64,000 nt of DNA. It comes from Naasia sp. SYSU D00057 (lineage in GTDB: Bacteria > Actinomycetota > Actinomycetes > Actinomycetales > Microbacteriaceae). Below are positions 1-64,000 of this stretch, piece after piece. Under the pieces are notes generated by a model that worked only from the letters and a program-made list of their open reading frames with translations, ran no database searches and was not told the origin of the DNA. Where the stretch lies: NCBI RefSeq assembly GCF_017916505.1, contig NZ_JAFMSZ010000001.1:930001-994000 (forward strand), written 5' to 3'. Positions within the stretch are counted from its first letter, which is position 1. Every line of letters starts with the position of its first letter. The translations under genes and the position numbers were made by a program.

Positions 1-100
1 CCTCGGTGCAGGCGGCGGCCGCGGCTTCCGCATCGCCCGCGTTGACCGCGACGTGCCAGACGACGATGACCGAATCCAGGGTGGAGGTGACGAGTGCCAT
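1..100 (-). CDS. partial NTF2/SnoaL-like protein, N-terminus only
   Basis: From an ATG at 98-100, read leftwards, 33 codons stay open to the window edge. The product starts MALVTSTLDSVIVVWHVAVN and continues AGDAEAAAAACTE. The pattern of a helix followed by VNAGDxEA and a C-T-E is typical of the first helix of NTF2-like/SnoaL proteins, small barrel proteins that include isomerases, hydrolases and many uncharacterised members. No good Shine-Dalgarno is visible before the ATG. Only the first third of a usual 110-130 residue protein is present, so the family call is tentative and no substrate can be given. Confidence 0.42.
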   Translation of the reverse strand, partial: MALVTSTLDSVIVVWHVAVNAGDAEAAAAACTE

Positions 101-204
101 TCGCTAAGACTGCCCGACCGGTCGAGGGCACGCCAACAGCGGCACCGAGTGTTCACCATGAGCGATCGGGGTAGCGGACGGCCCGGCGGCTGTGCGACGA
201 CCGG

Positions 205-210
205 CAGAAT
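205..210 (+). promoter_or_regulatory. -10 element, leaderless TRIC channel gene
   Basis: CAGAAT ends 6 nt before the GTG at 217, so transcription would begin at or next to the start codon. First base deviates from TAnnnT. No convincing -35 hexamer. Upstream 101-204 shows nothing else. Confidence 0.4.
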
Positions 211-216
211 TGAGGG

Positions 217-864
217 GTGCCCGCGCCGTTCTCGATCCCCCTCTGGGCGGATCTGGCGGCGGTCGCGATCGGCAGCCTGCAGGGCGCGATGTTCGCCGCC
301 GGGTTCCGGGATCGGCGGCTCGACCTGCTCGGCGTCGCGATCATCGGCTTCGCCACCGGGCTCGGGGGCGGACTGCTCCGCGACGTCGTCCTCGTCACCA
401 CGCCGGTGGCGCTCGGCACCAACTGGTACCTGCCGACGGCGGTCGCGGCGGCGCTCCTCGGGATGCTCCTGCAGCAGCTGTTCTCGCGGCTCGCGGTGCC
501 CATCGCGATCCTCGACGCCCTGACCATCGGCCTGTTCGGCGCGATCGGCACGTCGAAGGCGCTGGCGTTCGGCCTGCCGGAGGTGCCGGCCGTGTTCGTC
601 GGCGTGCTGGCCGCGGTCGGCGGCTCCGTGATGCGCGACCTGCTGCTCAACCTGCCGATCGCGCTCATGCACGTCGGCTCGCTCTATGCGGTCGCCGCGG
701 GCGTCGGCACGGCCCTGCTCGTCGCCGCGCTGCTGCTGGGCGCGCCGATCGAGGCAGCCGCCACCGTCTGCGTGATCACGACGACGGTGATCCGCCTCCT
801 GGCGGTCCGCTTCGGCTGGTCGCTGCCCGAGCAGCGCCCCTTCCGCCGCCGCCCCATCTCCTAG
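217..864 (+). CDS. TRIC-type cation channel family membrane protein (UPF0126)
   Basis: 215-residue protein, almost entirely hydrophobic, with about seven membrane helices. It contains the internal duplication typical of the UPF0126/TRIC family: the glycine-rich GLGGGLLRDVVL segment near residue 50 is echoed by AVGGSVMRDLLL near residue 130. Characterised prokaryotic TRIC homologues form trimeric monovalent-cation channels in the plasma membrane; the physiological role in this organism is not shown by the sequence. The GTG at 217 is chosen because it follows a -10-like hexamer at leaderless spacing and gives a helix beginning at once. It ends convergently with leuA, with an inverted repeat between them. 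Confidence 0.85.
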   Translation: MPAPFSIPLWADLAAVAIGSLQGAMFAAGFRDRRLDLLGVAIIGFATGLGGGLLRDVVLVTTPVALGTNWYLPTAVAAALLGMLLQQLFSRLAVPIAILDALTIGLFGAIGTSKALAFGLPEVPAVFVGVLAAVGGSVMRDLLLNLPIALMHVGSLYAVAAGVGTALLVAALLLGAPIEAAATVCVITTTVIRLLAVRFGWSLPEQRPFRRRPIS

Positions 865-878
865 CCGACCGCCCTCGG

Positions 879-951
879 CTCGCCGCGGCAGAAACGCCCT
901 CGCCGCGGGTGGAACGACACCCGCGGGGACGACGTTTCACCCGCGGCGAGC
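879..951. repeat. inverted repeat between convergent genes
   Basis: 879-897 (GCTCGCCGCGGCAGAAACG) pairs with 933-951 with only two mismatches, and 898-916 is a near-direct copy of the left arm, so two alternative hairpins share one right arm. It lies between the 3' ends of the TRIC and leuA genes and may act as a terminator or RNA-stabilising structure for both strands. No T-tract follows either arm. Confidence 0.5.
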
Positions 952-970
952 GCGAGATGCAGAAGGAGGG

Positions 971-2761
<1,791 letters not shown>

Positions 2762-2778
2762 TCAGGCGCTCGTGAACT

Positions 2779-2817
2779 CCGCGACGGGGAAGGCCTGGGA
2801 ACTAGGACCCGTCGCGG
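2779..2817 (-). promoter_or_regulatory. leuA leader hairpin
   Basis: On the minus strand CCGCGACGGG (2817-2808) pairs perfectly with CCCGTCGCGG (2788-2779), a 10-bp stem with a 19-nt loop. The 5' arm overlaps the last sense codons of the leader peptide. No T-run follows the 3' arm, so it does not look like a classic intrinsic terminator; a role in translational attenuation of leuA is inferred. Confidence 0.6.
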
Positions 2818-2849
2818 CGGCTAAGAAGGAGCGCGCCGTGAGGAAGCAC
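2802..2849 (-). CDS. leuL: leucine leader peptide upstream of leuA
   Basis: A 15-codon ORF reading VLPHGALLLSRRDGS ends 67 nt before leuA. Three consecutive leucine codons (CTC CTT CTT) are the hallmark of a leucine attenuator. A TACCCT hexamer at 2856-2861 sits 6 nt before its GTG, so the transcript probably starts on the leader codon itself. The first two Leu codons, CTCCTT (2831-2826), are the exact complement of the leuA Shine-Dalgarno AAGGAG (2748-2743). Attenuation upstream of leuA by leucine leader peptides has been predicted in Actinobacteria; the detailed mechanism here is inference. Confidence 0.65.
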   Translation of the reverse strand: MLPHGALLLSRRDGS

Positions 2850-2855
2850 GCGGTC

Positions 2856-2861
2856 AGGGTA
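2856..2861 (-). promoter_or_regulatory. -10 element of leuL-leuA
   Basis: TACCCT on the minus strand, 6 nt before the leader GTG at 2849, placing +1 on the start codon. No clear -35. Confidence 0.5.
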
Positions 2862-2967
2862 GCACGGGCCCTCCCCCGGCTCCCAGGCGGCGCCCCTCTC
2901 CCGGCGCCCGGGGGCGCTGCTGGGGCGTCCCTCGAACCGGGAGATTCGCAGCGGGGCCGGTGAGCGC

Positions 2968-2973
2968 TAGAAA
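2968..2973 (+). promoter_or_regulatory. -10-like element of the LacI gene
   Basis: TAGAAA ends 6 nt before the GTG at 2980. It is imperfect (last base A) but at the same leaderless spacing seen at other genes here. Confidence 0.35.
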
Positions 2974-2979
2974 TGAGCC

Positions 2980-3972
2980 GTGAAGGCGCCGACCATCTAC
3001 GACGTCGCGCGCAGGGCGGGCGTCTCGCACCAGACGGTGAGCCGGTACCTCCACGGCTTCGCGGGCATCCGGCCGGAGACCCGCGAGCGCGTGCAGAGCG
3101 CCCTCGACGAGCTGGAGTACCGGCCGAACTCCGCTGCCCGGCTGCTGCGGTCGCGGCGCGTGAACCGCATCGGCGTGCTGGCGCACCGGCTCGACCACGC
3201 CGGCCCGTCGCGCATCATCGCCGGAGCCACAGCGGCGGCACGGCGACTCGGGTTCGTGCTCGACATCGCGGCGGTGTCCGGCGACGACCCCGAGGCCGTC
3301 GACGAGGCGCTCGCGATCCTCCTCGAACACCAGGTGGCGGGCGTCATCGCCACCGCGCAGACGGAAGCGGTCATCGCCTCCCTCTCCTCCCGCGCGCTCG
3401 CCCTCCCCCTGCTCATCGACAACCGGATGGTCGGCGCCGGCGACACCGTCTCGGTCAACGAGCGGGCGGGGCGGCTTGCGGCCCGCCATCTCCTCGGCCT
3501 CGGCCACCGCCGGGTCGGCTACCTCAGCGGCCCGGCCTCCTGGATGGCGAGTCAGGACCGCCGCGACGGCTTCGCCCGCGAGATCGCCGAGGGCGGCGGA
3601 GAGGTCACCTGGATCCGGGAGGGCGACTGGTCGGCGGCGTCCGGGAGCGCCGCCTGGGCCGGGCTCGGCAGCGGCGAGCGCAGCGTCTCCGCGATCGCCA
3701 CGGCGAACGACAGCATGGCGATCGGGCTGATCTCGGCACTGGAGGAGGCGGGCCGCCGCGTGCCGGACGACATGAGCGTGATCGGCACCGATGACATGCC
3801 GGAGGCGCGGTATCTTCTCCCCTCGCTCTCGACGGTGGCCATCGACTTCGAGGGCGAGGGCACCTTCATCGTGGAGGCTCTCGCGGGCCGGATCGGCGGG
3901 GCCGCCACGGGGGCTCCGCCGGCCCTCGCCCTGCCCGAGCTGCGCGCGCGCCGGTCCACCGCGGGCGTCTGA
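2980..3972 (+). CDS. LacI-family transcriptional regulator
   Basis: 330 residues. The first 50 form the LacI helix-turn-helix with hinge (TIYDVARRAGVSHQTVSRYL, then RPNSAARLLRSRR). The rest is a periplasmic-binding-protein-like effector domain ending in a typical GTDDMPEARYL region. It stands 94 bp upstream of, and in the same direction as, a glycosidase/ABC sugar import operon whose promoter carries a near-perfect palindrome at 4029-4052, so it is the likely repressor, released by a galactoside or other sugar. The effector cannot be read from the sequence. The GTG start gives the standard short lead into the HTH. Confidence 0.93.
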   Translation: MKAPTIYDVARRAGVSHQTVSRYLHGFAGIRPETRERVQSALDELEYRPNSAARLLRSRRVNRIGVLAHRLDHAGPSRIIAGATAAARRLGFVLDIAAVSGDDPEAVDEALAILLEHQVAGVIATAQTEAVIASLSSRALALPLLIDNRMVGAGDTVSVNERAGRLAARHLLGLGHRRVGYLSGPASWMASQDRRDGFAREIAEGGGEVTWIREGDWSAASGSAAWAGLGSGERSVSAIATANDSMAIGLISALEEAGRRVPDDMSVIGTDDMPEARYLLPSLSTVAIDFEGEGTFIVEALAGRIGGAATGAPPALALPELRARRSTAGV

Positions 3973-3991
3973 CCCCTCGCCGCTCCGGCCA

Positions 3992-4021
3992 TTGCGCTCG
4001 GCGCGGAACCGCCGTTAGTCT
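3992..4021 (+). promoter_or_regulatory. promoter of the GH42/ABC operon
   Basis: TTGCGC at 3992-3997 and TAGTCT at 4016-4021 are 18 bp apart, a good housekeeping sigma-type pair. The predicted +1 near 4028 abuts the operator that begins at 4029. Confidence 0.6.
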
Positions 4022-4028
4022 CCGACGG

Positions 4029-4052
4029 CGGGATGTTTTCGACAACATCCCG
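4029..4052. promoter_or_regulatory. LacI-type operator
   Basis: Half-sites CGGGATGTTTTC (4029-4040) and GACAACATCCCG (4041-4052) are inverted copies with a single mismatched pair and a central CG, the layout bound by LacI-family dimers. It covers +1 of the operon promoter, so binding should block transcription. I found no second copy in front of the regulator gene or the second GH42 gene. Confidence 0.75.
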
Positions 4053-4066
4053 GGGGAAGCGAGTCG

Positions 4067-6208
4067 ATGGTGACGGGCAATCCGGGGTTCTCGGGCATCC
4101 TCTTCGGCGCCGCGTACTACGCGGAGTATCAGCCGGAGGGCACTCTCGACCGCGACCTCGACCTCATGCGGGACGCCGGCTTCTCCGTGATCCGAGTCGG
4201 CGAGTCGGTCTGGTCCACCTGGGAGCCCCGGAACGGCGAGTTCCACCTCGACTGGCTGCAGCCGGTGCTCGACGGAGCGCACGCCCGCGGCATCTCGGTC
4301 ATCCTCGGCACCCCGACCTACGCCGTGCCGCCGTGGCTGCAGCGCCTCCATCCGGAGATCGCGGTGCGCAAGGCCGACGGCTCCGTGCTCCAGTGGGGTG
4401 CGCGCCAGGAGATGGACCAGAGCCACCCCGCCTACCGGTTCTACGCCGAGCGGGTCGCCCGCAAGGTGGTGGCCCGCTACGCCGACCATCCCGCGGTCAT
4501 CGGCTTCCAGGTCGACAACGAGCCCGGCAACACCCTTCCGGACAACGAGCCGACGTTCCGTCGGTTCGTCGAGTGGCTCCGCGACCGCTACGGCACGGTC
4601 GAGCGGCTCAACGAGGAGTGGGGCCTCGTGTACTGGTCCCACCGCCTCTCCGACTGGTCCGAGCTGTGGCGGCCGGGCGGCAACGCGCAGCCGCAGTACC
4701 AGCTCGAGTGGCGGCGGTTCCAGAGCACCCTGCCGACGGAGCTGATGTCCTGGCAGGCGGCGATCGTGCGCGAATACGCCCGCCCCGACCAGTTCGTGAC
4801 CACCTGCATCTCCTACTCCCGGCCGCAGATCGACGACGAGGACCTGGTGCGGCCGCTCGACGTGGTGGCCGGCAACCCGTACTACAAGATGCAGGACGGC
4901 CTGACCGCCGACGCCGAGGTGCCGCGCGAGCAGCCCTGGTGGCACACCGGGGTGTGGGCGCTGTTCCAGTGGGGCGACCGGGCCTGGTCGTCCGCGCAGT
5001 CGCAGTTCCTCGTGACCGAGACGAACGCGCAGTCGATCGGCGGCGCCTGGCAGAATCATCCGCCCTACCCGGGCCAGCTGCGCCAGGCCGCGTTCGCGCT
5101 CCTCGCCCGCGGCGCCCGCATGGTCGAGTACTGGCACTGGCACACCCTGCACTTCGGCACCGAGACCTACTGGGGCGGGGTCCTCCCCCACAGCCAGCGG
5201 CCCGGCCGCATCTACCGGGAGGCCGCCGAGCTCGGCGGCGCCCTGTCCGCGATCGGCGACGCGCTCGACGACTACGAGCCGGATGCCGACGTGCTCCTGC
5301 TCTACTCCGCCGACACGAAGTGGTCGTTCGAGTTCTACCCGCCGCTCGCGACGCCGGGCGGAGACCCTGATCCGCACGCCTACCTGAAGATCCTCGACGC
5401 CTACTACCGGGGCCTCTTCGAGGCGGGGGCTCAGGTGCGCGTCCAGCACGTGCGGCAGTTCCTCGACGCGGATCCGGCGGAGCTCGCCCGGCGCTTCCCT
5501 GTGCTCGTCGCCCCGGCCCTGTACGTCGTCGAGGACGCGGTCCTCGACGCCCTCCGCGCCTACGCGGAGGCGGGCGGTCACCTCGTCGTGGGCATCCGCA
5601 CGGGATACGGCGACCAGCTCGCGCGAGCGCGACTCGCGGTAGCGCCCGACCGGCTCGCCGAGGCCGCCGGCGTCACCTACGACGAGTACAGCAACCTGTC
5701 GGAGCCGCTGGTCGTGCACTCCGCCGCCGAGAGCGGAGTGGAGCTCGAGGTGGGGGCCGCGGGGACGGACTGGGTCGACGTGCTCCAGGTCGACGGCGCC
5801 GACGTGCTCGTGGAGTACGGCCCGACCGAGCTCGGCGCCCGTGCCGCGCTGACGACGAAGGCGGCCGGAGCCGGCCGCGTCAGCTACCTCGGAACCGTCC
5901 CCAATGCCGCGTTCGGCCGCAGCCTCGGCCGCTGGCTGGTGCCGCGGACGGCCGCGGCGGAGTGGTCCGCGCCGTCGACCGTCACGATCGCCACGGGGCG
6001 CGGCTCCCGCGGCCCCGTGGCGTTCGTCGCGAACTGGTCGCCCGACCCCGCCACCGTCGTCCCGCCACGCGCGGTCGTGGATCTCGTCACCGGCGCCCGG
6101 CACGACGGCGGCGCCCCCATGCTCCTCGAACCGCGGGCGTCGCTCGTGCTCGGGGTACCGGAGGACCCGACCGAGTCCTCCGTCCCTTCCACCGAAGGAT
6201 CACGATGA
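4067..6208 (+). CDS. GH42-type beta-galactosidase, metal-site-lacking subtype
   Basis: 713 residues. The N-terminal TIM barrel begins YYAEYQPEGTLDRDLDLMRDAG. The acid/base Glu lies in QVDNEPGN (about E152) and the nucleophile Glu in FLVTETNAQ (about E318), as in clan GH-A family 42. A trimerisation-like flavodoxin-fold domain and a small beta domain follow. There is no signal peptide, so it should act on imported oligosaccharides in the cytoplasm. Unlike the second GH42 enzyme downstream, it lacks the cysteine cluster that binds zinc in many family members, so substrate preference may differ. ATG 4067 follows GGGGGAAG. Its TGA overlaps the binding-protein ATG. Confidence 0.88.
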   Translation: MVTGNPGFSGILFGAAYYAEYQPEGTLDRDLDLMRDAGFSVIRVGESVWSTWEPRNGEFHLDWLQPVLDGAHARGISVILGTPTYAVPPWLQRLHPEIAVRKADGSVLQWGARQEMDQSHPAYRFYAERVARKVVARYADHPAVIGFQVDNEPGNTLPDNEPTFRRFVEWLRDRYGTVERLNEEWGLVYWSHRLSDWSELWRPGGNAQPQYQLEWRRFQSTLPTELMSWQAAIVREYARPDQFVTTCISYSRPQIDDEDLVRPLDVVAGNPYYKMQDGLTADAEVPREQPWWHTGVWALFQWGDRAWSSAQSQFLVTETNAQSIGGAWQNHPPYPGQLRQAAFALLARGARMVEYWHWHTLHFGTETYWGGVLPHSQRPGRIYREAAELGGALSAIGDALDDYEPDADVLLLYSADTKWSFEFYPPLATPGGDPDPHAYLKILDAYYRGLFEAGAQVRVQHVRQFLDADPAELARRFPVLVAPALYVVEDAVLDALRAYAEAGGHLVVGIRTGYGDQLARARLAVAPDRLAEAAGVTYDEYSNLSEPLVVHSAAESGVELEVGAAGTDWVDVLQVDGADVLVEYGPTELGARAALTTKAAGAGRVSYLGTVPNAAFGRSLGRWLVPRTAAAEWSAPSTVTIATGRGSRGPVAFVANWSPDPATVVPPRAVVDLVTGARHDGGAPMLLEPRASLVLGVPEDPTESSVPSTEGSR

Positions 6209-7557
6209 AAATCACACGCACAGCAACGAAGCTGGGCGCGCTCGCCGTCGTGGCGGCGTTCGCGCTCGCGGGATGCTCGGGACCGAGCGCCGACGGAGGC
6301 GGCGGCGAGACCGGGCCGGTGTCGCAGGACGAGATCGACGAGGCACTCGACACCCCGACCGAGCTCACCTTCTGGACCTGGGTGCCGGACATCCAGAACG
6401 AGGTCGACCTCTTCGAGGAGAAGTACCCGAACATCAAGGTCACGGTCGAGAACGTCGGCCAGGGGCTGCCGCACTACCAGAAGCTCCGCAGCGCCATCGA
6501 GGCAGGCGAGGGAGCTCCCGACGTCGCCCAGATCGAGTACCAGTACATCGCGTCGTTCGTCCTCAACAACTCGCTGCTCGACCTGCGCCCCTACGGCGCG
6601 GACGAGCTCGCCGGCGACTACGTCGACTGGGCCTGGAAGCAGGTCGCGCCCGACGAGGCGGTCTGGGGCATTCCCCAGGACGTCGGGCCGATGGGCAACC
6701 TCTACCGCGAGGACATCCTCAGCCAGGCCGGCATCACGGAGCCGCCCGGCACCTGGGAGGAGTACGCGGCCGCCGCGCAGTCGGTGAAGGACGCGACCGG
6801 GTCGTACATCTCGAACGTCGGCGCCACGCAGGCGGGGCAGATGATCGGCTTCTTCTGGCAGGCCGGCGCGAAGCCCTTCGCGTACGACGGCAAGGAGACG
6901 GTCGGCATCAACGTGAACAGCGACGAGGCCAAGGCCGTCGCCGACTACTGGACCGACCTGATCTCGCGCGACCTGATCTCCACGGACGTCGACTTCAACG
7001 ACCAGTGGTACCAGGGGCTCGCGAACGGCAAGTACGCCGGCTGGCTCACGGCCGCCTGGGGTCCCGTCTTCCTGCAGGGCACGGCGGAGGGCACCTCCGG
7101 CCTCTGGCGGGCGGCTCCCCTGCCGCAGTGGGAGGAGGGCGAGAACGTCTCCGGCAACTGGGGCGGGTCCTCGGACGCCGTCCTCGCGTCGAGCGAGAAC
7201 CCGATCGCCGCGGCCGAGCTCGCGAAGTTCATCAACCACGACGAGGAGTCGGCGCTGATGCTCGCGACGGAGCAGTTCCTCTACCCGCCGCAGCAGTCGG
7301 TGCTGGACGACCCCGCGTTCCTCGAGCAGGAGTCGGAGTTCTACGGCGGACAGCAGGTGAACAAGCTGTTCGCGGAGATCTCGGAGACCGTCGACACCGA
7401 CTTCCAGTGGCTGCCGTTCATGGACTACGTGTACTCCAGCTACGAGGAGACGATGGGCTCCGTCATCGCCGACAAGGGCGACATCTCCGCCGCCCTCGAC
7501 ACCTGGCAGGACCAGCTCGTCAGCTACGCCGAGGATCAGGGCTTCACGGTCGAGTGA
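6205..7557 (+). CDS. ABC sugar transporter substrate-binding lipoprotein
   Basis: 450 residues. A signal peptide with lipobox LAGC (Cys about residue 24) anchors it to the outer face of the membrane. The mature part is a family-1 solute-binding protein (ELTFWTWVPDIQNEVDLFEE start; many aromatic residues for sugar stacking). Position next to MalF/MalG-type permeases and two galactosidases suggests an oligosaccharide ligand such as a galactoside. The ATG at 6205 overlaps the preceding stop (ATGA), giving translational coupling. No ATPase gene is in the operon, so a shared MsiK-type ATPase is expected elsewhere. Confidence 0.93.
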   Translation: MKITRTATKLGALAVVAAFALAGCSGPSADGGGGETGPVSQDEIDEALDTPTELTFWTWVPDIQNEVDLFEEKYPNIKVTVENVGQGLPHYQKLRSAIEAGEGAPDVAQIEYQYIASFVLNNSLLDLRPYGADELAGDYVDWAWKQVAPDEAVWGIPQDVGPMGNLYREDILSQAGITEPPGTWEEYAAAAQSVKDATGSYISNVGATQAGQMIGFFWQAGAKPFAYDGKETVGINVNSDEAKAVADYWTDLISRDLISTDVDFNDQWYQGLANGKYAGWLTAAWGPVFLQGTAEGTSGLWRAAPLPQWEEGENVSGNWGGSSDAVLASSENPIAAAELAKFINHDEESALMLATEQFLYPPQQSVLDDPAFLEQESEFYGGQQVNKLFAEISETVDTDFQWLPFMDYVYSSYEETMGSVIADKGDISAALDTWQDQLVSYAEDQGFTVE

Positions 7558-7562
7558 CGCCC

Positions 7563-7590
7563 GGGGTGCCCGCCGCCCGGCGGGCACCCC
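7563..7590 (+). other. intercistronic hairpin after the binding-protein gene
   Basis: GGGGTGCCCGCC and GGCGGGCACCCC form a perfect 12-bp stem with a 4-nt loop 5 nt after the binding-protein stop. There is no T-tract. In sugar ABC operons such hairpins often protect the upstream message and raise binding protein over permease; that role is inferred. Confidence 0.6.
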
Positions 7591-7679
7591 ACCTTCCCCG
7601 TCCGCATCCGGCCCGTCGCGTCCGCCCTTCCAGGCGTGCGCCGACCCGTCACCCTCCGTCCGCGAAGTCAGGAACCGCT

Positions 7680-8636
7680 GTGACCTCTGCACCCGCGCTC
7701 ACCGCCGAGCGCGCCACAGTCCCTCCCCCGAAGCACCACACGAGCACGGCGCGCCGCCGCCAGAACCGTGCGGCCTACCTGTTCATCCTCCCGTTCTTCG
7801 TCGTGTTCATCGCGATGCTCGTCGTGCCGCTCGCCTACTCCGGGTACCTGAGCCTCTTCGAGAGCCGGCTCATCGGCGGCCAGGTCTTCGCCGGCCTCGC
7901 CAACTACGCCCGGGCCCTCACCGACCCGGCCTTCCTCGGCAGCCTCGGCCGCGCGGGCCTCTTCTTCGTGATCCAGGTGCCGATCATGCTCGGCCTCTCG
8001 CTGCTCTTCGCCCTCGCGCTCGACAGCAACCGCGCCCGCGGATCGAAGGCGATCCGGCTGCTCATCTTCATGCCGTACGCGGTGCCGGCGGTCGTCGCGA
8101 CCCTGATGTGGGGCTACCTCTACGGCCCGGACTTCGGCCCGATCGCCCAGGTGGTCCGAGCGCTGGGCGGGGCGACCCCCGAGTTCCTCACGCGGGAGTC
8201 GATCCTCGGCGCGATGATGAACATCGTCACGTGGGAGTTCGTCGGCTACAACATGATCATCATGTACGCCGCCCTGCGGTCGATCCCCGCTGAGCTGTAC
8301 GAGGCGGCGGAGATCGACGGCGCCGGCCAGTTCCGCGTGGCGTGGAGCGTGAAGATCCCGTCCATCCGGCCGGCGATCCTGCTGACCGTGATCTTCTCGA
8401 TCATCGGCACGTTCCAGCTCTTCGCCGAGCCGAGCCTGCTGAACACCATCGCGGGCGACGCCGTGTCGAACTCGATCCTGCCCAACTACTACGCGTACAA
8501 CGTCGCGTTCCTCAACCAGGAGCTGAACTACGCGGCCGCGCTCGCCTTCCTCCTCGGGATCGTGATCGCCGTGACCTCGTACGTCGTGCAGCTCAGCACC
8601 GAGCGCCGCGAGCGGAAGGAGAGGGCCGACTCATGA
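7680..8636 (+). CDS. ABC sugar permease (MalF-like)
   Basis: 318 residues with six membrane helices; the first, AAYLFILPFFVVFIAMLVVP, follows a basic cytoplasmic tail. The ATPase-contact EAA loop is visible as EAAEIDGAGQFRVAWSVKIP about 100 residues from the C-terminus. It pairs with the next gene to form the channel of a carbohydrate importer (CUT1 type). The GTG at 7680 with AGGA upstream is chosen. The frame is open back to a GTG overlapping the binding-protein stop (7554), but that extension is an Arg/Pro-rich stretch running through the hairpin and looks non-coding. Confidence 0.92.
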   Translation: MTSAPALTAERATVPPPKHHTSTARRRQNRAAYLFILPFFVVFIAMLVVPLAYSGYLSLFESRLIGGQVFAGLANYARALTDPAFLGSLGRAGLFFVIQVPIMLGLSLLFALALDSNRARGSKAIRLLIFMPYAVPAVVATLMWGYLYGPDFGPIAQVVRALGGATPEFLTRESILGAMMNIVTWEFVGYNMIIMYAALRSIPAELYEAAEIDGAGQFRVAWSVKIPSIRPAILLTVIFSIIGTFQLFAEPSLLNTIAGDAVSNSILPNYYAYNVAFLNQELNYAAALAFLLGIVIAVTSYVVQLSTERRERKERADS

Positions 8637-9559
8637 CGTCCATCGACGCCCGGGCGGCCGTGCCCGTCGAGGAGGTGGCGGCGCCGGGCCGCCGCCCCCG
8701 TGCCTACGACCCGCAGCGCCGGCGCAGCGTGCTGCTCACCGTGCTGCTGTGGATCTGCGTGCTCTACTTCGTCCTCCCGCTGTGGTGGCTCGTCGTCTCG
8801 ACGACGAAGGACAACTCGGGGCTGTTCTCCACCTTCGGCCTCTGGTTCGGCGGCAACTTCGCGCTGATCGAGAACCTGCAGACGCTGTTCACCCTCCGCG
8901 ACGGGATCTTCCTCCGCTGGATCGCGAACACCATCCTCTACTCGGTCGTCTCCGCCCTCGGCGCGACCGTGCTGTCCGCGATGGCGGGATACGCGTTCGC
9001 GAAGTACGACTTCCCCGGCCGGAAGGCGCTCTTCAGCATCACCCTCGGCGCGATCATGATCCCGCTCACGGCGCTTGCGCTGCCGACCTACCTGCTGTTC
9101 GCGTCCGCGGGCCTCACCGACACCCCGTGGGCGATCATCATCCCGTCGCTCGTCAATCCGTTCGGCGTCTACCTCATGCGCGTGTACGCGACCGACGCCG
9201 TGCCGGACAGCATCATCGAGGCGGCACGCGTGGACGGCGCCGGCGAGAACCGGATCTTCTGGGGCGTCGGGATGCGCCTGCTCGGTCCCGGGCTCGTGAC
9301 CGTGTTCCTGTTCTCGCTGGTCGGCACCTGGAACAACTACTTCCTGCCGCTGATCATGCTCAACACCTCGGATTTGTACCCGCTCACCGTCGGGCTCGCG
9401 CAGATCCAGTCCGCGGCGACGGCGGGCGGCGGATCCCAGGCGCTCTTCTCCACGGTGATCACCGGCTCGTTCGTGTCGATCATCCCGCTGATCGTCGCGT
9501 TCCTGTTCCTCCAGCGCTACTGGCAGAGCGGGCTCGCCACCGGCAGCGTGAAAGGCTGA
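8633..9559 (+). CDS. ABC sugar permease (MalG-like)
   Basis: 308 residues, six membrane helices, EAA loop EAARVDGAGENRIFWGVGM near residue 205. The ATG overlaps the stop of the first permease (ATGA), so both halves of the heterodimeric channel are made together. Typical CUT1 partner length. The N-terminal 30 residues are charged and cytoplasmic. Confidence 0.93.
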   Translation: MTSIDARAAVPVEEVAAPGRRPRAYDPQRRRSVLLTVLLWICVLYFVLPLWWLVVSTTKDNSGLFSTFGLWFGGNFALIENLQTLFTLRDGIFLRWIANTILYSVVSALGATVLSAMAGYAFAKYDFPGRKALFSITLGAIMIPLTALALPTYLLFASAGLTDTPWAIIIPSLVNPFGVYLMRVYATDAVPDSIIEAARVDGAGENRIFWGVGMRLLGPGLVTVFLFSLVGTWNNYFLPLIMLNTSDLYPLTVGLAQIQSAATAGGGSQALFSTVITGSFVSIIPLIVAFLFLQRYWQSGLATGSVKG

Positions 9560-9575
9560 CCGGGACACCCCGGTC
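9558..9575 (+). other. short hairpin before the second GH42 gene
   Basis: GACCGGG/CCCGGTC, 7-bp stem with a 4-nt loop, overlapping the permease stop codon. Too weak to call a terminator; it may separate expression of the last gene. Confidence 0.25.
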
Positions 9576-9597
9576 GATTCGAAGCGGAAGGAAGACC

Positions 9598-11547
9598 ATG
9601 CCCCTCTGGTACGGCGGCGATTACAACCCCGAGCAGTGGCCGGAGGAGGTGTGGGAGGAGGACGTCCGGCTCATGCAGCGGGCCGGCGTGAACCTCGCCA
9701 CCGTCGGCGTGTTCTCCTGGGCGAAGCTCGAGCCGCGGGACGGGGAGTTCGACTTCGGCTGGCTCGACCGGATCCTCGACCAGCTGCACGAGGGAGGTGT
9801 GCGCGTCGACCTCGCCACGGCCACCGCGTCGCCGCCCGCCTGGCTCGCGAAGATGCACCCGGAGATGCTGCCCGTCACCGCCGAGGGCACGAAGCTGTGG
9901 CCGGGCAGCCGGCAGCACTACTGCCCCAGCTCCCCCGTCTACCGGGAGCACGCGAGGCGCCTCGTGACCGCCATCGCGGAGCGCTACGCGGAGCATCCCG
10001 CGCTCGAGCTCTGGCACGTCAACAACGAGTACGGCTGCCACGTCAGCCGCTGCTACTGCGACGCCTCCGCCGCCGCCTTCCGTGGGTGGCTCGAGAACAG
10101 GTACAGCACGGTCGAGGCGCTCAACGAGGCGTGGGGCACGGCGTTCTGGTCGCAGCGGTACGACTCCTTCGACGAGGTCCTGCCCCCGCGGGCGGCGCCC
10201 ACCTTCCAGAACCCGACGCAGCTGCTCGACTTCGACCGCTTCAGCAGCGACGAGCTGCTCGCCTGCTACCGGGCCGAGGTCGAGGTGCTGCGTCGGGTCT
10301 CGCCCGATGTGCCGATCACGACCAACTTCATGGGCTTCTTCAAGCCCGTCGACTACTGGGCCTGGGCGAAGGAGGTCGACGTCGTCGCCGACGACTCCTA
10401 CCCCGACCCCGCCGACCCCGACGCCCCCGCCTACGCCGCCATGCAGCGCGACCTCATGCGCTCGCTGCGCGGCGGGCAGCCCTGGCTGCTCATGGAGCAG
10501 GCGCCGAGCGCCGTCAACTGGCGGCAGCGGAACGCGCCGAAGGCGGCAGGCCAGATGCGGGCCTGGTCCTACCAGGCGCTCGCGCGGGGCGCCGACGGCA
10601 TCCTCTACTTCCAGTGGCGCCAGTCCGCCGCCGGGGCGGAGAAGTTCCACTCCGGGATGGTGCCGCACAGCGGCACCGAGACGCGCGTGTGGCGCGAGAT
10701 CGAGGAGCTCGGACAGGAGCTGGCGGCGCTGTCCGACTCGCTGGCCGGCACCCGGGTCGGCGGCGACAAGGCCGCCATCGTCCTCGACTGGGACAGCTGG
10801 TGGGCCATCGAGCAGCCGGCCTCCCCGACCGCGCTCCCCTACCTCGACGGGATCTTCGCGTGGCACCGGTCGCTGACCGCGCTCGGGCTCACCGTCGACT
10901 TCGTGCAGGCGGACGGCCCACTCGCCGACTACCCCGTCGTCGTCGTGCCGAGCCTCTTCGTGGCCTCGGACGCGCAGCTCCAGCACCTGCACGACTACGC
11001 GGCGGCCGGCGGGCGCCTCGTCGTGACGCACCACACCGGGATCCTCGACGAGAACCTGCACGTCCGGCTCGGCGGCTACCTCGGCCGCCTGCAGGAGACG
11101 CTCGGCGTCTGGATCGAGGAGTTCTCGCCGACCGCCGGCGCCATCGGCGTCTACGAGGGCGCCGTCGTGAAGGCGGAGTCGGCCGAGGTGCCGGCCGCAC
11201 GGCTGCGCGGCGACGTCCTCGGCGGGTCCGCCGCCGCGTCGTCGTGGGGCGAGGTGCTGCACCCGAGATCGGCGTCGGTGCTCGCCGAGTTCGCGCACGC
11301 CGGCCTCGAGGGCTCCCCCGCCGTCACCGTGAACGAGATCGGCGACGGGGCCGCCTGGTACGTCGCCACCCTTCCCGAGCCGAGCGCCCGCGAGGCGCTG
11401 CTCTCGGCGATCGTCGAGCAGACCGGGATGACGATCGAGCGCGTCCCCGAGGGCCAGGAGGTCGTCCGCCGCGGCCCGTACACCTTCCGCATCGACCTCG
11501 TGCAGAACACCGTCGAGGTCGAGGGCGCCGTCGACAGCGAGGACTGA
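9598..11547 (+). CDS. beta-galactosidase, GH42
   Basis: 649 residues. Canonical start MPLWYGGDYNPEQWPEEVW. Acid/base E144 lies in HVNNEYG and the nucleophile E300 in WLLMEQAPS. Cysteines at about 109, 147, 152 and 154 form the zinc cluster of classical GH42 enzymes. No signal peptide: it hydrolyses terminal beta-galactosides in the cytoplasm. The ATG follows GGAAGGAAG at good spacing. It is the last gene of the sugar operon, 38 nt after the second permease. Confidence 0.95.
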   Translation: MPLWYGGDYNPEQWPEEVWEEDVRLMQRAGVNLATVGVFSWAKLEPRDGEFDFGWLDRILDQLHEGGVRVDLATATASPPAWLAKMHPEMLPVTAEGTKLWPGSRQHYCPSSPVYREHARRLVTAIAERYAEHPALELWHVNNEYGCHVSRCYCDASAAAFRGWLENRYSTVEALNEAWGTAFWSQRYDSFDEVLPPRAAPTFQNPTQLLDFDRFSSDELLACYRAEVEVLRRVSPDVPITTNFMGFFKPVDYWAWAKEVDVVADDSYPDPADPDAPAYAAMQRDLMRSLRGGQPWLLMEQAPSAVNWRQRNAPKAAGQMRAWSYQALARGADGILYFQWRQSAAGAEKFHSGMVPHSGTETRVWREIEELGQELAALSDSLAGTRVGGDKAAIVLDWDSWWAIEQPASPTALPYLDGIFAWHRSLTALGLTVDFVQADGPLADYPVVVVPSLFVASDAQLQHLHDYAAAGGRLVVTHHTGILDENLHVRLGGYLGRLQETLGVWIEEFSPTAGAIGVYEGAVVKAESAEVPAARLRGDVLGGSAAASSWGEVLHPRSASVLAEFAHAGLEGSPAVTVNEIGDGAAWYVATLPEPSAREALLSAIVEQTGMTIERVPEGQEVVRRGPYTFRIDLVQNTVEVEGAVDSED

Positions 11548-11605
11548 GATCCGGGCCAGTTCGGCAGATTCGGGCCTCCTCGGCGGCCCGGATCCGCCGA
11601 TCCGG
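11548..11605. terminator. nested inverted repeats between convergent genes
   Basis: GATCCGGGCC (11548-11557) pairs with GGCCCGGATC (11585-11594), while CCGGATC (11588-11594) can instead pair with GATCCGG (11599-11605) across a 4-nt loop. The two hairpins are mutually exclusive because they share an arm. Position between two converging genes suggests a bidirectional terminator; T-tracts are lacking. Confidence 0.45.
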
Positions 11606-11621
11606 CCCGTTTCGGCCCTGC

Positions 11622-14123
11622 CTAGTGGGCCCGGCCCGAGCCGCTGAGAGCGCGGGTGCGCGGGCTCTCGCCGGAGAACACGAGCGAGCGCGTCAGCGTC
11701 ATCGCCTGCTGCACCGTGAGGGCGGGCAGGTACGCGCGTGCGATCGCCATGCCGACGGCGGGCAGCAGCACCAGGTCGGGGAAGGCGACGTGCAGGGCGC
11801 GGAACTCCGGCTGGAACTTCACCTTGAACGCGAGGAGCGACCGGAAGCCGTACAGCGACTCGAGGCGCCGGCCGAGGAACCCGAGCACCTGCGCGGTGAG
11901 GTCCGGGTCGCCCGTGCGCTCCGCCACCCGGGAGAGAGGAGCGGCGGAGAGGCTCACGAACTCGAGGCCCCGGTCCTTCGCCCGCTGCATCATGCGGGCG
12001 AGGAGGAACTCGACCACGCCGTTCATGCTGTCCGGTCGGCGGCGCATGAAGTCGAGCGTCCAGCCGACCACCTCGCCCTCGCGGTAGGTGGGCAGCCAGC
12101 TCGTCACGGCCTCGATGCGGCCGTCCGGATCGACCGCGAGCAGCAGCCGCACCTCGGGATCGTCGAGCTCGTCGACACCGCCGAGGGTGAAGCCCATCTC
12201 GGGGAGGTTGCGGGAGGCGACCCAGTCCTCGCTGATCGCCTCGATCTGGCTGCGAGCGGTGAGGCCGAGCTGCTCCCAGGTGGTCCACTCGTCGGTGACG
12301 CCCAGCTTGCGCGCACGGTTGAGGGACGTCCGCACGTCCTGCCAGCGCTTGCCGGTCATGGTGAAGCCCTCGGGGCGCAGCACGGCGTCGTCGCCGATCG
12401 CCGTGGTCTGCCAGCCGTGCTCGGCGAGCTCGTCGCGGAGGTCGTCGTCGATGCCGTAGAACGCCGGGATCCAGCCGTTGTCGCCGCAGAACGCGGCGAA
12501 GGCGAGCGCCGCGGCGCCCCGGTTGCAGCCGGACCCGATCGGCGGCCCGCAGGTCAGCGCGACGTCGCCCTCCAGCCGGTACGCGACGGCGGCGTCGTCC
12601 TCGGGGGTGAACCAGTAGTCGTTCCCCTCCCACGTCGCCATGTGCGAGAGGCTGCCCGGGCCCTCCTGGCGCAGCAGCGCGCGCACACGGCCGAGGTCGC
12701 TCGCCTTCTCGCGCCCGGCCGCGTCGTACACGACGACCGCCGTCGCGATGAGGAGGACCGCCCAGAACGCGGGACCGATGCCCGCGTAGAGCAGCTCGGC
12801 GCCGGGCCCGGACGGCAGGAACTGGAGGCCGCGCAGGGAGAGGTAGCCGACCGGGAGGAACCGCTCGGGCAGGTCGACCAGGAGGCCCACCAGCATCACG
12901 GGCGGCTCGAACTGATCGCGCACGAGCCAGCCCCCGCCGACGTAGAGCACGGCCGTGGCGGCAGCGGTGACGCCGACCGTGGTGACGTAGCGCCGCAGCG
13001 CGGGGCGCCCGGGGCGCACGGGGAACTGAGGCAGCGCCGTCGCGATCCGCACCGCGAGGGCGAGCGGCAGGATCACGCAGAGCGCGATCGACACTCCCGC
13101 CCCCGTGCCCTCGGGAACGGGCAGCTGGTCGGCATCCGGCAGCGCGGGCAGCAGCACGTAGTAGTGGAGCGCGAGGCCGGAAAGGAGCAGGTTGAGGACG
13201 ATCGCGGTCCACGCCGCGATCCGCCTGCCGCGGAGCATGCCGTACGCGGCGAGGGCGAGCACGAGGAGCGGAAGCACCGACAGCAGCACGGGACCCGGTC
13301 CACCGAGCCGCGCGAGGGCCAGGTCGGCGGCGCAGCCGGCGGCGGCCGCCGTCGACGCGCACAGCTCCGAGTCGGCGACGGGGCGGAGGAGCAGCCCGAG
13401 CGGATGCAGAGGACCCCACGGCTGGCCGCTCGCGATCGAGACGAAGGGCGCCACCGCGCCGGCGAGGGTCAGCGCCGCGAGGAGCGAGCGCGACTCGTGG
13501 CGCGAGCTGCGCGCCCACCGTGCCGTCTTGCGCGACTTCGGCACCAGGAGGAGGCCGAGCGCCACTCCCGCGAGGCCGGTGAAGAGGCGGAACAGGTCGA
13601 CGCTCGTGCCCGAGTAGAGCACCATCAGGGCGAGCACCGCGACGCCGAGCAGCCGGATCCGCCGGCGCCACAGGCGGTCGGCGAAGGCGCTGCCCGCGAG
13701 GAGCGCGCCGGCGGCCGGCGCGAGCGGGTCGATGACCGGGAGCCCGTCGTTCCAGGCCGCGAGGCCGAGGACGTCGAGGCCCTCGAGCAGCATCCCGACC
13801 GCAGCCCCGAGCGCGGGCGTCAAGAGGAACGCCATCGTGGTCCGCCAGCCGCCCATCAGGCGCTCGGCGGGCGCGACGAGCACCGCGAGTGCGAGCAGAG
13901 CTGTCGCGAGCTCGAGCGGGTGGTCGGCGAAGAGGCCGTAGGTGAACGGCGACCACCCGGCGGACCCGCCGGACAGCGGCCCGAGTCCGGTGCCGATCGC
14001 GCGGCGGAACGGCTCCTCGGCGAGGATCCGCAGCGGCGCGGTCGCGACCGCGAGCAGCGTGAGGACGCCGGCGAGGGCGAGGGTCGCGGGATGCCGCTGC
14101 AGCACCCGCCGCACTCGCCTCAT
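11622..14123 (-). CDS. MprF-like aminoacyl-phosphatidylglycerol synthase
   Basis: 833 residues. The N-terminal half has about a dozen membrane helices and resembles rhomboid/flippase-like regions of related proteins. The C-terminal ~300 residues are a DUF2156 (dual GNAT-fold) domain: YWFTPEDDAAVAYRLEGD, then MTGKRWQDVRTSLNRARKLG and the closing KVKFQPEFRALHVAFPD. Members transfer an amino acid from aminoacyl-tRNA to phosphatidylglycerol or diacylglycerol, lowering surface charge and raising resistance to cationic peptides. The amino acid used cannot be read off. Its ATG overlaps the stop of the upstream hydrolase (ATGA), so the two are translationally coupled. Confidence 0.82.
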   Translation of the reverse strand: MRRVRRVLQRHPATLALAGVLTLLAVATAPLRILAEEPFRRAIGTGLGPLSGGSAGWSPFTYGLFADHPLELATALLALAVLVAPAERLMGGWRTTMAFLLTPALGAAVGMLLEGLDVLGLAAWNDGLPVIDPLAPAAGALLAGSAFADRLWRRRIRLLGVAVLALMVLYSGTSVDLFRLFTGLAGVALGLLLVPKSRKTARWARSSRHESRSLLAALTLAGAVAPFVSIASGQPWGPLHPLGLLLRPVADSELCASTAAAAGCAADLALARLGGPGPVLLSVLPLLVLALAAYGMLRGRRIAAWTAIVLNLLLSGLALHYYVLLPALPDADQLPVPEGTGAGVSIALCVILPLALAVRIATALPQFPVRPGRPALRRYVTTVGVTAAATAVLYVGGGWLVRDQFEPPVMLVGLLVDLPERFLPVGYLSLRGLQFLPSGPGAELLYAGIGPAFWAVLLIATAVVVYDAAGREKASDLGRVRALLRQEGPGSLSHMATWEGNDYWFTPEDDAAVAYRLEGDVALTCGPPIGSGCNRGAAALAFAAFCGDNGWIPAFYGIDDDLRDELAEHGWQTTAIGDDAVLRPEGFTMTGKRWQDVRTSLNRARKLGVTDEWTTWEQLGLTARSQIEAISEDWVASRNLPEMGFTLGGVDELDDPEVRLLLAVDPDGRIEAVTSWLPTYREGEVVGWTLDFMRRRPDSMNGVVEFLLARMMQRAKDRGLEFVSLSAAPLSRVAERTGDPDLTAQVLGFLGRRLESLYGFRSLLAFKVKFQPEFRALHVAFPDLVLLPAVGMAIARAYLPALTVQQAMTLTRSLVFSGESPRTRALSGSGRAH

Positions 14124-15421
14124 CCGTCGATCCCCCACCGTGGCAGCAGCTGCGCGAAGCCCTCCCGCAGGCCGTACCGGGCGGTGTTCCAGTCGTGGGC
14201 CGTTCCCGGCGAGACCAGGACGGTCACCGCCATGCCGGCTTCGGCGGCCAGCGCGGACACCGTCCGCATGGATGCAGAGTACTTCCTGTCGCGCTCCCCC
14301 GCGGCGAAGAGGGCGACGCTGTCCTCGTAGGGGGCGTTGGCCTGGAGGATCGCGGCGGGCGTCGCGGCGCGGTACGCATCCTCGTCGCCGCCGAAGCCCC
14401 GCTCGATCGTCTCCTCCACCGAGCCGAGGCTGGGCGCCTCCTCGCCCGCGATGTCGAGCAGGGCGCCGAAGAGCTCCGGATGCGCGGCCGCCAGCTGGAG
14501 CGAGCACGTGCCGCCCTGCGAGAACCCGGTCACGGTCCAGTCGGCGGGGTCGTCCGAGACGTTGAGGGACGAGCGGATCCAGTCGGGCACGTCGACGGTG
14601 AGGTACGTCTCGCTGTCCCCGTACGGACCGTCGAGGCACATGGGGTTCACGGTCGGGTCGCCGAGCTGGTCGGGCACCACGACGATGGGCGCGAGCCCGT
14701 CGTGATCGGCAGCGACCGCGTCGAGGATGCGGTCCACCTGCCCGGCGCGGAAGATGTCGGCCGGCTCGCCCGGCTGGCCCGCCATGGCGACGACGACCGG
14801 GAGAGCGGGCGGCTCCGCCGCGTAGGCTGCGGGCGGCAGGTAGACGTACGCCCCGCGCGCGGGGAAGCCCGACTCGGTCGCGGGGATGTCGACCTTCCCC
14901 ACCGAGCCGCGCTCGGGGAGGTCCTCCGGTGCGGTCCACTCCTCGACGGGGACGGGGTCGGCGACGCGACGGGGCAGCTCGGCGTCCTCGCTGTAGGTCG
15001 TGGCGAGCGCGTCGCCGAGCCGCGGGTACTGGGCGAAGTCGACGTTGAAGACGAGGGAGAGCGACAGGGCGAGCAGCCCACTCGTGAGGAAGGCGGCCGC
15101 CTTGCGCTGCCAGCGCGTGCCCCAGAAGTTGGCGACGGCGATGCCGAGGCCGGCGAAGGCGAGAGCATCGGCGATGCGGATCGTCCAGCTCAGTGAGACG
15201 CCGAACGCGTCGACGACGTCGCTCACGAGCCAGACCGCGAGCGCTCCCCCGATCCCCCCGACCAGACCGGCGACGGCCGTCGTGGTGAGCTGCGCGCGAG
15301 CGGAGCGGCGGACACCGGGTCCCGGAAGGAACAGGAACACGACCAGCGCGATCGTCGCCGCGAACGGCGCGATGAACGCCGGGCCGTCGACGATGCTGAT
15401 CTCCTCGATCCAGCTCGGCAT
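14120..15421 (-). CDS. membrane-anchored alpha/beta-hydrolase (esterase-D type)
   Basis: 433 residues: four membrane helices in the first 125, then an extracytoplasmic alpha/beta-hydrolase of the esterase D/antigen-85 superfamily. The nucleophile Ser is in GFSQGG; a plausible Asp lies in GERDRKY and the His in GTAHDW. It is coupled to an MprF-like synthase. In other bacteria aminoacyl-lipid synthases are sometimes encoded beside a hydrolase that removes the amino acid again; by analogy this enzyme may de-acylate the product lipid outside the membrane. That substrate is inferred, and a mycolyl- or general esterase is possible. AAGGGGGAG precedes the ATG. Confidence 0.75.
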   Translation of the reverse strand: MPSWIEEISIVDGPAFIAPFAATIALVVFLFLPGPGVRRSARAQLTTTAVAGLVGGIGGALAVWLVSDVVDAFGVSLSWTIRIADALAFAGLGIAVANFWGTRWQRKAAAFLTSGLLALSLSLVFNVDFAQYPRLGDALATTYSEDAELPRRVADPVPVEEWTAPEDLPERGSVGKVDIPATESGFPARGAYVYLPPAAYAAEPPALPVVVAMAGQPGEPADIFRAGQVDRILDAVAADHDGLAPIVVVPDQLGDPTVNPMCLDGPYGDSETYLTVDVPDWIRSSLNVSDDPADWTVTGFSQGGTCSLQLAAAHPELFGALLDIAGEEAPSLGSVEETIERGFGGDEDAYRAATPAAILQANAPYEDSVALFAAGERDRKYSASMRTVSALAAEAGMAVTVLVSPGTAHDWNTARYGLREGFAQLLPRWGIDG

Positions 15422-15488
15422 GCTCCCCCTTCCTGCCCAGGCTAGAGGTGGGCGGGGGCGCCGGGCGGGAGCCCGGGCCGCGACCCGG

Positions 15489-16154
15489 TCAGGAGACGAG
15501 CCGGCGCTCGTGCGCGAACACGACGAGTTGCACGCGGTCGCGGAGGCCGAGCTTGCCGAGGATGCGGGAGATGTGGGTCTTCACCGTCGCCTCGCTGACG
15601 TACTCGGCGGAGGCGATCTCGGCGTTGCTGAGGCCCCGCGCGGCGAGCAGGAAGATCTCCCGCTCCCTCTCGCTCAGCGTGCCGAGGTGCTGCTCGGCGG
15701 AGCCGGCCGCGGCTCGGCCGCCGAAGTGCTCGAACAGCTCGCGGGTGGCCGACGGCGCGAGCACCGCCGTGCCGGCGTGCACCGTGCGGATCGCGGCGAG
15801 GAGGAACTCGGGCTCCGCGTCCTTCAGCACGAAGCCGCTCGCCCCGGCGCGGATGGCGCGGGCGGCGCCCTCGTCGAGGTCGAACGTGGTGAGGACGAGC
15901 ACCCGCGGCGGCTGACGCCCGGCGTCGTCGGCCGCCGCCATGATCCGCTCCGTGCCGGCGATGCCGTCGACCCCCGGCATCCGGATGTCCATGAGCACCA
16001 CGTCGGGCCGCTCCCGCGCTACGACATCGGCCGCGGCGCCGCCGTCGCCCGCCTCGCCGACCACCTCGAGGTCGTCCTGCGAGTCGATGAGCATCCGCAG
16101 GCCGGAGCGGAACAGGGGCTGGTCGTCGACGAGGACGACGCGGATCGCGCTCAC
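15489..16154 (-). CDS. NarL/LuxR-family response regulator
   Basis: 221 residues. The receiver domain starts SAIRVVLVDDQPLFRSGLRM with phospho-acceptor D56 in DVVLMDIRMPG and the conserved Lys in GFVLKDAEP. A LuxR-type HTH follows (LSEREREIFLLAARGLSNAEIA; the motif spans about residues 155-210). It is the partner of the kinase upstream. GTG 16154 is preferred because it overlaps the stop of the small ORF before it (GTGA); a GTG one codon upstream (16157) is equally readable. Confidence 0.93.
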   Translation of the reverse strand: MSAIRVVLVDDQPLFRSGLRMLIDSQDDLEVVGEAGDGGAAADVVARERPDVVLMDIRMPGVDGIAGTERIMAAADDAGRQPPRVLVLTTFDLDEGAARAIRAGASGFVLKDAEPEFLLAAIRTVHAGTAVLAPSATRELFEHFGGRAAAGSAEQHLGTLSEREREIFLLAARGLSNAEIASAEYVSEATVKTHISRILGKLGLRDRVQLVVFAHERRLVS

Positions 16155-16273
16155 CACGACGTCCCGAGCGTGGGGACGGCCCGGAGCATCGGGACGGCGC
16201 TGATGAGCGGGACGGACACGGCGGGGACGAGCACGACGTCGATGATGTCAGGCTCCGGAGTGCTGGCGGTCAC
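16151..16273 (-). CDS. small ORF (40 aa) between kinase and regulator
   Basis: 40-codon ORF filling the gap between the kinase stop and the regulator start. Its GTG overlaps the kinase stop by 4 nt (GTGA) and its TGA overlaps the regulator GTG by 4 nt. Nearly every third codon position is G or C, as in real genes here. The product starts VTASTPEPDIIDVVLVPAVS and is hydrophobic and proline-containing, without recognisable homology. It could be a small membrane peptide or merely a reading frame that keeps ribosomes coupled across the gap. Confidence 0.4.
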   Translation of the reverse strand: MTASTPEPDIIDVVLVPAVSVPLISAVPMLRAVPTLGTSW

Positions 16274-17484
16274 GGGACGACCGTCCGCGCCATCGGCTGC
16301 GTCCGCGCATTGCCGCGGTCGACCGGCAGCACCGCCCGCACCCGGAAGCGGCCGTTGTTGCCGTCCCCCGTGCTGAACGATCCGCCGACGAGCGTGGCGC
16401 GCTCGCGCATGCCGGGGATGCCGTGCCCGCTCGGGTTGCCCGCGCGCTCGGTGTCGTCGACGTCGTTGGTGACCGTGATGGTGAGCGTCGTCTCGCTCCA
16501 GTCGAACTCGAGCGCCACCGGCGAGCTGCGCGACCCGTGGCGCAGGGCGTTCGTCAGCGACTCCTGCAGGATCCGGTAGACCGAGAGCCCGGTCGCCTCG
16601 CTCACCGGCTGCGCGGTTCCGTAGGAGGACCACTCGATGTCGAGCCCCGACTCCCGGAACCCGCGGAGGAGCGAGTCGAGCTCGTCCATCCCCGGCTGCG
16701 GCCCCGCCTCCTGGCTGTGCCGGAGCTGGCTGAGCAGCGAGCGGACGTCGGCGAGCGAGGCGCGCGCCGTCGCCGAGATCGCCTCCAGCGCCTCGTCGAC
16801 CGCGCCCGGGTTCTTCTTGACCGCGTAGCGGGCCCCGTCCGCCTGCGCGATGACGACCGCGAGCGAGTGGGCGACGATGTCGTGCACGTCGCGGGCGACC
16901 CGGTTCCGCTCCTGCTCGAGCGCGACCGACACCTCCAGCTGGTCCCGCTCCGCGGTCGCGACGACCGCGGTCGTCTGGGCGCTGCGCCGCTGCCGGTTGA
17001 CGCGGACCAGGGTGCCGCCGATCCAGGGCAGCAGGAACATCGCCATCACGGCGACGAAGTAGAGGACGAATCCCGCTCCCGCGTACTCCAGAAGAGAGGC
17101 GCTGCTCAGGGTCACGAAGAAGCCGCCGAGGATGGCGACCGGGAGCGCCAGCCATCTGGTGACGTCCCTACCGTAGGCCGCGGCACCGAACAGGGTGAGG
17201 AGCACGGGAACCCAGAGTGTGAAGGTCGGCGTGGCCCCGGAGTAGCCGGAGATGACGAGGAGGGCGGGGAGCACGGCGACGATGCCGAGCGCGACCGCGG
17301 GACGGATGCGGTGCAGCGCGATCGTCGCGGCCAGCACGAGGACGGCGAAGAGGCCGAAGGCCCCGGCCACCACGCCCTCGACCGCGGCGAGCAGCAGGTA
17401 GAGCACGGCGGCGGCGACCTCGAAGCGGAACCGGTGCCGGACCACGTTCTCCCGGGTAACCCAGTCGGTGAGCTTCTCGAACAT
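16270..17484 (-). CDS. sensor histidine kinase (NarL-system type)
   Basis: 404 residues. About five or six membrane helices occupy residues 22-160 with only short external loops, so it probably senses a membrane or intramembrane signal. The dimerisation/phospho-acceptor region (HisKA_3) has the motif RNRVARDVHDIVAHSLAV with H201, and a short HATPase_c domain follows (LQESLTNALRHG; then SGHGIPGMRERA). This is the actinobacterial DesK-like layout. Signal unknown. ATG 17484 has a TACCGT hexamer 6 nt upstream and looks leaderless. Confidence 0.92.
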   Translation of the reverse strand: MFEKLTDWVTRENVVRHRFRFEVAAAVLYLLLAAVEGVVAGAFGLFAVLVLAATIALHRIRPAVALGIVAVLPALLVISGYSGATPTFTLWVPVLLTLFGAAAYGRDVTRWLALPVAILGGFFVTLSSASLLEYAGAGFVLYFVAVMAMFLLPWIGGTLVRVNRQRRSAQTTAVVATAERDQLEVSVALEQERNRVARDVHDIVAHSLAVVIAQADGARYAVKKNPGAVDEALEAISATARASLADVRSLLSQLRHSQEAGPQPGMDELDSLLRGFRESGLDIEWSSYGTAQPVSEATGLSVYRILQESLTNALRHGSRSSPVALEFDWSETTLTITVTNDVDDTERAGNPSGHGIPGMRERATLVGGSFSTGDGNNGRFRVRAVLPVDRGNARTQPMARTVVP

Positions 17485-17490
17485 GGCTCC

Positions 17491-17496
17491 ACGGTA
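17491..17496 (-). promoter_or_regulatory. -10 element of the two-component operon
   Basis: TACCGT on the minus strand, 6 nt before the kinase ATG. The rest of 17497-17595 holds nothing recognisable. Confidence 0.5.
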
Positions 17497-17595
17497 GGGC
17501 GCTGCGCGCCCCCTCAGCGCGGATCCGGAGCCCGGTCATCCCGCGGGAAGGGCGGAATCATCCTCGAGGCGTACGACCAGCACCCACGCCGCCGG

Positions 17596-18483
17596 TCAGA
17601 AGCCCAGGCGGCCCAGCTGCTTCGGGTCGCGCTGCCACTCCTTCGCCACCTTCACGCGGAGGGAGAGGTAGACGGGCTTGCCGACGAGCGGCTCGATGCC
17701 GGCGCGGGCGCGGGCGCCGATCCCGGACAGGCGGCTGCCGCCCTTGCCGATGATGATGCCCTTCTGGCTGTCGCGCTCGACGAAGACGCTCGCGTAGATC
17801 TCGAGGAGGTCCTTGTCCTCGCGCTCGACGAGGTCGTCGACGGTGACCGCGATCGAGTGCGGCAGCTCGTCGGTGACGCCGTCGAGCGCGGCCTCGCGGA
17901 CGAGCTCGGCGATGCGGTCGGTGCTGCTCTCCTCGGTGACCGTCTCCTCGCCGTACAGCGGCGGCGACTCCGGCATGAGCGCCAGCAGCTCGCGGACGAG
18001 GACGTCGAGCTGGATGCCGTCCGTCGCGGAGACGGGGATGAGGCTCTCCCACTCGCGCAGCTGGGAGACGGCGAGCAGCTGGTCCCCCACCCGCTCCCGG
18101 CTCGTCACGTCCACCTTGGTGACGACGGCGACCTTCTTGGCCCGGGGGTAGTCGTCGAGCGAGGCGTTGATGAACTTGTCGCCGGGCCCGATCGGCTCGT
18201 CCGCCGGGAAGCACATCGCGATGACGTCGACGTCGCCGAGGGTCGCGGCGACGAGGTCGTTCAGCCGCTCGCCGAGCAGGGTCCGCGGCCGGTGCACGCC
18301 CGGGGTGTCGACGACGACGAGCTGCCCCTCGGGCGAGTGCACGATGCCGCGGATGGCGCGGCGCGTGGTCTGCGGCTTCGGCGACGTGATGGCCACCTTC
18401 TCGCCCACGAGCGCGTTCATCAGCGTCGATTTGCCGACGTTCGGGCGCCCCACGAACGACACGAACCCTGCACGATGCGTCAT
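17596..18483 (-). CDS. era: GTPase Era
   Basis: 295 residues. G1 GRPNVGKST near residue 12, G3 DTPGVH, G4 TKVD and G5 SATDG are all present, followed by the C-terminal KH domain with IGKGGSRL. Era binds the 3' end of 16S rRNA and assists 30S maturation. The ATG overlaps the stop of the CNNM gene. Last gene of the leftward hrcA-dnaJ operon. A long upstream extension of the frame exists but lies inside the previous gene. Confidence 0.97.
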   Translation of the reverse strand: MTHRAGFVSFVGRPNVGKSTLMNALVGEKVAITSPKPQTTRRAIRGIVHSPEGQLVVVDTPGVHRPRTLLGERLNDLVAATLGDVDVIAMCFPADEPIGPGDKFINASLDDYPRAKKVAVVTKVDVTSRERVGDQLLAVSQLREWESLIPVSATDGIQLDVLVRELLALMPESPPLYGEETVTEESSTDRIAELVREAALDGVTDELPHSIAVTVDDLVEREDKDLLEIYASVFVERDSQKGIIIGKGGSRLSGIGARARAGIEPLVGKPVYLSLRVKVAKEWQRDPKQLGRLGF

Positions 18484-19811
18484 CGGACGGCCTCCGTCTC
18501 GCGGGTCTCGGCGCCCGGGAATTCGGGCCCCTCCGGCTCCTCCTCGGGGCGGGCGGCCTCGGGGTCGCGCTCGACCCGCACGGCGCTGAGGCGGCGGCGG
18601 CGGCCGTCGGTGCGCTCGGCGGTGAGCAGCAGGCCGGCCGCGCGAGCGGTCGAGCCCATGACGGGCAGCCGGCCGAGCGCCTTCGTCAGCAGGCCGCCGA
18701 CGGAGTCGACGTCGTCGTCCTCCAGCTCGAGGTCGAACAGGTCGCCGAGCTCGTCGATCGGCAGGCGCGGGTCGACGCGGTAGACGCCCTCGGCGACCTG
18801 CTCGACCTCCTCGCTGCTGCGGTCGTACTCGTCGGCGATGTCGCCGACCAGCTCCTCGATGAGGTCCTCGAGCGTGACGAGGCCGGCGACGCCGCCGTAC
18901 TCGTCGATGACCATCGCGATGTGGTTCGACTCGAGCTGCATCTGCCGCAGCATGGCGTCCGCCTTCTTCGACTCGGGCACGAACAGCGCCGGCCGGGTGT
19001 GCCGGCCGATCGGCTCGCGCTCGGCGGCGGCGCCGCGCTCGTGCAGCATCCGCGCGAGGTCGCGCAGGTAGAGGATGCCGACGATGTCGTCCGGGTCGTT
19101 CTCCTCGGTCACCGGCAGGCGCGAGTAGCCGCGGGACAGGAACAGGGTCATCGCCTCGCCGACGGTCGCGGTGCGGTCGATGGTCGCCATGTCGGTGCGC
19201 GGGATCATCACCTCGCGGATGACGGTCTCGTTGAACTCGAAGATCGAGTGGATGAGCTCGCGGTCGTCCTCCTCGAGCACCTCGAGCTCGGTGGCCTCGT
19301 CCACCATGCTGAGCAGCTGCTCCTCGGAGGTGAACGTCGCGGTGCGCGGCCGGCCCGGCGTCACCCAGTTGCCGAGGGCGACGAGCGCGTCCGCGATCGG
19401 GCCGAGCAGCACGCGGACTCCGCGCACGACGGGCGCCGCGAAGCGCAAGACCGAGCTCGCGTGGGCGCGGCCGACGCTGCGCGGGCTGGAGCCGACGAGC
19501 ACGAAGGATGCGGCGGTCATGATGAGCGCGGAGAGGAGCAGGGCGAGCCACAGCTGGTCGATCGCATTCGCGAGCGCGAACGTGACGAGCACGGCGGCGG
19601 TGGTCTCGCTCGTGACGCGGAGGAAGCTGACGGCGTTGACGTGCGCGCCGCCCTCCTCGGCGATCGCGACGAGCGACCGCTTCGCGCGGGCGCGGGTCGC
19701 GAGGTCGAGGATGTCCGCGCGGGACAGCTCCCCGATGGCGGAGTCGGCCGCGGCGAGCAGCCCAGCGAAGGCGACGAGCAGCAGCGCGACGAGGATCAGC
19801 CAGAGGGTCAT
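18480..19811 (-). CDS. CNNM/CorC-type transporter with CBS domains
   Basis: 443 residues. Three to four membrane helices form the DUF21/CNNM domain (1-140); two CBS domains follow (about 195-320; IPRTDMATI and DEYGGVAGLVTLEDLIEELVGDI are hallmark stretches), then a CorC_HlyC domain (YRVDPRLPIDELGDLF). Members handle magnesium or other divalent cations; older annotations say hemolysin. Stop and start overlap those of era and ybeY by 4 nt each, so it is embedded in the operon. Confidence 0.93.
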   Translation of the reverse strand: MTLWLILVALLLVAFAGLLAAADSAIGELSRADILDLATRARAKRSLVAIAEEGGAHVNAVSFLRVTSETTAAVLVTFALANAIDQLWLALLLSALIMTAASFVLVGSSPRSVGRAHASSVLRFAAPVVRGVRVLLGPIADALVALGNWVTPGRPRTATFTSEEQLLSMVDEATELEVLEEDDRELIHSIFEFNETVIREVMIPRTDMATIDRTATVGEAMTLFLSRGYSRLPVTEENDPDDIVGILYLRDLARMLHERGAAAEREPIGRHTRPALFVPESKKADAMLRQMQLESNHIAMVIDEYGGVAGLVTLEDLIEELVGDIADEYDRSSEEVEQVAEGVYRVDPRLPIDELGDLFDLELEDDDVDSVGGLLTKALGRLPVMGSTARAAGLLLTAERTDGRRRRLSAVRVERDPEAARPEEEPEGPEFPGAETRETEAVR

Positions 19812-20284
19812 CGTCGCTTCGAGCCGCGCTTTTTCTCATCGGCGGCGAAGCCGGTGAGGATGTCGCGCTGCAGGCCGAACATCTCGCGCTCCTCCTCGGG
19901 CTCCGCGTGGTCGAAGCCGAGCAGGTGCAGCAGGCCGTGCGCGGTGAGCAGCTGGATCTCGTCGAGGAGGCTGTGCCCGGCCTGCTCGGCCTGCAGCTGG
20001 GCGACCTGCGGGCAGACGACGATGTCGCCGAGCAGCCCGGCCGGGGTCTCGTGGTCCTCGGTGCCGGGACGCAGCTCGTCCATCGGGAAGCTGAGCACGT
20101 CGGTGGGGCCGGGCTCGTCCATCCACTGGACGTGCAGCTGCTCCATGGCGGCCTCGTCGACGAAGACGACGGCGACCTCCGCGTCCGGGTGGACGTGCAG
20201 GGAGTCGAGGGCGAACGTGATCAGCCGCTGGATGGCGGACTCGTCGACCTCGATGGCGGACTCGTTGTTGACCTCGACGCTCAC
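19808..20284 (-). CDS. ybeY: rRNA maturation endoribonuclease YbeY
   Basis: 158 residues. The zinc-binding signature HGLLHLLGFDH near residue 118 identifies the single-strand-specific endoribonuclease that takes part in 16S 3'-end processing and 70S quality control. TDVLSFPMDE is another family hallmark. The GTG overlaps the phoH stop (GTGA) and its own stop overlaps the CNNM ATG. The C-terminus ends in a lysine/arginine-rich tail. Confidence 0.97.
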   Translation of the reverse strand: MSVEVNNESAIEVDESAIQRLITFALDSLHVHPDAEVAVVFVDEAAMEQLHVQWMDEPGPTDVLSFPMDELRPGTEDHETPAGLLGDIVVCPQVAQLQAEQAGHSLLDEIQLLTAHGLLHLLGFDHAEPEEEREMFGLQRDILTGFAADEKKRGSKRR

Positions 20285-21423
20285 GGGTTCCTCCGGCTTC
20301 CTCCGAAGCCCTCCTGGGCGCGGCGCTCCGCGCGGTTCTGGGGCGGGCGGAAGTCGCCCGGCGGGCGGGCTCCCTCCGGCTCGTGGCTGCGCTCGGTGCG
20401 CTCGGGGCGCCGGTCGAACTGCCGCGCGATGCGCTCCTGGTCGTACGCGGTGTACGCGTCGACGATGCGCCCGACGAGGGTGTGCCGCACGACGTCGTCG
20501 CTCGTCAGCCGCGAGAAGTGGATGTCGGGGATGTCCTTCAGCACCTTCGTCACGAGCTGCAGGCCGCTGGCGCCGGCGGGCAGGTCGACCTGGGTGATGT
20601 CGCCGGTGACGACCATCTTCGAGCCGAAGCCGAGGCGGGTGAGGAACATCTTCATCTGCTCGGGCGTCGTGTTCTGCGCCTCGTCCAGCACCACGAACGA
20701 GTCGTTGAGGGTGCGGCCGCGCATGTAGGCGAGGGGCGCGACCTCGATCGTCGACGTCGCCATGAGCTTCGGGACGATCTCCGGGTCCATCATCTCGTTG
20801 AGCGCGTCGTAGAGGGGCCGGAGGTACGGGTCGATCTTGTCGGTCAGTGTCCCGGGAAGGTAGCCGAGCCGCTCCCCCGCCTCCACCGCTGGCCGCGTGA
20901 GGATGATGCGGCTGACCTCCTTGCGCTGCAGCGCCTGCACGGCCTTCGCCATCGCGAGGTAGGTCTTGCCGGTTCCGGCGGGGCCGATGCCGAACACGAT
21001 CGTGTTGTGATCGATGGAGTCGACGTACTCGCGCTGGCCGAGCGTCTTCGGCCGGATCGCCTTGCCGCGCGCGGTGAGGATCGCCTGGCCGAGCAGCTCC
21101 GACGGGCTGGAGTTGGGGTCGCTCTCGAGGATCCGGGCGGAGCTGCCGACGTCGACGGGTCCGAGGTCCTGGCCGTTGCGCACCATCTGGAGCAGCTCCT
21201 CGATGAGCCGGCGGGCGGCCTCCACCTCCGAGCGCTCCCCGGACAGGGTGAGCTCGTTGCCGCGCGCGAGGACGGACAGCCTCGGGAAGCGCGACTCGAT
21301 CTGCTTGAGGAACCGGTCCTGGGGACCGAGCAGCCGCACCATGGCGACGCCGTCCACCGCGACGCGGACCTCCGTGTCCGACTCCTGCCGTCCGTTGTGC
21401 GGAGTCAGGTCAGCGTTCGCCAA
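20281..21423 (-). CDS. phoH: PhoH-family ATPase
   Basis: 380 residues. An N-terminal KH-like region precedes the P-loop ATPase: Walker A GIGPAGTGKTYLAM and Walker B SFVVLDEAQNT. The family is implicated in RNA metabolism alongside YbeY. The start is taken as TTG 21423 because GGAAGG lies 5-6 nt upstream and no better start is near; it lies within the last codons of the HIT gene (14-nt overlap). The C-terminal 60 residues are Arg/Pro-rich and probably disordered. Confidence 0.94.
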   Translation of the reverse strand: MANADLTPHNGRQESDTEVRVAVDGVAMVRLLGPQDRFLKQIESRFPRLSVLARGNELTLSGERSEVEAARRLIEELLQMVRNGQDLGPVDVGSSARILESDPNSSPSELLGQAILTARGKAIRPKTLGQREYVDSIDHNTIVFGIGPAGTGKTYLAMAKAVQALQRKEVSRIILTRPAVEAGERLGYLPGTLTDKIDPYLRPLYDALNEMMDPEIVPKLMATSTIEVAPLAYMRGRTLNDSFVVLDEAQNTTPEQMKMFLTRLGFGSKMVVTGDITQVDLPAGASGLQLVTKVLKDIPDIHFSRLTSDDVVRHTLVGRIVDAYTAYDQERIARQFDRRPERTERSHEPEGARPPGDFRPPQNRAERRAQEGFGGSRRNP

Positions 21424-21748
21424 GGGATCCTTCCGGTAGTTCGCCCGCGAGGACGTGGGCGTGGACGTGGAACACGGTCTGACCGGCTCCCTCGCCCGTG
21501 TTGAAGATGAGGCGGAAATCGCCGGGCACGAGCTCGCGGGCGGTCGCCACCATCTCGGCGAGCAGCCCGGGGTCTCCGGCGGCCAGCTCGACGACGTTCG
21601 CGTACTGGTCCGTCTTGGGGATCACGAGCAGGTGCACCGGCGCCTGCGGGGCGATGTCGTTGAGCACGAAGACGCGGTCGGTCTGGTGCACGATCTCGCC
21701 GGGGATGTCCCCCGTGAGGATGCGCGAGAAGATCGAGGACTGCGTCAC
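21410..21748 (-). CDS. HIT-family protein (histidine triad)
   Basis: 112 residues, HINT/PKCI type. The active-site triad is FHVHAHVL near residue 97. It starts SSIFSRILTGDIPGEIVHQ, as usual for nucleotide-binding hydrolases that cleave AMP-lysine or similar phosphoramidates. GTG 21748 has TAGAAT 7 nt upstream, so an internal promoter may drive the HIT-phoH-ybeY-CNNM-era part of the operon independently of heat-shock control. Confidence 0.95.
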   Translation of the reverse strand: MTQSSIFSRILTGDIPGEIVHQTDRVFVLNDIAPQAPVHLLVIPKTDQYANVVELAAGDPGLLAEMVATARELVPGDFRLIFNTGEGAGQTVFHVHAHVLAGELPEGSLGER

Positions 21749-21755
21749 ACCCCCG

Positions 21756-21761
21756 ATTCTA
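21756..21761 (-). promoter_or_regulatory. -10 element in front of the HIT gene
   Basis: TAGAAT on the minus strand, 7 nt before GTG 21748, in the 75-nt gap after rsmE. Confidence 0.45.
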
Positions 21762-21823
21762 CGGTCGGCGCCCCCGGACGTGCCGGGACTCCCCTTCAGG
21801 CGAACAGAGTGCTAGCGGGCCGG

Positions 21824-22561
21824 CTATGCCCAGCGGCCGGTGAGCGCGGCGAGAGCCGCGAGGGCGGCCGGCCCCGCGGTGGACGTGCGCAGCACCTCCG
21901 GTCCCAGCCGGACGGCGACGGCACCGGCCGCGGTGAGCGCCTCGAGCTCGGGCCCCGACACTCCGCCCTCGGGACCGACGACGAGCGCGAGGTCGCGTCC
22001 GCCGGCCGCCCGGACCGCGTCGGCGAACGGGGTGCCGCCGGTCGGCTCGAGGACGAGCACCGCGTGCGTCGCGGCGAGGGCCGCCACCTCGCCGCGGCCC
22101 GCGAGCGGCGCGACCTCCGGCAGCCACGGCCGCATCGACTGCTTGACCGCCTCCCGGACGATGGTGCCCCAGCGCTCTCGGCCGCGCTCGGCCTTGGGGC
22201 CGCTCCAGCGGGACACGCTGCGCTCCGCCTGCCAGGGCACGATGCGGTCGACGCCCAGCTCCGTCGCCGCCTGAACCGCGAGCTCGTCGCGGTCGCCCTT
22301 CGCGAGCGCCTGCACGAGCACCACCTCACGGTCGGGCGCCGAGATCCGCTCGACCCGCTCGGCGCGCACGTCGACGGCGGACGGCGCCGCCGCCTCGACC
22401 GCTCCGGTCACGACCGTGCCGCGGCCGTCGCCGACCGTCAGCGTCTCGCCCGTCCGGATGCGGCTCACCGTGGCGGCGTGCCGCGCCTCCTGCCCCTCGA
22501 GCCGCACGAGGCCGCCGGGCTCGGCACCCTCGAGGGAGTCGACGAGGTAGAAGTGCGCCAT
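21824..22561 (-). CDS. rsmE: 16S rRNA (uracil1498-N3)-methyltransferase
   Basis: 245 residues. The N-terminal PUA-like part starts MAHFYLVDSLEG and contains RHAATVSRIRTGE; the C-terminal SPOUT fold has the knot motif LVVGPEGGVSGPELEAL and the closing LGPEVLRTSTAGPAAL. It methylates U1498 of 16S rRNA. It follows dnaJ by 4 nt, as commonly in Actinobacteria. Confidence 0.96.
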   Translation of the reverse strand: MAHFYLVDSLEGAEPGGLVRLEGQEARHAATVSRIRTGETLTVGDGRGTVVTGAVEAAAPSAVDVRAERVERISAPDREVVLVQALAKGDRDELAVQAATELGVDRIVPWQAERSVSRWSGPKAERGRERWGTIVREAVKQSMRPWLPEVAPLAGRGEVAALAATHAVLVLEPTGGTPFADAVRAAGGRDLALVVGPEGGVSGPELEALTAAGAVAVRLGPEVLRTSTAGPAALAALAALTGRWA

Positions 22562-22565
22562 CCGA

Positions 22566-23675
22566 TCAGATGCCGAGGAACCGGTCGCGGAGCTTGCCGA
22601 ACAGGCCCTGCTGGAACTGGCCGAGCTGCGGCTTCTGCTTCTTGTACCGCGCCGCGAACTTCTCGATGAGGTCGCGCTCGTGGCGGTCGAGCTTCGTGGG
22701 CGTCACGACCTGCACGCCCACCTTGAGGTCGCCGCGGCCCTGGCCGCGCAGCCGCGTGATGCCGCGGCCCTTCACGGTGAGCACGTCACCGCTCTGGGTG
22801 CCGGGCTTCAGCTCGAGCTCGACGTCGCCGTCGAGCGCGGCGATCGTGGTGGCCGTGCCGAGGATCGCGTCCGCCATCGGCACCTCGAGGGTCGCGAGCA
22901 GGTCGTCGCCGTTGCGGCTGAACGTCTCGTGGTGGCGCACCTTGACCTCGAGGTAGAGGTCGCCGTTGGGTCCACCGGCGGGGCCGACCTCGCCCTGGCC
23001 GGGCAGCTGCAGGCGGAGGCCCGTCTCGACGCCGGCCGGGATGTCCACGGGGATGGTGCGGCGGGCGCGGACGCGTCCCTGCCCGGCACAGGTCGGGCAG
23101 GGGTTCGGGATGACGGTGCCGTACCCGCGGCAGACGCCGCAGGGGCTCGCGGTCATCACGTTGCCGAGCAGGGAGCGGACGGTGCGCTGGATCTGCCCGC
23201 TGCCGCCGCAGATGTCGCACGTGACGGGCGTGGTGCCCGGCTGGCAGCAGGTGCCGTTGCAGGTCTCGCAAAGGACGGCGGTGTCGACGTCGACGTCACG
23301 GTGGGTGCCGAAGACGACGTCGTCGAGGTCGACCTCGACGCGGAGGAGGGCGTCGCCGCCGCGCTCCCGGCGCGACCGGGGTCCGCCGGCACGCTGGGCG
23401 CCGCCGAAGAACGTCTCGAAGATGTCGCCGAACCCGCTGAAGCCCTCGGCCCCGCCCATGCCGCCCATCCGGCCGCCCAGGTCGTACTGCTGCCGCTGTC
23501 GCGGGTCGCTCAGCACGTCGTACGCGTGCGTGACGAGCTTGAACCGCTCGGACGCCTCCGCGCCCGGGTTCACGTCCGGGTGCAGCTCCCGCGCCAGCCG
23601 GCGGTAGGCCTTCTTGATGTCTTCGGAGCTGGCGTCGCGGGCGACGCCCAGCACCTCGTAGTGGTCAGCAGCCAC
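22566..23675 (-). CDS. dnaJ: co-chaperone DnaJ (type I, DnaJ2)
   Basis: 369 residues. J domain 1-70 with HPD in ELHPDVNPG, a Gly-rich linker, four zinc-finger repeats ([32 protein letters not shown]) and the C-terminal substrate-binding domains. It delivers unfolded proteins to DnaK and stimulates its ATPase. Co-transcribed with hrcA, so under CIRCE control; this is the hrcA-linked paralogue, dnaK being elsewhere. GTG start. Confidence 0.97.
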
Positions 23676-23732
23676 GGCTCACCGAGAACCTTTCGCAACG
23701 CGCGGGCACGCGCCTGTCGCTAAGCGGAACCC

Positions 23733-24755
23733 TCATCCCTCGCCGAGCAGACGGGAGAGGTAGCGGGCGACGGCACGGACGGCCGCCATGTTGTTCGAGT
23801 AGTCCATTCTCGTCGGACCGAGCACGCCGAGGCGCGCGAGTTCGCCGGAGGGGGAACTGTAGCCGCTCGAGAGCACCGAGGCCTCGCTGAGGCCGAAGGC
23901 GGCGTTCTCGCGGCCGATGCTGACAGCGATGCCGTTGGCGTCGAGCACCATCTCGCTGAACAGCTTGAGCAGCACGACCTGCTCCTCGATGGCGTCGAGG
24001 ACGGGGTGGATGCTGCCCGGGAAGTCCTTCTCGGTGCGGGCGAGGTTGCCCGCACCCGCCATGAGGATGCGGTCCTGCCGGCCCGCCATCACCTGCTCGC
24101 CGAGGGCCCGCGCGACAGGCTCGACCAGCGCGGCCTGAGCGGGCGGGAAGGTGCCGGCGAGAGTCGCGAGCTTCGCCGGGGCGTCGGCCAGAGCCGAGCC
24201 GCCGAGGACCCGGTTGAGGCGGTCGCGCAGCTCGTCGAGGAAGCCCTCGTCCACCTCGCCGGGCAGGTCGACCACGCGCTGCTCGACCCGGCCGCCGTCG
24301 GTGATGAGCACCGTCAGCAGGCGCGCCGGCGAGAGCAGCACGACCTCGATGTGCCGGATCGTGGACCGGGACAGGGTCGGGTACTGCAGCAGCGCCACCT
24401 GGTGCGTCAGCTGCGACAGCAGCCGCACGGTGCGCGCGAGCACGTCGTCGAGGTCGACGGACGAGTCGAGGAACGCCTCGATCGCGTGCTTCTGGGCCGC
24501 GCTCAGCGGGCGGAGGTCCGACAGCCGGTCGACGAAGACGCGATACCCCTTGTCGGTGGGCACGCGCCCGGACGAGGTGTGGGGAGCCGCGATGAGCTCC
24601 TCCTCCTCGAGCTGCGCCATGTCGTTGCGGATCGTCGCAGCCGAGACGCCGAAGGAGTACCTGTCGACGATGCTCTTGGAGCCGACCGGCTCCCGCGAGG
24701 CCACGTAGTCCTGCACGATGACGCGCAGCACCTCGAGTCCCCGCTCCGACACCAT
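23733..24755 (-). CDS. hrcA: heat-inducible transcription repressor HrcA
   Basis: 340 residues. The N-terminal winged helix (RYSFGVSAATIRNDMAQLEEEELI) and GRVPTDKGYRVFVD segment are diagnostic; the C-terminal GAF-like domain follows. HrcA represses heat-shock genes by binding CIRCE, and GroEL promotes its activity. A CIRCE element lies 23 nt upstream of its ATG, so it regulates itself and dnaJ. Confidence 0.97.
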   Translation of the reverse strand: MVSERGLEVLRVIVQDYVASREPVGSKSIVDRYSFGVSAATIRNDMAQLEEEELIAAPHTSSGRVPTDKGYRVFVDRLSDLRPLSAAQKHAIEAFLDSSVDLDDVLARTVRLLSQLTHQVALLQYPTLSRSTIRHIEVVLLSPARLLTVLITDGGRVEQRVVDLPGEVDEGFLDELRDRLNRVLGGSALADAPAKLATLAGTFPPAQAALVEPVARALGEQVMAGRQDRILMAGAGNLARTEKDFPGSIHPVLDAIEEQVVLLKLFSEMVLDANGIAVSIGRENAAFGLSEASVLSSGYSSPSGELARLGVLGPTRMDYSNNMAAVRAVARYLSRLLGEG

Positions 24756-24777
24756 GTCGACCCTCCCCTCGCTGTCT

Positions 24778-24809
24778 CTGGCACTCCACCTACAGGAGTG
24801 CCAATTCTA
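24778..24809 (-). promoter_or_regulatory. CIRCE operator with overlapping -10
   Basis: On the minus strand TTGGCACTC, a 9-nt spacer and GAGTGCCAG (24804-24778) match the CIRCE consensus at 15 of 18 positions. A -10-like TAGAAT (24809-24804) touches its upstream edge, so bound HrcA would cover the start of transcription. Confidence 0.88.
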
Positions 24810-24834
24810 CCCGCGAACCGGGCGTTTCCGGGTA

Positions 24835-24863
24835 TTGCAGGGACATTGCACCGCGAGTAGCTT
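24835..24863 (+). promoter_or_regulatory. probable promoter of the first DUF4870 gene
   Basis: TTGCAG (24835-24840) and TAGCTT (24858-24863) are 17 bp apart; +1 would lie about 75 nt before the ATG. Confidence 0.4.
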
Positions 24864-24943
24864 CCGTCCGTGCCGGGGCCACCGCTCGCCAGAATCGAGC
24901 CCAGCCAGGCGCGATGCGCACCTCGATCTCGAAAGGCACGACC

Positions 24944-25378
24944 ATGACCGACTCCAATCTCCCGCCGCAGGGCACGGCCTCCGGCCAGCCCCAGCAGCCC
25001 TACACGCCGGCGGCTCCGGGCGCTCCGCTCAGCCCCGCCGAGGACAAGCAGTGGGCCTCGTTCGCGCACTTCGGCGGCGTGCTCAGCTTCGTGCCGCCCC
25101 TCATCATCTGGCTGATCTTCAAGGACCGCGGCTCCCTGACGAACCAAGAGGGCAAGGAGTCCCTGAACTTCCAGATCACGATCGCCATCGCCCACGTCGC
25201 GAACCTGATCCTCGGCTCGATCCTCACCGTGGTGACCTTCGGCCTCTGGGGCTTCGCGCAGGTGCTCATCTCGACCGCCCTCTGGGTCGTCGGCATCGTC
25301 CTCGCGATCATCGGCGGCATCAAGGTGAACGGCGGCGGCACCTACCGCTACCCGTTCGCCCTGCGGCTGATCAAGTGA
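24944..25378 (+). CDS. DUF4870 membrane protein, copy 1
   Basis: 144 residues. A Pro/Gln-rich cytoplasmic start is followed by the DUF4870 core: WASFAHFGGVLSFVPPLIIWLIFKDR type stretch, KESLNFQITIAI, and three to four membrane helices ending YRYPFALRLIK. The family resembles Tic20-like small membrane proteins of unknown role. GAAAGG precedes ATG 24944. It is followed by a strong terminator and then by a paralogue. Confidence 0.9.
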   Translation: MTDSNLPPQGTASGQPQQPYTPAAPGAPLSPAEDKQWASFAHFGGVLSFVPPLIIWLIFKDRGSLTNQEGKESLNFQITIAIAHVANLILGSILTVVTFGLWGFAQVLISTALWVVGIVLAIIGGIKVNGGGTYRYPFALRLIK

Positions 25379-25423
25379 GCGCCGCGCCTTCGACGCAGCG
25401 AGCGCATTCCGTCTGAGCGACAC

Positions 25424-25460
25424 GCACGGGCCGAGAACCTCTCAGGTTCCCGGCCCGTGC
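25424..25460 (+). terminator. intrinsic terminator between DUF4870 genes
   Basis: GCACGGGCC pairs with GGCCCGTGC, and inside it GAACCT pairs with AGGTTC around a 3-nt loop, giving a long stem followed by GCTTTACTGT. Confidence 0.75.
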
Positions 25461-25495
25461 GCTTTACTGTGAGGCAACCGAGAAGAAGGACCCTC

Positions 25496-25888
25496 ATGAG
25501 CACTCCTCCTCCCCCTCCCCCGCCGCCCCCGTCGGGCCCGGGCGGCTACGCCCCGGTGGCGCCGATGTCGCCCCAGGACCAGCGGCTGTGGTCGACCCTG
25601 ACGCACGTCGGCGGCATCCTGTTCGGCTTCCTCGTGCCGCTCATCACCTACCTGGTGCTGAAGGACCGCGGCCAGTTCGTCGCCGAGCACACGAAGACGG
25701 CGCTCAACTTTCAGCTCACGATGCTGATCGGCACGATCGTCGGCGTCTTCCTCAGCGTCATCCTGATCGGAGTGCTGGTGCTCCTCGCGATCTGGGTCGT
25801 CATCATCGTCTTCAGCATCATCGCCGCGGTGAAGGCGAACGCGGGCGAGCTGTACCAGTACCCGCTCACCATCCGCTTCATCAAGTAG
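25496..25888 (+). CDS. DUF4870 membrane protein, copy 2
   Basis: 130 residues, paralogue of the preceding gene: WSTLTHVGGILFGFLVPLIT, TKTALNFQLTML, and the same YQYPLTIRFIK ending. The N-terminus is a run of prolines, probably a flexible cytoplasmic tail. AAGGA lies 6 nt before the ATG. The duplicate is separated from copy 1 by a terminator, so the two can be regulated separately. Confidence 0.9.
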   Translation: MSTPPPPPPPPPSGPGGYAPVAPMSPQDQRLWSTLTHVGGILFGFLVPLITYLVLKDRGQFVAEHTKTALNFQLTMLIGTIVGVFLSVILIGVLVLLAIWVVIIVFSIIAAVKANAGELYQYPLTIRFIK

Positions 25889-25912
25889 GCGTTCTCCGGG
25901 GTTTCTCTCCTC

Positions 25913-25973
25913 GCCGAGATGCCACTTACCGCCCTCATTCCGCCGCTTTAGGGGCGGAAAGTGGCATCTCGGC
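25913..25973. terminator. 15-bp-arm palindrome between convergent genes
   Basis: GCCGAGATGCCACTT (25913-25927) is perfectly inverted at 25959-25973; the intervening 31 nt contain a second smaller stem (CCGCCCC-type). It lies between the second DUF4870 gene and hemW, whose 3' ends face each other, so it may stop both transcripts. Confidence 0.6.
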
Positions 25974-25991
25974 AGCAGCAGCAGGGTGAGC

Positions 25992-27233
25992 TCAGGTGAG
26001 GCGGCGGACCACGTCGTCGGCGAGCAGCCGACCCCGGAGGGTCAGCACGACGCGGCCGCGGAGCGCCGGGCCGGGCTCGACGAGGCCGTCGGCGATCAGC
26101 CCCGCCACCGCTGTGCGCGCCTCGGGCGCGAGCGCGGCGGTCGGCATCCCCTCCCGCACGCGAGTCTCGAGAAGCACGCGTTCCAGCTGCCTTGTCGCGG
26201 GGGTCAGCACCTCGCGGCCGACGGCGGGCGACTCCCCACGACCGATGCGCTCGGCGTAGGCGGCGGGATGCTTCGCGTTCCACCAGCGGACGCCGCCGAC
26301 GTGGCTGTGCGCGCCCGGGCCGATGCCCCACCAGTCCTCGCCCGTCCAGTAGGCGGCGTTGTGGCGCGAGCGGTGCCGCGGATCGGGGCCGCCCGTCGCG
26401 TCGGCCCGCGCCCAGTTGCTCACCTCGTACCAGGAGTACCCGGCCGACTCGAGGGTGCGGTCGGCGAGCTCGTACATGTCGGCCTGCAGGTCGTCGTCGG
26501 GCATCGCGACGGCGCCCGAGCGGATCTGCCGCGCGAGCTTCGTGCCGTCCTCGACGATGAGCGCGTACGCCGACACGTGGTCGGGACGCTGCGCGAGGAC
26601 GAAGTCGAGGGACCGGCGCCAGTCGTCGAGGCTCTCCCCCGGCGTCCCGTAGATGAGGTCGAGGCTCACCTGGAGGCCGGCGTCACGAGCCCACGCGACG
26701 ACGAGCGGGATCCGCTCGGGATCGTGGGTGCGCTCGAGGGTGGCGAGCACGTGCGGCACGGCGGACTGCATGCCGAAGGACACGCGCGTCACGCCCGCCG
26801 CGGCGAGCGCGGCGAGCGAGCCGGCGTCCACCGAGTCCGGGTTCGCCTCGACGGTCACCTCGGCCCCGGGGACGAGTCCGTGGTGCCGCCGGACGGCGTC
26901 GAGCATGAGGGCGAGATCCGCGACGGGCAGCAGCGTGGGAGTGCCGCCGCCGAAGAAGACGGTGCTCGCCGGGCGCGCCGGAACTCCGGAGCGGGCGAGC
27001 GCCTCCGCCGCGAACGCGACCTCCGCGACCGCCTGGCCTGCGTAGTCGCTGCGCTTGGCGCCGCGCAGCTCGTCCGAGGTGTAGGTGTTGAAGTCGCAGT
27101 AGCCGCAGCGCACGCGGCAGAACGGCACGTGCAGGTACACGCCGAACGCCCGCTCGGTCGCCCCGTCCCCGGCGGCGGCGGGCAGGAGCCCGTCCGCGGG
27201 CGCCGGATCGGCGAGGGGCAGGGCGCTGGGCAT
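25992..27233 (-). CDS. hemW: heme chaperone HemW (radical SAM)
   Basis: 413 residues. CRVRCGYC (C39, C43, C46) is the iron-sulphur CxxxCxxC motif of radical SAM enzymes, and the HemW signature HNAAYW plus C-terminal HemN_C region follow. The protein binds heme and is now viewed as a heme chaperone rather than a coproporphyrinogen oxidase. Position between hrcA and lepA is classical for Actinobacteria. GACAAT lies 6 nt before the ATG, a weak leaderless-type promoter. Confidence 0.95.
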   Translation of the reverse strand: MPSALPLADPAPADGLLPAAAGDGATERAFGVYLHVPFCRVRCGYCDFNTYTSDELRGAKRSDYAGQAVAEVAFAAEALARSGVPARPASTVFFGGGTPTLLPVADLALMLDAVRRHHGLVPGAEVTVEANPDSVDAGSLAALAAAGVTRVSFGMQSAVPHVLATLERTHDPERIPLVVAWARDAGLQVSLDLIYGTPGESLDDWRRSLDFVLAQRPDHVSAYALIVEDGTKLARQIRSGAVAMPDDDLQADMYELADRTLESAGYSWYEVSNWARADATGGPDPRHRSRHNAAYWTGEDWWGIGPGAHSHVGGVRWWNAKHPAAYAERIGRGESPAVGREVLTPATRQLERVLLETRVREGMPTAALAPEARTAVAGLIADGLVEPGPALRGRVVLTLRGRLLADDVVRRLT

Positions 27234-27281
27234 CCATCTATTGTCCCCCGGCTCCGCTCGGCGCGGACCGGGGCGACCGCG

Positions 27282-28223
27282 TCAGCCCCTCCGGACCGCC
27301 GCGAGGAACTCCTCGGCGAGCGCCGCCGCGTCCGCATCGACGACGACGGATGCGCGCCCGCGCAGTCCGGGACCGCCGTGCTCCTCGTGCTCGCCGTCGA
27401 AGCCCCGCCGGTCGGCGATGAGCGCGCCACGGGTGATCCCCGGCGCGAGGGACACCTCGACCGCGAGGTCCTCGGTGCGCAGCAGCTCGGGCCTCAGCAG
27501 GGCGCACGCGGCGCCGGCGTCGCCGAGCAGCGCGAAGCCGTCAGCGCCCGGGTCGTGCCTCAGCAGCGCCGCGGCGGTCGTCCCGGCGGGAGAGCCGGTG
27601 CGCTCCAGGGACACGATCTCCTCCTCGTGCACCCCGACCCGCGAGAAGAGGTCCAGCGGGTAGAGCGTCACCGGCGCGGGCGACTCGAGCACGATCTGGG
27701 CGGCCTCGGGATCCTGCCAGGTGTTGTACTCGGCGACGGCGGTCGCGTTGCCGGGGCCGAGGGCGCCGCCCATGACGAGGATCCCGCCGAGCGAGGCGGC
27801 CGCATCGGGGCGCAGCGCCGCCAACAGCGCGAGATTCGTGAGCGGGCCGAGCGCGAGCACGGTGAGGCCCGGATGCCGCTCCGCCGCGTCGGCGAGGGCG
27901 ACGGCGGCCGGCACCGGCGAGACGGGCCGCGACGACGCCGGCAGGCGCACATCGCCGAGCCCCGACACCCCGTGGTAGCCGGTGGCGCCCCGGTGGGGTC
28001 CGAGCAGCGGGGATGCCGCGCCGCGGTGCAGGGGCACCGGCGACGCCCCGCCCGCGTCGAGCACGGCCGCCGTGTTGGCGAGCGCGAGGTCGACGTCGAC
28101 GTTGCCGGCGACCGCCGAGACCCCGACGAGCTGCACGGCGGGATGCCGCGCGAGGACGAGGAGGGCGAGCGCGTCGTCCACTCCGGTATCCACGTCCACC
28201 CAGATCGGCCGCGCCTCAGCCAC
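27282..28223 (-). CDS. nucleoside hydrolase (IunH-type)
   Basis: 313 residues. The Ca2+-binding Asp cluster DVDTGVDDALAL near the N-terminus and the AEYNTWQDPEAAQIV segment are diagnostic. It cleaves the N-glycosidic bond of ribonucleosides in salvage; purine or pyrimidine preference is not evident. GTG 28223 has GGGAGGAG upstream. The frame is open further upstream but that part is Arg-rich and runs into the divergent gene. Confidence 0.93.
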   Translation of the reverse strand: MAEARPIWVDVDTGVDDALALLVLARHPAVQLVGVSAVAGNVDVDLALANTAAVLDAGGASPVPLHRGAASPLLGPHRGATGYHGVSGLGDVRLPASSRPVSPVPAAVALADAAERHPGLTVLALGPLTNLALLAALRPDAAASLGGILVMGGALGPGNATAVAEYNTWQDPEAAQIVLESPAPVTLYPLDLFSRVGVHEEEIVSLERTGSPAGTTAAALLRHDPGADGFALLGDAGAACALLRPELLRTEDLAVEVSLAPGITRGALIADRRGFDGEHEEHGGPGLRGRASVVVDADAAALAEEFLAAVRRG

Positions 28224-28427
28224 GGGCGCTCCTCCCCCACCGTGCGCTCCTAGCGCCCCTGATGCCGCCCATGTCTCCCCTTCGTCCTGCCTCGTCGAAC
28301 TTCCGCACGCTATCGCCCACTCCGGGAATCGAGGAGGCAGCACAGCGGCCGTCTCGAGATCACGCGCCGTCCCTTCGAACTCAGCCACCCGCGCACCCCT
28401 CCGCGGAGGCGCCTCGCCGGCGCCCGG

Positions 28428-28433
28428 TACCGT
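28428..28433 (+). promoter_or_regulatory. -10 element of the HAD gene
   Basis: TACCGT, 6 nt before GTG 28440: leaderless arrangement. The 216-nt divergent gap 28224-28439 holds no other recognised feature. Confidence 0.5.
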
Positions 28434-28439
28434 GGACGG

Positions 28440-29132
28440 GTGGCGAGATACGTGCTCTGGGACATCGACGGGACCTTGCTGAGGAACGCGAAGTCCGGCG
28501 GCGGCCTCTACGACGAGGCGATTCAGCAGGTGACGGGCTTCACTCCCCTCGGCCCGCGTCCGGCGGAGCACGGAAAGGTGGACGGCCAGATCATCGCCGA
28601 GCGCCTTGCCGAGTACGGCCTTCCCGCCGTCGCCCAGGATGCGGTCGCCCGCCGGCTCGACGAGCTGGCCCTGGAGCGGCACGCAGGCGGCTCGGACGTC
28701 CGCGAGCCGGTTCCGGGAGCGCACGAAGCCCTCGCCGCGGTCGGGGCGGCGGGCTGGACGAACGCCCTGCTCACCGGCAACTCGACGACCCGGGCTCGGG
28801 CGAAGCTCGTCGGCGCCGGCCTCGACCCGGACCTCTTCGACTGGGAGCACTCCTTCTTCGGCGGCACGGCGCGCGCCCGCACCGACGTCACCGCCCAGGC
28901 TGCCTCCGCCCTGGCCGGCGAGCCGCACGTCATCGTGGGCGACACCCCGACGGACGACGTCGCCGCGGCCGCTGCCGGGATCCCGTTCATCGGCGTCGCG
29001 ACCGGGATCTTTCCCGTTGAGCGCCTCCGGCAGACCGGCGCCGTCCTCGTCCTGCCGGACCTCGTCGCCGGCCTCGACGACCTGCTCGAGTGGCTCGGCG
29101 GCGTGCCCGCGGAGGAGACGCTGACCGCGTGA
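28440..29132 (+). CDS. HAD-family hydrolase (phosphoglycolate phosphatase-like)
   Basis: 230 residues. HAD motif I DIDGTLL at residues 8-14, motif II LLTGNST, motif IV GDTPTDDVAAA. Probably a cytoplasmic small-phosphoester phosphatase; the substrate is not identifiable. Its stop overlaps the GTG of the next gene, so the two are coupled. Confidence 0.9.
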   Translation: MARYVLWDIDGTLLRNAKSGGGLYDEAIQQVTGFTPLGPRPAEHGKVDGQIIAERLAEYGLPAVAQDAVARRLDELALERHAGGSDVREPVPGAHEALAAVGAAGWTNALLTGNSTTRARAKLVGAGLDPDLFDWEHSFFGGTARARTDVTAQAASALAGEPHVIVGDTPTDDVAAAAAGIPFIGVATGIFPVERLRQTGAVLVLPDLVAGLDDLLEWLGGVPAEETLTA

Positions 29133-29962
29133 GCGCGCCGGCGGCCGCCCCGCGCTCCGATCTCACGGCGGACTGCGCGAACTGCGCGGGCCTCTGCTGT
29201 GTCGCGCTCGCGTTCGCCCGCTCGGCCGACTTCGCGTTCGACAAGCCGGCGGGCGAGCCGTGCACCCATCTCGCCGACGACTTCCGCTGCCGCATCCACG
29301 CCGACCTGCGGCCGAGCGGCTTCAAGGGCTGCACCGTGTTCGACTGCTTCGGCGCCGGGCAGAAGGTGACGCAGCAGACGTTCGGCGGCCGCACGTGGCG
29401 GCAGGACCCGGAGGTGCGGCGCGGCATGTTCGCCGTCTTCCCTGTGATCCGCTCGCTGCACGAGCTGCTGTGGCACCTCACCGAGGCGCTCGCGCTGCCG
29501 GCCGCGCGCCTCCTCGTCCCGGAGTTGACAGCGGTACGCGACCGCGTCAAGCTGCTCACAGCGGCCTCGCCGGACGACATCCTCGCCGCGGACCTGCCCG
29601 CGCTCCGGCGCGAGGTCGGCGACCTCCTCGGCCGGGCCAGCGGCCTGGCACGGGCCGGACACCGGCCGCCCGGCGGGCGGGGGAGGCGAGTCGGCCCGGG
29701 CGCGGATCTCCTCGGCGCGGTGCTGACCGGCCGCGACCTCCGCGGCGCCGATCTCCGCGGCGCCCTGCTGGTGGCCGCCGACCTCCGCGATGCCGACCTG
29801 CGCGATGCGGACCTGCTGGGAGCAGACCTTCGCGACGCGGACGTCCGCGGCGCGGACCTCTCGACGGCGATCTTCCTCACCCGTCCGCAGCTCGAATCCG
29901 CATCAGGGGATCGGCGCACCCGCGTTCCCGATCACCTGGGCCGCCCCGCGCACTGGCGCTGA
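29129..29962 (+). CDS. pentapeptide-repeat protein with Cys-rich N-terminus
   Basis: 277 residues. The first 75 contain eight cysteines (about 16, 19, 23, 24, 45, 54, 68, 73) in CANCAGLCC, PCTHL, FRCRIH and GCTVFDCFG contexts, resembling YkgJ-like metal-chelating domains. A helical middle follows, and residues about 205-262 are A(D/V)L-x-x pentapeptide repeats (ADLRGADLRGALL and similar) forming a right-handed quadrilateral helix. Pentapeptide proteins include gyrase-protecting DNA mimics, but most are uncharacterised, so no function is claimed. GTG start overlaps the HAD stop. Confidence 0.85.
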   Translation: MSAPAAAPRSDLTADCANCAGLCCVALAFARSADFAFDKPAGEPCTHLADDFRCRIHADLRPSGFKGCTVFDCFGAGQKVTQQTFGGRTWRQDPEVRRGMFAVFPVIRSLHELLWHLTEALALPAARLLVPELTAVRDRVKLLTAASPDDILAADLPALRREVGDLLGRASGLARAGHRPPGGRGRRVGPGADLLGAVLTGRDLRGADLRGALLVAADLRDADLRDADLLGADLRDADVRGADLSTAIFLTRPQLESASGDRRTRVPDHLGRPAHWR

Positions 29963-29976
29963 ACCCGCGGCGAGAG

Positions 29977-30639
29977 TCAGCTTCCGGCGCGCGTCGGGTG
30001 CAGCGCGGTGAGGAACCTCTTGGCGTAGTGCCGCTGCGCGAGCCGCAGCGCGGTCACGGTCGGCCCCCACTTGCGGCCGGCGGGCGCGGAGATCGACCGG
30101 ATGGTGAGCCACACCGAGCCGTCCTCCTCCCTGGTCACGTACTGCAGCTGCTCGGCGCGGGACGGATGCCCGTGCCGCGTGCCGTAGGCGAAGCCAACGC
30201 GGTCGGGCTCATCGATGACGTAGACCACCTTCACGGGTGCCGGCACCGTGAACGGCCCGATGCGCAGCTGCATGACGGCGGTGGTCCCCGCCGAGACGTA
30301 GGGCACGCCCTCTGGCGAGAACAGCTCCTCGGCGGGCTCCGACGGGCCCAGCGGGCGCCCGGCGGGATCGAATTCGATGCCGTTGTAGACGGTGTTCGCG
30401 TCGCGCGTGATGTCGGTGACGGCGATGCCGCTGTTTCGGTGGATGCCCCATGTCATCAGCGCGCGGGACGCGAGCTCGAAGCGCTCGTCCCCGCTGCCGA
30501 TGCGGCGGCTCGACTGGAAGGGCCGGAACCCCTTCGGCGGGTACACGACGACGTCGGGGCTCTCGGTGGCGCCCACCGAGGCGTAGTTGAGAGCGCTGTC
30601 ACTGCCGGTCGCCGTCGAGCGGCGCCTCGGTCCCGTCAC
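29977..30639 (-). CDS. DUF1990 protein
   Basis: 220 residues of the DUF1990/UPF0548 family: LNYASVGATES near the start, RIGSGDERFELASRALMTWGIHRNSGI, then VYVIDEPDRVGFAYGTRHGHPSRAEQLQ. The fold is predicted to be a lipid- or nucleotide-binding helix-grip type; function unknown. GTG 30639 overlaps the stop of the GNAT gene upstream (GTGA). It ends 14 nt from the convergent pentapeptide gene. Confidence 0.88.
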   Translation of the reverse strand: MTGPRRRSTATGSDSALNYASVGATESPDVVVYPPKGFRPFQSSRRIGSGDERFELASRALMTWGIHRNSGIAVTDITRDANTVYNGIEFDPAGRPLGPSEPAEELFSPEGVPYVSAGTTAVMQLRIGPFTVPAPVKVVYVIDEPDRVGFAYGTRHGHPSRAEQLQYVTREEDGSVWLTIRSISAPAGRKWGPTVTALRLAQRHYAKRFLTALHPTRAGS

Positions 30640-31136
30640 GTTCGGTCTCCATCCTGTTCGGCCCTCTCGAGGGCCCCCGGGGTCAGATCGTAGGTGACCC
30701 ACTCGGTTGCGGTCGCGACGGCGTCGTAGAGGCGCCGCGCGCGCGAGTTGTCCTCGGCCGTGATCCAGCGGACCACCGCCGCGCCCCGCGCGACGGCGAT
30801 CCCGTCGACCGCGGCGATCAGCGCCCGGCCCACCCCGCGTCCACGGGTGTCCTCCGCGGCGAAGAGATCGTCGAGGTAGATCCCGAGAGTGCCCGTGGCC
30901 GGACGGAGGAACGGGCGCCAGTGAGCGAACCCGGCCAGCCGCCCGTCCGCCTCCGCCACGACAGCGTCGAGGTCGGTGGCGTCGTCGCGCAGCCAGCCCC
31001 AGACGCGATCCACGACCGCCTCGTCGGGCATCACCTCGTAGAAGCGGCGGTAGCCGCGGAACAGCTCGGCCCACTCGTCCCGATCGCGCTCCTCGAGCGG
31101 GCGGACGGCGACGGTGGACGTGTCCGTCGACGTCAT
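30636..31136 (-). CDS. GNAT-family N-acetyltransferase
   Basis: 166 residues. Acetyl-CoA binding motif A is YLDDLFAAEDTRGRGVGRALIAAV (Q/RxxGxG/A around residue 100), followed by the DNSRARRLYDAV motif. Small-molecule or protein acceptor unknown. ATG 31136 is chosen because the family's first strand (VAVRPLEERDRDEW) follows directly; the frame is open upstream but overlaps the neighbouring gene. Confidence 0.9.
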   Translation of the reverse strand: MTSTDTSTVAVRPLEERDRDEWAELFRGYRRFYEVMPDEAVVDRVWGWLRDDATDLDAVVAEADGRLAGFAHWRPFLRPATGTLGIYLDDLFAAEDTRGRGVGRALIAAVDGIAVARGAAVVRWITAEDNSRARRLYDAVATATEWVTYDLTPGALERAEQDGDRT

Positions 31137-31201
31137 GCCGCCGCCCCCGCGCCGGCGTCGCCGAGGGGATGCGGAAGCGGCGAAACCTGGAGGATCCTCA
31201 C
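31133..31201 (-). CDS. possible 22-aa bridging ORF
   Basis: A tiny ORF whose GTG overlaps the nucleotidyltransferase stop (GTGA) and whose TGA overlaps the GNAT ATG (ATGA). It starts VRILQVSPLPHPLG. No homology; it may only serve translational coupling, or be chance. Confidence 0.2.
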   Translation of the reverse strand: MRILQVSPLPHPLGDAGAGAAA

Positions 31202-31725
31202 GCCTCGACGCTACCCTCTCCCGCGCCTGCCGCCTGAATGCGCCTGAGCTGCGCGAGGTCGTGAGCGTCGACGTCACGGTGCCGGTAGCCGCGGCGCAGC
31301 TCGATGAGCCGCTCCACCCGAGCGACGGTGACCGGCCGGCCCGCCACGCGCGCGCGGGTCCGGTCCGTGGCCCGATGGACGAACTCCGCGTCCCCGCCGC
31401 CCCGCTGCACGCCGTTGCCCTCGGCGTCGAGCGCCATGGGGTGGACGTCGACGACCTGCTCGCCCCGGCGCAACTCGACGCGCGCCGGCAGCTCGTCGGT
31501 CTCCTCGGTGTAGCCGCGCTCGGTCAGCCAGGCGATGAGCCGCGGCACGGCCGCCTCGTCGAGGAACACGTCGAGGTCGCGGTGCACCCGCGTCTGCCGC
31601 CCGACGAGCGCGTCGACGGCCCATCCGCCGTTCACCTGGTACACCGCGCCCGAGTGCTCGAGCCACTCGACGACCGTCATCACCTCGTCGGACGGCATCC
31701 CACCGTGCGCCGCGCCATCGCTCAC
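31198..31725 (-). CDS. nucleotidyltransferase, aminoglycoside-adenylyltransferase-like
   Basis: 175 residues. NGGWAVDALVG followed by HRDLDVFL (catalytic Asp pair about D50 and D52) is the minimal nucleotidyltransferase signature of the ANT(2'')/Lnu-like family (PF10706 type). Such proteins adenylate aminoglycosides or lincosamides, but many environmental members have unknown substrates, so a resistance role is not claimed. GTG start with CATGCT 6 nt upstream. Confidence 0.75.
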   Translation of the reverse strand: MSDGAAHGGMPSDEVMTVVEWLEHSGAVYQVNGGWAVDALVGRQTRVHRDLDVFLDEAAVPRLIAWLTERGYTEETDELPARVELRRGEQVVDVHPMALDAEGNGVQRGGGDAEFVHRATDRTRARVAGRPVTVARVERLIELRRGYRHRDVDAHDLAQLRRIQAAGAGEGSVEA

Positions 31726-31782
31726 AGCACGAGCATGCCGCCTCGCGGTCCGGATGTCAGGACGGTTTCCCCTCCCGGGGCG

Positions 31783-33630
<1,848 letters not shown>

Positions 33631-33754
33631 GGCGATCCAGTCTCCCACGTCGGGCGGCCGTTGCCCTGCCCTGAGACCGCGCCCCTTCTCGATCCGCCCG
33701 TTCGTCCGCCTGGCCGGGGGCTTCGGTCCGCCTGAGCAGGCGGTCGGCGGCACG

Positions 33755-33760
33755 TAGGGT
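33755..33760 (+). promoter_or_regulatory. -10 element of the NUDIX gene
   Basis: TAGGGT, 6 nt before ATG 33767; leaderless arrangement. Confidence 0.55.
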
Positions 33761-33766
33761 GACGGC

Positions 33767-34243
33767 ATGCCGGTGCCCGAATTCGTCCTCACCCTGCGCG
33801 AGAAGGTCGGCACCGATCCGCTCTGGCTGCTCGGCGTCACCGCGATCGTCGTCGACGGCGACCGGGTGCTGCTCGGCCGCCGCGCGGACACCGGCCGCTG
33901 GTCGACCGTGTCCGGCATCGTCGAGCCGGGCGAGCATCCGGCGGTCGCGGTCGTCCGCGAGGTGCTCGAGGAGACCGGTGTGACCGCCGAGGTGGAGCGG
34001 CTCGCGGCGGTGTCGGTGACGAAGCCGATCGTCTACCCGAACGGCGACCGCACGCAGTACACCGACCTCACCTTCCGCTGCCGGTACGTCGCCGGCACCG
34101 CGGCCGTCGGGGACGACGAGTCGCTCGAGGTCGGCTGGTTCCCGATCGACGCGCTGCCCGACCTCGACGAGGGCGCGCTCCGCCGGGTGCGGCAGGGTCT
34201 GTCCGAGGACCCGGCGGCGGTGCTCGACCTCGAGCCGCGCTGA
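33767..34243 (+). CDS. NUDIX hydrolase
   Basis: 158 residues. Complete Nudix box from G50 to V72 ([11 protein letters not shown] then REVLEETGV) with the REUxEExGU metal-binding core. It hydrolyses a nucleoside diphosphate linked to X; substrate unknown. The closing CRYVAGT and [13 protein letters not shown] are usual for the family. Confidence 0.93.
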
Positions 34244-34258
34244 GGGCCGCGGGCCGCC

Positions 34259-34342
34259 TGACAAATCAAGGAGATTCCGCCCATCCAGAACCTGGTCATG
34301 CGGATCCGGGCGCGTCCGCGGGGAGATCTCCTTGATTTGTCA
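34259..34342. repeat. 17-bp-arm palindrome between convergent genes
   Basis: TGACAAATCAAGGAGAT (34259-34275) is perfectly inverted at 34326-34342 around 50 nt. The arms are strikingly AT-rich for this genome. It lies between the ends of the NUDIX and aminotransferase genes; a terminator or a dispersed repeat element are both possible. Confidence 0.6.
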
Positions 34343-34356
34343 CCGCGCCCTCACGG

Positions 34357-35505
34357 TCACGCGGGTGCCGGGGCCGGGAGGCGCGACAGGCCCTCGAGGA
34401 GGTCGTCGCGAGAGGCGGCCGCGCACACGCGGATCCAGCCCTCGCCCGTGCGGCCGAAGGCCGAGCCGGGGGCGACCGAGACCCGCTGCTCGAGCAGGAA
34501 GCGCTCCGCCCAGCCCGCCACGTCACCCTCGGACGCGTGCGACACGTCGATCCAGAGGTAGAACGCGCCGGTCGGCTCCAGGTAGCGGATGCCGCGCTCG
34601 TCGAGCAGCGCCGTGGCCGCCGCGAGGTTCTCCCGGTAGTGCGCCGCCGCGCGCCCCACGTGCTCCTGGTCGCCGCGGATCGCCGCAACGGCCGCGCGCT
34701 GCGCCGGGGTGTTCACGCAGGAGATGATCGCCTCCTGATAGATCCGCAGCTCGGTGGCGAAGCCGGGCGGCGTGACCAGGTAGCCGACCCGGGCGCCGGT
34801 CAGCGCGTACGTCTTCGAGACCGAGAACGCGCTGAACACGCGGCCGTCCCGGTCGAGCGCCGCGACGCTCGTGTGCGGCGACCCGTACGTGAACTCCTCG
34901 TACACCTCGTCGCTCAGCACCCAGAGGTCGTGCCGGGCGGCGAAGTCGAGCAGCGCCGCCACCACCTCCGGCGGGAACACCGCGCCGAGCGGGTTCGAGG
35001 GCGAGTTGATGACGAGCAGCCGCGTCCGCTCCCCCACGAGCCGCTCGAGCTCGCCGAGGTCGGGCAGGAACGCCGCGTCCGGGCGCAGCGGATACGGCAC
35101 CGCGACCGCGTGCAGCATCTGCGCGTTCATCGCGAACGTCGTGTAGCCGGGATCCGGGAGGAGCACCTCGTCGCCGGGGCCCAGGGTGAGGCTCATCGCG
35201 AGGTGCAGCGCCTGCGTCGCGCCGTTCGTCACCCAGATCTGCTCCAGGTCGACGTCGATGCCGTTGCGCCGGTGCAGCTTCTCGCGGACCGCCTCCCGCA
35301 GCGGCAGGATGCCGCCGTTCGGCGTGTAGTCGGTGTCGTCCTCGAGCCAGGCGGCGCTGCCCTCCGCGAGGATGTGCGGCGCGACCGGCACGTCCGGCTC
35401 GCCGATGGCGAGGCCTATGACGCCGTCGAGGCGCAGCGCGAGCTCGTGGATGCGCCGGATGCCGGACGCGGGGACCTGGGCGACATGCGGCGCGAGGAGG
35501 GGCAC
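34357..35505 (-). CDS. PLP-dependent class I/II aminotransferase
   Basis: 382 residues. IGEPDV and TPNGGILPLREAV mark the N-terminus, NSPSNPLG binds the substrate carboxylate, LSDEVYEEF contacts PLP and the Schiff-base lysine is in FSVSKTYALTGARVGY. Length and motifs fit aspartate/alanine/kynurenine-type aminotransferases; the substrate is not resolved. GTG 35505 is 25 bp from the divergent hydrolase gene, with TACGCT 8 nt upstream. Confidence 0.9.
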   Translation of the reverse strand: MPLLAPHVAQVPASGIRRIHELALRLDGVIGLAIGEPDVPVAPHILAEGSAAWLEDDTDYTPNGGILPLREAVREKLHRRNGIDVDLEQIWVTNGATQALHLAMSLTLGPGDEVLLPDPGYTTFAMNAQMLHAVAVPYPLRPDAAFLPDLGELERLVGERTRLLVINSPSNPLGAVFPPEVVAALLDFAARHDLWVLSDEVYEEFTYGSPHTSVAALDRDGRVFSAFSVSKTYALTGARVGYLVTPPGFATELRIYQEAIISCVNTPAQRAAVAAIRGDQEHVGRAAAHYRENLAAATALLDERGIRYLEPTGAFYLWIDVSHASEGDVAGWAERFLLEQRVSVAPGSAFGRTGEGWIRVCAAASRDDLLEGLSRLPAPAPA

Positions 35506-35513
35506 GCCGAGTC

Positions 35514-35523
35514 AGCGTAGTCT
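35514..35523. promoter_or_regulatory. overlapping divergent -10 elements
   Basis: Minus-strand TACGCT (35519-35514) serves the aminotransferase and plus-strand TAGTCT (35518-35523) serves the hydrolase. They share the TA at 35518-35519. Spacing to the starts is 8 nt (GTG 35505) and 7 nt (ATG 35531). Confidence 0.5.
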
Positions 35524-35530
35524 CGCCTGC

Positions 35531-36274
35531 ATGGGTCCCTCGGTCGTGCTGCTGCACGGCATCCGGACCTCCGCGAGCATGTGGCGCGCGCAGCTCGAGG
35601 CGCTGGCCGCGGCCGGCATCCCGGCCCGGGCGGTCGACCTCCCCGGGCACGGCACCCGGATCGGCGAGACGTTCAGCCTCGACGGCGCCCTCGACGCGAT
35701 CGACGAGGCGGTCGACGCCTCCCCCGGCCCCGTCATCCTCTGCGGACTCTCCCTGGGCGGCTACCTCGGCCTGCACTGGACCGCGGAGCGCGGCGCCGGC
35801 CGGATCGACGGCCTGATCGCCGCGGCCTGCGGCACCACCCCGCGCGGGGCGCCCCTCGCCGGCTACCGCGGCATCGCGGACCTGATCCACCGGCTCCCCG
35901 ACCGGGGATCGGCGATCAACCAGTTCATGGTCGACCGCTTCATCCCGGACCCGGCGGCTCGCGAGGACGTCGTCAGCGGCGGCGTCGCGCTCGACGTGAT
36001 GGCGGATGGCCTCCGCGCCATGGCGTCCGTCCGCCCCCTGGCCGCGATCGCGCGGATCCGCGTGCCGATCCTCCTCGTCAACGGGCGCTTCGACCACTTC
36101 CGCCTCGAGGAGCGGCGCTACCTCCGCGCGGCCCGGGCTCGTCCCGGCATCCCGCAGTCGTGGTCGCAGCTCGCGATCGTGCCGGGCGCGTCACACCTCG
36201 TCAGCCTCACGAGGCCCCAGGAGTTCACGCGTATCCTGGTCACGGCCGCTCGTGCGGCGGCCGACCGGGTCTGA
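35531..36274 (+). CDS. alpha/beta-hydrolase
   Basis: 247 residues. LLHGIRTSASMW gives the oxyanion-hole HG motif, GLSLGGYL the nucleophile elbow with Ser, NGRFDHF the Asp and GASHLVSL the His. A soluble serine hydrolase, possibly an esterase; no substrate evidence. ATG 35531 is preferred since the fold's first strand starts at once and a -10 lies 7 nt upstream; the longer frame overlaps the divergent gene. Confidence 0.88.
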   Translation: MGPSVVLLHGIRTSASMWRAQLEALAAAGIPARAVDLPGHGTRIGETFSLDGALDAIDEAVDASPGPVILCGLSLGGYLGLHWTAERGAGRIDGLIAAACGTTPRGAPLAGYRGIADLIHRLPDRGSAINQFMVDRFIPDPAAREDVVSGGVALDVMADGLRAMASVRPLAAIARIRVPILLVNGRFDHFRLEERRYLRAARARPGIPQSWSQLAIVPGASHLVSLTRPQEFTRILVTAARAAADRV

Positions 36275-36303
36275 GTCCGCTGGCGGCGGGCCCCGCGGCC
36301 TGG

Positions 36304-36309
36304 TAATGT
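36304..36309 (+). promoter_or_regulatory. -10 element of rpsT
   Basis: TAATGT, with +1 near 36316 and a ~100-nt 5' UTR that holds a perfect 7-bp hairpin CGCGCCC-CGAC-GGGCGCG at 36325-36342. The long leader may allow autoregulation by S20. Confidence 0.5.
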
Positions 36310-36414
36310 TCCCTGTTGGCTTTGCGCGCCCCGACGGGCGCGATCCGCCGGTCGAGAACCGCCGTCATCGCGGTCGCCGGCTCCCCCGCCCAGCAGCAAC
36401 CAGAAGGCATCTCC

Positions 36415-36675
36415 ATGGCAAACATCAAGTCGCAGCTCAAGCGCATCGGCACCAACAAGAAGGCTCACGACCGCAACAAGGCCGTCAAGAGCGAGCTCAA
36501 GACCGTCATCCGCCTCACCAAGCAGGCCATCGCCGCCGGTGACAAGGAGAAGGCGGGCGCCGCCCTCGCGACCGCCGCCAAGAAGCTCGACAAGGCCGCC
36601 TCGAAGGGCGTCATCCACAAGAACCAGGCCGCGAACCGCAAGTCCGCGATCGCCAAGCAGGTCTCGTCGCTCTGA
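36415..36675 (+). CDS. rpsT: 30S ribosomal protein S20
   Basis: 86 residues, lysine-rich, starting [20 protein letters not shown]. Typical S20 three-helix bundle that binds 16S rRNA. ATG 36415 gives the family start; upstream codons are leader. It is divergent from the surrounding leftward genes, as usual in Actinobacteria, and has its own terminator. Confidence 0.98.
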
Positions 36676-36686
36676 CTCGACTTCCC

Positions 36687-36721
36687 GGAAAGGCCCCGCT
36701 CCGGCGGGGCCTTTCCGTTTT
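36687..36721 (+). terminator. rpsT intrinsic terminator
   Basis: CGGAAAGGCCCCGC and GCGGGGCCTTTCCG form a 14-bp stem with a TCCG loop, followed by TTTT. Confidence 0.9.
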
Positions 36722-36743
36722 CCGGGCCGGTTTCGCCCCGTCC

Positions 36744-36749
36744 TAGGAT
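36744..36749 (+). promoter_or_regulatory. -10 element of the small membrane protein gene
   Basis: TAGGAT, 6 nt before GTG 36756; leaderless. Confidence 0.55.
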
Positions 36750-36755
36750 CGAGGA

Positions 36756-37193
36756 GTGGCGACCCTCCTCAACGTCCTGCACGTCGTCGGCGCTGTGTTC
36801 CTCGTCGGGCCGATGGCGATCCTGCCGATGACCGGTCTCCGCGCCCTGCGGGCCGGCGACGCCGACCAGGTGTCGACCCTCGCGCGGTCCACCTTCGTCT
36901 TCAGCCTGCTGTCCCTGCTCGTCGCGGTGTTCGGCTTCGGCGTCATGTCGCTCGCCGACGACCGGTTCGATCTCTCGGTGACCACGCCGTGGATCCTGTG
37001 GTCGATCGTCCTGTACGCGGTCGCGCTCGTGCTCAACCTGCTCGTCGTCGTTCCGGCGATGCGCTCGGCCGCCGAGGCCCTCGAGCGCGGCGACCTCGGC
37101 CGGGGCGGCTACGGCCGCATCGCCGGCGCGTCCGGCGTCTCCTCGCTGCTGCTCGTCGCGGTCGTCGTGCTCATGGTCTGGAAGCCGCAGTAA
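36756..37193 (+). CDS. four-helix membrane protein, DUF2269-like
   Basis: 145 residues with four membrane helices (LLNVLHVVGAVFLVGPMAIL first; SSLLLVAVVVLMVW last). Layout and the HVVGAVFLVGP start resemble DUF2269 proteins of unknown function. No catalytic motif seen. Starts with GTG on a probable leaderless transcript. Confidence 0.75.
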   Translation: MATLLNVLHVVGAVFLVGPMAILPMTGLRALRAGDADQVSTLARSTFVFSLLSLLVAVFGFGVMSLADDRFDLSVTTPWILWSIVLYAVALVLNLLVVVPAMRSAAEALERGDLGRGGYGRIAGASGVSSLLLVAVVVLMVWKPQ

Positions 37194-37270
37194 CCCACCC
37201 GGCGCGATCTACGCGAGAAGCGGCAGGAATCCGGCGGCGCAGCCGCTTGCCGTACCGGGAGACTGCGGGA

Positions 37271-37732
37271 ATGACGATCACCTCCCCCTCCGCCGCAGCT
37301 CCGCTCGCGGTGGCCGCCGCCGCCCACTTCCGCGCCCGCCTCCGGTTCGAGACGGACGTGTCCGACGTCGCAGCGGCCCTCGACACCGGCGAGCCCGGCT
37401 TCGTCCTCGTCGACAGCCGCGGACACGCGGCGTGGGCGCAGGGCCGCCTGCCGGGTGCGGCGCACGTGCCCACCGCGACGATCCCGCAGGCTGCGCCGGA
37501 GCTCCTGGCGCCCGGCACCCCGGTCGTCGTCTACTGCTGGGGTCCCGGCTGCAACGGCGCCCAGAAGGCGGCACTCGCCTTCGCCGAGCTCGGACACCCG
37601 GTGCGGGAGATGCTCGGCGGGTTCGAGTACTGGGCGCGCGAGGGGCTGCCGGTGGAGACGGACGCGGGCGTCGACCGGCGCGTGCCCGATCCGCTCACGG
37701 CGCCGAGCACCGTCCCGGTCTGCGACTGCTGA
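37271..37732 (+). CDS. rhodanese-like domain protein
   Basis: 153 residues. A single rhodanese fold: VDSRGHAAWAQGRLPGAAHVP, then the active-site loop VVYCWGPGCNGAQKAA with C89 at the persulfide position. Likely a cytoplasmic sulfurtransferase or sulfur-relay protein. Ends with a CDC motif. Start ATG 37271 with GGGAG about 9 nt upstream; it ends 3 nt from convergent holA. Confidence 0.9.
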   Translation: MTITSPSAAAPLAVAAAAHFRARLRFETDVSDVAAALDTGEPGFVLVDSRGHAAWAQGRLPGAAHVPTATIPQAAPELLAPGTPVVVYCWGPGCNGAQKAALAFAELGHPVREMLGGFEYWAREGLPVETDAGVDRRVPDPLTAPSTVPVCDC

Positions 37733-37735
37733 GCG

Positions 37736-38746
37736 TCAGAGGGCGCCGCGGGCGGCGACACCGCGCACCATGCGCTCCAGTGCGTAGTGCGGGTCGCGGC
37801 CCGCGCCCTTGATCCGCTCGTCGGTGTCGGCGAGCAGCTCGAAGCATGCGCCGAGCCCGGCCTCGTTCCAGCCCTCGAGGTCGCGGCGCGCGCGGTCGAC
37901 CTGCCAGGGCGCGAGACCGAGCGACGACGCCACGGCGGGACCGGAGCCGCGCGCGCCCATCACCTTGGCCATGGTGCGCAGCTTCGCCGCGAAGGCGGCG
38001 ACCATCGGCACGGGATCGGAGCCGCCCGCGACGGCGTGCCGCAGCAGGGCGAGCGCGTCGCCGGTGCGGCCCGCGATGGCGGCGTCGGCGACCTTGAACG
38101 CGTTCGTCTCGATGCGCCCGCCGTAGTACTTGTCGACGACGCCCTCGGTGATCTCGTCGCTCGCATCGGAGATGAGCTGCGCGCAGGCGGCGGCGAGCTC
38201 GGCGAGGTCGTCGCTGAACGCGGCGAGCACCGCCCGCAGCGCGCCCGGCGTGATCCGGCGGCCCGCCGCGCGGAACTCCCCCGCGGCGAAGTCGTGCTTG
38301 TCCGCGTCCTTCTTCAGCTCCGGACACGCCACCTCGATGGCGCCGCCCGTGCCGGCGCGCACCGCGTCCAGCAGCCGTTTCCCGCGCACCCCGCCGCCGT
38401 GGCGCAGCACGATGTAGGCGTCGTCAGCCGGAGCGTCGAGGTAGGCGATCGCCTCGGTGAGGAAGTCGTCGCTGCATTTCTCGACGTTCGCGACGCGGAT
38501 GAGGCGCGGCTCGCCGAACAGCGAGGGACTGGCGAGCGTCACCAGCTCGCCGCGGGCGTAGGACGAGGCGTCGAGGTCGCTCACCTCGAGGCTCGGGTCC
38601 TCGGTGGAGAGGATGTCGCGCAGCCGCCGGGTCGCCCGGTCGGCGAGGAATGACTCGGGTCCGGACACGAGGACGACCGGCGCGGGGCGGATCGCGTTCC
38701 ACGCCAGCGCCGGCTTGGAAGCCGCTTTCGGTGCCCGGGTCGCCAC
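37736..38746 (-). CDS. holA: DNA polymerase III delta subunit
   Basis: 336 residues. PVVLVSGPESFLADRATRRL is the AAA-like N-terminal domain, and the C-terminal LGLAPWQVDRARRDLEGW and DERIKGAGRDPHYALERMV are family hallmarks. The clamp-loader subunit that opens the beta clamp. It follows comEC in the usual comEA-comEC-holA order but has its own leaderless-type promoter. Confidence 0.95.
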   Translation of the reverse strand: MATRAPKAASKPALAWNAIRPAPVVLVSGPESFLADRATRRLRDILSTEDPSLEVSDLDASSYARGELVTLASPSLFGEPRLIRVANVEKCSDDFLTEAIAYLDAPADDAYIVLRHGGGVRGKRLLDAVRAGTGGAIEVACPELKKDADKHDFAAGEFRAAGRRITPGALRAVLAAFSDDLAELAAACAQLISDASDEITEGVVDKYYGGRIETNAFKVADAAIAGRTGDALALLRHAVAGGSDPVPMVAAFAAKLRTMAKVMGARGSGPAVASSLGLAPWQVDRARRDLEGWNEAGLGACFELLADTDERIKGAGRDPHYALERMVRGVAARGAL

Positions 38747-38752
38747 GCATCA

Positions 38753-38758
38753 ACCCTA
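38753..38758 (-). promoter_or_regulatory. -10 element of holA
   Basis: TAGGGT on the minus strand, 6 nt before GTG 38746, just downstream of comEC. Confidence 0.5.
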
Positions 38759-38766
38759 ACCGCGGC

Positions 38767-41055
38767 CTACGACGCCGCCCGCTCGGTCCACACCGCGACG
38801 CCGGACGGGCCGGCGGCGACGAGGAGCATCCCGGAGCGGTCGGTGCGCAGGGCGGTCGTGCCGGTGCGGCGCAGGATGCCGAGGAGCCGTCGCGTCGGGT
38901 GCCCGTAGGTGTTGTCGCTCCCGCAGGAGATGAGGCCCACGCGTGCTCCGAGCCGCTCGTAGAGGGCGACGCTCTGGTCGGCCGAGCCGTGGTGAGCGAC
39001 CTTGACCACGTCGACCGGCCCCGGCCCTGCTCGACGCAGCATCGAGTTCTGCGCCTCCTCGCCGAGGTCGCCGAGGAACAGGGACTTGAGGCCGCCGCCC
39101 GTCACCTCGAGCACGACGCTCGCGTCGTTTCCCGGCTGCACCCCGGAGTCGGCCGGTGGCCAGAGCACCCGCCAGCGCAGGGCGCCGAGGACCCCCTCAT
39201 CTCCCGCCGCGACGGTGTGGACGCCGGCGCCGGACTCGGCGAAGCGCGCGGCCAGCCGGTCCGCGTCGGGGCCGTCGGAGGGCCCGATGAGGACGGTGTC
39301 GACCGCACCGACCAGGCTGGCGGCCGCGCCGACGTGGTCGAGGTCGAAGTGGGTGAGGACGAGCAGGTCGATGCGGGACGCACCGAGCCGCCTCCGGCAG
39401 TCGGTGAGCGCCTCGGGGTCGTCGCCCGCGTCGATGAGCGCGAAGCGGCCGCCGCTGCGGAGCACCGACGCATCGCCCTGCCCGATGTCGCAGGAGGCGA
39501 TCTGCCAGTCCGGCGGCATGGATGCGGCCCGCCCCAGCTGCGCGGCGGCGCCGGCGCCCAGGGCCGCGGCCACAAGGGCTGCGGCGATCGCCGCGGGCGG
39601 GCGCTGGCGGCGCAGCAGGGCGACGCCCGCGAGCAGCAGGACGGCGACGAGCAGGAGGGCACCCGACGCGCCCTCGGGCCACGGCACCCGGCCGGCCCCG
39701 ACCGCGCTCACCGCGCGGGCGACGGCGGCGATCCACGCCGACGGGAGCCAGCCGAGCGCGGTGAGGAGGTCGCCGACGGGCGGCGCGAGCGGGAGCACGA
39801 GGCACGCGGCGAGGCCGGCGAGGGTGGCGAGCGGGGCGGCGGGCGCGGCGAGCAGGTTGGCCGGCACGGCGGCCAGGGTCAGCGCAGGATCGAGCAGCAC
39901 GAGCACCGGCTGGCAGGCGAGCTGCGCGCACGCGGGCACGGCGAGCGCCGCCGCCAGCGGCCCGGGCACGACGCGGGCGAGCAGCTCGGTCGCGGGTCCG
40001 GCCAGCACGACGAGCCCGCCGGTGGCCGCGACGGACAGGGCGAATCCGGCGTCGCGCGCGAGCCAGGGGTCGGCGCACAGCAGCACGACCACTGCGGCGG
40101 CGAGCGCGGGCAGGCCGCCGCCCGCCCGGCCCCGGGAACCGGCTGCGAGGACGAGCACGCCCATGACCGCGGCGCGGAGGACGCTCGGCTGAGGCGTGAC
40201 GAGCACGACGAAGGCGAGCAGCGCGAGCCCGGCCAGGACGAGCCGGGGCCCGCGGCGGAGTCCGGCGACTCGCGCGAGCGCGAGCACCACCGCGACGACG
40301 ACGGCGCAGTTCGCCCCGGACACCGCGGTGAGGTGGCTGAGCGAGGCATCGCGCATGTCTTCGCGCAGAGCGGCGGGCAGGTCGCCGTCGGCTCCGATCG
40401 CGAGACCCGGCAGGAGGGCCGCTCCGTCGCCCGGCAGGCGGGCCGCGGAGGCGGCGAATCGCTCGCGCAGTGCGGCCGCCCAGGCGAGCCAGGGCGGGGC
40501 GGGCGCCAGCGGGCGCAGGCGCTCGGCGGAGCCGAGATAGGCGACGTCCTCTCCGGGCACGGCCGGCGCCAGGCGCACGCGAGCCTCGATGCGCGAGCCG
40601 ACACTGCCCGCGAGCGCCTGCTGGTCAGGCGATCCCGCGACGAAGAGCAGCACCGGGGTCCGGGCCGAGACGTCGATGCTGCCCCGGGTGAACCGGACGA
40701 GGTCAGCCTCGACGATCGTGCGCGTCAGCACGCCAGCGGTGCGCCGCGGCACGCCGGTGAGGACGAGCTCCGCGGTCCCGGCGTCCGCGAGCGCGCGGGT
40801 GAGCGCCGCGGGCGAGCGCTCCGGTGCTCGCACCGCGATCGCCGCCGCCGTCGCGGCCCCGGCACCGGCGAGGAGGGCCACCGCGACGAGGGCGGCCGCG
40901 AGCTGGACGCTGCGGCGGGCGGCGAGGACCGCCGCGGCAGCGACCGCCCCGAGCACGGGGGCCGCGACGGGAGCGAGCGCCGGCGTGCCCACGAGCAGCG
41001 CGGCACCCGCCCAGGCGCCGGCGGCGGCGGGGACGAGTCGGGCGTCGGCGCTCAC
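38767..41055 (-). CDS. comEC: ComEC/Rec2-family DNA-uptake channel protein
   Basis: 762 residues. N-terminal membrane helices and a DUF4131-like domain, a central Competence domain with LTAVSGANCAVVV, then a metallo-beta-lactamase-like C-terminal domain with LTHFDLDHVGA and KVAHHGSADQS. In competent bacteria it carries single-stranded DNA through the membrane; whether this organism is competent is not shown. The GTG overlaps the comEA stop (GTGA). Confidence 0.95.
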   Translation of the reverse strand: MSADARLVPAAAGAWAGAALLVGTPALAPVAAPVLGAVAAAAVLAARRSVQLAAALVAVALLAGAGAATAAAIAVRAPERSPAALTRALADAGTAELVLTGVPRRTAGVLTRTIVEADLVRFTRGSIDVSARTPVLLFVAGSPDQQALAGSVGSRIEARVRLAPAVPGEDVAYLGSAERLRPLAPAPPWLAWAAALRERFAASAARLPGDGAALLPGLAIGADGDLPAALREDMRDASLSHLTAVSGANCAVVVAVVLALARVAGLRRGPRLVLAGLALLAFVVLVTPQPSVLRAAVMGVLVLAAGSRGRAGGGLPALAAAVVVLLCADPWLARDAGFALSVAATGGLVVLAGPATELLARVVPGPLAAALAVPACAQLACQPVLVLLDPALTLAAVPANLLAAPAAPLATLAGLAACLVLPLAPPVGDLLTALGWLPSAWIAAVARAVSAVGAGRVPWPEGASGALLLVAVLLLAGVALLRRQRPPAAIAAALVAAALGAGAAAQLGRAASMPPDWQIASCDIGQGDASVLRSGGRFALIDAGDDPEALTDCRRRLGASRIDLLVLTHFDLDHVGAAASLVGAVDTVLIGPSDGPDADRLAARFAESGAGVHTVAAGDEGVLGALRWRVLWPPADSGVQPGNDASVVLEVTGGGLKSLFLGDLGEEAQNSMLRRAGPGPVDVVKVAHHGSADQSVALYERLGARVGLISCGSDNTYGHPTRRLLGILRRTGTTALRTDRSGMLLVAAGPSGVAVWTERAAS

Positions 41056-41633
41056 GGCAGCACGAGGTCCCGCAGCTCGCCGACGGTCTTCTCGCCGAGC
41101 CCCGGCACCTCGAGGAGGTCGTCGGCGGAGGCGAAGCCGCCGTGCTCCTCGCGCCACGCGAGGATGCGTGCGGCGAGCGCGGGACCGATGCCGGGCAGGG
41201 TGTCGAGCTGCTCGGCCGTGGCCGTGTTGAGGTCGACCCTGCCGGGCCCCGCGGCCACCGGCGGCGCCTCTCCCACCCGTGGCACCGCGAGCTGCTCGCC
41301 GTCGCTCACGCGGCGGGCGAGATTGATGCCACCGGCGTCGGCGTCGTCGGCGAGACCGCCGGCCGCGGCCACGGCATCCACGGCGCGGGAGCCGTCCGGC
41401 AGCGAGTAGAGGCCGGGCGCGCGCACGGCGCCGAGCACGTGCACGAGCAGGGTGGGCGCAGCCCGCGGCGACGCGGGCGGAGCCGGGGCGGGAACCGCGA
41501 CCGTCGTGCCGGCGGAGCCGACGGCGGAGACCAGCACCGCCACCGCGACCGCCACGAGCACCAGCACGACCGCTGCGCCGGTGCGGAGCCGGCGGCGGTC
41601 CGCACCGAAGAGCTGCGTCAGTCGGTCGTCCAC
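41052..41633 (-). CDS. comEA: ComEA-family DNA-binding protein
   Basis: 193 residues. One N-terminal membrane helix, a Pro/Ala linker, an SLBB-like domain (VHVLGAVRAPGLYSLPDG) and the helix-hairpin-helix DNA-binding module (VDLNTATAEQLDTLPGIGPALAARIL). It would capture DNA outside the membrane and pass it to ComEC. GTG 41633 sits 6 nt after a TACCGT. Confidence 0.95.
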   Translation of the reverse strand: MDDRLTQLFGADRRRLRTGAAVVLVLVAVAVAVLVSAVGSAGTTVAVPAPAPPASPRAAPTLLVHVLGAVRAPGLYSLPDGSRAVDAVAAAGGLADDADAGGINLARRVSDGEQLAVPRVGEAPPVAAGPGRVDLNTATAEQLDTLPGIGPALAARILAWREEHGGFASADDLLEVPGLGEKTVGELRDLVLP

Positions 41634-41639
41634 GCCGGA

Positions 41640-41645
41640 ACGGTA
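41640..41645 (-). promoter_or_regulatory. -10 element of comEA-comEC
   Basis: TACCGT on the minus strand, 6 nt before GTG 41633. The rest of the divergent gap (41646-41825) shows no clear promoter for the rightward gene. Confidence 0.5.
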
Positions 41646-41825
41646 GGCAACGCGGCCACCGGAGGACGCACCTCCGGCAGGGCGGCGGGAAACGTCCCTA
41701 GCGCCCTTCCTGGGGAGGAGCCAAGGGGTGGACAGAGAGGTCTAGCGGAGGCCTACCGTGGCCCAGGGGCGCGGTGTCCCCCCGAGTCCGTCCCTCCCCG
41801 GCCGGGCCGGGACAGGGAGGCGGCG

Positions 41826-43310
41826 ATGGCGGACTCGCTCGACGCGACCCCGGTCGCGCCCGGGCGGCAGCGCGCGACCCCGAGCGTGCCGGGCCCGAGG
41901 CGCGCTTCTTCGGCGGCGCCCGGCCGGCGGCGCGCGGTGTCGCGGCACAAGCGCACCCGGCGCGTGCCGACCGGCCGTCGCGCCCTCGTCGAGCTGGGCC
42001 TGCCCGCCCTCGTCCTCGCGGCCCTGGTCGCCGCGATCGTGGCCCTCTGGTCGGTGCCGGGCGAGCGCACCGGGCCGCTGCCCGCGGGCGTCACGCTGGC
42101 CGGCTCGATCGCCACCGTCGTGCTCGTCCTCCCGGTCGCCCGGCTGAGCGGCGTCGGGGTCCCCGGCGCGGTGCTGGCGGCGGCGTTCGCCGCCCTGGCC
42201 CCGCCGGCCGTCGCCGCCGCCCGCGTCGGCGTGCCCGAGCACCTCGCGGTCGTCGCACTGCTCGCGGCCGTCCTGCTCCTCGCGATCCGCTACAGCCCCA
42301 GGGTGACCCTGCCGATCGCCGCGCTCCTGGCCGCCGCGGCCACCGCGCTCAGCCCGCTCGCCCTCGCGGCGGCCCCGTTCCTCGCGCGGCAGGCGCTCAC
42401 CCGGCTGCGCCGACGGCACCGCATTCCGACCCTCCCTCTCGCGGGCGCGATCTACTTCGCGGGCACCGCGGCGGGCTGGGCGCTCCTCAGCCTGAACTCG
42501 GAGGCGGCACCCGTGGCCGGCGCCGCGACCGCCGCCGACTGGGTGACCACGTTCCCCGCCGGGGCGGTCGCGGCGGTCGCGGCACTCGCCTTCGGTCTGG
42601 TGGACCGCTCGCTGCGTCCCCTCGCGGGCTTCGCGCTGACCGTCCTCGTCCTCTCCTTCTGGCCGGACGGCGACGAGTCCACGCGGCTCACCGTCCTGCT
42701 CACGCCCGCGCTCGCGATCCTCGTCGGCGCCGCCCTGGACCGCATCCTGCGGTGGACGCGCGGCAGGACGCTGCCGACCATCGCCGCCGTCATCGCCGCC
42801 GCCCTCGTCGTCTCGAGCGGCGCCGCCGCCTCCGTGGCCGCGGCTGTGACGAGCGAGAACCGCTCCTCGGAGCCCGCCGCTCCCGGCCCCTCGTCGACGA
42901 CCCCGGCTCCGACCGCTTCCCCGCGAGCCACGCCGGCGCCGGGTGCGGCCGCCCGGGCCGCCGTCGGCGCCGAGCTCGCTCAGAACCCGCGGCTCGCGCT
43001 CTCGCCCGGCGCGCGCGCCCTGCTCACCGACGGAGCCGTCGACCGCCGCATCCCCGTCGTGCTCGCCCAGCTGCTGAGCCGGCACGACGTGACCGTGGCC
43101 GACTTCCCCGCCGCCGACGGCGACGACCCTTCCGCCCGTCGGCGGGTCTTCGTCACCCAGCTGGACGGGGAGCAGCTCGGCACCGGCGGCGCATCGATGA
43201 CGGCGCTGACCTCGTTCCTCGCCGCCCTCACCGGCGACTTCACCGTCGAGTCGGTCACCGTGACCGGCGACGGCGTGCTCGCGACCTTCCCCACGGCCCC
43301 CGCCGACTGA
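41826..43310 (+). CDS. polytopic membrane protein with extracytoplasmic C-terminal domain
   Basis: 494 residues, family not recognised. An Arg-rich cytoplasmic tail of about 55 residues, nine or ten membrane helices (55-355), then a Ser/Thr/Pro/Ala linker and a C-terminal domain of about 115 residues outside the cell. The helical part resembles glycosyltransferase-39/87-like membrane proteins in overall layout, but I see no catalytic motif. AGGGAGG precedes the ATG. It is 11 nt upstream of a DUF4397 gene and in an apparent operon with a class F sortase, suggesting a cell-surface role. Confidence 0.75.
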   Translation: MADSLDATPVAPGRQRATPSVPGPRRASSAAPGRRRAVSRHKRTRRVPTGRRALVELGLPALVLAALVAAIVALWSVPGERTGPLPAGVTLAGSIATVVLVLPVARLSGVGVPGAVLAAAFAALAPPAVAAARVGVPEHLAVVALLAAVLLLAIRYSPRVTLPIAALLAAAATALSPLALAAAPFLARQALTRLRRRHRIPTLPLAGAIYFAGTAAGWALLSLNSEAAPVAGAATAADWVTTFPAGAVAAVAALAFGLVDRSLRPLAGFALTVLVLSFWPDGDESTRLTVLLTPALAILVGAALDRILRWTRGRTLPTIAAVIAAALVVSSGAAASVAAAVTSENRSSEPAAPGPSSTTPAPTASPRATPAPGAAARAAVGAELAQNPRLALSPGARALLTDGAVDRRIPVVLAQLLSRHDVTVADFPAADGDDPSARRRVFVTQLDGEQLGTGGASMTALTSFLAALTGDFTVESVTVTGDGVLATFPTAPAD

Positions 43311-43321
43311 ACAGGAGCATC

Positions 43322-44166
43322 ATGCGCCGCACCGGACTCGCCCTCGGCCTCGCACTGGCCCTCACCGCACTCGCGGCCCCCGCTGGAGCCGTCGCGGCCA
43401 GGGCGACGACGTCGGGTACCTGCGTGTCGCCCACCTCTCCCCCGACGCCGCGGCGGCCGACGTCTCGCTCAGCGCGCTGGCAGGCGGGACGACGTTCTAC
43501 GAGCTGTCCGGGGTGCCCTACGGCGGGGTGTCCAAGTACATGCCGCTCGCGCCGGGCACCTACGCGCTCGGCATGGCGCCCACCGAGCCCGGCACCAACA
43601 CGCCCGTGGTGACGGCGGAGGTGCAGGTCGCCTCCGGGACCGCGGTCACCCTCGCCGCCCTCGGCCCCAACGCCACCATCCACATCGCCACCATCGAGGA
43701 CGACCTCACGCCGCCCCCGGCGGGCACGTCACGAGCGCGGGTGGTGCAGGCCTCGACCACGCAGGACGACATCAGCGTGCGCACGGCGGACGGCACCGAG
43801 CTCGCCGCGAACGCGGTGTTCGAGTCGGTCGGCGACTACGTCGACCTGCCGCCGGGCCGGGTCGATCTCACCCTCACCACGCCGGACGGGGACACCCCGG
43901 CCGCCGTCGAGCTGCGCGACGCGGCGGCTCAGACGATCTTCCTCCTCGACTCGTCCTCCGGGGAGCTCACCGCCCTCGCCGTGGTGGACAGCGCCGGCGT
44001 CACCGAGACCCCGGTCGGCGGGGTCGCGACCGGTGGCGGCGCTCTCGCGGTGCAGGCCGGGTCGGCGACCGCGACGGCCGCGGGCCTCGGCCTCCTCGCG
44101 GCGCTCGCTCTCGTACTGACCACGGGCCTGGCCCTCGCGCGGCAAGCGGAGCGGCGCGGTGCGTGA
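43322..44166 (+). pseudogene. DUF4397 surface protein, frameshifted
   Basis: A strong AGGAG precedes ATG 43322, which encodes a clear signal peptide (RRTGLALGLALALTALAAP). The mature domain continues in a different frame: GYLRVAHLSPDAAAADVSL and GGVSKYMPLAPGTYALGM are typical DUF4397. Reading one C more at 43397-43400 (GGCCAGGG to GGCCCAGGG) joins them seamlessly and gives 281 residues. The C-terminus has a membrane helix and basic tail like a sortase substrate, preceded by GGVATGGG. Either a sequencing error or a real inactivation; the domain downstream shows no further damage. Confidence 0.75.
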
Positions 44167-44848
44167 GCCGCGCCATCGGGCCGCGCTCCGCCGGCCCCGG
44201 CACCGGGCGGCGCGCTCGAGCTGGCGGACCGCCGTTGCCGGAACCGCCGTCCTCGCCGCGCTGACGGGCGGCGCGGCCGCGGCCAGCGCCGCCGTGCCGC
44301 GCCCCGGTCCGGTCGTCGTGCCGGTCTCGGCAGCGTGGGCCGCGCCGGGGATCGAGGCGGCCGGGCTGCAGGATCCGCGTCCCCTGGACGACGGCGCGCC
44401 CGCGCCCGGCGTACTCCCCGCGAGGGTCGTCATCCCGGACATCGCGGTCGACGCCGAGCTCGCCCCGCTCGCGCTCGGCGCCGACGGGGTCCTTCCGCCG
44501 CCCGCCGACCTCGACAGCGCCGGGTGGTACTCCGGCAGCGCCGTGCCCGGCGCGGTGGGCCCCGCGGTGCTGGCGGGGCACGTCGACGACACGTCCCGGG
44601 CGGGGGTCTTCGCGCGCCTGGTCGAGCTGCGGCCCGGCGCGCGCATCCAGGTCCTGCTGAGCGACGGCACGACCCGCGACTACGCCGTCACCGGCAGCGC
44701 CGACGTCGCCAAGGCCGAGTTCCCGACGGAGTCGGTCTACGGGCCGACGCCGGACTCGCAGCTGCGGCTCATCACCTGCAACGGCCCGTACGACTTCGGG
44801 GCCCGGCACTACCGGAACAACCTCGTCGTGTTCGCGACCGCCGTCTGA
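44159..44848 (+). CDS. class F sortase
   Basis: 229 residues. One N-terminal membrane helix, then the sortase barrel: ARVVIPDIAVDAELAPLAL, catalytic H141 in LAGHVDD, C207 in RLITCNG and R219 in HYRNNLVVF. Class F sortases of Actinobacteria attach or process surface proteins; the adjacent DUF4397 protein is the obvious candidate substrate. GTG 44159 overlaps the end of that gene by 8 nt. Confidence 0.93.
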   Translation: MREPRHRAALRRPRHRAARSSWRTAVAGTAVLAALTGGAAAASAAVPRPGPVVVPVSAAWAAPGIEAAGLQDPRPLDDGAPAPGVLPARVVIPDIAVDAELAPLALGADGVLPPPADLDSAGWYSGSAVPGAVGPAVLAGHVDDTSRAGVFARLVELRPGARIQVLLSDGTTRDYAVTGSADVAKAEFPTESVYGPTPDSQLRLITCNGPYDFGARHYRNNLVVFATAV

Positions 44849-44850
44849 CG

Positions 44851-44905
44851 CCGAGCGCGCCCCGAAACACCGAGCGCACCCTGGGCACAGGGTGCGCTCG
44901 GTGTT
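44851..44905. repeat. 55-bp palindromic repeat, copy A
   Basis: Contains a perfect 18-bp inverted repeat, AACACCGAGCGCACCCTG (44866-44883) and its complement (44888-44905), with a GGCA loop. A second copy at 58707-58761 agrees at 49 of 55 positions. It lies between the convergent sortase and leuS genes, so it could also terminate transcription. Confidence 0.7.
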
Positions 44906-44932
44906 CTAGGGCGCTCTCGACGGAAGGGGTCG

Positions 44933-47518
44933 TCAGCGCTTGGTGGCGATGTTGACGAGGCGCGGCGCGCGGACGATGACGTTCGCGACCTCCCGGTCGC
45001 CGATCGCCCGCGCCACTCCCGCGTCGGTTCGCGCGAGCTGCTCGAGCTCCTCCGGGGCGATCTTGGGCGACACGTCGATGCGCCCGCGCACCTTGCCGTC
45101 GACCTGCAGGATCGCGGTCACCGACTCCTCGACGAGGAGCGCCGGGTCCGCCTTCCGCCAGCCGTGCAGCGCGACCGAGGGCGGGTAGCCGAGCCGCTCC
45201 CACATCTCCTCGGCGGTGTACGGCGAGAAGAGGCTGAGGGCGAGGGCGACCGTCTCGGTGGCCTCGCGGACCGCCGGGTCCGCGGCGCCGGGGCCGGAGT
45301 CGATCGCTTTGCGGACCGCGTTGACGAGCTCCATGATGCGGGCGACGACCACGTTGAACTTGAAGGCCTCGACGAGTCCGGGGGCGTCGGCGAGGAACCG
45401 GTGCGTGACACGGCGCAGCGAGTCGTCGCCCTGCTTCCAGATCACGTCCGGCGAGCTGGTCACGTCCTGGGCGAGGCGCAGAGCCCGGCTGAGGAACTTG
45501 AGCGACCCGGCCGGCGACACGTCCTTCCAGTCGATGTCGTCCTCCGGCGGGCCGGCGAAGGCCATGGTGAGCCGGATCGCGTCGACGCCGTACTGGTCGA
45601 GCTGCTCGGACAGGCGGACGAGGTTGCCCTTCGACTTGCTCATCGCGGCGCCGTCCATCTGCACCATGCCCTGGTTCAGCAGGGCGCTGAACGGCTCGGT
45701 GAAGCTCACGTAGCCCATGTCGAAGAGGACCTTCGTGATGAACCGCGCGTAGAGGAGGTGCAGGATCGCGTGCGTGACGCCGCCGACGTACTGGTCGACG
45801 GGCGCCCACTTCTCGGCCTCCGCCTGGTCGAACGCCTGCGTGTCGTCGTTCGGCGACAGGAACCGCAGGAAGTACCAGGAGCTGTCGACGAACGTGTCCA
45901 TCGTGTCCGAGTCGCGGCGGGCGGGGCGGCCGTCCGGCGTCGTCGTGGTCGCCCATTCGGTCGCGGCGGCGAGCGGGGACACGCCCTTCGGCTTGAGGTC
46001 GAGCCCCTCGGTGGGCGGCAGCGTGACGGGCAGCTGCTCCTCGGGCACGGGGATCTCGTTGCCGTCCTCGTCGTAGACGATCGGGATCGGCGTGCCCCAG
46101 TACCGCTGGCGGGAGATCAGCCAGTCGCGCAGCCGGTAGTTCTTCGCCGGCCGGCCGAGGCCGTTCTGCTCGAGGTGCGCGATGACGCGGGAGATCGCCG
46201 CGCCCTTGCTGAGCCCGTCGAACGGGCCCGAGTTGACGAGGCGGCCGTCGCCCGGGAGGGCGGTGCCGGTCGACGCGGGGTCGAGGTCCGCGAGCTCGGG
46301 CAGGGACCCGTCCTCCGGGACGACGCGGATGGCGCCGGTCACCGGCTGCGTGGTGTCGACCACGACCCGCACGGGAAGGTCGTACTTCCGGGCGAAGTCG
46401 AGGTCGCGCTGGTCGTGGGCGGGGACCGCCATGATGGCGCCCTGACCGTAGTCGCTCAGGACGTAGTCGGCGGCCCAGATCGGCAGGCGCTCCCCGTTCA
46501 GCGGGTTGATCGCGTACCGCCCGGTGAAGACGCCGGTCTTCTCGCGGTCGGCGGCGAGCCGCTCGATCTCGGTGGTGCGCTGCGTCTGGACGAGGTACTC
46601 CTCGAACGCGGCCTTCACGTCCGGCTCGGCGTCGGCGACGAGCTCCGCAGCGAGGTCCGCGTCGGGCGCGACGACCATGAAGGTCGCGCCGTACAGCGTG
46701 TCCGGACGGGTCGTGTAGACGGTGATCTTCTCGTCGCGGCCCTCGACGGCGAAGTCGACGTCCGCGCCGGTGGAGCGGCCGATCCAGTTGCGCTGCATCG
46801 AGAGGACCTTGGACGGCCACTTGCCCTCGAGCTGGTTGAGGTCGTCGAGCAGCCGGTCCGCGTACGCGGTGATCCGGAAGTACCACTGGGTGAGCTTCTT
46901 CTTCACCACGATGGCGCCGGAGCGCTCGGAGGTGCCGTCCGGCAGGACCTGCTCGTTGGCGAGGACCGTCTGGTCCACCGGGTCCCAGTTGACCCAGCTG
47001 TCCTTGCGGTACGCGAGGCCCCGCTCGTACATCTTGAGGAACAGCCACTGGTTCCACTTGTAGTAGTTGGGGTCGCTGGTGTGCAGCACGCGGTCCCAGT
47101 CGAACGACGCGGCGTAGCGGCGCATCGAGTCGCGCTGCTGGGCGATGTTGTCGTAGGTCCAGGTCACCGGGTTCGCGCCGCGCTTGATGGCGGCGTTCTC
47201 GGCGGGGAGGCCGAACGAGTCCCAGCCGATCGGGTGCAGCACGTTGAAGCCCTGCTGCCGCCAGTAGCGGGCGATGACGTCGCCGAGGGCGTACGCCTCC
47301 GCGTGACCCATGTGCAGGTCGCCGGACGGGTACGGGAACATGTCGAGCACGTACTTGCGCGGGCGCTTGTCCTCGGGGTCCGAGGTGGAGAAGGGACGCA
47401 GCTCGTCCCAGACGGCGAGCCACTTCTCCTGGAGACGCTCGAACGTGGGCAGTTCCGTGCTTGAGGGGGTCGTAACCAACTGCGCTCTCTTCGTGTCACG
47501 GCCGCCGACCGGGGCCAA
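44933..47518 (-). CDS. leuS: leucyl-tRNA synthetase
   Basis: 861 residues. Class I signatures [11 protein letters not shown] (HIGH) and AMSKSKGN (KMSKS); the editing-domain [12 protein letters not shown] with downstream [12 protein letters not shown]; tRNA-binding C-terminal domain. Charges tRNA-Leu. The TTG at 47518 is supported by TAACCT exactly 6 nt upstream; a TTG at codon 14 is an alternative. Confidence 0.96.
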
Positions 47519-47524
47519 CCGTCT

Positions 47525-47530
47525 AGGTTA
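47525..47530 (-). promoter_or_regulatory. -10 element of leuS
   Basis: TAACCT on the minus strand, 6 nt before TTG 47518, overlapping the TAA stop of pabB. Confidence 0.5.
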
Positions 47531-48748
47531 GCGACCTTCTCGGAGAGCGGAGAGCAGAGGGGCGGCCTTCAGCGCCACCTCGGCCAGCTCGTCCGCCGGA
47601 TCGGACAGGGCCGTGATGCCGCCGCCCGCCCCGACGGTCGCGGTCCCGCCCTCGACGAGGATGCAGCGGATCGCCATCGCGAGGTCCGCGGCGCCCGTGC
47701 GGGAGATCCAGCCGAAGGCGCCGGAGTAGACGCCGCGCGGTCCCCGCTCGAGCGCGGCGAGGAGATCGATGGCGCTCCGCTTCGGCGCGCCCGTCATCGA
47801 GCCGGCCGGGAACAGCGCCCGGACGGCGTCCGCCGCAGTCCGGCCGGGCGCGAGGTCCGCCTCCACCACGCTGACCAGCTGGTGCACGGCCGGGTAGCTC
47901 TCGACCGCGAACAGGGCCGGGACGCGCACCGAGCCGACGCGGGCGACGCGGCTGAGATCGTTGCGGACGAGGTCGACGATCATGAGGTTCTCGGCCCGCT
48001 CCTTCTCGCTGGCCCCGAGCTCGGCGGCGAGCGCCGCATCCTGCCCGGCGTCGCCGCCGCGCGGGCGGGTGCCCTTGATCGGACGGCTGCGCACCGTCCC
48101 CCCGGGCGTGACCTCGAGGAAGCGCTCGGGCGAGGCGCTCACCAGCTCGGTTCCGTCGAGCCGGAGGTAGCCGGCGTGATGCGTCGGGCTCGTGCGGCGC
48201 AGCCGGCGGTAGGCGGCCCAGCCGTCCACCGGGCCCTCGACGGTCGCGGTGTTGGTGAGGCAGAGGACGTAGGCGTCGCCGCGTGCGATCGCGTCCTGGC
48301 AGGCGGCGATCATCCCGAGGTAGCGGGCGTCGTCGTGTCGCCAGGAGACGGTCCCCGCGCCTCCGACGGGCGGACGCGGAAGCGGCCCGTCCGTCGCGGC
48401 GTCGTCGACTGCGGCGCGGGCGTCCGCCTCCCAGCTCTCGCCGTCGCCGAGGAGGCGCACCTCCCGTCGATTCGGATCGAACGCGAGCGCCCGGTCGATC
48501 TCCAGGAAGCGCGCTTCGCCCTCGTAGGAGATCCACCCCATCCAGCCCAGCTCGAAGGACCCGGCGTCGCCGTCGCCGCTCGGCGGCACGTCGGGGATGG
48601 CGCGGCGGATCCCGGACCCGAGGCCGATGAGGCTCTCGCCGCTGCCGTCCGTCGACTCGAGCAGCGCGGCGTTCCCCGAGGGCGCCAGCCGCTCGAACAC
48701 GTCGGCCGGGTCGGCCCAGGCGCCGAGGAGCCGGCCGGTCGTCCGCAT
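47528..48748 (-). CDS. pabB: aminodeoxychorismate synthase component I
   Basis: 406 residues of the chorismate-binding family. SRPIKGTRPRGG carries the lysine that forms the covalent intermediate in PabB; anthranilate synthase TrpE has Ala there, so PABA synthesis is favoured. NLMIVDLVRNDLSRV and FPAGSMTGAPK are the metal- and chorismate-binding motifs. It makes 4-amino-4-deoxychorismate for folate; the glutaminase PabA must be elsewhere. Divergent from pabC with start codons 11 bp apart. Confidence 0.93.
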   Translation of the reverse strand: MRTTGRLLGAWADPADVFERLAPSGNAALLESTDGSGESLIGLGSGIRRAIPDVPPSGDGDAGSFELGWMGWISYEGEARFLEIDRALAFDPNRREVRLLGDGESWEADARAAVDDAATDGPLPRPPVGGAGTVSWRHDDARYLGMIAACQDAIARGDAYVLCLTNTATVEGPVDGWAAYRRLRRTSPTHHAGYLRLDGTELVSASPERFLEVTPGGTVRSRPIKGTRPRGGDAGQDAALAAELGASEKERAENLMIVDLVRNDLSRVARVGSVRVPALFAVESYPAVHQLVSVVEADLAPGRTAADAVRALFPAGSMTGAPKRSAIDLLAALERGPRGVYSGAFGWISRTGAADLAMAIRCILVEGGTATVGAGGGITALSDPADELAEVALKAAPLLSALREGR

Positions 48749-48762
48749 AGGGTGAGCCTATG
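48746..48762. promoter_or_regulatory. interlocked divergent leaderless promoters of pabB/pabC
   Basis: CATAGGGTGAGCCTATG. Plus strand: TAGGGT (48748-48753) then 6 nt then ATG 48760. Minus strand: TAGGCT (48760-48755) then 6 nt then ATG 48748. Each -10 overlaps the other gene's start codon. Confidence 0.65.
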
Positions 48763-49563
48763 GCTGCGGAGGTCCTGCGCTGGAGGGAGGGCCGCCTCGT
48801 CCCCGCGTCCGCCGGCGCACCGCTGCTCGTGGCGGACTCGTTCCTCCTCGACGCCGGCACGGTGGTGGCGCTCGACGTCCACCGGGACCGGTTCCTCCGC
48901 TCGATCGCCAGCGCGGAGGTCGCGCGCGTGGCGGACGGGCCGGTGCCCCTCGCGGACGCGACCGGGTTCTGGTCGTCCGCCGTCGCCGCCCTGCCGCGGC
49001 AAGGCGCCTGGTTTCCGCGCATCGAGCTCGTGCAGACGCCGGCCGGTCCCGAGTACGGGCTCGCGGTGCGGCCCGCTCCCCCGCTGGGGCGGCTCGTGAC
49101 GGCCCTGACCTGGGACGGCCCGGACCCGCGCCGAGTGCCGTCCGTGAAGGGCCCTGACCTCGAGGCGCTGCTCCGGCTGCGCGAGGCCGGCCGCGAGCGC
49201 GGCGCGGACGAGGTTGTGCTCCTCGTCGACGGGGCCGTCGCCGAGGGCACGACGAGTTCGCTCGCCTGGTGGCGGGACGGCGTGCTCTGCGTACCGGCGG
49301 ACGACCTGCACCGGGTCGCGGGAGTCACGGAGGCGTGCGTGATCGCGATGGCCGTCGAGGCCGGGGTCGCGGTGCGGCGGGAGCGCAGGCGACCCGACGA
49401 GCTGGACGCCTGCGAGGTGTGGGTGCTGAACGCCCTGCACGGCATCCGCGGCATCGAGCGCTGGGCGGGCGGTCCCGCCGTCACGGCGCCGGGCGCACGG
49501 CTCGACGAGTGGCGGTCCCGCCTCGCGGCCCTGGCGCGTCCGCTGCCGACGCTGCGGCCCTGA
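48760..49563 (+). CDS. pabC: aminodeoxychorismate lyase (class IV PLP enzyme)
   Basis: 267 residues, fold type IV. VPSVKGPDLEALL carries the PLP lysine (near residue 131), and GAVAEGTTSSLAWWRDG and GVTEACVIAMA are family motifs. It converts aminodeoxychorismate to 4-aminobenzoate and pyruvate. The call over branched-chain aminotransferase rests on length and on the divergent pabB. Confidence 0.87.
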   Translation: MAAEVLRWREGRLVPASAGAPLLVADSFLLDAGTVVALDVHRDRFLRSIASAEVARVADGPVPLADATGFWSSAVAALPRQGAWFPRIELVQTPAGPEYGLAVRPAPPLGRLVTALTWDGPDPRRVPSVKGPDLEALLRLREAGRERGADEVVLLVDGAVAEGTTSSLAWWRDGVLCVPADDLHRVAGVTEACVIAMAVEAGVAVRRERRRPDELDACEVWVLNALHGIRGIERWAGGPAVTAPGARLDEWRSRLAALARPLPTLRP

Positions 49564-49629
49564 CCGCAAGCGGCGTTGCACGGCCGTTACGCACAGAGGA
49601 TTGACGGCCCACGCTCCAGCGGGTTCCCC

Positions 49630-49635
49630 TAGTGT
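49630..49635 (+). promoter_or_regulatory. -10 element of the DedA gene
   Basis: TAGTGT, 7 nt before GTG 49643. Confidence 0.5.
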
Positions 49636-49642
49636 TCGATGC

Positions 49643-50341
49643 GTGAACGAGGTGCTGGACACGATCCTCCACACCGTCACCAGCGTCGATCCGGTGCTGC
49701 GGACGGCGCTGACAGGCCTCGCCATCTTCCTCGAGACGTCGATCCTCGTCGGCCTGCTGGTTCCGGGCGACACCATCGTCATCGTCTCCAGCACGGCCGT
49801 GGACAGCCCGTTCGGCTACTGGGCGCTCGTCGTCACCGTGATCCTGGGTGCGCTCGCCGGCGAGAGCCTCGGCTTCGCGCTGGGCCGCCTGTTCGGCCCG
49901 CGCCTCCGCGCGAGCAGGCTGGGCCAGCGGATCGGCGGCCGGCACTGGCGATCCGCCGAGCTGTACCTGGAGCGGCGGGGCGGCCTCGCCGTCTTCATCA
50001 GCAGGTTCCTGCCCGTGCTGCACGCGCTCATCCCGCTCACCGTCGGGATGAGCCCGATGCGGTACCGCCGCTTCATGGCCTGGACGACCCCCGCCTGCAC
50101 GATCTGGGCCTTCATGTACGTCACGGTCGGCAGCCTGGCCGCGGGCAGCTACCGCAACATCGGCGACCGGCTGCACTACGCCGGCTACCTCTTCGTGGGC
50201 GGCATCGTCCTTTTCCTGGTGCTCGCCTTCGTGGTGAAGACGGTGCTGCACCGCACGCAGCGCCGCCACATGGAGTCGCTCGAGGAGAGCGCGGAGCCCG
50301 AGGAGCGCCGCCCCATCACCTCCGAGGGCTACACCAGCTGA
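49643..50341 (+). CDS. DedA-family membrane protein
   Basis: 232 residues. VPGDTIVIVSS near residue 45 and the SRFLPVLHALIPLTVGMSPM segment (F/SRFxPxxR-like with G) are hallmarks of DedA/VTT proteins, which are linked to undecaprenyl-phosphate or phospholipid translocation. Five or so membrane helices and a charged C-terminal tail. The substrate is inferred from the family only. Confidence 0.92.
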   Translation: MNEVLDTILHTVTSVDPVLRTALTGLAIFLETSILVGLLVPGDTIVIVSSTAVDSPFGYWALVVTVILGALAGESLGFALGRLFGPRLRASRLGQRIGGRHWRSAELYLERRGGLAVFISRFLPVLHALIPLTVGMSPMRYRRFMAWTTPACTIWAFMYVTVGSLAAGSYRNIGDRLHYAGYLFVGGIVLFLVLAFVVKTVLHRTQRRHMESLEESAEPEERRPITSEGYTS

Positions 50342-50356
50342 CACCGCAACACGCGG

Positions 50357-50390
50357 GCGGTGCCCGGCCCCGATCGGGACCGGGCACCGC
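50357..50390. terminator. bidirectional terminator, DedA and ABC operon
   Basis: GCGGTGCCCGG and CCGGGCACCGC form an 11-bp stem (50357-50367/50380-50390) between convergent genes. Confidence 0.65.
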
Positions 50391-50406
50391 GACGGAGCGG
50401 TTCGGC

Positions 50407-51345
50407 TCAGTCGATGAAGCCGTTCTGGGAGAGCCACTCGGTGGCGATCACCTCGGAGGACTGCTTCTCGTCGACGCTCCGCACGTTGAGAGCCACGAGG
50501 GCCTCCGGGGTGAGGGCCGCGCTGACGGGGTTGAGGATGTCGGCGACCTCGTCGGCGATGTCCGCGTTGACGAGCGGGACCACGTTCGAGGCGAGCAGGA
50601 GGCCCTCCGGGTCCTCCAGCGTCACGAGGTCCTCGGACTGGATGCGCGGGTCCGCCGTGAAGACGTTGGCGACGTTGACGGTGCCGGCGACGAGGGCGTC
50701 GACGGTGGTGTCACCGGTGGCCGTGAAGGCGACCTCGATGCCGTACTTCTCCTGCAGGCCGGTCGGACCGTAGGGGCGCTCCTCGAGCTCGGGCGGGCCG
50801 CCGAGGGTGAGCGGGACGTCGACGTTCGCGAGGTCGGCGATGGTCGTCAGCGAGTACTGGTCCGCGAACGCCTTCGTCACCGTGTAGGAGTCCTGGTCGC
50901 TCGCGGGCGACTGGTCGAGCACCGTCAGGCCGTCGGGCAGGGCGTCCTGCAGGGCCGCGTAGACGTCGTCCGGCAGGGTCGCGGTCGTCTCGGGGTCGTA
51001 GAACTGGAGCAGGTTGCCCGTGTACTCGGGGAACACCTGCACCTCGCCGTCCTCGAGGGCCGGGATGTAGGCGTCGCGCTGGCCGATCTGGAACCGGCGC
51101 TCCACCTCCAGGCCCGCGTTCCCGAGGGCCTGCGCGTAGATCTCGGCGATGATCTCGTTCGAGTAGTACGCCTGGGATCCGACGACTATGGTCTCGCTGC
51201 CGCCGCTGCCGCCGCTGCCGCCGCCGGTCCCGCCCGAGGATCCGCTGTCGAGCGGGTCGCCCGACGCGCACCCTGACAGGGCCAATGCCGCCCCGACCAC
51301 GGCTGCCGTGAGGGCGAGCCGGCCCTTGTTCCTTGCTGCGTTCAT
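50407..51345 (-). CDS. glycine betaine/osmoprotectant-binding lipoprotein
   Basis: 312 residues. Signal peptide with lipobox LSGC (C26), a Gly/Ser linker, then an OpuAC/ProX-type fold: ETIVVGSQAYYSNEIIAEIYAQAL, QVFPEYTGNLLQFY and TADPRIQSEDLVTLEDP. Binds quaternary ammonium osmolytes such as betaine or choline; ligand inferred. ATG 51345 is chosen over the ATG two codons upstream because AAGGA is then 6 nt away. Last gene of the importer operon. Confidence 0.92.
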   Translation of the reverse strand: MNAARNKGRLALTAAVVGAALALSGCASGDPLDSGSSGGTGGGSGGSGGSETIVVGSQAYYSNEIIAEIYAQALGNAGLEVERRFQIGQRDAYIPALEDGEVQVFPEYTGNLLQFYDPETTATLPDDVYAALQDALPDGLTVLDQSPASDQDSYTVTKAFADQYSLTTIADLANVDVPLTLGGPPELEERPYGPTGLQEKYGIEVAFTATGDTTVDALVAGTVNVANVFTADPRIQSEDLVTLEDPEGLLLASNVVPLVNADIADEVADILNPVSAALTPEALVALNVRSVDEKQSSEVIATEWLSQNGFID

Positions 51346-51383
51346 CTGCATTCCTTCTCTTGATGTCCCCGATGTCCGGGAAG

Positions 51384-52121
51384 TCAATCAGCGGCGCCCG
51401 ACAGCGCCTGCGCCCGGGCCGGCCGCGATGCCGCCCGAGCCTCCGTCGCTCCGCGGCCCTCGCGCACCCCGCGTGGCACGGCCACCTGCTCGAGCACGCC
51501 GAAGACGGCGTCGAGCAGCAGTGCGAGCACGACGACGAGGATCGCGCCGCCGAGCGTCTGCGAGTAGTTGCGCAGCTGGATGCCCTGCAGGATCGGCAGG
51601 CCGAGCCCGCCGAGTCCCACGTATGCGGCGAGGGTGGCGGTGGCCACGATCTGCAGGACGCCCGCACGCATGCCGGACAGCAGCAGCGGCAGGCCGAGCG
51701 GGATCTCGACCTTGGTGAGGATCTGCCACTCCGTCATGCCGACCGCGCGCGCCGCGTCGATGGTGCGCCGGTCGATCGCCTCGAGCCCCGCGTAGGCGCC
51801 CGCGAGGATCGACGGGATCGCGAGCACGACGAGGGCGACCGTCACGGCCGGGACGATCTGCAGCACGCCGATGAGGAGGACGAGCAGCAGGATGAGACCG
51901 AAGGACGGCAGCGCCCGGGCGGCCCCGGACAGGGCGACCGCGACCTCCCGTCCCCTGCCCGTGTGCCCGATGAGGTAGCCGAGCGGCACCGCGATCGCGG
52001 AGGCGATTCCGAAGGCCAGGCCGGTGAAGAAGAGGTGCTGGCCGATCAGCGTGGGCACTCCGCCCGGTCCGTACTGGTCGGGGCTGAAGATCCACGCGAG
52101 GGCGTCGAGGATGAGGTTCAT
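51384..52121 (-). CDS. osmoprotectant ABC permease 2
   Basis: 245 residues with five to six helices. EAA loop near DAARAVGMTEWQILTKVEIPLGLP; the LRNYSQTLGGAILVV ending is typical of OpuCB/OpuCD. The ATG overlaps the preceding permease stop (ATGA). The C-terminal 35 residues are Arg/Ala-rich and cytoplasmic. Confidence 0.92.
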   Translation of the reverse strand: MNLILDALAWIFSPDQYGPGGVPTLIGQHLFFTGLAFGIASAIAVPLGYLIGHTGRGREVAVALSGAARALPSFGLILLLVLLIGVLQIVPAVTVALVVLAIPSILAGAYAGLEAIDRRTIDAARAVGMTEWQILTKVEIPLGLPLLLSGMRAGVLQIVATATLAAYVGLGGLGLPILQGIQLRNYSQTLGGAILVVVLALLLDAVFGVLEQVAVPRGVREGRGATEARAASRPARAQALSGAAD

Positions 52122-52792
52122 CCGGCGGCCTCCGCCAGCACTGGTCGAGGGGCGGTCCCGGACGCGCGCGTCCACGGCATCAGGGCACGGCCGGCGAGGG
52201 CGAGCAGCAGGTCGACGAGCAGCGCGATTGCCATCGTCATGACGACGCCGGTCAGCACCTCCTCGAGGATGCGCCGCTGGAAGCCGTTGGTGAACAGGTA
52301 GCCGAGGCTCTGCACGCCGACGAGGATGCCCACGGTGACGAGCGCGATCGTGCTGACCGCGACGACGCGGAGCCCCGCGAGCATGACCGGCCCGGCGAGC
52401 GGGAACTCGACCGCCCAGAAGCGCCGCCAGCCGGAGTAGCCGAGCGCGGTCGCGGCCTGACGCACGTCGGGGTCGACGGAGTCGAGGGCGTCGGCGATGG
52501 AGCGGGCCATGATCGCGACGGCATAGATGGTGAGGGCGATGACGACGTTCGCCTCGCTGAGCATGGACAGGCCGGTGATCGTCGGCAGCACCACGAACAG
52601 GGCCAGCGACGGGATCGTGTAGAGCAGGCCGGCGACCGTGAGCAGCACGCCCCGCGTCACCCGGTAGCGGTAGGCGAGGTAGCCGAGCGGCAGGGCGACG
52701 ACGAACCCGAGCACGATCGGCAGCACGGCGAGCCGCAGGTGCTGCAGCGTCAGCCCGAGGATCAGCCCGGTGTTCTCCGCGACCCAGTTCAC
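52118..52792 (-). CDS. osmoprotectant ABC permease 1
   Basis: 224 residues. Membrane helices with the EAA-type loop QAATALGYSGWRRFWAVEFPLA and GLLYTIPSLALFVVL, as in OpuCB-like subunits. GTG 52792 overlaps the ATPase stop (GTGA). Forms the channel with permease 2. Confidence 0.92.
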   Translation of the reverse strand: MNWVAENTGLILGLTLQHLRLAVLPIVLGFVVALPLGYLAYRYRVTRGVLLTVAGLLYTIPSLALFVVLPTITGLSMLSEANVVIALTIYAVAIMARSIADALDSVDPDVRQAATALGYSGWRRFWAVEFPLAGPVMLAGLRVVAVSTIALVTVGILVGVQSLGYLFTNGFQRRILEEVLTGVVMTMAIALLVDLLLALAGRALMPWTRASGTAPRPVLAEAAG

Positions 52793-53619
52793 CTCGCGGG
52801 TCCTCCCGCGGCGAGCACCCCGGCGGGCCGTCCGTCGGCGTCGACGACGACTTGGCGGCCGTGGACCACCTCGATGCGCAGGGAGCGGCGTCCGCGGTCC
52901 GCGCCGACGAACTCGGCCACGAAGTCGCTGGCCGGGTTGGCGAGGATCTCGGCCGGCGTCCCGACCTGGGCGATGCGGCCGCCGCGCTCGAGCAGGACGA
53001 CCTGCTGGCCGAGCAGGAACGCCTCCTCGACGTCGTGCGTGACGAAGACGACCGTCTTCTCGAGCTGGGTGCGGAGGCGGATGAGCTCCTGCTGCAGCTC
53101 GGTGCGGACGATGGGGTCGACGGCGCCGAACGGCTCGTCCATCAGCAGGATGTTCGGCTCGGCGGCGAGCGCACGGGCGACGCCCACGCGCTGCTGCTGT
53201 CCGCCGGAGAGCTGGCGCGGGTAGCGCCCGGCGAGCGAGCGGTCGAGGCCGACCGTGTCCATCAGCGCGAGCGCCCGCTCGCGCGCCTCGTCCTTCGCGA
53301 CGCCGTTGAGGCGCGGGACGGTGGCGATGTTGTCGACCACGCGCCGGTGCGGCAGCAGCCCCGAGTTCTGCATGACGTAGCCGATGCGGCGGCGCAGGGC
53401 GACCGGGTCGACACGCGCGATGTCCTCGTCGTCGATGAGGACGCTGCCGCTCGACGGGTCGACCATCCGGTTGACCATGCGCAGCAGCGTCGTCTTCCCG
53501 GAGCCGGACGAGCCGAGCAGCACCGTCGTGGTGCGCGAGGGGATGCTGAGGCTGAACTCCTCGACGGCCACCGTGCCGTCGGGGAACTGCTTGCGCACTC
53601 CGCGGAACTCGATCGACAT
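52789..53619 (-). CDS. osmoprotectant ABC transporter ATP-binding protein
   Basis: 276 residues. Walker A LLGSSGSGKTTLL, Q-loop MQNSGLLPH, signature LSGGQQQRVGVARAL, Walker B ILLMDEPFGAVDP and H-loop VFVTHD. It lacks the paired CBS domains that many OpuCA proteins carry, ending shortly after the ATPase. ATG 53619 is preceded by ACGAGGG. First gene of the operon; its promoter within 53620-53841 is not clear. Confidence 0.94.
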   Translation of the reverse strand: MSIEFRGVRKQFPDGTVAVEEFSLSIPSRTTTVLLGSSGSGKTTLLRMVNRMVDPSSGSVLIDDEDIARVDPVALRRRIGYVMQNSGLLPHRRVVDNIATVPRLNGVAKDEARERALALMDTVGLDRSLAGRYPRQLSGGQQQRVGVARALAAEPNILLMDEPFGAVDPIVRTELQQELIRLRTQLEKTVVFVTHDVEEAFLLGQQVVLLERGGRIAQVGTPAEILANPASDFVAEFVGADRGRRSLRIEVVHGRQVVVDADGRPAGVLAAGGPAR

Positions 53620-53761
53620 GGGCCCTCGTCCCTTCGGGTTCGCCGGTCGGCGGCGGTGCCGTTCCCGCGACGACACAAGCACAGTTCGCCGCCGTCCGCA
53701 CGAGCGGATTGCCGGTTCCAATTCCGCGGGGACGCGTTCGTATTCCCGGGAAGCAGCGAGC

Positions 53762-53793
53762 CGGCCGCCGCACGGGGAGCCGGTCGGCGGCCG
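53762..53793 (-). terminator. possible terminator of the TetR gene
   Basis: CGGCCGCCG/CGGCGGCCG, 9-bp arms around 14 nt, downstream of the TetR stop. No T-tract. Nothing else was recognised in 53620-53841. Confidence 0.35.
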
Positions 53794-53841
53794 CGCGCCA
53801 TGACGGGGCCGGAGGGCCGGCGCTCTTACCTGCGGTTCGGG

Positions 53842-54495
53842 TCAGCCCTCGGCGGCGCCGCCGTCGCCGAAGTGGCGCCGGATGTAGTCCACGGCGACCT
53901 CCTTCGCCTCGGCCACGAACGCGTCGTCGCCGCGCGGATTCGCCACGAAGGCGCGGTGGATGAGCGACTCGGTGAGCGCGATGACGACCTGCAGCCGGAA
54001 GACGAGGACCTCGGGGTCGTGCCGGGCGCCGCGCTCCTCGGCGAGGCCGGCGAGCCGCTCGGCCAGGACGGCGTTGTTGGGCCGCCGGCCGCCGATGAGG
54101 CGCTCGTCGACGACGTCGCCGAACCGCACGACGCGGAAGCCGCGCTCCGTCCGATACAGGTCGACGTAGACGTCGATCGCCGCGGACACGCGCTCCTCCA
54201 TCGTCTCGAGGCGGCTCTCCCGGTAGTGCTCGGTGATGCGGTCGAGGAAGCGGCGGAACGCCCGCGCGCTGAGTCCCTCGAGCACGGCGATCCGGTCCGG
54301 GAAGTAGCGGTAGACGGTTCCGATCGAGGCGCCGGCCCGCTCGGCGACCATCGCGGTGGTCAGGCGCTCGTAGCCGACCTCCTCGACGACCTCGGCGGCC
54401 GCGTCGAGAAGGGAGGACAGTCGCGCGGCGCTCCTCGCCTGGACGGGCTCGTTCCGGAGGAGGACATCCGACCCGAGAAGCTCGTCGATGGTCAT
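53842..54495 (-). CDS. TetR-family transcriptional regulator
   Basis: 217 residues. The HTH is TTAMVAERAGASIGTVYRYFPDRIAVLEGL (about residues 45-75); the ligand domain is all-helical with an uncharacterised pocket. It sits between the osmoprotectant importer and the App1 gene and could control either. GGAGGAGG directly precedes the ATG. Confidence 0.93.
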   Translation of the reverse strand: MTIDELLGSDVLLRNEPVQARSAARLSSLLDAAAEVVEEVGYERLTTAMVAERAGASIGTVYRYFPDRIAVLEGLSARAFRRFLDRITEHYRESRLETMEERVSAAIDVYVDLYRTERGFRVVRFGDVVDERLIGGRRPNNAVLAERLAGLAEERGARHDPEVLVFRLQVVIALTESLIHRAFVANPRGDDAFVAEAKEVAVDYIRRHFGDGGAAEG

Positions 54496-54515
54496 TCCTC
54501 CTCCATTCCGCTGTG

Positions 54516-54527
54516 ACAGGAACTGTA
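54516..54527 (-). promoter_or_regulatory. possible TetR autoregulatory site
   Basis: The short palindrome ACAG-GAA-CTGT (54516-54526) overlaps a minus-strand -10 TACAGT (54527-54522) about 27 nt before the TetR ATG. Confidence 0.3.
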
Positions 54528-54586
54528 GTCCGGGCGCGGAATACGCCGCAGACGGTTGCGCTCGCGCTCGTTTTCCCCCTCGCGGC

Positions 54587-54592
54587 TAGGCT
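54587..54592 (+). promoter_or_regulatory. -10 element of the App1 gene
   Basis: TAGGCT, 6 nt before ATG 54599; leaderless. Confidence 0.55.
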
Positions 54593-54598
54593 GAGGCG

Positions 54599-55651
54599 AT
54601 GCCCTCAGTGCGGAAGCAGCGCAGCTCAGCGGCCGGAGTGGGACTCGTGCTGGGTCGCGCCGCCCGGATCGAGGACGCGATCCAGGAGTTCCGGGAGCAG
54701 TACTCCCGGCGTCGAGGCAAGCGCCCCACGGTCATCCCGTACACCGGCTACGGCTCGCCCGGCTGGGTGCGTGTCCTCGGCCGCGTCCTGCTGACGCGCG
54801 AGACGGCGTCCAAGCGCCCGAGCGTGCGCGGCTGGCGCAGCTTCACGAGCGTCGCGGTGAACGACATCGACGTGGTCGTCCAGATCGGCGACGAGGAGCA
54901 CGTGGTGAAGGCCGACCGCGGCGGCGTCGTCGACGCGCGGGTTCCGGCATCCCTCGCGCCCGGCTGGCACACCGTGCTGCTGCACCCCCGCGAGAAGGGC
55001 CGGGACACCTCGGTGCCCGTCGAGGCCCCTGTGTACGTGCACGACCCCGCATCCGGGTTCGGCATCATCTCCGACATCGACGACACCGTGATGGTGACGT
55101 TCCTCCCCCGCCCCTTCCTCGCGGGCTGGAACACGTTCGTGCTCGACGAGCACGCTCGCAACCCGACGCCCGGCATGGCGGTGCTCTACGACCGCCTGGC
55201 ACGCACCCATCCCGGCGCTCCCGTCGTCTACGTGTCGACCGGCGCCTGGAACGTCGCGCCGACCCTCACCCGGTTCCTGTCCCGCAACCTGTACCCGGCG
55301 GGGCCCCTGCTGCTCACCGACTGGGGCCCCACCCACGACCGGCTCTTCCGCAGCGGACGGCAGCACAAGGTCGACTCGCTCGCCCGGCTCGCGGGCGAGT
55401 TCCCGGACGTGAAGTGGCTACTGATCGGCGACGACGGCCAGCACGACGAGGAGATCTACGGCGAGTTCGCGCTCGCACACCCCGAGCGGGTCGCGGCGGT
55501 CGCCATCCGCCAGCTCTCCCCCGGCGAGGCGGTGCTCGCCGGCGGCCGGACCAAGGCCGAGGGCTACGCGGAGAAGACGACGGTGCCCTGGCTCTACGCC
55601 CCGGACGGCGCGGGCCTCGCCACCCAGCTGAAGCGCATCGGCCTGCTCTAG
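54599..55651 (+). CDS. App1-like phosphatidate phosphatase (DUF2183)
   Basis: 350 residues. The catalytic HAD-type motif DIDDTVM lies at about 159-165; VYVSTGAWNV and LIGDDGQHDEEIYGEFA supply later motifs of the App1 family (first shown in yeast to dephosphorylate phosphatidic acid). The bacterial substrate is not known. No membrane helix or signal peptide is visible. Confidence 0.9.
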   Translation: MPSVRKQRSSAAGVGLVLGRAARIEDAIQEFREQYSRRRGKRPTVIPYTGYGSPGWVRVLGRVLLTRETASKRPSVRGWRSFTSVAVNDIDVVVQIGDEEHVVKADRGGVVDARVPASLAPGWHTVLLHPREKGRDTSVPVEAPVYVHDPASGFGIISDIDDTVMVTFLPRPFLAGWNTFVLDEHARNPTPGMAVLYDRLARTHPGAPVVYVSTGAWNVAPTLTRFLSRNLYPAGPLLLTDWGPTHDRLFRSGRQHKVDSLARLAGEFPDVKWLLIGDDGQHDEEIYGEFALAHPERVAAVAIRQLSPGEAVLAGGRTKAEGYAEKTTVPWLYAPDGAGLATQLKRIGLL

Positions 55652-55664
55652 CCGCCGGCGCGCC

Positions 55665-57065
55665 TCAGCCCCGCCAGGACTCCGGTCCGGTCGAGCCGGC
55701 GGGGTACTCGTCGAGCGGCACCCTCCCGTCGCGCCAGGCGTCGAGGACGGGCTCCACGATCCGCCAGCACCGCTCCGCCACATCGCCGCGCACGAAGAGG
55801 GTCGGGTCGGCGCCGAGGATGCCGCGCAGCACCTCCCCGTACTCGGTGACGCTGCCCGAGGGCAGCTCCGCGCTCACTGCTCCGTGGTCGAGGCGGAACG
55901 GAGCATCCTCGCCGTTCATCGTCAGCTCGATGCTCAGTGTCTCGGGCTGGATGCCGATCGTCACGCGGTTGGGCGTGGCCGCACCGCGCAGTCCGCGCGG
56001 CACGAACGGCACGGGGCGGAACCGCACCTCGATCTGGCGCCGGGGGTCGCCGATGGCCTTGCCCGACCGGAGGACGAACGGAACGCCCGCCCACCGCCGG
56101 TTCTGAACGGCCACCGCCACCTCGGCCAGGGTCTCGGTCCCGCGCTCCGGGTCGACGCCCTCTTCCTCCGCGTACGACGGGAGGTCCTTCCCGCCCACGG
56201 TGCCCGCCGTGTAGCGGGCGCGGCGGCTGGCACCGTCGGTGCCGGGAAGAACGGGGCCGTCGCTCCACAGCTCCGTGGCCTCGAGCACCTGGGCGACCGC
56301 GGTGCGGAAGCCGATCGCGTCGATCGCGGCCGGCGGCTCCATCGCGACGACCGCGAGCACCTGGAGCAGGTGCGACTGCAGCATGTCGACGAGCGCACCC
56401 GCCCCGTCGTAGTAGTCGGCGCGGCCTTCGAGGCCGAGCTCCTCGTCGTAGACGATCTCGACGCGCTCGATCTGCTCCCGGTTCCACACCGGCTCCAGCA
56501 GCCGGTTCGCGAATCGCAGCCCGAGCAGGTTGAGCACGGTCGGCTGGCCCAGGAAGTGGTCGATCCGATGGATGCGCTCCTCCGGCACGAGGCGGGCGAG
56601 CTTGCGGTTGAGGGCGGCCGCTCCATCGCCGTCCGAGCCGAACGGCTTCTCCAGGGCGAGGGTGGTGTCCTCGGGCAGCTCGACCTCGCGGAGCGCGTCC
56701 ACCGCGCTCTCGACGACGGCGGGCGGGAGCGCGAAGTAGAGGATCGGGCGTCCCTGGACCTCGTCGAGGATGCGGCGCAGGTCGTCCGCCTCGGTGGGGT
56801 CGGCGGTGATCCAGTTCGCCGCCGAGGCGATCCGCTCGACGTCGTCGTCGCCGGCTCCGCCGTCGCGCAGGGCCTCGCGGACCTGGTCGCGCCACTCGTC
56901 GACCTCGCGGTCGTGCCGTCCCGAGCCGAGGAGCACGAGTCCATCGGTGAGCGCCGAGTCCCTCTGCTCGCCGGAGGCGAGGAGGCTGCCGAGGCCGGGC
57001 AGGAGGAGTCGCTTCGCGAGATCGCCGGAGGCGCCGAAGAGGACGAGGGTGGTGGAGTCCGTCAC
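55665..57065 (-). CDS. glucose-6-phosphate dehydrogenase-like protein, divergent
   Basis: 466 residues, shorter than usual Zwf (~490-515). The dinucleotide motif FGASGDLAKR, ALEKPFG and the HFLG catalytic region are present, so NADP-linked oxidation of a sugar phosphate is likely. However the motif RIDHYLGK of true G6PDH reads RIDHFLGQ here: the phosphate-binding lysine is Gln174. It is therefore probably a paralogue with altered substrate rather than the main Zwf. GTG 57065 has TACGCT 7 nt upstream. No opcA/tal/tkt neighbours. Confidence 0.78.
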   Translation of the reverse strand: MTDSTTLVLFGASGDLAKRLLLPGLGSLLASGEQRDSALTDGLVLLGSGRHDREVDEWRDQVREALRDGGAGDDDVERIASAANWITADPTEADDLRRILDEVQGRPILYFALPPAVVESAVDALREVELPEDTTLALEKPFGSDGDGAAALNRKLARLVPEERIHRIDHFLGQPTVLNLLGLRFANRLLEPVWNREQIERVEIVYDEELGLEGRADYYDGAGALVDMLQSHLLQVLAVVAMEPPAAIDAIGFRTAVAQVLEATELWSDGPVLPGTDGASRRARYTAGTVGGKDLPSYAEEEGVDPERGTETLAEVAVAVQNRRWAGVPFVLRSGKAIGDPRRQIEVRFRPVPFVPRGLRGAATPNRVTIGIQPETLSIELTMNGEDAPFRLDHGAVSAELPSGSVTEYGEVLRGILGADPTLFVRGDVAERCWRIVEPVLDAWRDGRVPLDEYPAGSTGPESWRG

Positions 57066-57072
57066 CTGTCGG

Positions 57073-57078
57073 AGCGTA
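57073..57078 (-). promoter_or_regulatory. -10 element of the G6PDH-like gene
   Basis: TACGCT on the minus strand, 7 nt before GTG 57065. Confidence 0.45.
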
Positions 57079-57168
57079 CTCCGCGAGCCTCCGGCGAGCC
57101 TGCTGGTACCGCCCGGTGAGGACGCCGAGGAGGACAGACCGGGGTACATGCGGACAGACAGAGCGGTG

Positions 57169-57184
57169 TACCCCCTAGTGGGGA
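57169..57184 (+). promoter_or_regulatory. CsoR-like palindrome
   Basis: TACCCCCTAGTGGGGA resembles the G/C-tract palindromes bound by copper-sensing CsoR repressors (TACCC-type half-sites around a TA centre). It lies about 90 nt before the small secreted protein gene. Tentative. Confidence 0.3.
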
Positions 57185-57272
57185 GAGCGGAGGCCCTTGC
57201 ACCCGGCATACCGTCGTACCTGTCGCCGAGTCCTCCATAGTGAGGACAAGTGGCAGGAAAAGACTCGCCCCC

Positions 57273-57485
57273 ATGAGTAAGGAAACCCCGACGATGCCGA
57301 GCTCCCTGCGCTTCCCCCGCACGGTCCTCACGCTCGCGGTCGCGCTCTTCGCGCTGTCCGCGGCCGGCGTCGCCACCGTCGCCGCCTCGGCTTCCCCGGC
57401 CGAGTCGGCGCAGACCGTCTCCACCTCGGACCTCGCCGGCATTCAGCTGCCGACGCTGGACCTCCCGGAGACACCGGCCGAGTGA
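57273..57485 (+). CDS. small secreted protein, unknown
   Basis: 70 residues. A signal peptide (RTVLTLAVALFALSAAGVAT, cleavage near ASA) leaves a mature peptide of about 30 residues ending LPTLDLPETPAE, acidic and proline-containing, no cysteine. Not recognised. ATG 57273 is chosen; another ATG eight codons in is possible. A strong hairpin terminator 46 nt downstream and an upstream palindrome support a separate transcription unit. Confidence 0.6.
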   Translation: MSKETPTMPSSLRFPRTVLTLAVALFALSAAGVATVAASASPAESAQTVSTSDLAGIQLPTLDLPETPAE

Positions 57486-57531
57486 CCCCGAACTCGGTCT
57501 GATCGGCCTACCCACCCGATCGATCCAGGAC

Positions 57532-57564
57532 ACCGCCGGCATGTATCCCCAGCATGCCGGCGGT
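57532..57564 (+). terminator. intrinsic terminator of the small secreted protein gene
   Basis: ACCGCCGGCATG and CATGCCGGCGGT form a 12-bp stem with a 9-nt loop, followed by TCTGTCTTT. Confidence 0.8.
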
Positions 57565-57595
57565 TCTGTCTTTCCGGAGCGTCGGCGGCTGTTCC

Positions 57596-57601
57596 TAGAC
57601 T
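57596..57601 (+). promoter_or_regulatory. -10 element of the winged-helix gene
   Basis: TAGACT, 6 nt before ATG 57608. Confidence 0.55.
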
Positions 57602-57607
57602 GCGGCC

Positions 57608-58696
57608 ATGGCCGCGCCGCTCCCCCTCGCTGAGGTGGCCGCGATGCGGGCGGCCGCCCAGTCGCTCCTCGACGGTCCCTCACGCGCGCCGGTCGAGACC
57701 GTGCGGGCGATGCTCGCCCTGCAGGCTCAGGACTTCGCGGGCGGGCTGTGGGCGGTGGCCGTCCGCGACCGGGCCGGGGAGATGCGCGCCGACCTCGAGG
57801 CGGCCCTCGGCACCGGCGCCGTGGTCCGCTCCTGGCCGATGCGGGGGACGCTGCACCTCACGACGCCCGCCGACCTGCGGATGCTGCTGGCGATCACGTC
57901 CACGCGGGCCATCGCGGCGGCCCGAGGGCGGCGGACTCAGCTGGGTCTCGAGGAGGCGGACCTCTCCCGCGGACGGGAGCTCGTGGTCGAGCTGCTGGCC
58001 GGCGGCGTCGCTTCAACGCGCACCGACCTCATGGCCGCGATCGCCGAGCGGGGGCTCGACACGACGGGCCAGCGTGCTGCGCACCTCCTCGGCTGGCTGT
58101 CGCAGACGGGCGTCACCTGCCTGGGGCCGATGCTCGGGAAGCAGCAGGGCGTCGTCCTGCTCGACGAGTGGGCTCCGGGCGTGGCGCCGGAGCGGGAGGA
58201 CGCGCTGCGGGAGGCGACGCTCCGCTACGTGCGCGGCCACGGCCCGGCGACGGCGCTCGACCTCGCCTGGTGGCTCGGCTTGACGAAGACGGAGGCGACG
58301 CGGGCACTCGGGGAGGCGGCCGCACAGCTCGAGGAGGTGCCGACGGAGACGGGCCCGATGTGGTTCGACCCCGCCTCCGCCGCCGGCGACCCTGTCGCGG
58401 TCGCCGCGGCGCGGGAGGCCGTGCGCCTGCTGCCTCCCTTCGACGAGCTGCTGCTGGGGTACACGAATCGGGTCGCGTCCCTCGATCCGGAGTTCACGAA
58501 CCGGGTCACGCCGGGGTCGAACGGCCTCTTCCGCCCCATCGTGTCGATCGGCGGCCGGGTCGAGGGCCTGTGGCGAGTGGAGCGGTCCCGCCCGCCGCGC
58601 GTCGAACTCGACCCGTTCACCGGGATCGCGCCGCGGTGGACCGATGCGCTCGAGGCGGCGGCGGAGTCGCACCTCCGCTTCGCGGCGACGCGCTGA
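57608..58696 (+). CDS. AlkZ-like winged-helix DNA-binding protein (HTH_42)
   Basis: 362 residues of the DUF1006/HTH_42 family: three tandem winged-helix units and a C-terminal beta region (LLPPFDELLLGYTNR). The motif LALQAQD (Q39-A-Q41) matches the catalytic (Q/H)-x-(D/Q) motif of AlkZ/YcaQ DNA glycosylases that unhook interstrand crosslinks or remove alkylated bases. Glycosylase activity is inferred; some relatives are only DNA-binding. Confidence 0.85.
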   Translation: MAAPLPLAEVAAMRAAAQSLLDGPSRAPVETVRAMLALQAQDFAGGLWAVAVRDRAGEMRADLEAALGTGAVVRSWPMRGTLHLTTPADLRMLLAITSTRAIAAARGRRTQLGLEEADLSRGRELVVELLAGGVASTRTDLMAAIAERGLDTTGQRAAHLLGWLSQTGVTCLGPMLGKQQGVVLLDEWAPGVAPEREDALREATLRYVRGHGPATALDLAWWLGLTKTEATRALGEAAAQLEEVPTETGPMWFDPASAAGDPVAVAAAREAVRLLPPFDELLLGYTNRVASLDPEFTNRVTPGSNGLFRPIVSIGGRVEGLWRVERSRPPRVELDPFTGIAPRWTDALEAAAESHLRFAATR

Positions 58697-58706
58697 CCCC
58701 TCCCCG

Positions 58707-58761
58707 CCGAGCGCGCCCTGAAACACCCAGTGCACCCCGTGCCCAGGGTGCGCTCGGTGTT
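58707..58761. repeat. 55-bp palindromic repeat, copy B
   Basis: Second copy of the element at 44851-44905 (49/55 identical). Six differences disturb the stem slightly. It follows a gene stop by 11 nt, like copy A, and here lies between two genes in the same direction. Confidence 0.65.
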
Positions 58762-58833
58762 TGCGGGTGCACTCGGTGAACGCGCCGGTGCTGGCCCCTC
58801 CGCAACCCGGGCACTCGCCGTCGCGCCGCGCAA

Positions 58834-58839
58834 TACCCT
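58834..58839 (+). promoter_or_regulatory. -10 element of the FUSC gene
   Basis: TACCCT, 7 nt before GTG 58847. Confidence 0.5.
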
Positions 58840-58846
58840 GGACCTC

Positions 58847-59884
58847 GTGCGCTTGGCCGACATCGTGCAGGCGAGCACGCGGGTGCCGCTGCTGCAGGTC
58901 GCGAAGACGGCGGTGGCCGCCGTCGCCTCCTGGTTCCTCGCCCTCGCCGTGTTCCCCGAGCAGGTGCCGGTGTTCGCGTCGGTGGCGGCGCTGCTCGTCG
59001 TGCAGCCGAGCGTCAACCAGTCGTTCGGGAAGGCGATCGAGCGCAGCCTCGGCGTGCTCGTCGGCGTGCTGGTCGCGCTCGGCGCCGCGCTGCTGTTCGG
59101 CGAGCAGAGCTGGCTGGTGCTCGTCGCGATCGTCCTGTCGCTCTTCGTCGCCTGGGCCCTGCGGCTGACGCCCGGCTCGTCGGTGCAGATCCCGATCAGC
59201 GCGATGCTGGTGCTCTCGATCGGCGCCGCGACCCCGGAGTACGCGGCCGCGCGCGTGGTGGAGACGATCATCGGGGCGCTCGTCGGGCTGCTCGTCAACG
59301 TCCTCATCGTTCCGCCCCTCGCCCTCGCCCCGGCCCGCCTCGCGGTGCTGCGACTGGGCCGCCGCATCGCCGAGGAGCTGGAGCGTCTCGCCGCCGTGCT
59401 GACCGAGCCGGACGACCGCGCCGAGCTGGACGCCGCCCTCGAGTCGGCGCGCGCCCTGCGGGAGCTCCGCCAGGCGGCGTCGGACGCGATCCGCAGCGGC
59501 CGCGAGAGCCTCACCCTCAACCCCCGCCGCACTCGCTACCGCGACCAGCTGGAGCGCGACGTCGCACTCCTCGACCGGATGGAGCCGCTCGTCACCCAGG
59601 TGATCGGCATGGCGCGCGCCGTCCGCGACCACTGGGACGCCTCCCTCTCGGAGGTGCCCGCCTCGGCCGGCATCGCGGAGGAGCTGCGCCGCGCCGCGCA
59701 CGACCTGCGCCTGCTCGTCGAGGCGGGAACCGAGACGGACGACGCCGGCCCCGAGGAGCCGCCCGCGCTCACGCGGCCGCTCGTCATCGCGGCGCCGCCG
59801 CCCGGGCACTGGATCGTGATCGGCGCGCTGATGGAGGATCTGCGGCGGGTGCGGGAGGAGATCCGCGGCGAGGGGCGCTCCTAG
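58847..59884 (+). CDS. FUSC-family membrane protein
   Basis: 345 residues. Six membrane helices in the first 160 (RVPLLQVAKTAVAAVASWFL first; AALLVVQPSVNQSFGKAIERSLG is the family signature), then a cytoplasmic helical domain. Related proteins export aromatic acids or fusaric acid; substrate unknown. GTG 58847 follows the -10 at leaderless spacing. Confidence 0.85.
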   Translation: MRLADIVQASTRVPLLQVAKTAVAAVASWFLALAVFPEQVPVFASVAALLVVQPSVNQSFGKAIERSLGVLVGVLVALGAALLFGEQSWLVLVAIVLSLFVAWALRLTPGSSVQIPISAMLVLSIGAATPEYAAARVVETIIGALVGLLVNVLIVPPLALAPARLAVLRLGRRIAEELERLAAVLTEPDDRAELDAALESARALRELRQAASDAIRSGRESLTLNPRRTRYRDQLERDVALLDRMEPLVTQVIGMARAVRDHWDASLSEVPASAGIAEELRRAAHDLRLLVEAGTETDDAGPEEPPALTRPLVIAAPPPGHWIVIGALMEDLRRVREEIRGEGRS

Positions 59885-59912
59885 CCGGGCCGCCGCCGCT
59901 AGCCGGCCACCG

Positions 59913-61097
59913 CTAGCCCGCGTCGCGGAGGGCGATCCGCGTCTCGAGGAGGCGCTGCACCGCCGCGTCGACGCGGGCCCCGTCGATGCGACCGTCGGCC
60001 ACCGCGGCCTCGAGCCCGTCGAGCAGCTCGTAGGGGTCGACGCCCGAGACCGCCGGGTCCGCGGCCAGCACATAGACGAGGAGATCGTTGCCGGCGTTGA
60101 TCGCCTTGATGGCGTTCGCGAGGGGGTCGGTGTAGCCCGCGACACCGGAGTGCTGGAGCATCAGCATGTCGTCGGTGACGGCGAGGCCGCGGAAGCCGAG
60201 GTCGTTCCGGAGGATGTCGTGCCACCGCGTCGAGAGGCTCGCGGGCTCCCCGTCGACACTGGTGAGCACGAGGTGCCCGAACATGACCGCCTCGGCGCCC
60301 GCCGCGATGCCGCGCGCGAACGGGACCGCCGGGCCGGCGTTCCAGTCCTCCCAGCCGATGCCGCTCGAGGGCAGCGAGACGTGCGAGTCGGCGTCGGTGA
60401 GTCCGTGGCCCGGGAAGTGCTTGAGTGTGCTGAGCACCTTGCCGCGCTCCCCCGCGACCGCCTGCTCGACGCGCGCCGCGGCGTCCTCGGGGGTCGTGCC
60501 GAGGATGCGGTCGGCGATGAACGACGACGGGTCGGCCGTCTCGTCCGCGACGATGCCGAAGTTGATGTCGACCCCGGCCGCCTCGACGAGCGCCGCACGC
60601 TGGGCGAACGCGTCGCGCGTCGCCTCCGGCGCCTGCCGCCGCAGGGCGGAGGCGGACGGGAACACGTCCTCGTCGAGCCGGGACACCACCCCGCCCTCCT
60701 GGTCGATGCCGACGATCGGCGGAAGCTGCGGGTCGAGGGTGAGGGCGCCGGTGACGGCGGCGGTGTCCGCGGCGGTCGCGGCGACGTTGTCGCCCATCAC
60801 GATGAAGCCGCCCGCCCCGGTGGTGCGCATGAAGTCGGCGAGCGCTGCTTGGTCGGTGCCCGGGTAGTGGAGCATCAGCATCGCCGCGAGCTTCTCCCGC
60901 TCGCTCATCCGGGAGAGCCGGTCGGCCGCCTCTTCGGCGGGGGTGGCAGGCGCCGAGGGTGTGGGGGTCGGGGTCGGGGTGGGCGTCGCGCTCGCGCTCG
61001 TGGGCGCGGGGGCCGGGGCGGACGCCGGGGCGCAGCCGCCGAGCAGCGTGACCGCGGCGAGCGCGCCGAGCAGGACGGAGGCGGCTCGCGATCGCAC
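59913..61097 (-). CDS. NagZ-like beta-N-acetylhexosaminidase lipoprotein (GH3)
   Basis: 394 residues. Signal peptide with lipobox LLGGC (C22) and a Thr/Pro linker, then a GH3 domain. GIDQEGGVVSRL, the KHFPGHGLTDADSH loop (catalytic His near 231) and nucleophile Asp in AVTDDMLM (about D309) mark the NagZ branch, which removes GlcNAc from muropeptides. Being a lipoprotein it would work on the wall outside the membrane. Confidence 0.92.
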   Translation of the reverse strand: MRSRAASVLLGALAAVTLLGGCAPASAPAPAPTSASATPTPTPTPTPSAPATPAEEAADRLSRMSEREKLAAMLMLHYPGTDQAALADFMRTTGAGGFIVMGDNVAATAADTAAVTGALTLDPQLPPIVGIDQEGGVVSRLDEDVFPSASALRRQAPEATRDAFAQRAALVEAAGVDINFGIVADETADPSSFIADRILGTTPEDAAARVEQAVAGERGKVLSTLKHFPGHGLTDADSHVSLPSSGIGWEDWNAGPAVPFARGIAAGAEAVMFGHLVLTSVDGEPASLSTRWHDILRNDLGFRGLAVTDDMLMLQHSGVAGYTDPLANAIKAINAGNDLLVYVLAADPAVSGVDPYELLDGLEAAVADGRIDGARVDAAVQRLLETRIALRDAG

Positions 61098-61103
61098 CGG
61101 ACA

Positions 61104-61109
61104 ACCCTA
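61104..61109 (-). promoter_or_regulatory. -10 element of the NagZ-like gene
   Basis: TAGGGT on the minus strand, 6 nt before GTG 61097. Confidence 0.55.
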
Positions 61110-61148
61110 CGTCGCCCCTCCGGAAGGCTTCTCAGTCCGGTGCGCCGA

Positions 61149-61154
61149 TAGTGT
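61149..61154 (+). promoter_or_regulatory. -10 element of the UbiA gene
   Basis: TAGTGT, 6 nt before GTG 61161; divergent with the preceding promoter, 39 bp between the hexamers. Confidence 0.55.
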
Positions 61155-61160
61155 GGCGGG

Positions 61161-61994
61161 GTGAGCCGCCGGCCCTCCCTCGTCGCCGTGCTCCTGCTCT
61201 CCTCGCACCCCGTGCCCGGTGCAGCCGTGACGGCGGTCGCGCTGACGCTCGCGATCGCGGTCGGCCTGGAGCCGTGGCGGGTCGCCGTCGTCACGCTGGC
61301 GTTCGCGGCGAATCAGCTGTCGATCGGGTGGGCGAACGACTGGATCGACGCCGAGCGCGACCGCGTCAGCGGGCGCCGCGACAAGCCGGTCGCCCGCGGC
61401 GACATCGAGCCGGCCACCGTGCGCACCGCGGCGTTCGTGGCCCTCGCGCTCTCGGTGCTCCTCGCCTTCGTGCTCGGGCCCGCCGCAGGCGCGGCGCACC
61501 TCGTGTTCGTGCTCTCGGCCTGGGCGTACAACGCCGGGCTCAAATCGACGGCGCTCTCCGTCGTGCCCTACGTGGTGAGCTTCGGCCTGCTGCCCGCCGT
61601 CGTGACCCTGGCCGCGCCGGAGCCGCGCTTCGCCGCCTGGTGGGCCCTCCTCGCGGGCGCCCTGCTCGGCGTCGCCGCCCACTTCACCAACGTGCTGCCC
61701 GACCTCGAGGACGACTCCCGCACGGGCGTCCGCGGGCTCCCCCACCGCCTCGGACTCCGCGACGCCGGCATCACCGCCTTCGGCGCGCTCGCGCTCGGCG
61801 CGGCGGTCGTCGCGGCGGGCAGCGGCGGCCTGCCGGGCGCGATCGGGCTCGGCCCGGTGCTCCTGCTGGCGGCGGTCGGCGTCGTCCTCGTCGTACGCCG
61901 GCGGATCTCGCGCGCCCTGTTCGTGCTCGTCCTGGTCGCCGCGCTCGTGCTCGTCGCGATGCTCGCGGCCTCCGGCGGCAGGGTCGCCGCCTGA
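61161..61994 (+). CDS. UbiA-family prenyltransferase
   Basis: 277 residues, about eight helices. The first Asp-rich motif NDWIDAERD (59-67) and the second DLEDD (near 180) bind Mg-prenyl diphosphate. It transfers a prenyl chain to an aromatic or other acceptor in the membrane; acceptor unknown. Not obviously MenA or the heme O synthase, given its motif spacing and isolation. Confidence 0.9.
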   Translation: MSRRPSLVAVLLLSSHPVPGAAVTAVALTLAIAVGLEPWRVAVVTLAFAANQLSIGWANDWIDAERDRVSGRRDKPVARGDIEPATVRTAAFVALALSVLLAFVLGPAAGAAHLVFVLSAWAYNAGLKSTALSVVPYVVSFGLLPAVVTLAAPEPRFAAWWALLAGALLGVAAHFTNVLPDLEDDSRTGVRGLPHRLGLRDAGITAFGALALGAAVVAAGSGGLPGAIGLGPVLLLAAVGVVLVVRRRISRALFVLVLVAALVLVAMLAASGGRVAA

Positions 61995-62011
61995 GCGATC
62001 CCGCCGAGGGG

Positions 62012-62017
62012 TAACGT
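62012..62017 (+). promoter_or_regulatory. -10 element of the acyl-CoA dehydrogenase gene
   Basis: TAACGT, with about 30 nt of leader before GGAGAGG (62041-62047) and ATG 62054; here a normal leadered start. Confidence 0.4.
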
Positions 62018-62053
62018 GGAACGGGCCGCCGCGGCGCGGCGGAGAGGACGCCG

Positions 62054-63208
62054 ATGACGGACCGATCGCTGCTCGACGCGGAGCTGCTCGCCAGGATCCA
62101 CGCCCGCGCTCCCGGCTACGACCGCGCCAACGCGTTCTTCACCGAGGACCTCGCCGAGCTCACCGAGGCCGGCTACCTGCGGGCCCTCGTCCCGGAGTCG
62201 TTCGGCGGCTCGGGCCTCACGCTCCGCGAGATCGCCCGCGAGCAGCAGCGGCTGGCGGCGGCGGCCCCGGCCACCGCGCTCGCGGTCAACATGCACCTCG
62301 TCTGGACGGGCGTCGCCAAGGTCGTGCACGACCGCGGACTCGACTTCCTCGACTTCCTGCTCGAGGAGGCCGCGGCCGGCGAGGTGTTCGGCTTCGGCAT
62401 CAGCGAGGCCGGCAACGACCTCGTCCTCTTCGGGTCGCGGACCGAGGCGGAACCCCAGCCGGACGGCGGCTACCGGTTCACCGGCACCAAGGTGTTCACC
62501 TCCCTCGGCCCCGCCTGGACGCGGCTCGGGCTGTTCGGCCTCGACACCACGTCGGCGGATGCCCCCAAACTCGTGCACGCGTTCATCCCGCGCGACGGCG
62601 GCGGGTTCCGCATCCTCGACGACTGGGACACGCTCGGCATGCGGGCGACGCAGAGCAGCACGACCGTGCTCGAGGGCGCGTACGCGCCCGCCGACCGGGT
62701 GTTCCGGCGGCTGGACCCGGGGCCCAACCCGGACCCGCTGATCTTCGGGATCTTCGCAGGCTTCGAGATCCTGCTCGCCTCCGTCTACACGGGGATCGGG
62801 CAGCGGGCCCTCGAGCTCGCGGTCGAGGCCGTGAACCGCCGAACCTCGATGAAGAACGGCGGTGCCCCGCTCGCCCACGACCCGGACCTCCGCCGGCGGA
62901 TCGCCGACGCCGCCCTCGCGCAGGACGCCCTCGCGCCGCAGATCGACGCCATCGCCCGCGACGTCGACGAGCTCGTCGACCACGGCTCACAGTGGTTCCG
63001 CAAGCTGGTCGGGGTCAAGGTCCGCGCCACCGAGACCGCCCGCGACGTCGTCGACAAGGCGATCCGCGTCTCCGGCGGCTCCTCCTATTCGAACTCGGCC
63101 GAGCTCTCCCGCCTCTACCGCGACGTGCTCGCCGGCATGTTCCACCCGTCCGACGACGAGTCCGCCCACAGCACGGTCGCGACCGCGCTGCTCGGCCCCG
63201 TGCCCTGA
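62054..63208 (+). CDS. acyl-CoA dehydrogenase family protein
   Basis: 384 residues. N-terminal helical domain (LRALVPESFGGSGLTLREIAREQQRLA), central beta domain (GFGISEAGNDLVLFG, GTKVFTSLGP) and C-terminal helical domain with ARDVVDKAIRVSGGSSYSN. FAD-dependent. I do not see the catalytic Glu in its usual context, so it could be an acyl-CoA dehydrogenase of unusual specificity or a related monooxygenase/oxidase. Confidence 0.85.
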   Translation: MTDRSLLDAELLARIHARAPGYDRANAFFTEDLAELTEAGYLRALVPESFGGSGLTLREIAREQQRLAAAAPATALAVNMHLVWTGVAKVVHDRGLDFLDFLLEEAAAGEVFGFGISEAGNDLVLFGSRTEAEPQPDGGYRFTGTKVFTSLGPAWTRLGLFGLDTTSADAPKLVHAFIPRDGGGFRILDDWDTLGMRATQSSTTVLEGAYAPADRVFRRLDPGPNPDPLIFGIFAGFEILLASVYTGIGQRALELAVEAVNRRTSMKNGGAPLAHDPDLRRRIADAALAQDALAPQIDAIARDVDELVDHGSQWFRKLVGVKVRATETARDVVDKAIRVSGGSSYSNSAELSRLYRDVLAGMFHPSDDESAHSTVATALLGPVP

Positions 63209-63714
63209 TGCCGAGCATCGAGCTGCTCCTCGACGAGGAGTCGGAGCAGGCGCTGAAGGCCGAGTGGCTCGCGCTGGCGGATGCGGGACTGCCCAGTCAG
63301 GCGAGGCACACGGGCGCCTCCAACCGGCCGCACATCACCCTGCTCTACTCGGACGAGCGGCTGGACCCGCCCCGCGTCCTCGGGCTGCCGCTGCCGGTCA
63401 CGGTCGCGAGCCCGGTCATCTTCGGGTCGGCGCGGCGGGGCTTCCTGGTCGCGCGGCTCGTCCGGCCGAGTCTTCCGCTGCTCGAGCTGCACCGCATCCT
63501 CCACGAGGAGGTCGGCGACGCGCCCGGCATCGACCGCCTCACGCGTCCCGGCGCGTGGACCCCGCACGTCACGCTGGCGCGCCGGCTCACCCCCGCGGAG
63601 CTCGCCACGGCGCTCACGATCATCGAGCCGAAGCGCGCGATCGAGGGGATGTCAGTCGGCGCTCGGATGTGGGAGTCGGCGACCAAGACGATCACCGACC
63701 TCCGCCTGGTCTGA
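63208..63714 (+). CDS. 2'-5' RNA ligase-like 2H phosphoesterase
   Basis: 168 residues. Two HxT motifs, PHITLLY (H42) and PHVTLARR (H120), are the hallmark of the LigT/2H phosphoesterase fold. It may act on 2',3'-cyclic phosphates or 2'-5' linkages. The ATG overlaps the stop of the acyl-CoA dehydrogenase by 1 nt (TGATG). Its last 63 nt overlap the convergent gene. Confidence 0.9.
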   Translation: MPSIELLLDEESEQALKAEWLALADAGLPSQARHTGASNRPHITLLYSDERLDPPRVLGLPLPVTVASPVIFGSARRGFLVARLVRPSLPLLELHRILHEEVGDAPGIDRLTRPGAWTPHVTLARRLTPAELATALTIIEPKRAIEGMSVGARMWESATKTITDLRLV

Positions 63715-64000
63715 GTCCTCCCCCAGCAGCCGGCGGGCGAGCACGGTGGCTCCCGCGACCGCTGCCGGCGTCGCGAGCACCGCGACGAACGGGAGAAGGA
63801 ACATCAGGTAGACCGCGACCCCGAAGCCGAGCACGCGGGCGCGGTTCTGCCGGCGCAGCCGCCGCTGCACGGCGGGCGGCACCTCCCGGCCGTCGAAAGG
63901 GCGGCCGAGGAGCTCGGCGGCGACCAGCCAGCCGCCGCCGAGCGCGCCGACGCAGAACGCCAGCACTCCCCCGGCGATCGGGATGAGGCCGAGCAGGAAC
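63652..64000 (-). CDS. EI24/CysZ-like membrane protein, 5'-truncated by window edge
   Basis: The frame is open to the right edge (about 115 codons). It reads LLGLIPIAGGVLAFCVGALGGGW, then AAELLGRPFDGREVPPAVQRRLRRQNRARVLGFGVAVYLMFLLPFVAVLATPAA-type segments, typical of the C-terminal half of EI24/CysZ family proteins. Function in Actinobacteria unknown (the E. coli CysZ takes up sulfate). The N-terminus lies outside the window. Confidence 0.75.
   Translation of the reverse strand, partial: FLLGLIPIAGGVLAFCVGALGGGWLVAAELLGRPFDGREVPPAVQRRLRRQNRARVLGFGVAVYLMFLLPFVAVLATPAAVAGATVLARRLLGEDSDQAEVGDRLGRRLPHPSAD

Follow-up and report, generated by a model that had tools for sequence, protein, structure and literature searches.

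Interlocked leaderless-type start signals of pabB and pabC within 17 or 18 bp in Naasia and other Microbacteriaceae

How two genes transcribed away from each other could both begin within 17 bp is the question raised by positions 48746 to 48762 of the window, the whole stretch of 64,000 nucleotides from Naasia sp. SYSU D00057 that was analysed here. An earlier note on this DNA had described the site as two leaderless genes whose divergent promoters and start codons interlock. The core, CATAGGGTGAGCCTATG, holds both start codons, both −10 hexamers and both predicted transcription starts, carries TANNNT, 6 nt and ATG on each strand, and occurs once in its own 3.36-Mb genome; with one mismatch allowed, the 17-bp pattern has 3 sites there including the core, and the control has 1. 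On the plus strand the pabC −10 hexamer TAGGGT (48748 to 48753) is followed by 6 nt and the pabC ATG (48760 to 48762), which heads the open reading frame and is the predicted leaderless start with a putative +1 at 48760. The minus strand has the pabB −10 hexamer TAGGCT from 48760 to 48755, then 6 nt and the pabB ATG (48748 to 48746), likewise heading its reading frame, with a putative +1 at 48748. Both hexamers were assigned from the sequence and from the TANNNT spacing profile given below. The pabC −10 has its first T opposite the A with which the pabB ATG begins, and the pabB −10 stands in the same relation to the pabC ATG; −10 elements and predicted start positions thus overlap reciprocally on opposite strands. 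The predicted transcription starts lie 12 bp apart in this form and 13 bp apart in an 18-bp form found in relatives. Re-reading of the sequence bore out the coordinates, both TAGG(G/C)T hexamers and the beginning of the minus −10 at the first base of the pabC ATG (48760). The plus −10 had been said to begin at the middle base of the pabB start codon; it really begins at the first base, 48748, and the layout is therefore exactly symmetric.

The leftward gene (47528 to 48748, minus strand) encodes a pabB-like chorismate-binding enzyme of 406 aa (PF00425, E 4.4e-84), for which the top NCBIfam model is TIGR00553 (PabB) with 326.4 bits, just under the cut-off of 328.4. Besides this gene, a PabB query finds two further matches in its own genome, 39% and 35% identical. 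The rightward gene (48760 to 49563, plus strand) encodes a pabC-like protein of aminotransferase class IV with 267 aa (PF01063, E 4.1e-20), which falls below all NCBIfam PabC cut-offs (at least 177 bits), its best score being 37.9 bits against a cut-off of 308. The putative identity as PabC comes from the broad family and the neighbourhood only, and synthesis of the folate precursor is probably the function of both genes. The neighbours in the window are a leucyl-tRNA synthetase gene past pabB and a VTT-domain gene past pabC; the stretch concerned is 44936 to 49563. Of 64 loci, the window included, in which pabB and pabC run on opposite strands, 61 have a leuS relative nearby and 50 a VTT-domain relative. 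With a leuS relative so regularly present, leuS may come under the influence of the leftward promoter as well. At 47518 to 47530 on the minus strand, TAACCT starts on the pabB stop codon TAA and lies 6 nt ahead of a TTG of the leuS frame, and leuS may have a start signal of its own overlapping the end of pabB.

Whether such hexamers mark starts in this DNA was read from a profile of 44 frames in the window (72.9% G+C), picked by coding-like composition and not by a gene finder. Over the first half of each frame, an in-frame ATG or GTG has TANNNT ahead of it at 6 nt in 12 cases and at 7 nt in 4, the two of the core included, and at other distances between 2 and 14 nt in 3 cases (8 nt once, 12 nt twice). 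Out-of-frame ATG or GTG codons over the whole frames gave 8 cases in total, with 2 at 6 nt and 0 at 7 nt. Both pabB and pabC thus have the signal taken here as leaderless, TANNNT 6 to 7 nt ahead of the start codon. The profile agrees with published actinobacterial leaderless signals: the first T of TANNNT has been described about 12 bp ahead of leaderless starts (PMC3160421), the motif comes with no conserved −35 in M. tuberculosis (PMC3898074), and for S. lividans the available text of PMC8079986 gives a mean −10-to-start distance of 6.3 nt and 17% leaderless genes. A further divergent pair of frames in the window, at 61097 (minus) and 61161 (plus), has TANNNT 6 nt before a GTG on each side; the two are 64 bp apart and do not interlock.

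Conservation of the core was followed in two samples of junctions. The PabC-anchored sample comes from GTDB species genomes searched with one peptide pattern and an aligned set of 20 PabC-like proteins, and consists of the best 80 of 126 loci, of which 13 have no PabB match nearby, 4 have both genes on the same strand and 63 are divergent. The pattern CATANNNTN(1-2)ANNNTATG was found in 57 of these 63 divergent pairs, as 37 distinct strings, with CATANNNTNANNNTATG in 40 and CATANNNTNNANNNTATG in 17 (best 80 of 126). In 55 of these 57 loci, again among the best 80 of 126, an open frame joins each ATG to its PabB or PabC match; in the remaining two (L143 and L161) the motif's pabC ATG lies out of the open frame with the PabC match. 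The first methionine is common to all rows of the N-terminal PabC alignment by construction, the rows having been cut from the motif's ATG. Across the 57 loci from the best 80 of 126, the commonest base reaches 35% to 100% at the free positions and 29% to 95% in the flanking columns; position 7 is C in 57 of 57 though nominally free, as is position 14 in 17 of 17 loci with the 18-bp form. The six divergent pairs lacking the pattern among the best 80 of 126 belong to Rathayibacter (4), an uncultured Microbacteriaceae (L132) and Arenivirga (L133). Cultured relatives with the interlock include Salinibacterium strains (L120, L136 and L146). In the PabB-anchored sample, 60 genomes yielded 30 loci including the window; 12 of the 30 have no PabC match in the retrieved stretch and 18 are divergent, of which 11 show the interlock, 10 of them in frame, and 7 do not. 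At L005 in this sample neither gene is in an open frame with the motif, and both look broken. The two samples overlap, at least four genomes of the PabB-anchored set recurring in the PabC-anchored set, and as the genomes are related the 57 interlocked loci are not independent. The interlocked hexamers are nevertheless conserved in close relatives (57 of 63 junctions from the best 80 of 126, and 11 of 18), which together with the sequence backs the view of two genes with leaderless-type signals and putative interlocked divergent promoters.

This conservation bears on whether the true starts could lie elsewhere, with one gene or neither transcribed from the core, starts upstream and ribosomes bound by Shine-Dalgarno pairing. 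The window stretch does contain GGGTGA, which presumably could pair with 16S rRNA. Yet no Shine-Dalgarno excess was seen for either gene over the 57 interlocked loci from the best 80 of 126, where matches reach 4 nt at most ahead of pabC and, in a single case, 5 nt ahead of pabB; the control, one shuffle per pabC upstream region and for the pabC side only, reached up to 5 nt three times, so that the matches are no longer than in that shuffle. Both half-sites are moreover retained together in 57 of 63 loci among the best 80 of 126, and upstream starts for one or both genes are judged quite improbable. Nor was an excess of −35 elements found on either side over 58 loci including the window.

The same 57 loci speak to a second reading, in which CATAGG-N5-CCTATG is an inverted repeat serving as the operator of a dimeric regulator. 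The dyad is perfect over 6 bp in the window, but between the two hexamers the inner triplets agree no better than chance pairing would have it, 0.310 against 0.302 when shuffled over the 57 loci and 0.322 against 0.306 in 30 distinct pairs (both from the best 80 of 126), and the arms do not covary. The pattern is defined by the bases of two −10 elements and two ATGs, and an operator is accordingly very improbable.

Hexamers with three free positions are common, which would speak for a chance overlap of short motifs. Four pattern lengths were counted in 299 genomes of the family taken as Microbacteriaceae, with the reversed pattern as control. The 17-bp form gave 168 sites against 26 and the 18-bp form 165 against 58, whereas the 16-bp form gave 15 against 48 and the 19-bp form 15 against 29, in totals summed by hand and with many of the chance matches coming from small AT-rich genomes. 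An excess over the control exists only at the lengths that place both starts 6 or 7 nt from their −10. Chance is refuted by the conservation at one junction, and its probability is put at practically nil. On a joined PabB and PabC tree of 64 loci made by a quick method, the three states 17 bp, 18 bp and other require 11 changes; 9 of these concern the 18-bp state, 7 being forced by well-supported branches, and 2 concern the other state. Given these repeated changes, the two spacers appear to move in step between 6 and 7, and single central bases gained or lost may have moved both at once in either direction.

Over the whole order, a 17-bp match was found in 50 of 248 genomes, 5 of them family members including the own genome. 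Outside the family the 17-bp pattern is present in 45 of 230 genomes, with 65 sites against 22 for the control, again in totals added up by hand. By eye, no pair of two known genes was recognised among 30 loci from outside the family, and open frames of at least 55 aa lie on both sides in 8 of the 30. Two of the outside loci, L229 and L231 from one genus, have a regulator-like frame on one side and similarly beginning frames opposite.

The junctions without the interlock are informative about what it requires. Nine exceptional junctions were examined, and all except L133 have superposed −10 elements (TANNNTA); in these eight (L009, L019, L023, L132, L139, L150, L153 and L168) the pabB start codon is GTG throughout. 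A GTG start is not compatible with the interlocked register, as its initial G would cost the opposite hexamer its T, and GTG in 8 of 8 superposed junctions fits a model of shared bases in which the interlock needs the A of ATG. At L132 the leaderless spacing fits both genes with starts 18 bp apart, and each of the four Rathayibacter loci has its pabC start 8 nt past the hexamer. The superposed pattern has 0 sites in the own genome, where the control has 2. The seven divergent junctions of the PabB-anchored sample without the interlock are L008, L009, L018, L019, L023, L027 and L029, and in L009, L019 and L023 the −10s overlap with no start codon 6 to 7 nt after the plus hexamer. At L008 (2713 to 2812) AGG stands at the position of the pabC ATG and the pabC half is lost, with the pabB half and its −10 intact. 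A GTG frame lies further on at this locus, with a purine-rich stretch ahead of it. A leaderless-type half is missing or replaced at L008, L009, L019, L023 and L133. The claim that mutation of either start codon alters the other promoter is too broad in this light, since only the A of each ATG belongs to the opposite −10, and L008 has lost its pabC ATG to AGG and kept the pabB −10.

The interlock is not confined to pabB and pabC but recurs at four other divergent pairs, at loci that were chosen by the motif and so demonstrate recurrence, not frequency. One representative per pair was examined with Pfam, and the remaining members were identified by eye from their length and N-terminal sequence. 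Thirty loci with the 17-bp form comprised 11 pabB/pabC junctions, 1 pair of a methionine-aminopeptidase-type gene with a small protein, 1 pair of DUF255 with a beta-lactamase-fold hydrolase, and 17 with no recognisable divergent pair. With the 18-bp form, 30 loci comprised 5 pabB/pabC junctions, 13 aminopeptidase pairs, 4 deaminase/uracil phosphoribosyltransferase pairs, 2 diacylglycerol-kinase-type/aminotransferase pairs and 6 with none. A further 20 loci, drawn from ten genomes selected for having at least two sites, held 8 pabB/pabC junctions, 1 deaminase pair, 5 DUF255 pairs and 6 with none. None of the recurrent pairs appeared among ten 19-bp control loci, of which L178 alone had frames of at least 55 aa on both sides. 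The aminopeptidase pair consists of Peptidase_M24 and a protein of 57 to 81 aa, the 61-aa representative of which matched no family by Pfam. The interlock is found at the aminopeptidase pair in six genera, at the DUF255 pair in five, at the deaminase pair in two and at the kinase pair in one. The kinase pair is seen at L065 and L066 (both at 1501) of one genus, where the 18-bp interlock lies between the diacylglycerol-kinase-type and aminotransferase genes. Names such as map, tadA, upp, YyaL and SPOR-like are presumed to apply to the genes of the recurrent pairs, and we take the Peptidase_M24, deaminase/phosphoribosyltransferase and DUF255 pairs not to encode consecutive pathway steps. The layout is thus not specific to PABA synthesis.

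The reading that best accommodates these data, and one held to be highly likely, is that the core is a bidirectional leaderless promoter in a 12/13-bp register. RNA polymerase would open one short stretch in either orientation; a rightward polymerase would use TAGGGT and start at the A of the pabC ATG, and a leftward polymerase would use TAGGCT and start at the A of the pabB ATG. With TANNNT at 6 to 7 nt and starts 12 or 13 bp apart, the two leaderless genes must share bases: in each −10, the first T would pair with the A of the opposite ATG, and the A with the T directly preceding that ATG. The transcription starts, the two-way transcription and the mutual exclusion of two polymerases are predictions from the sequence. 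As the melted regions coincide, the geometry suggests that two polymerases could not use the core at once.

That geometry is also the starting point for adaptive coupling, in which polymerases competing for orientation set a fixed ratio of, or an either/or choice between, the two genes. The conservation of the layout in 57 of 63 divergent pairs from the best 80 of 126 would suit such a function, and in E. coli substantial activation in one direction can repress the other (PMC12825309). Several observations count against it. The layout also occurs at pairs without an obvious common pathway, and basal activity was too low for competition at five of five E. coli bidirectional promoters tested, according to the available text of PMC12825309. 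In addition, the opposite start codon fixes position −14 as C, making a TGn extended −10 impossible on either side, and an extended −10 accompanies higher promoter activity in M. tuberculosis (PMC3898074); with TGn excluded and no −35 excess, both promoters are probably modest, with a likely weak to moderate output. Adaptive coupling is hence considered unlikely, and any balancing or switching of expression through exclusive use of the core is hypothetical. The proposal of the earlier note that polymerase opens one direction at a time holds as far as the geometry goes, but its corollary, a forced balanced or exclusive expression of two consecutive steps of PABA synthesis, finds no support: the same layout stands at non-consecutive pairs, and the E. 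coli basal activity (PMC12825309) was too low. Most likely the layout persists because both genes depend on each half, so that neither half can readily change; basal output would be low and competition slight. A farther-reaching view, likewise held to be unlikely, is that Microbacteriaceae have a distinct class of bidirectional promoter, a single bubble with two −10 elements, two starts and two start codons at several unrelated loci, where the choice of orientation would link the output or noise of both genes.

At this core leaderless genes and bidirectional promoters would be joined in an extreme form, with the transcription and translation signals of two genes on the same bases. The natural series of 17-bp, 18-bp, superposed and one-side-lost junctions, together with several gene pairs, offers material for testing orientation choice against expression, and at interlocked junctions start-codon annotation and promoter evolution cannot be handled gene by gene. 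No description of interlocked leaderless start codons in a 12/13-bp register was found in the titles and abstract openings of the open-licence literature. Bidirectional promoters as such are known; what appears to be new here is the 12/13-bp register with start codons overlapping the hexamers.

Like the bacterial bidirectional promoters of Warman, Grainger and colleagues (PMC12825309, PMC10268837), as far as the available texts describe them, the core has a pseudo-symmetric −10 region and a reciprocal overlap of −10 and predicted start, which would allow one polymerase at a time. Its predicted distance of 12 or 13 bp lies within the working definition of starts 7 to 25 bp apart (PMC10268837) but differs from the common distances of 18, 10 and 23 bp, which are described as preferred and not required (PMC12825309). 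It is unlike the known cases in that the overlap takes in both start codons and that the −10 elements lie side by side and are not stacked. With the leaderless genes of actinobacteria (PMC3160421, PMC3898074, PMC8079986) it shares TANNNT close before ATG or GTG without a Shine-Dalgarno sequence; those of S. lividans are reported with a −35 consensus (PMC8079986), whereas none is found at the pab junctions (58 loci). Closely juxtaposed divergent promoters are described as a common feature in M. tuberculosis, where the adjacent divergent genes prpD and Rv1129c both have leaderless mRNAs (PMC3898074); those of the core are predicted from its sequence. Sharing of bases between −10 and start codon is not stated for prpD and Rv1129c in the available description (PMC3898074), by which they are compared here, and the core does share them. 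From ordinary leaderless genes the core differs in that two units share their bases in opposite directions.
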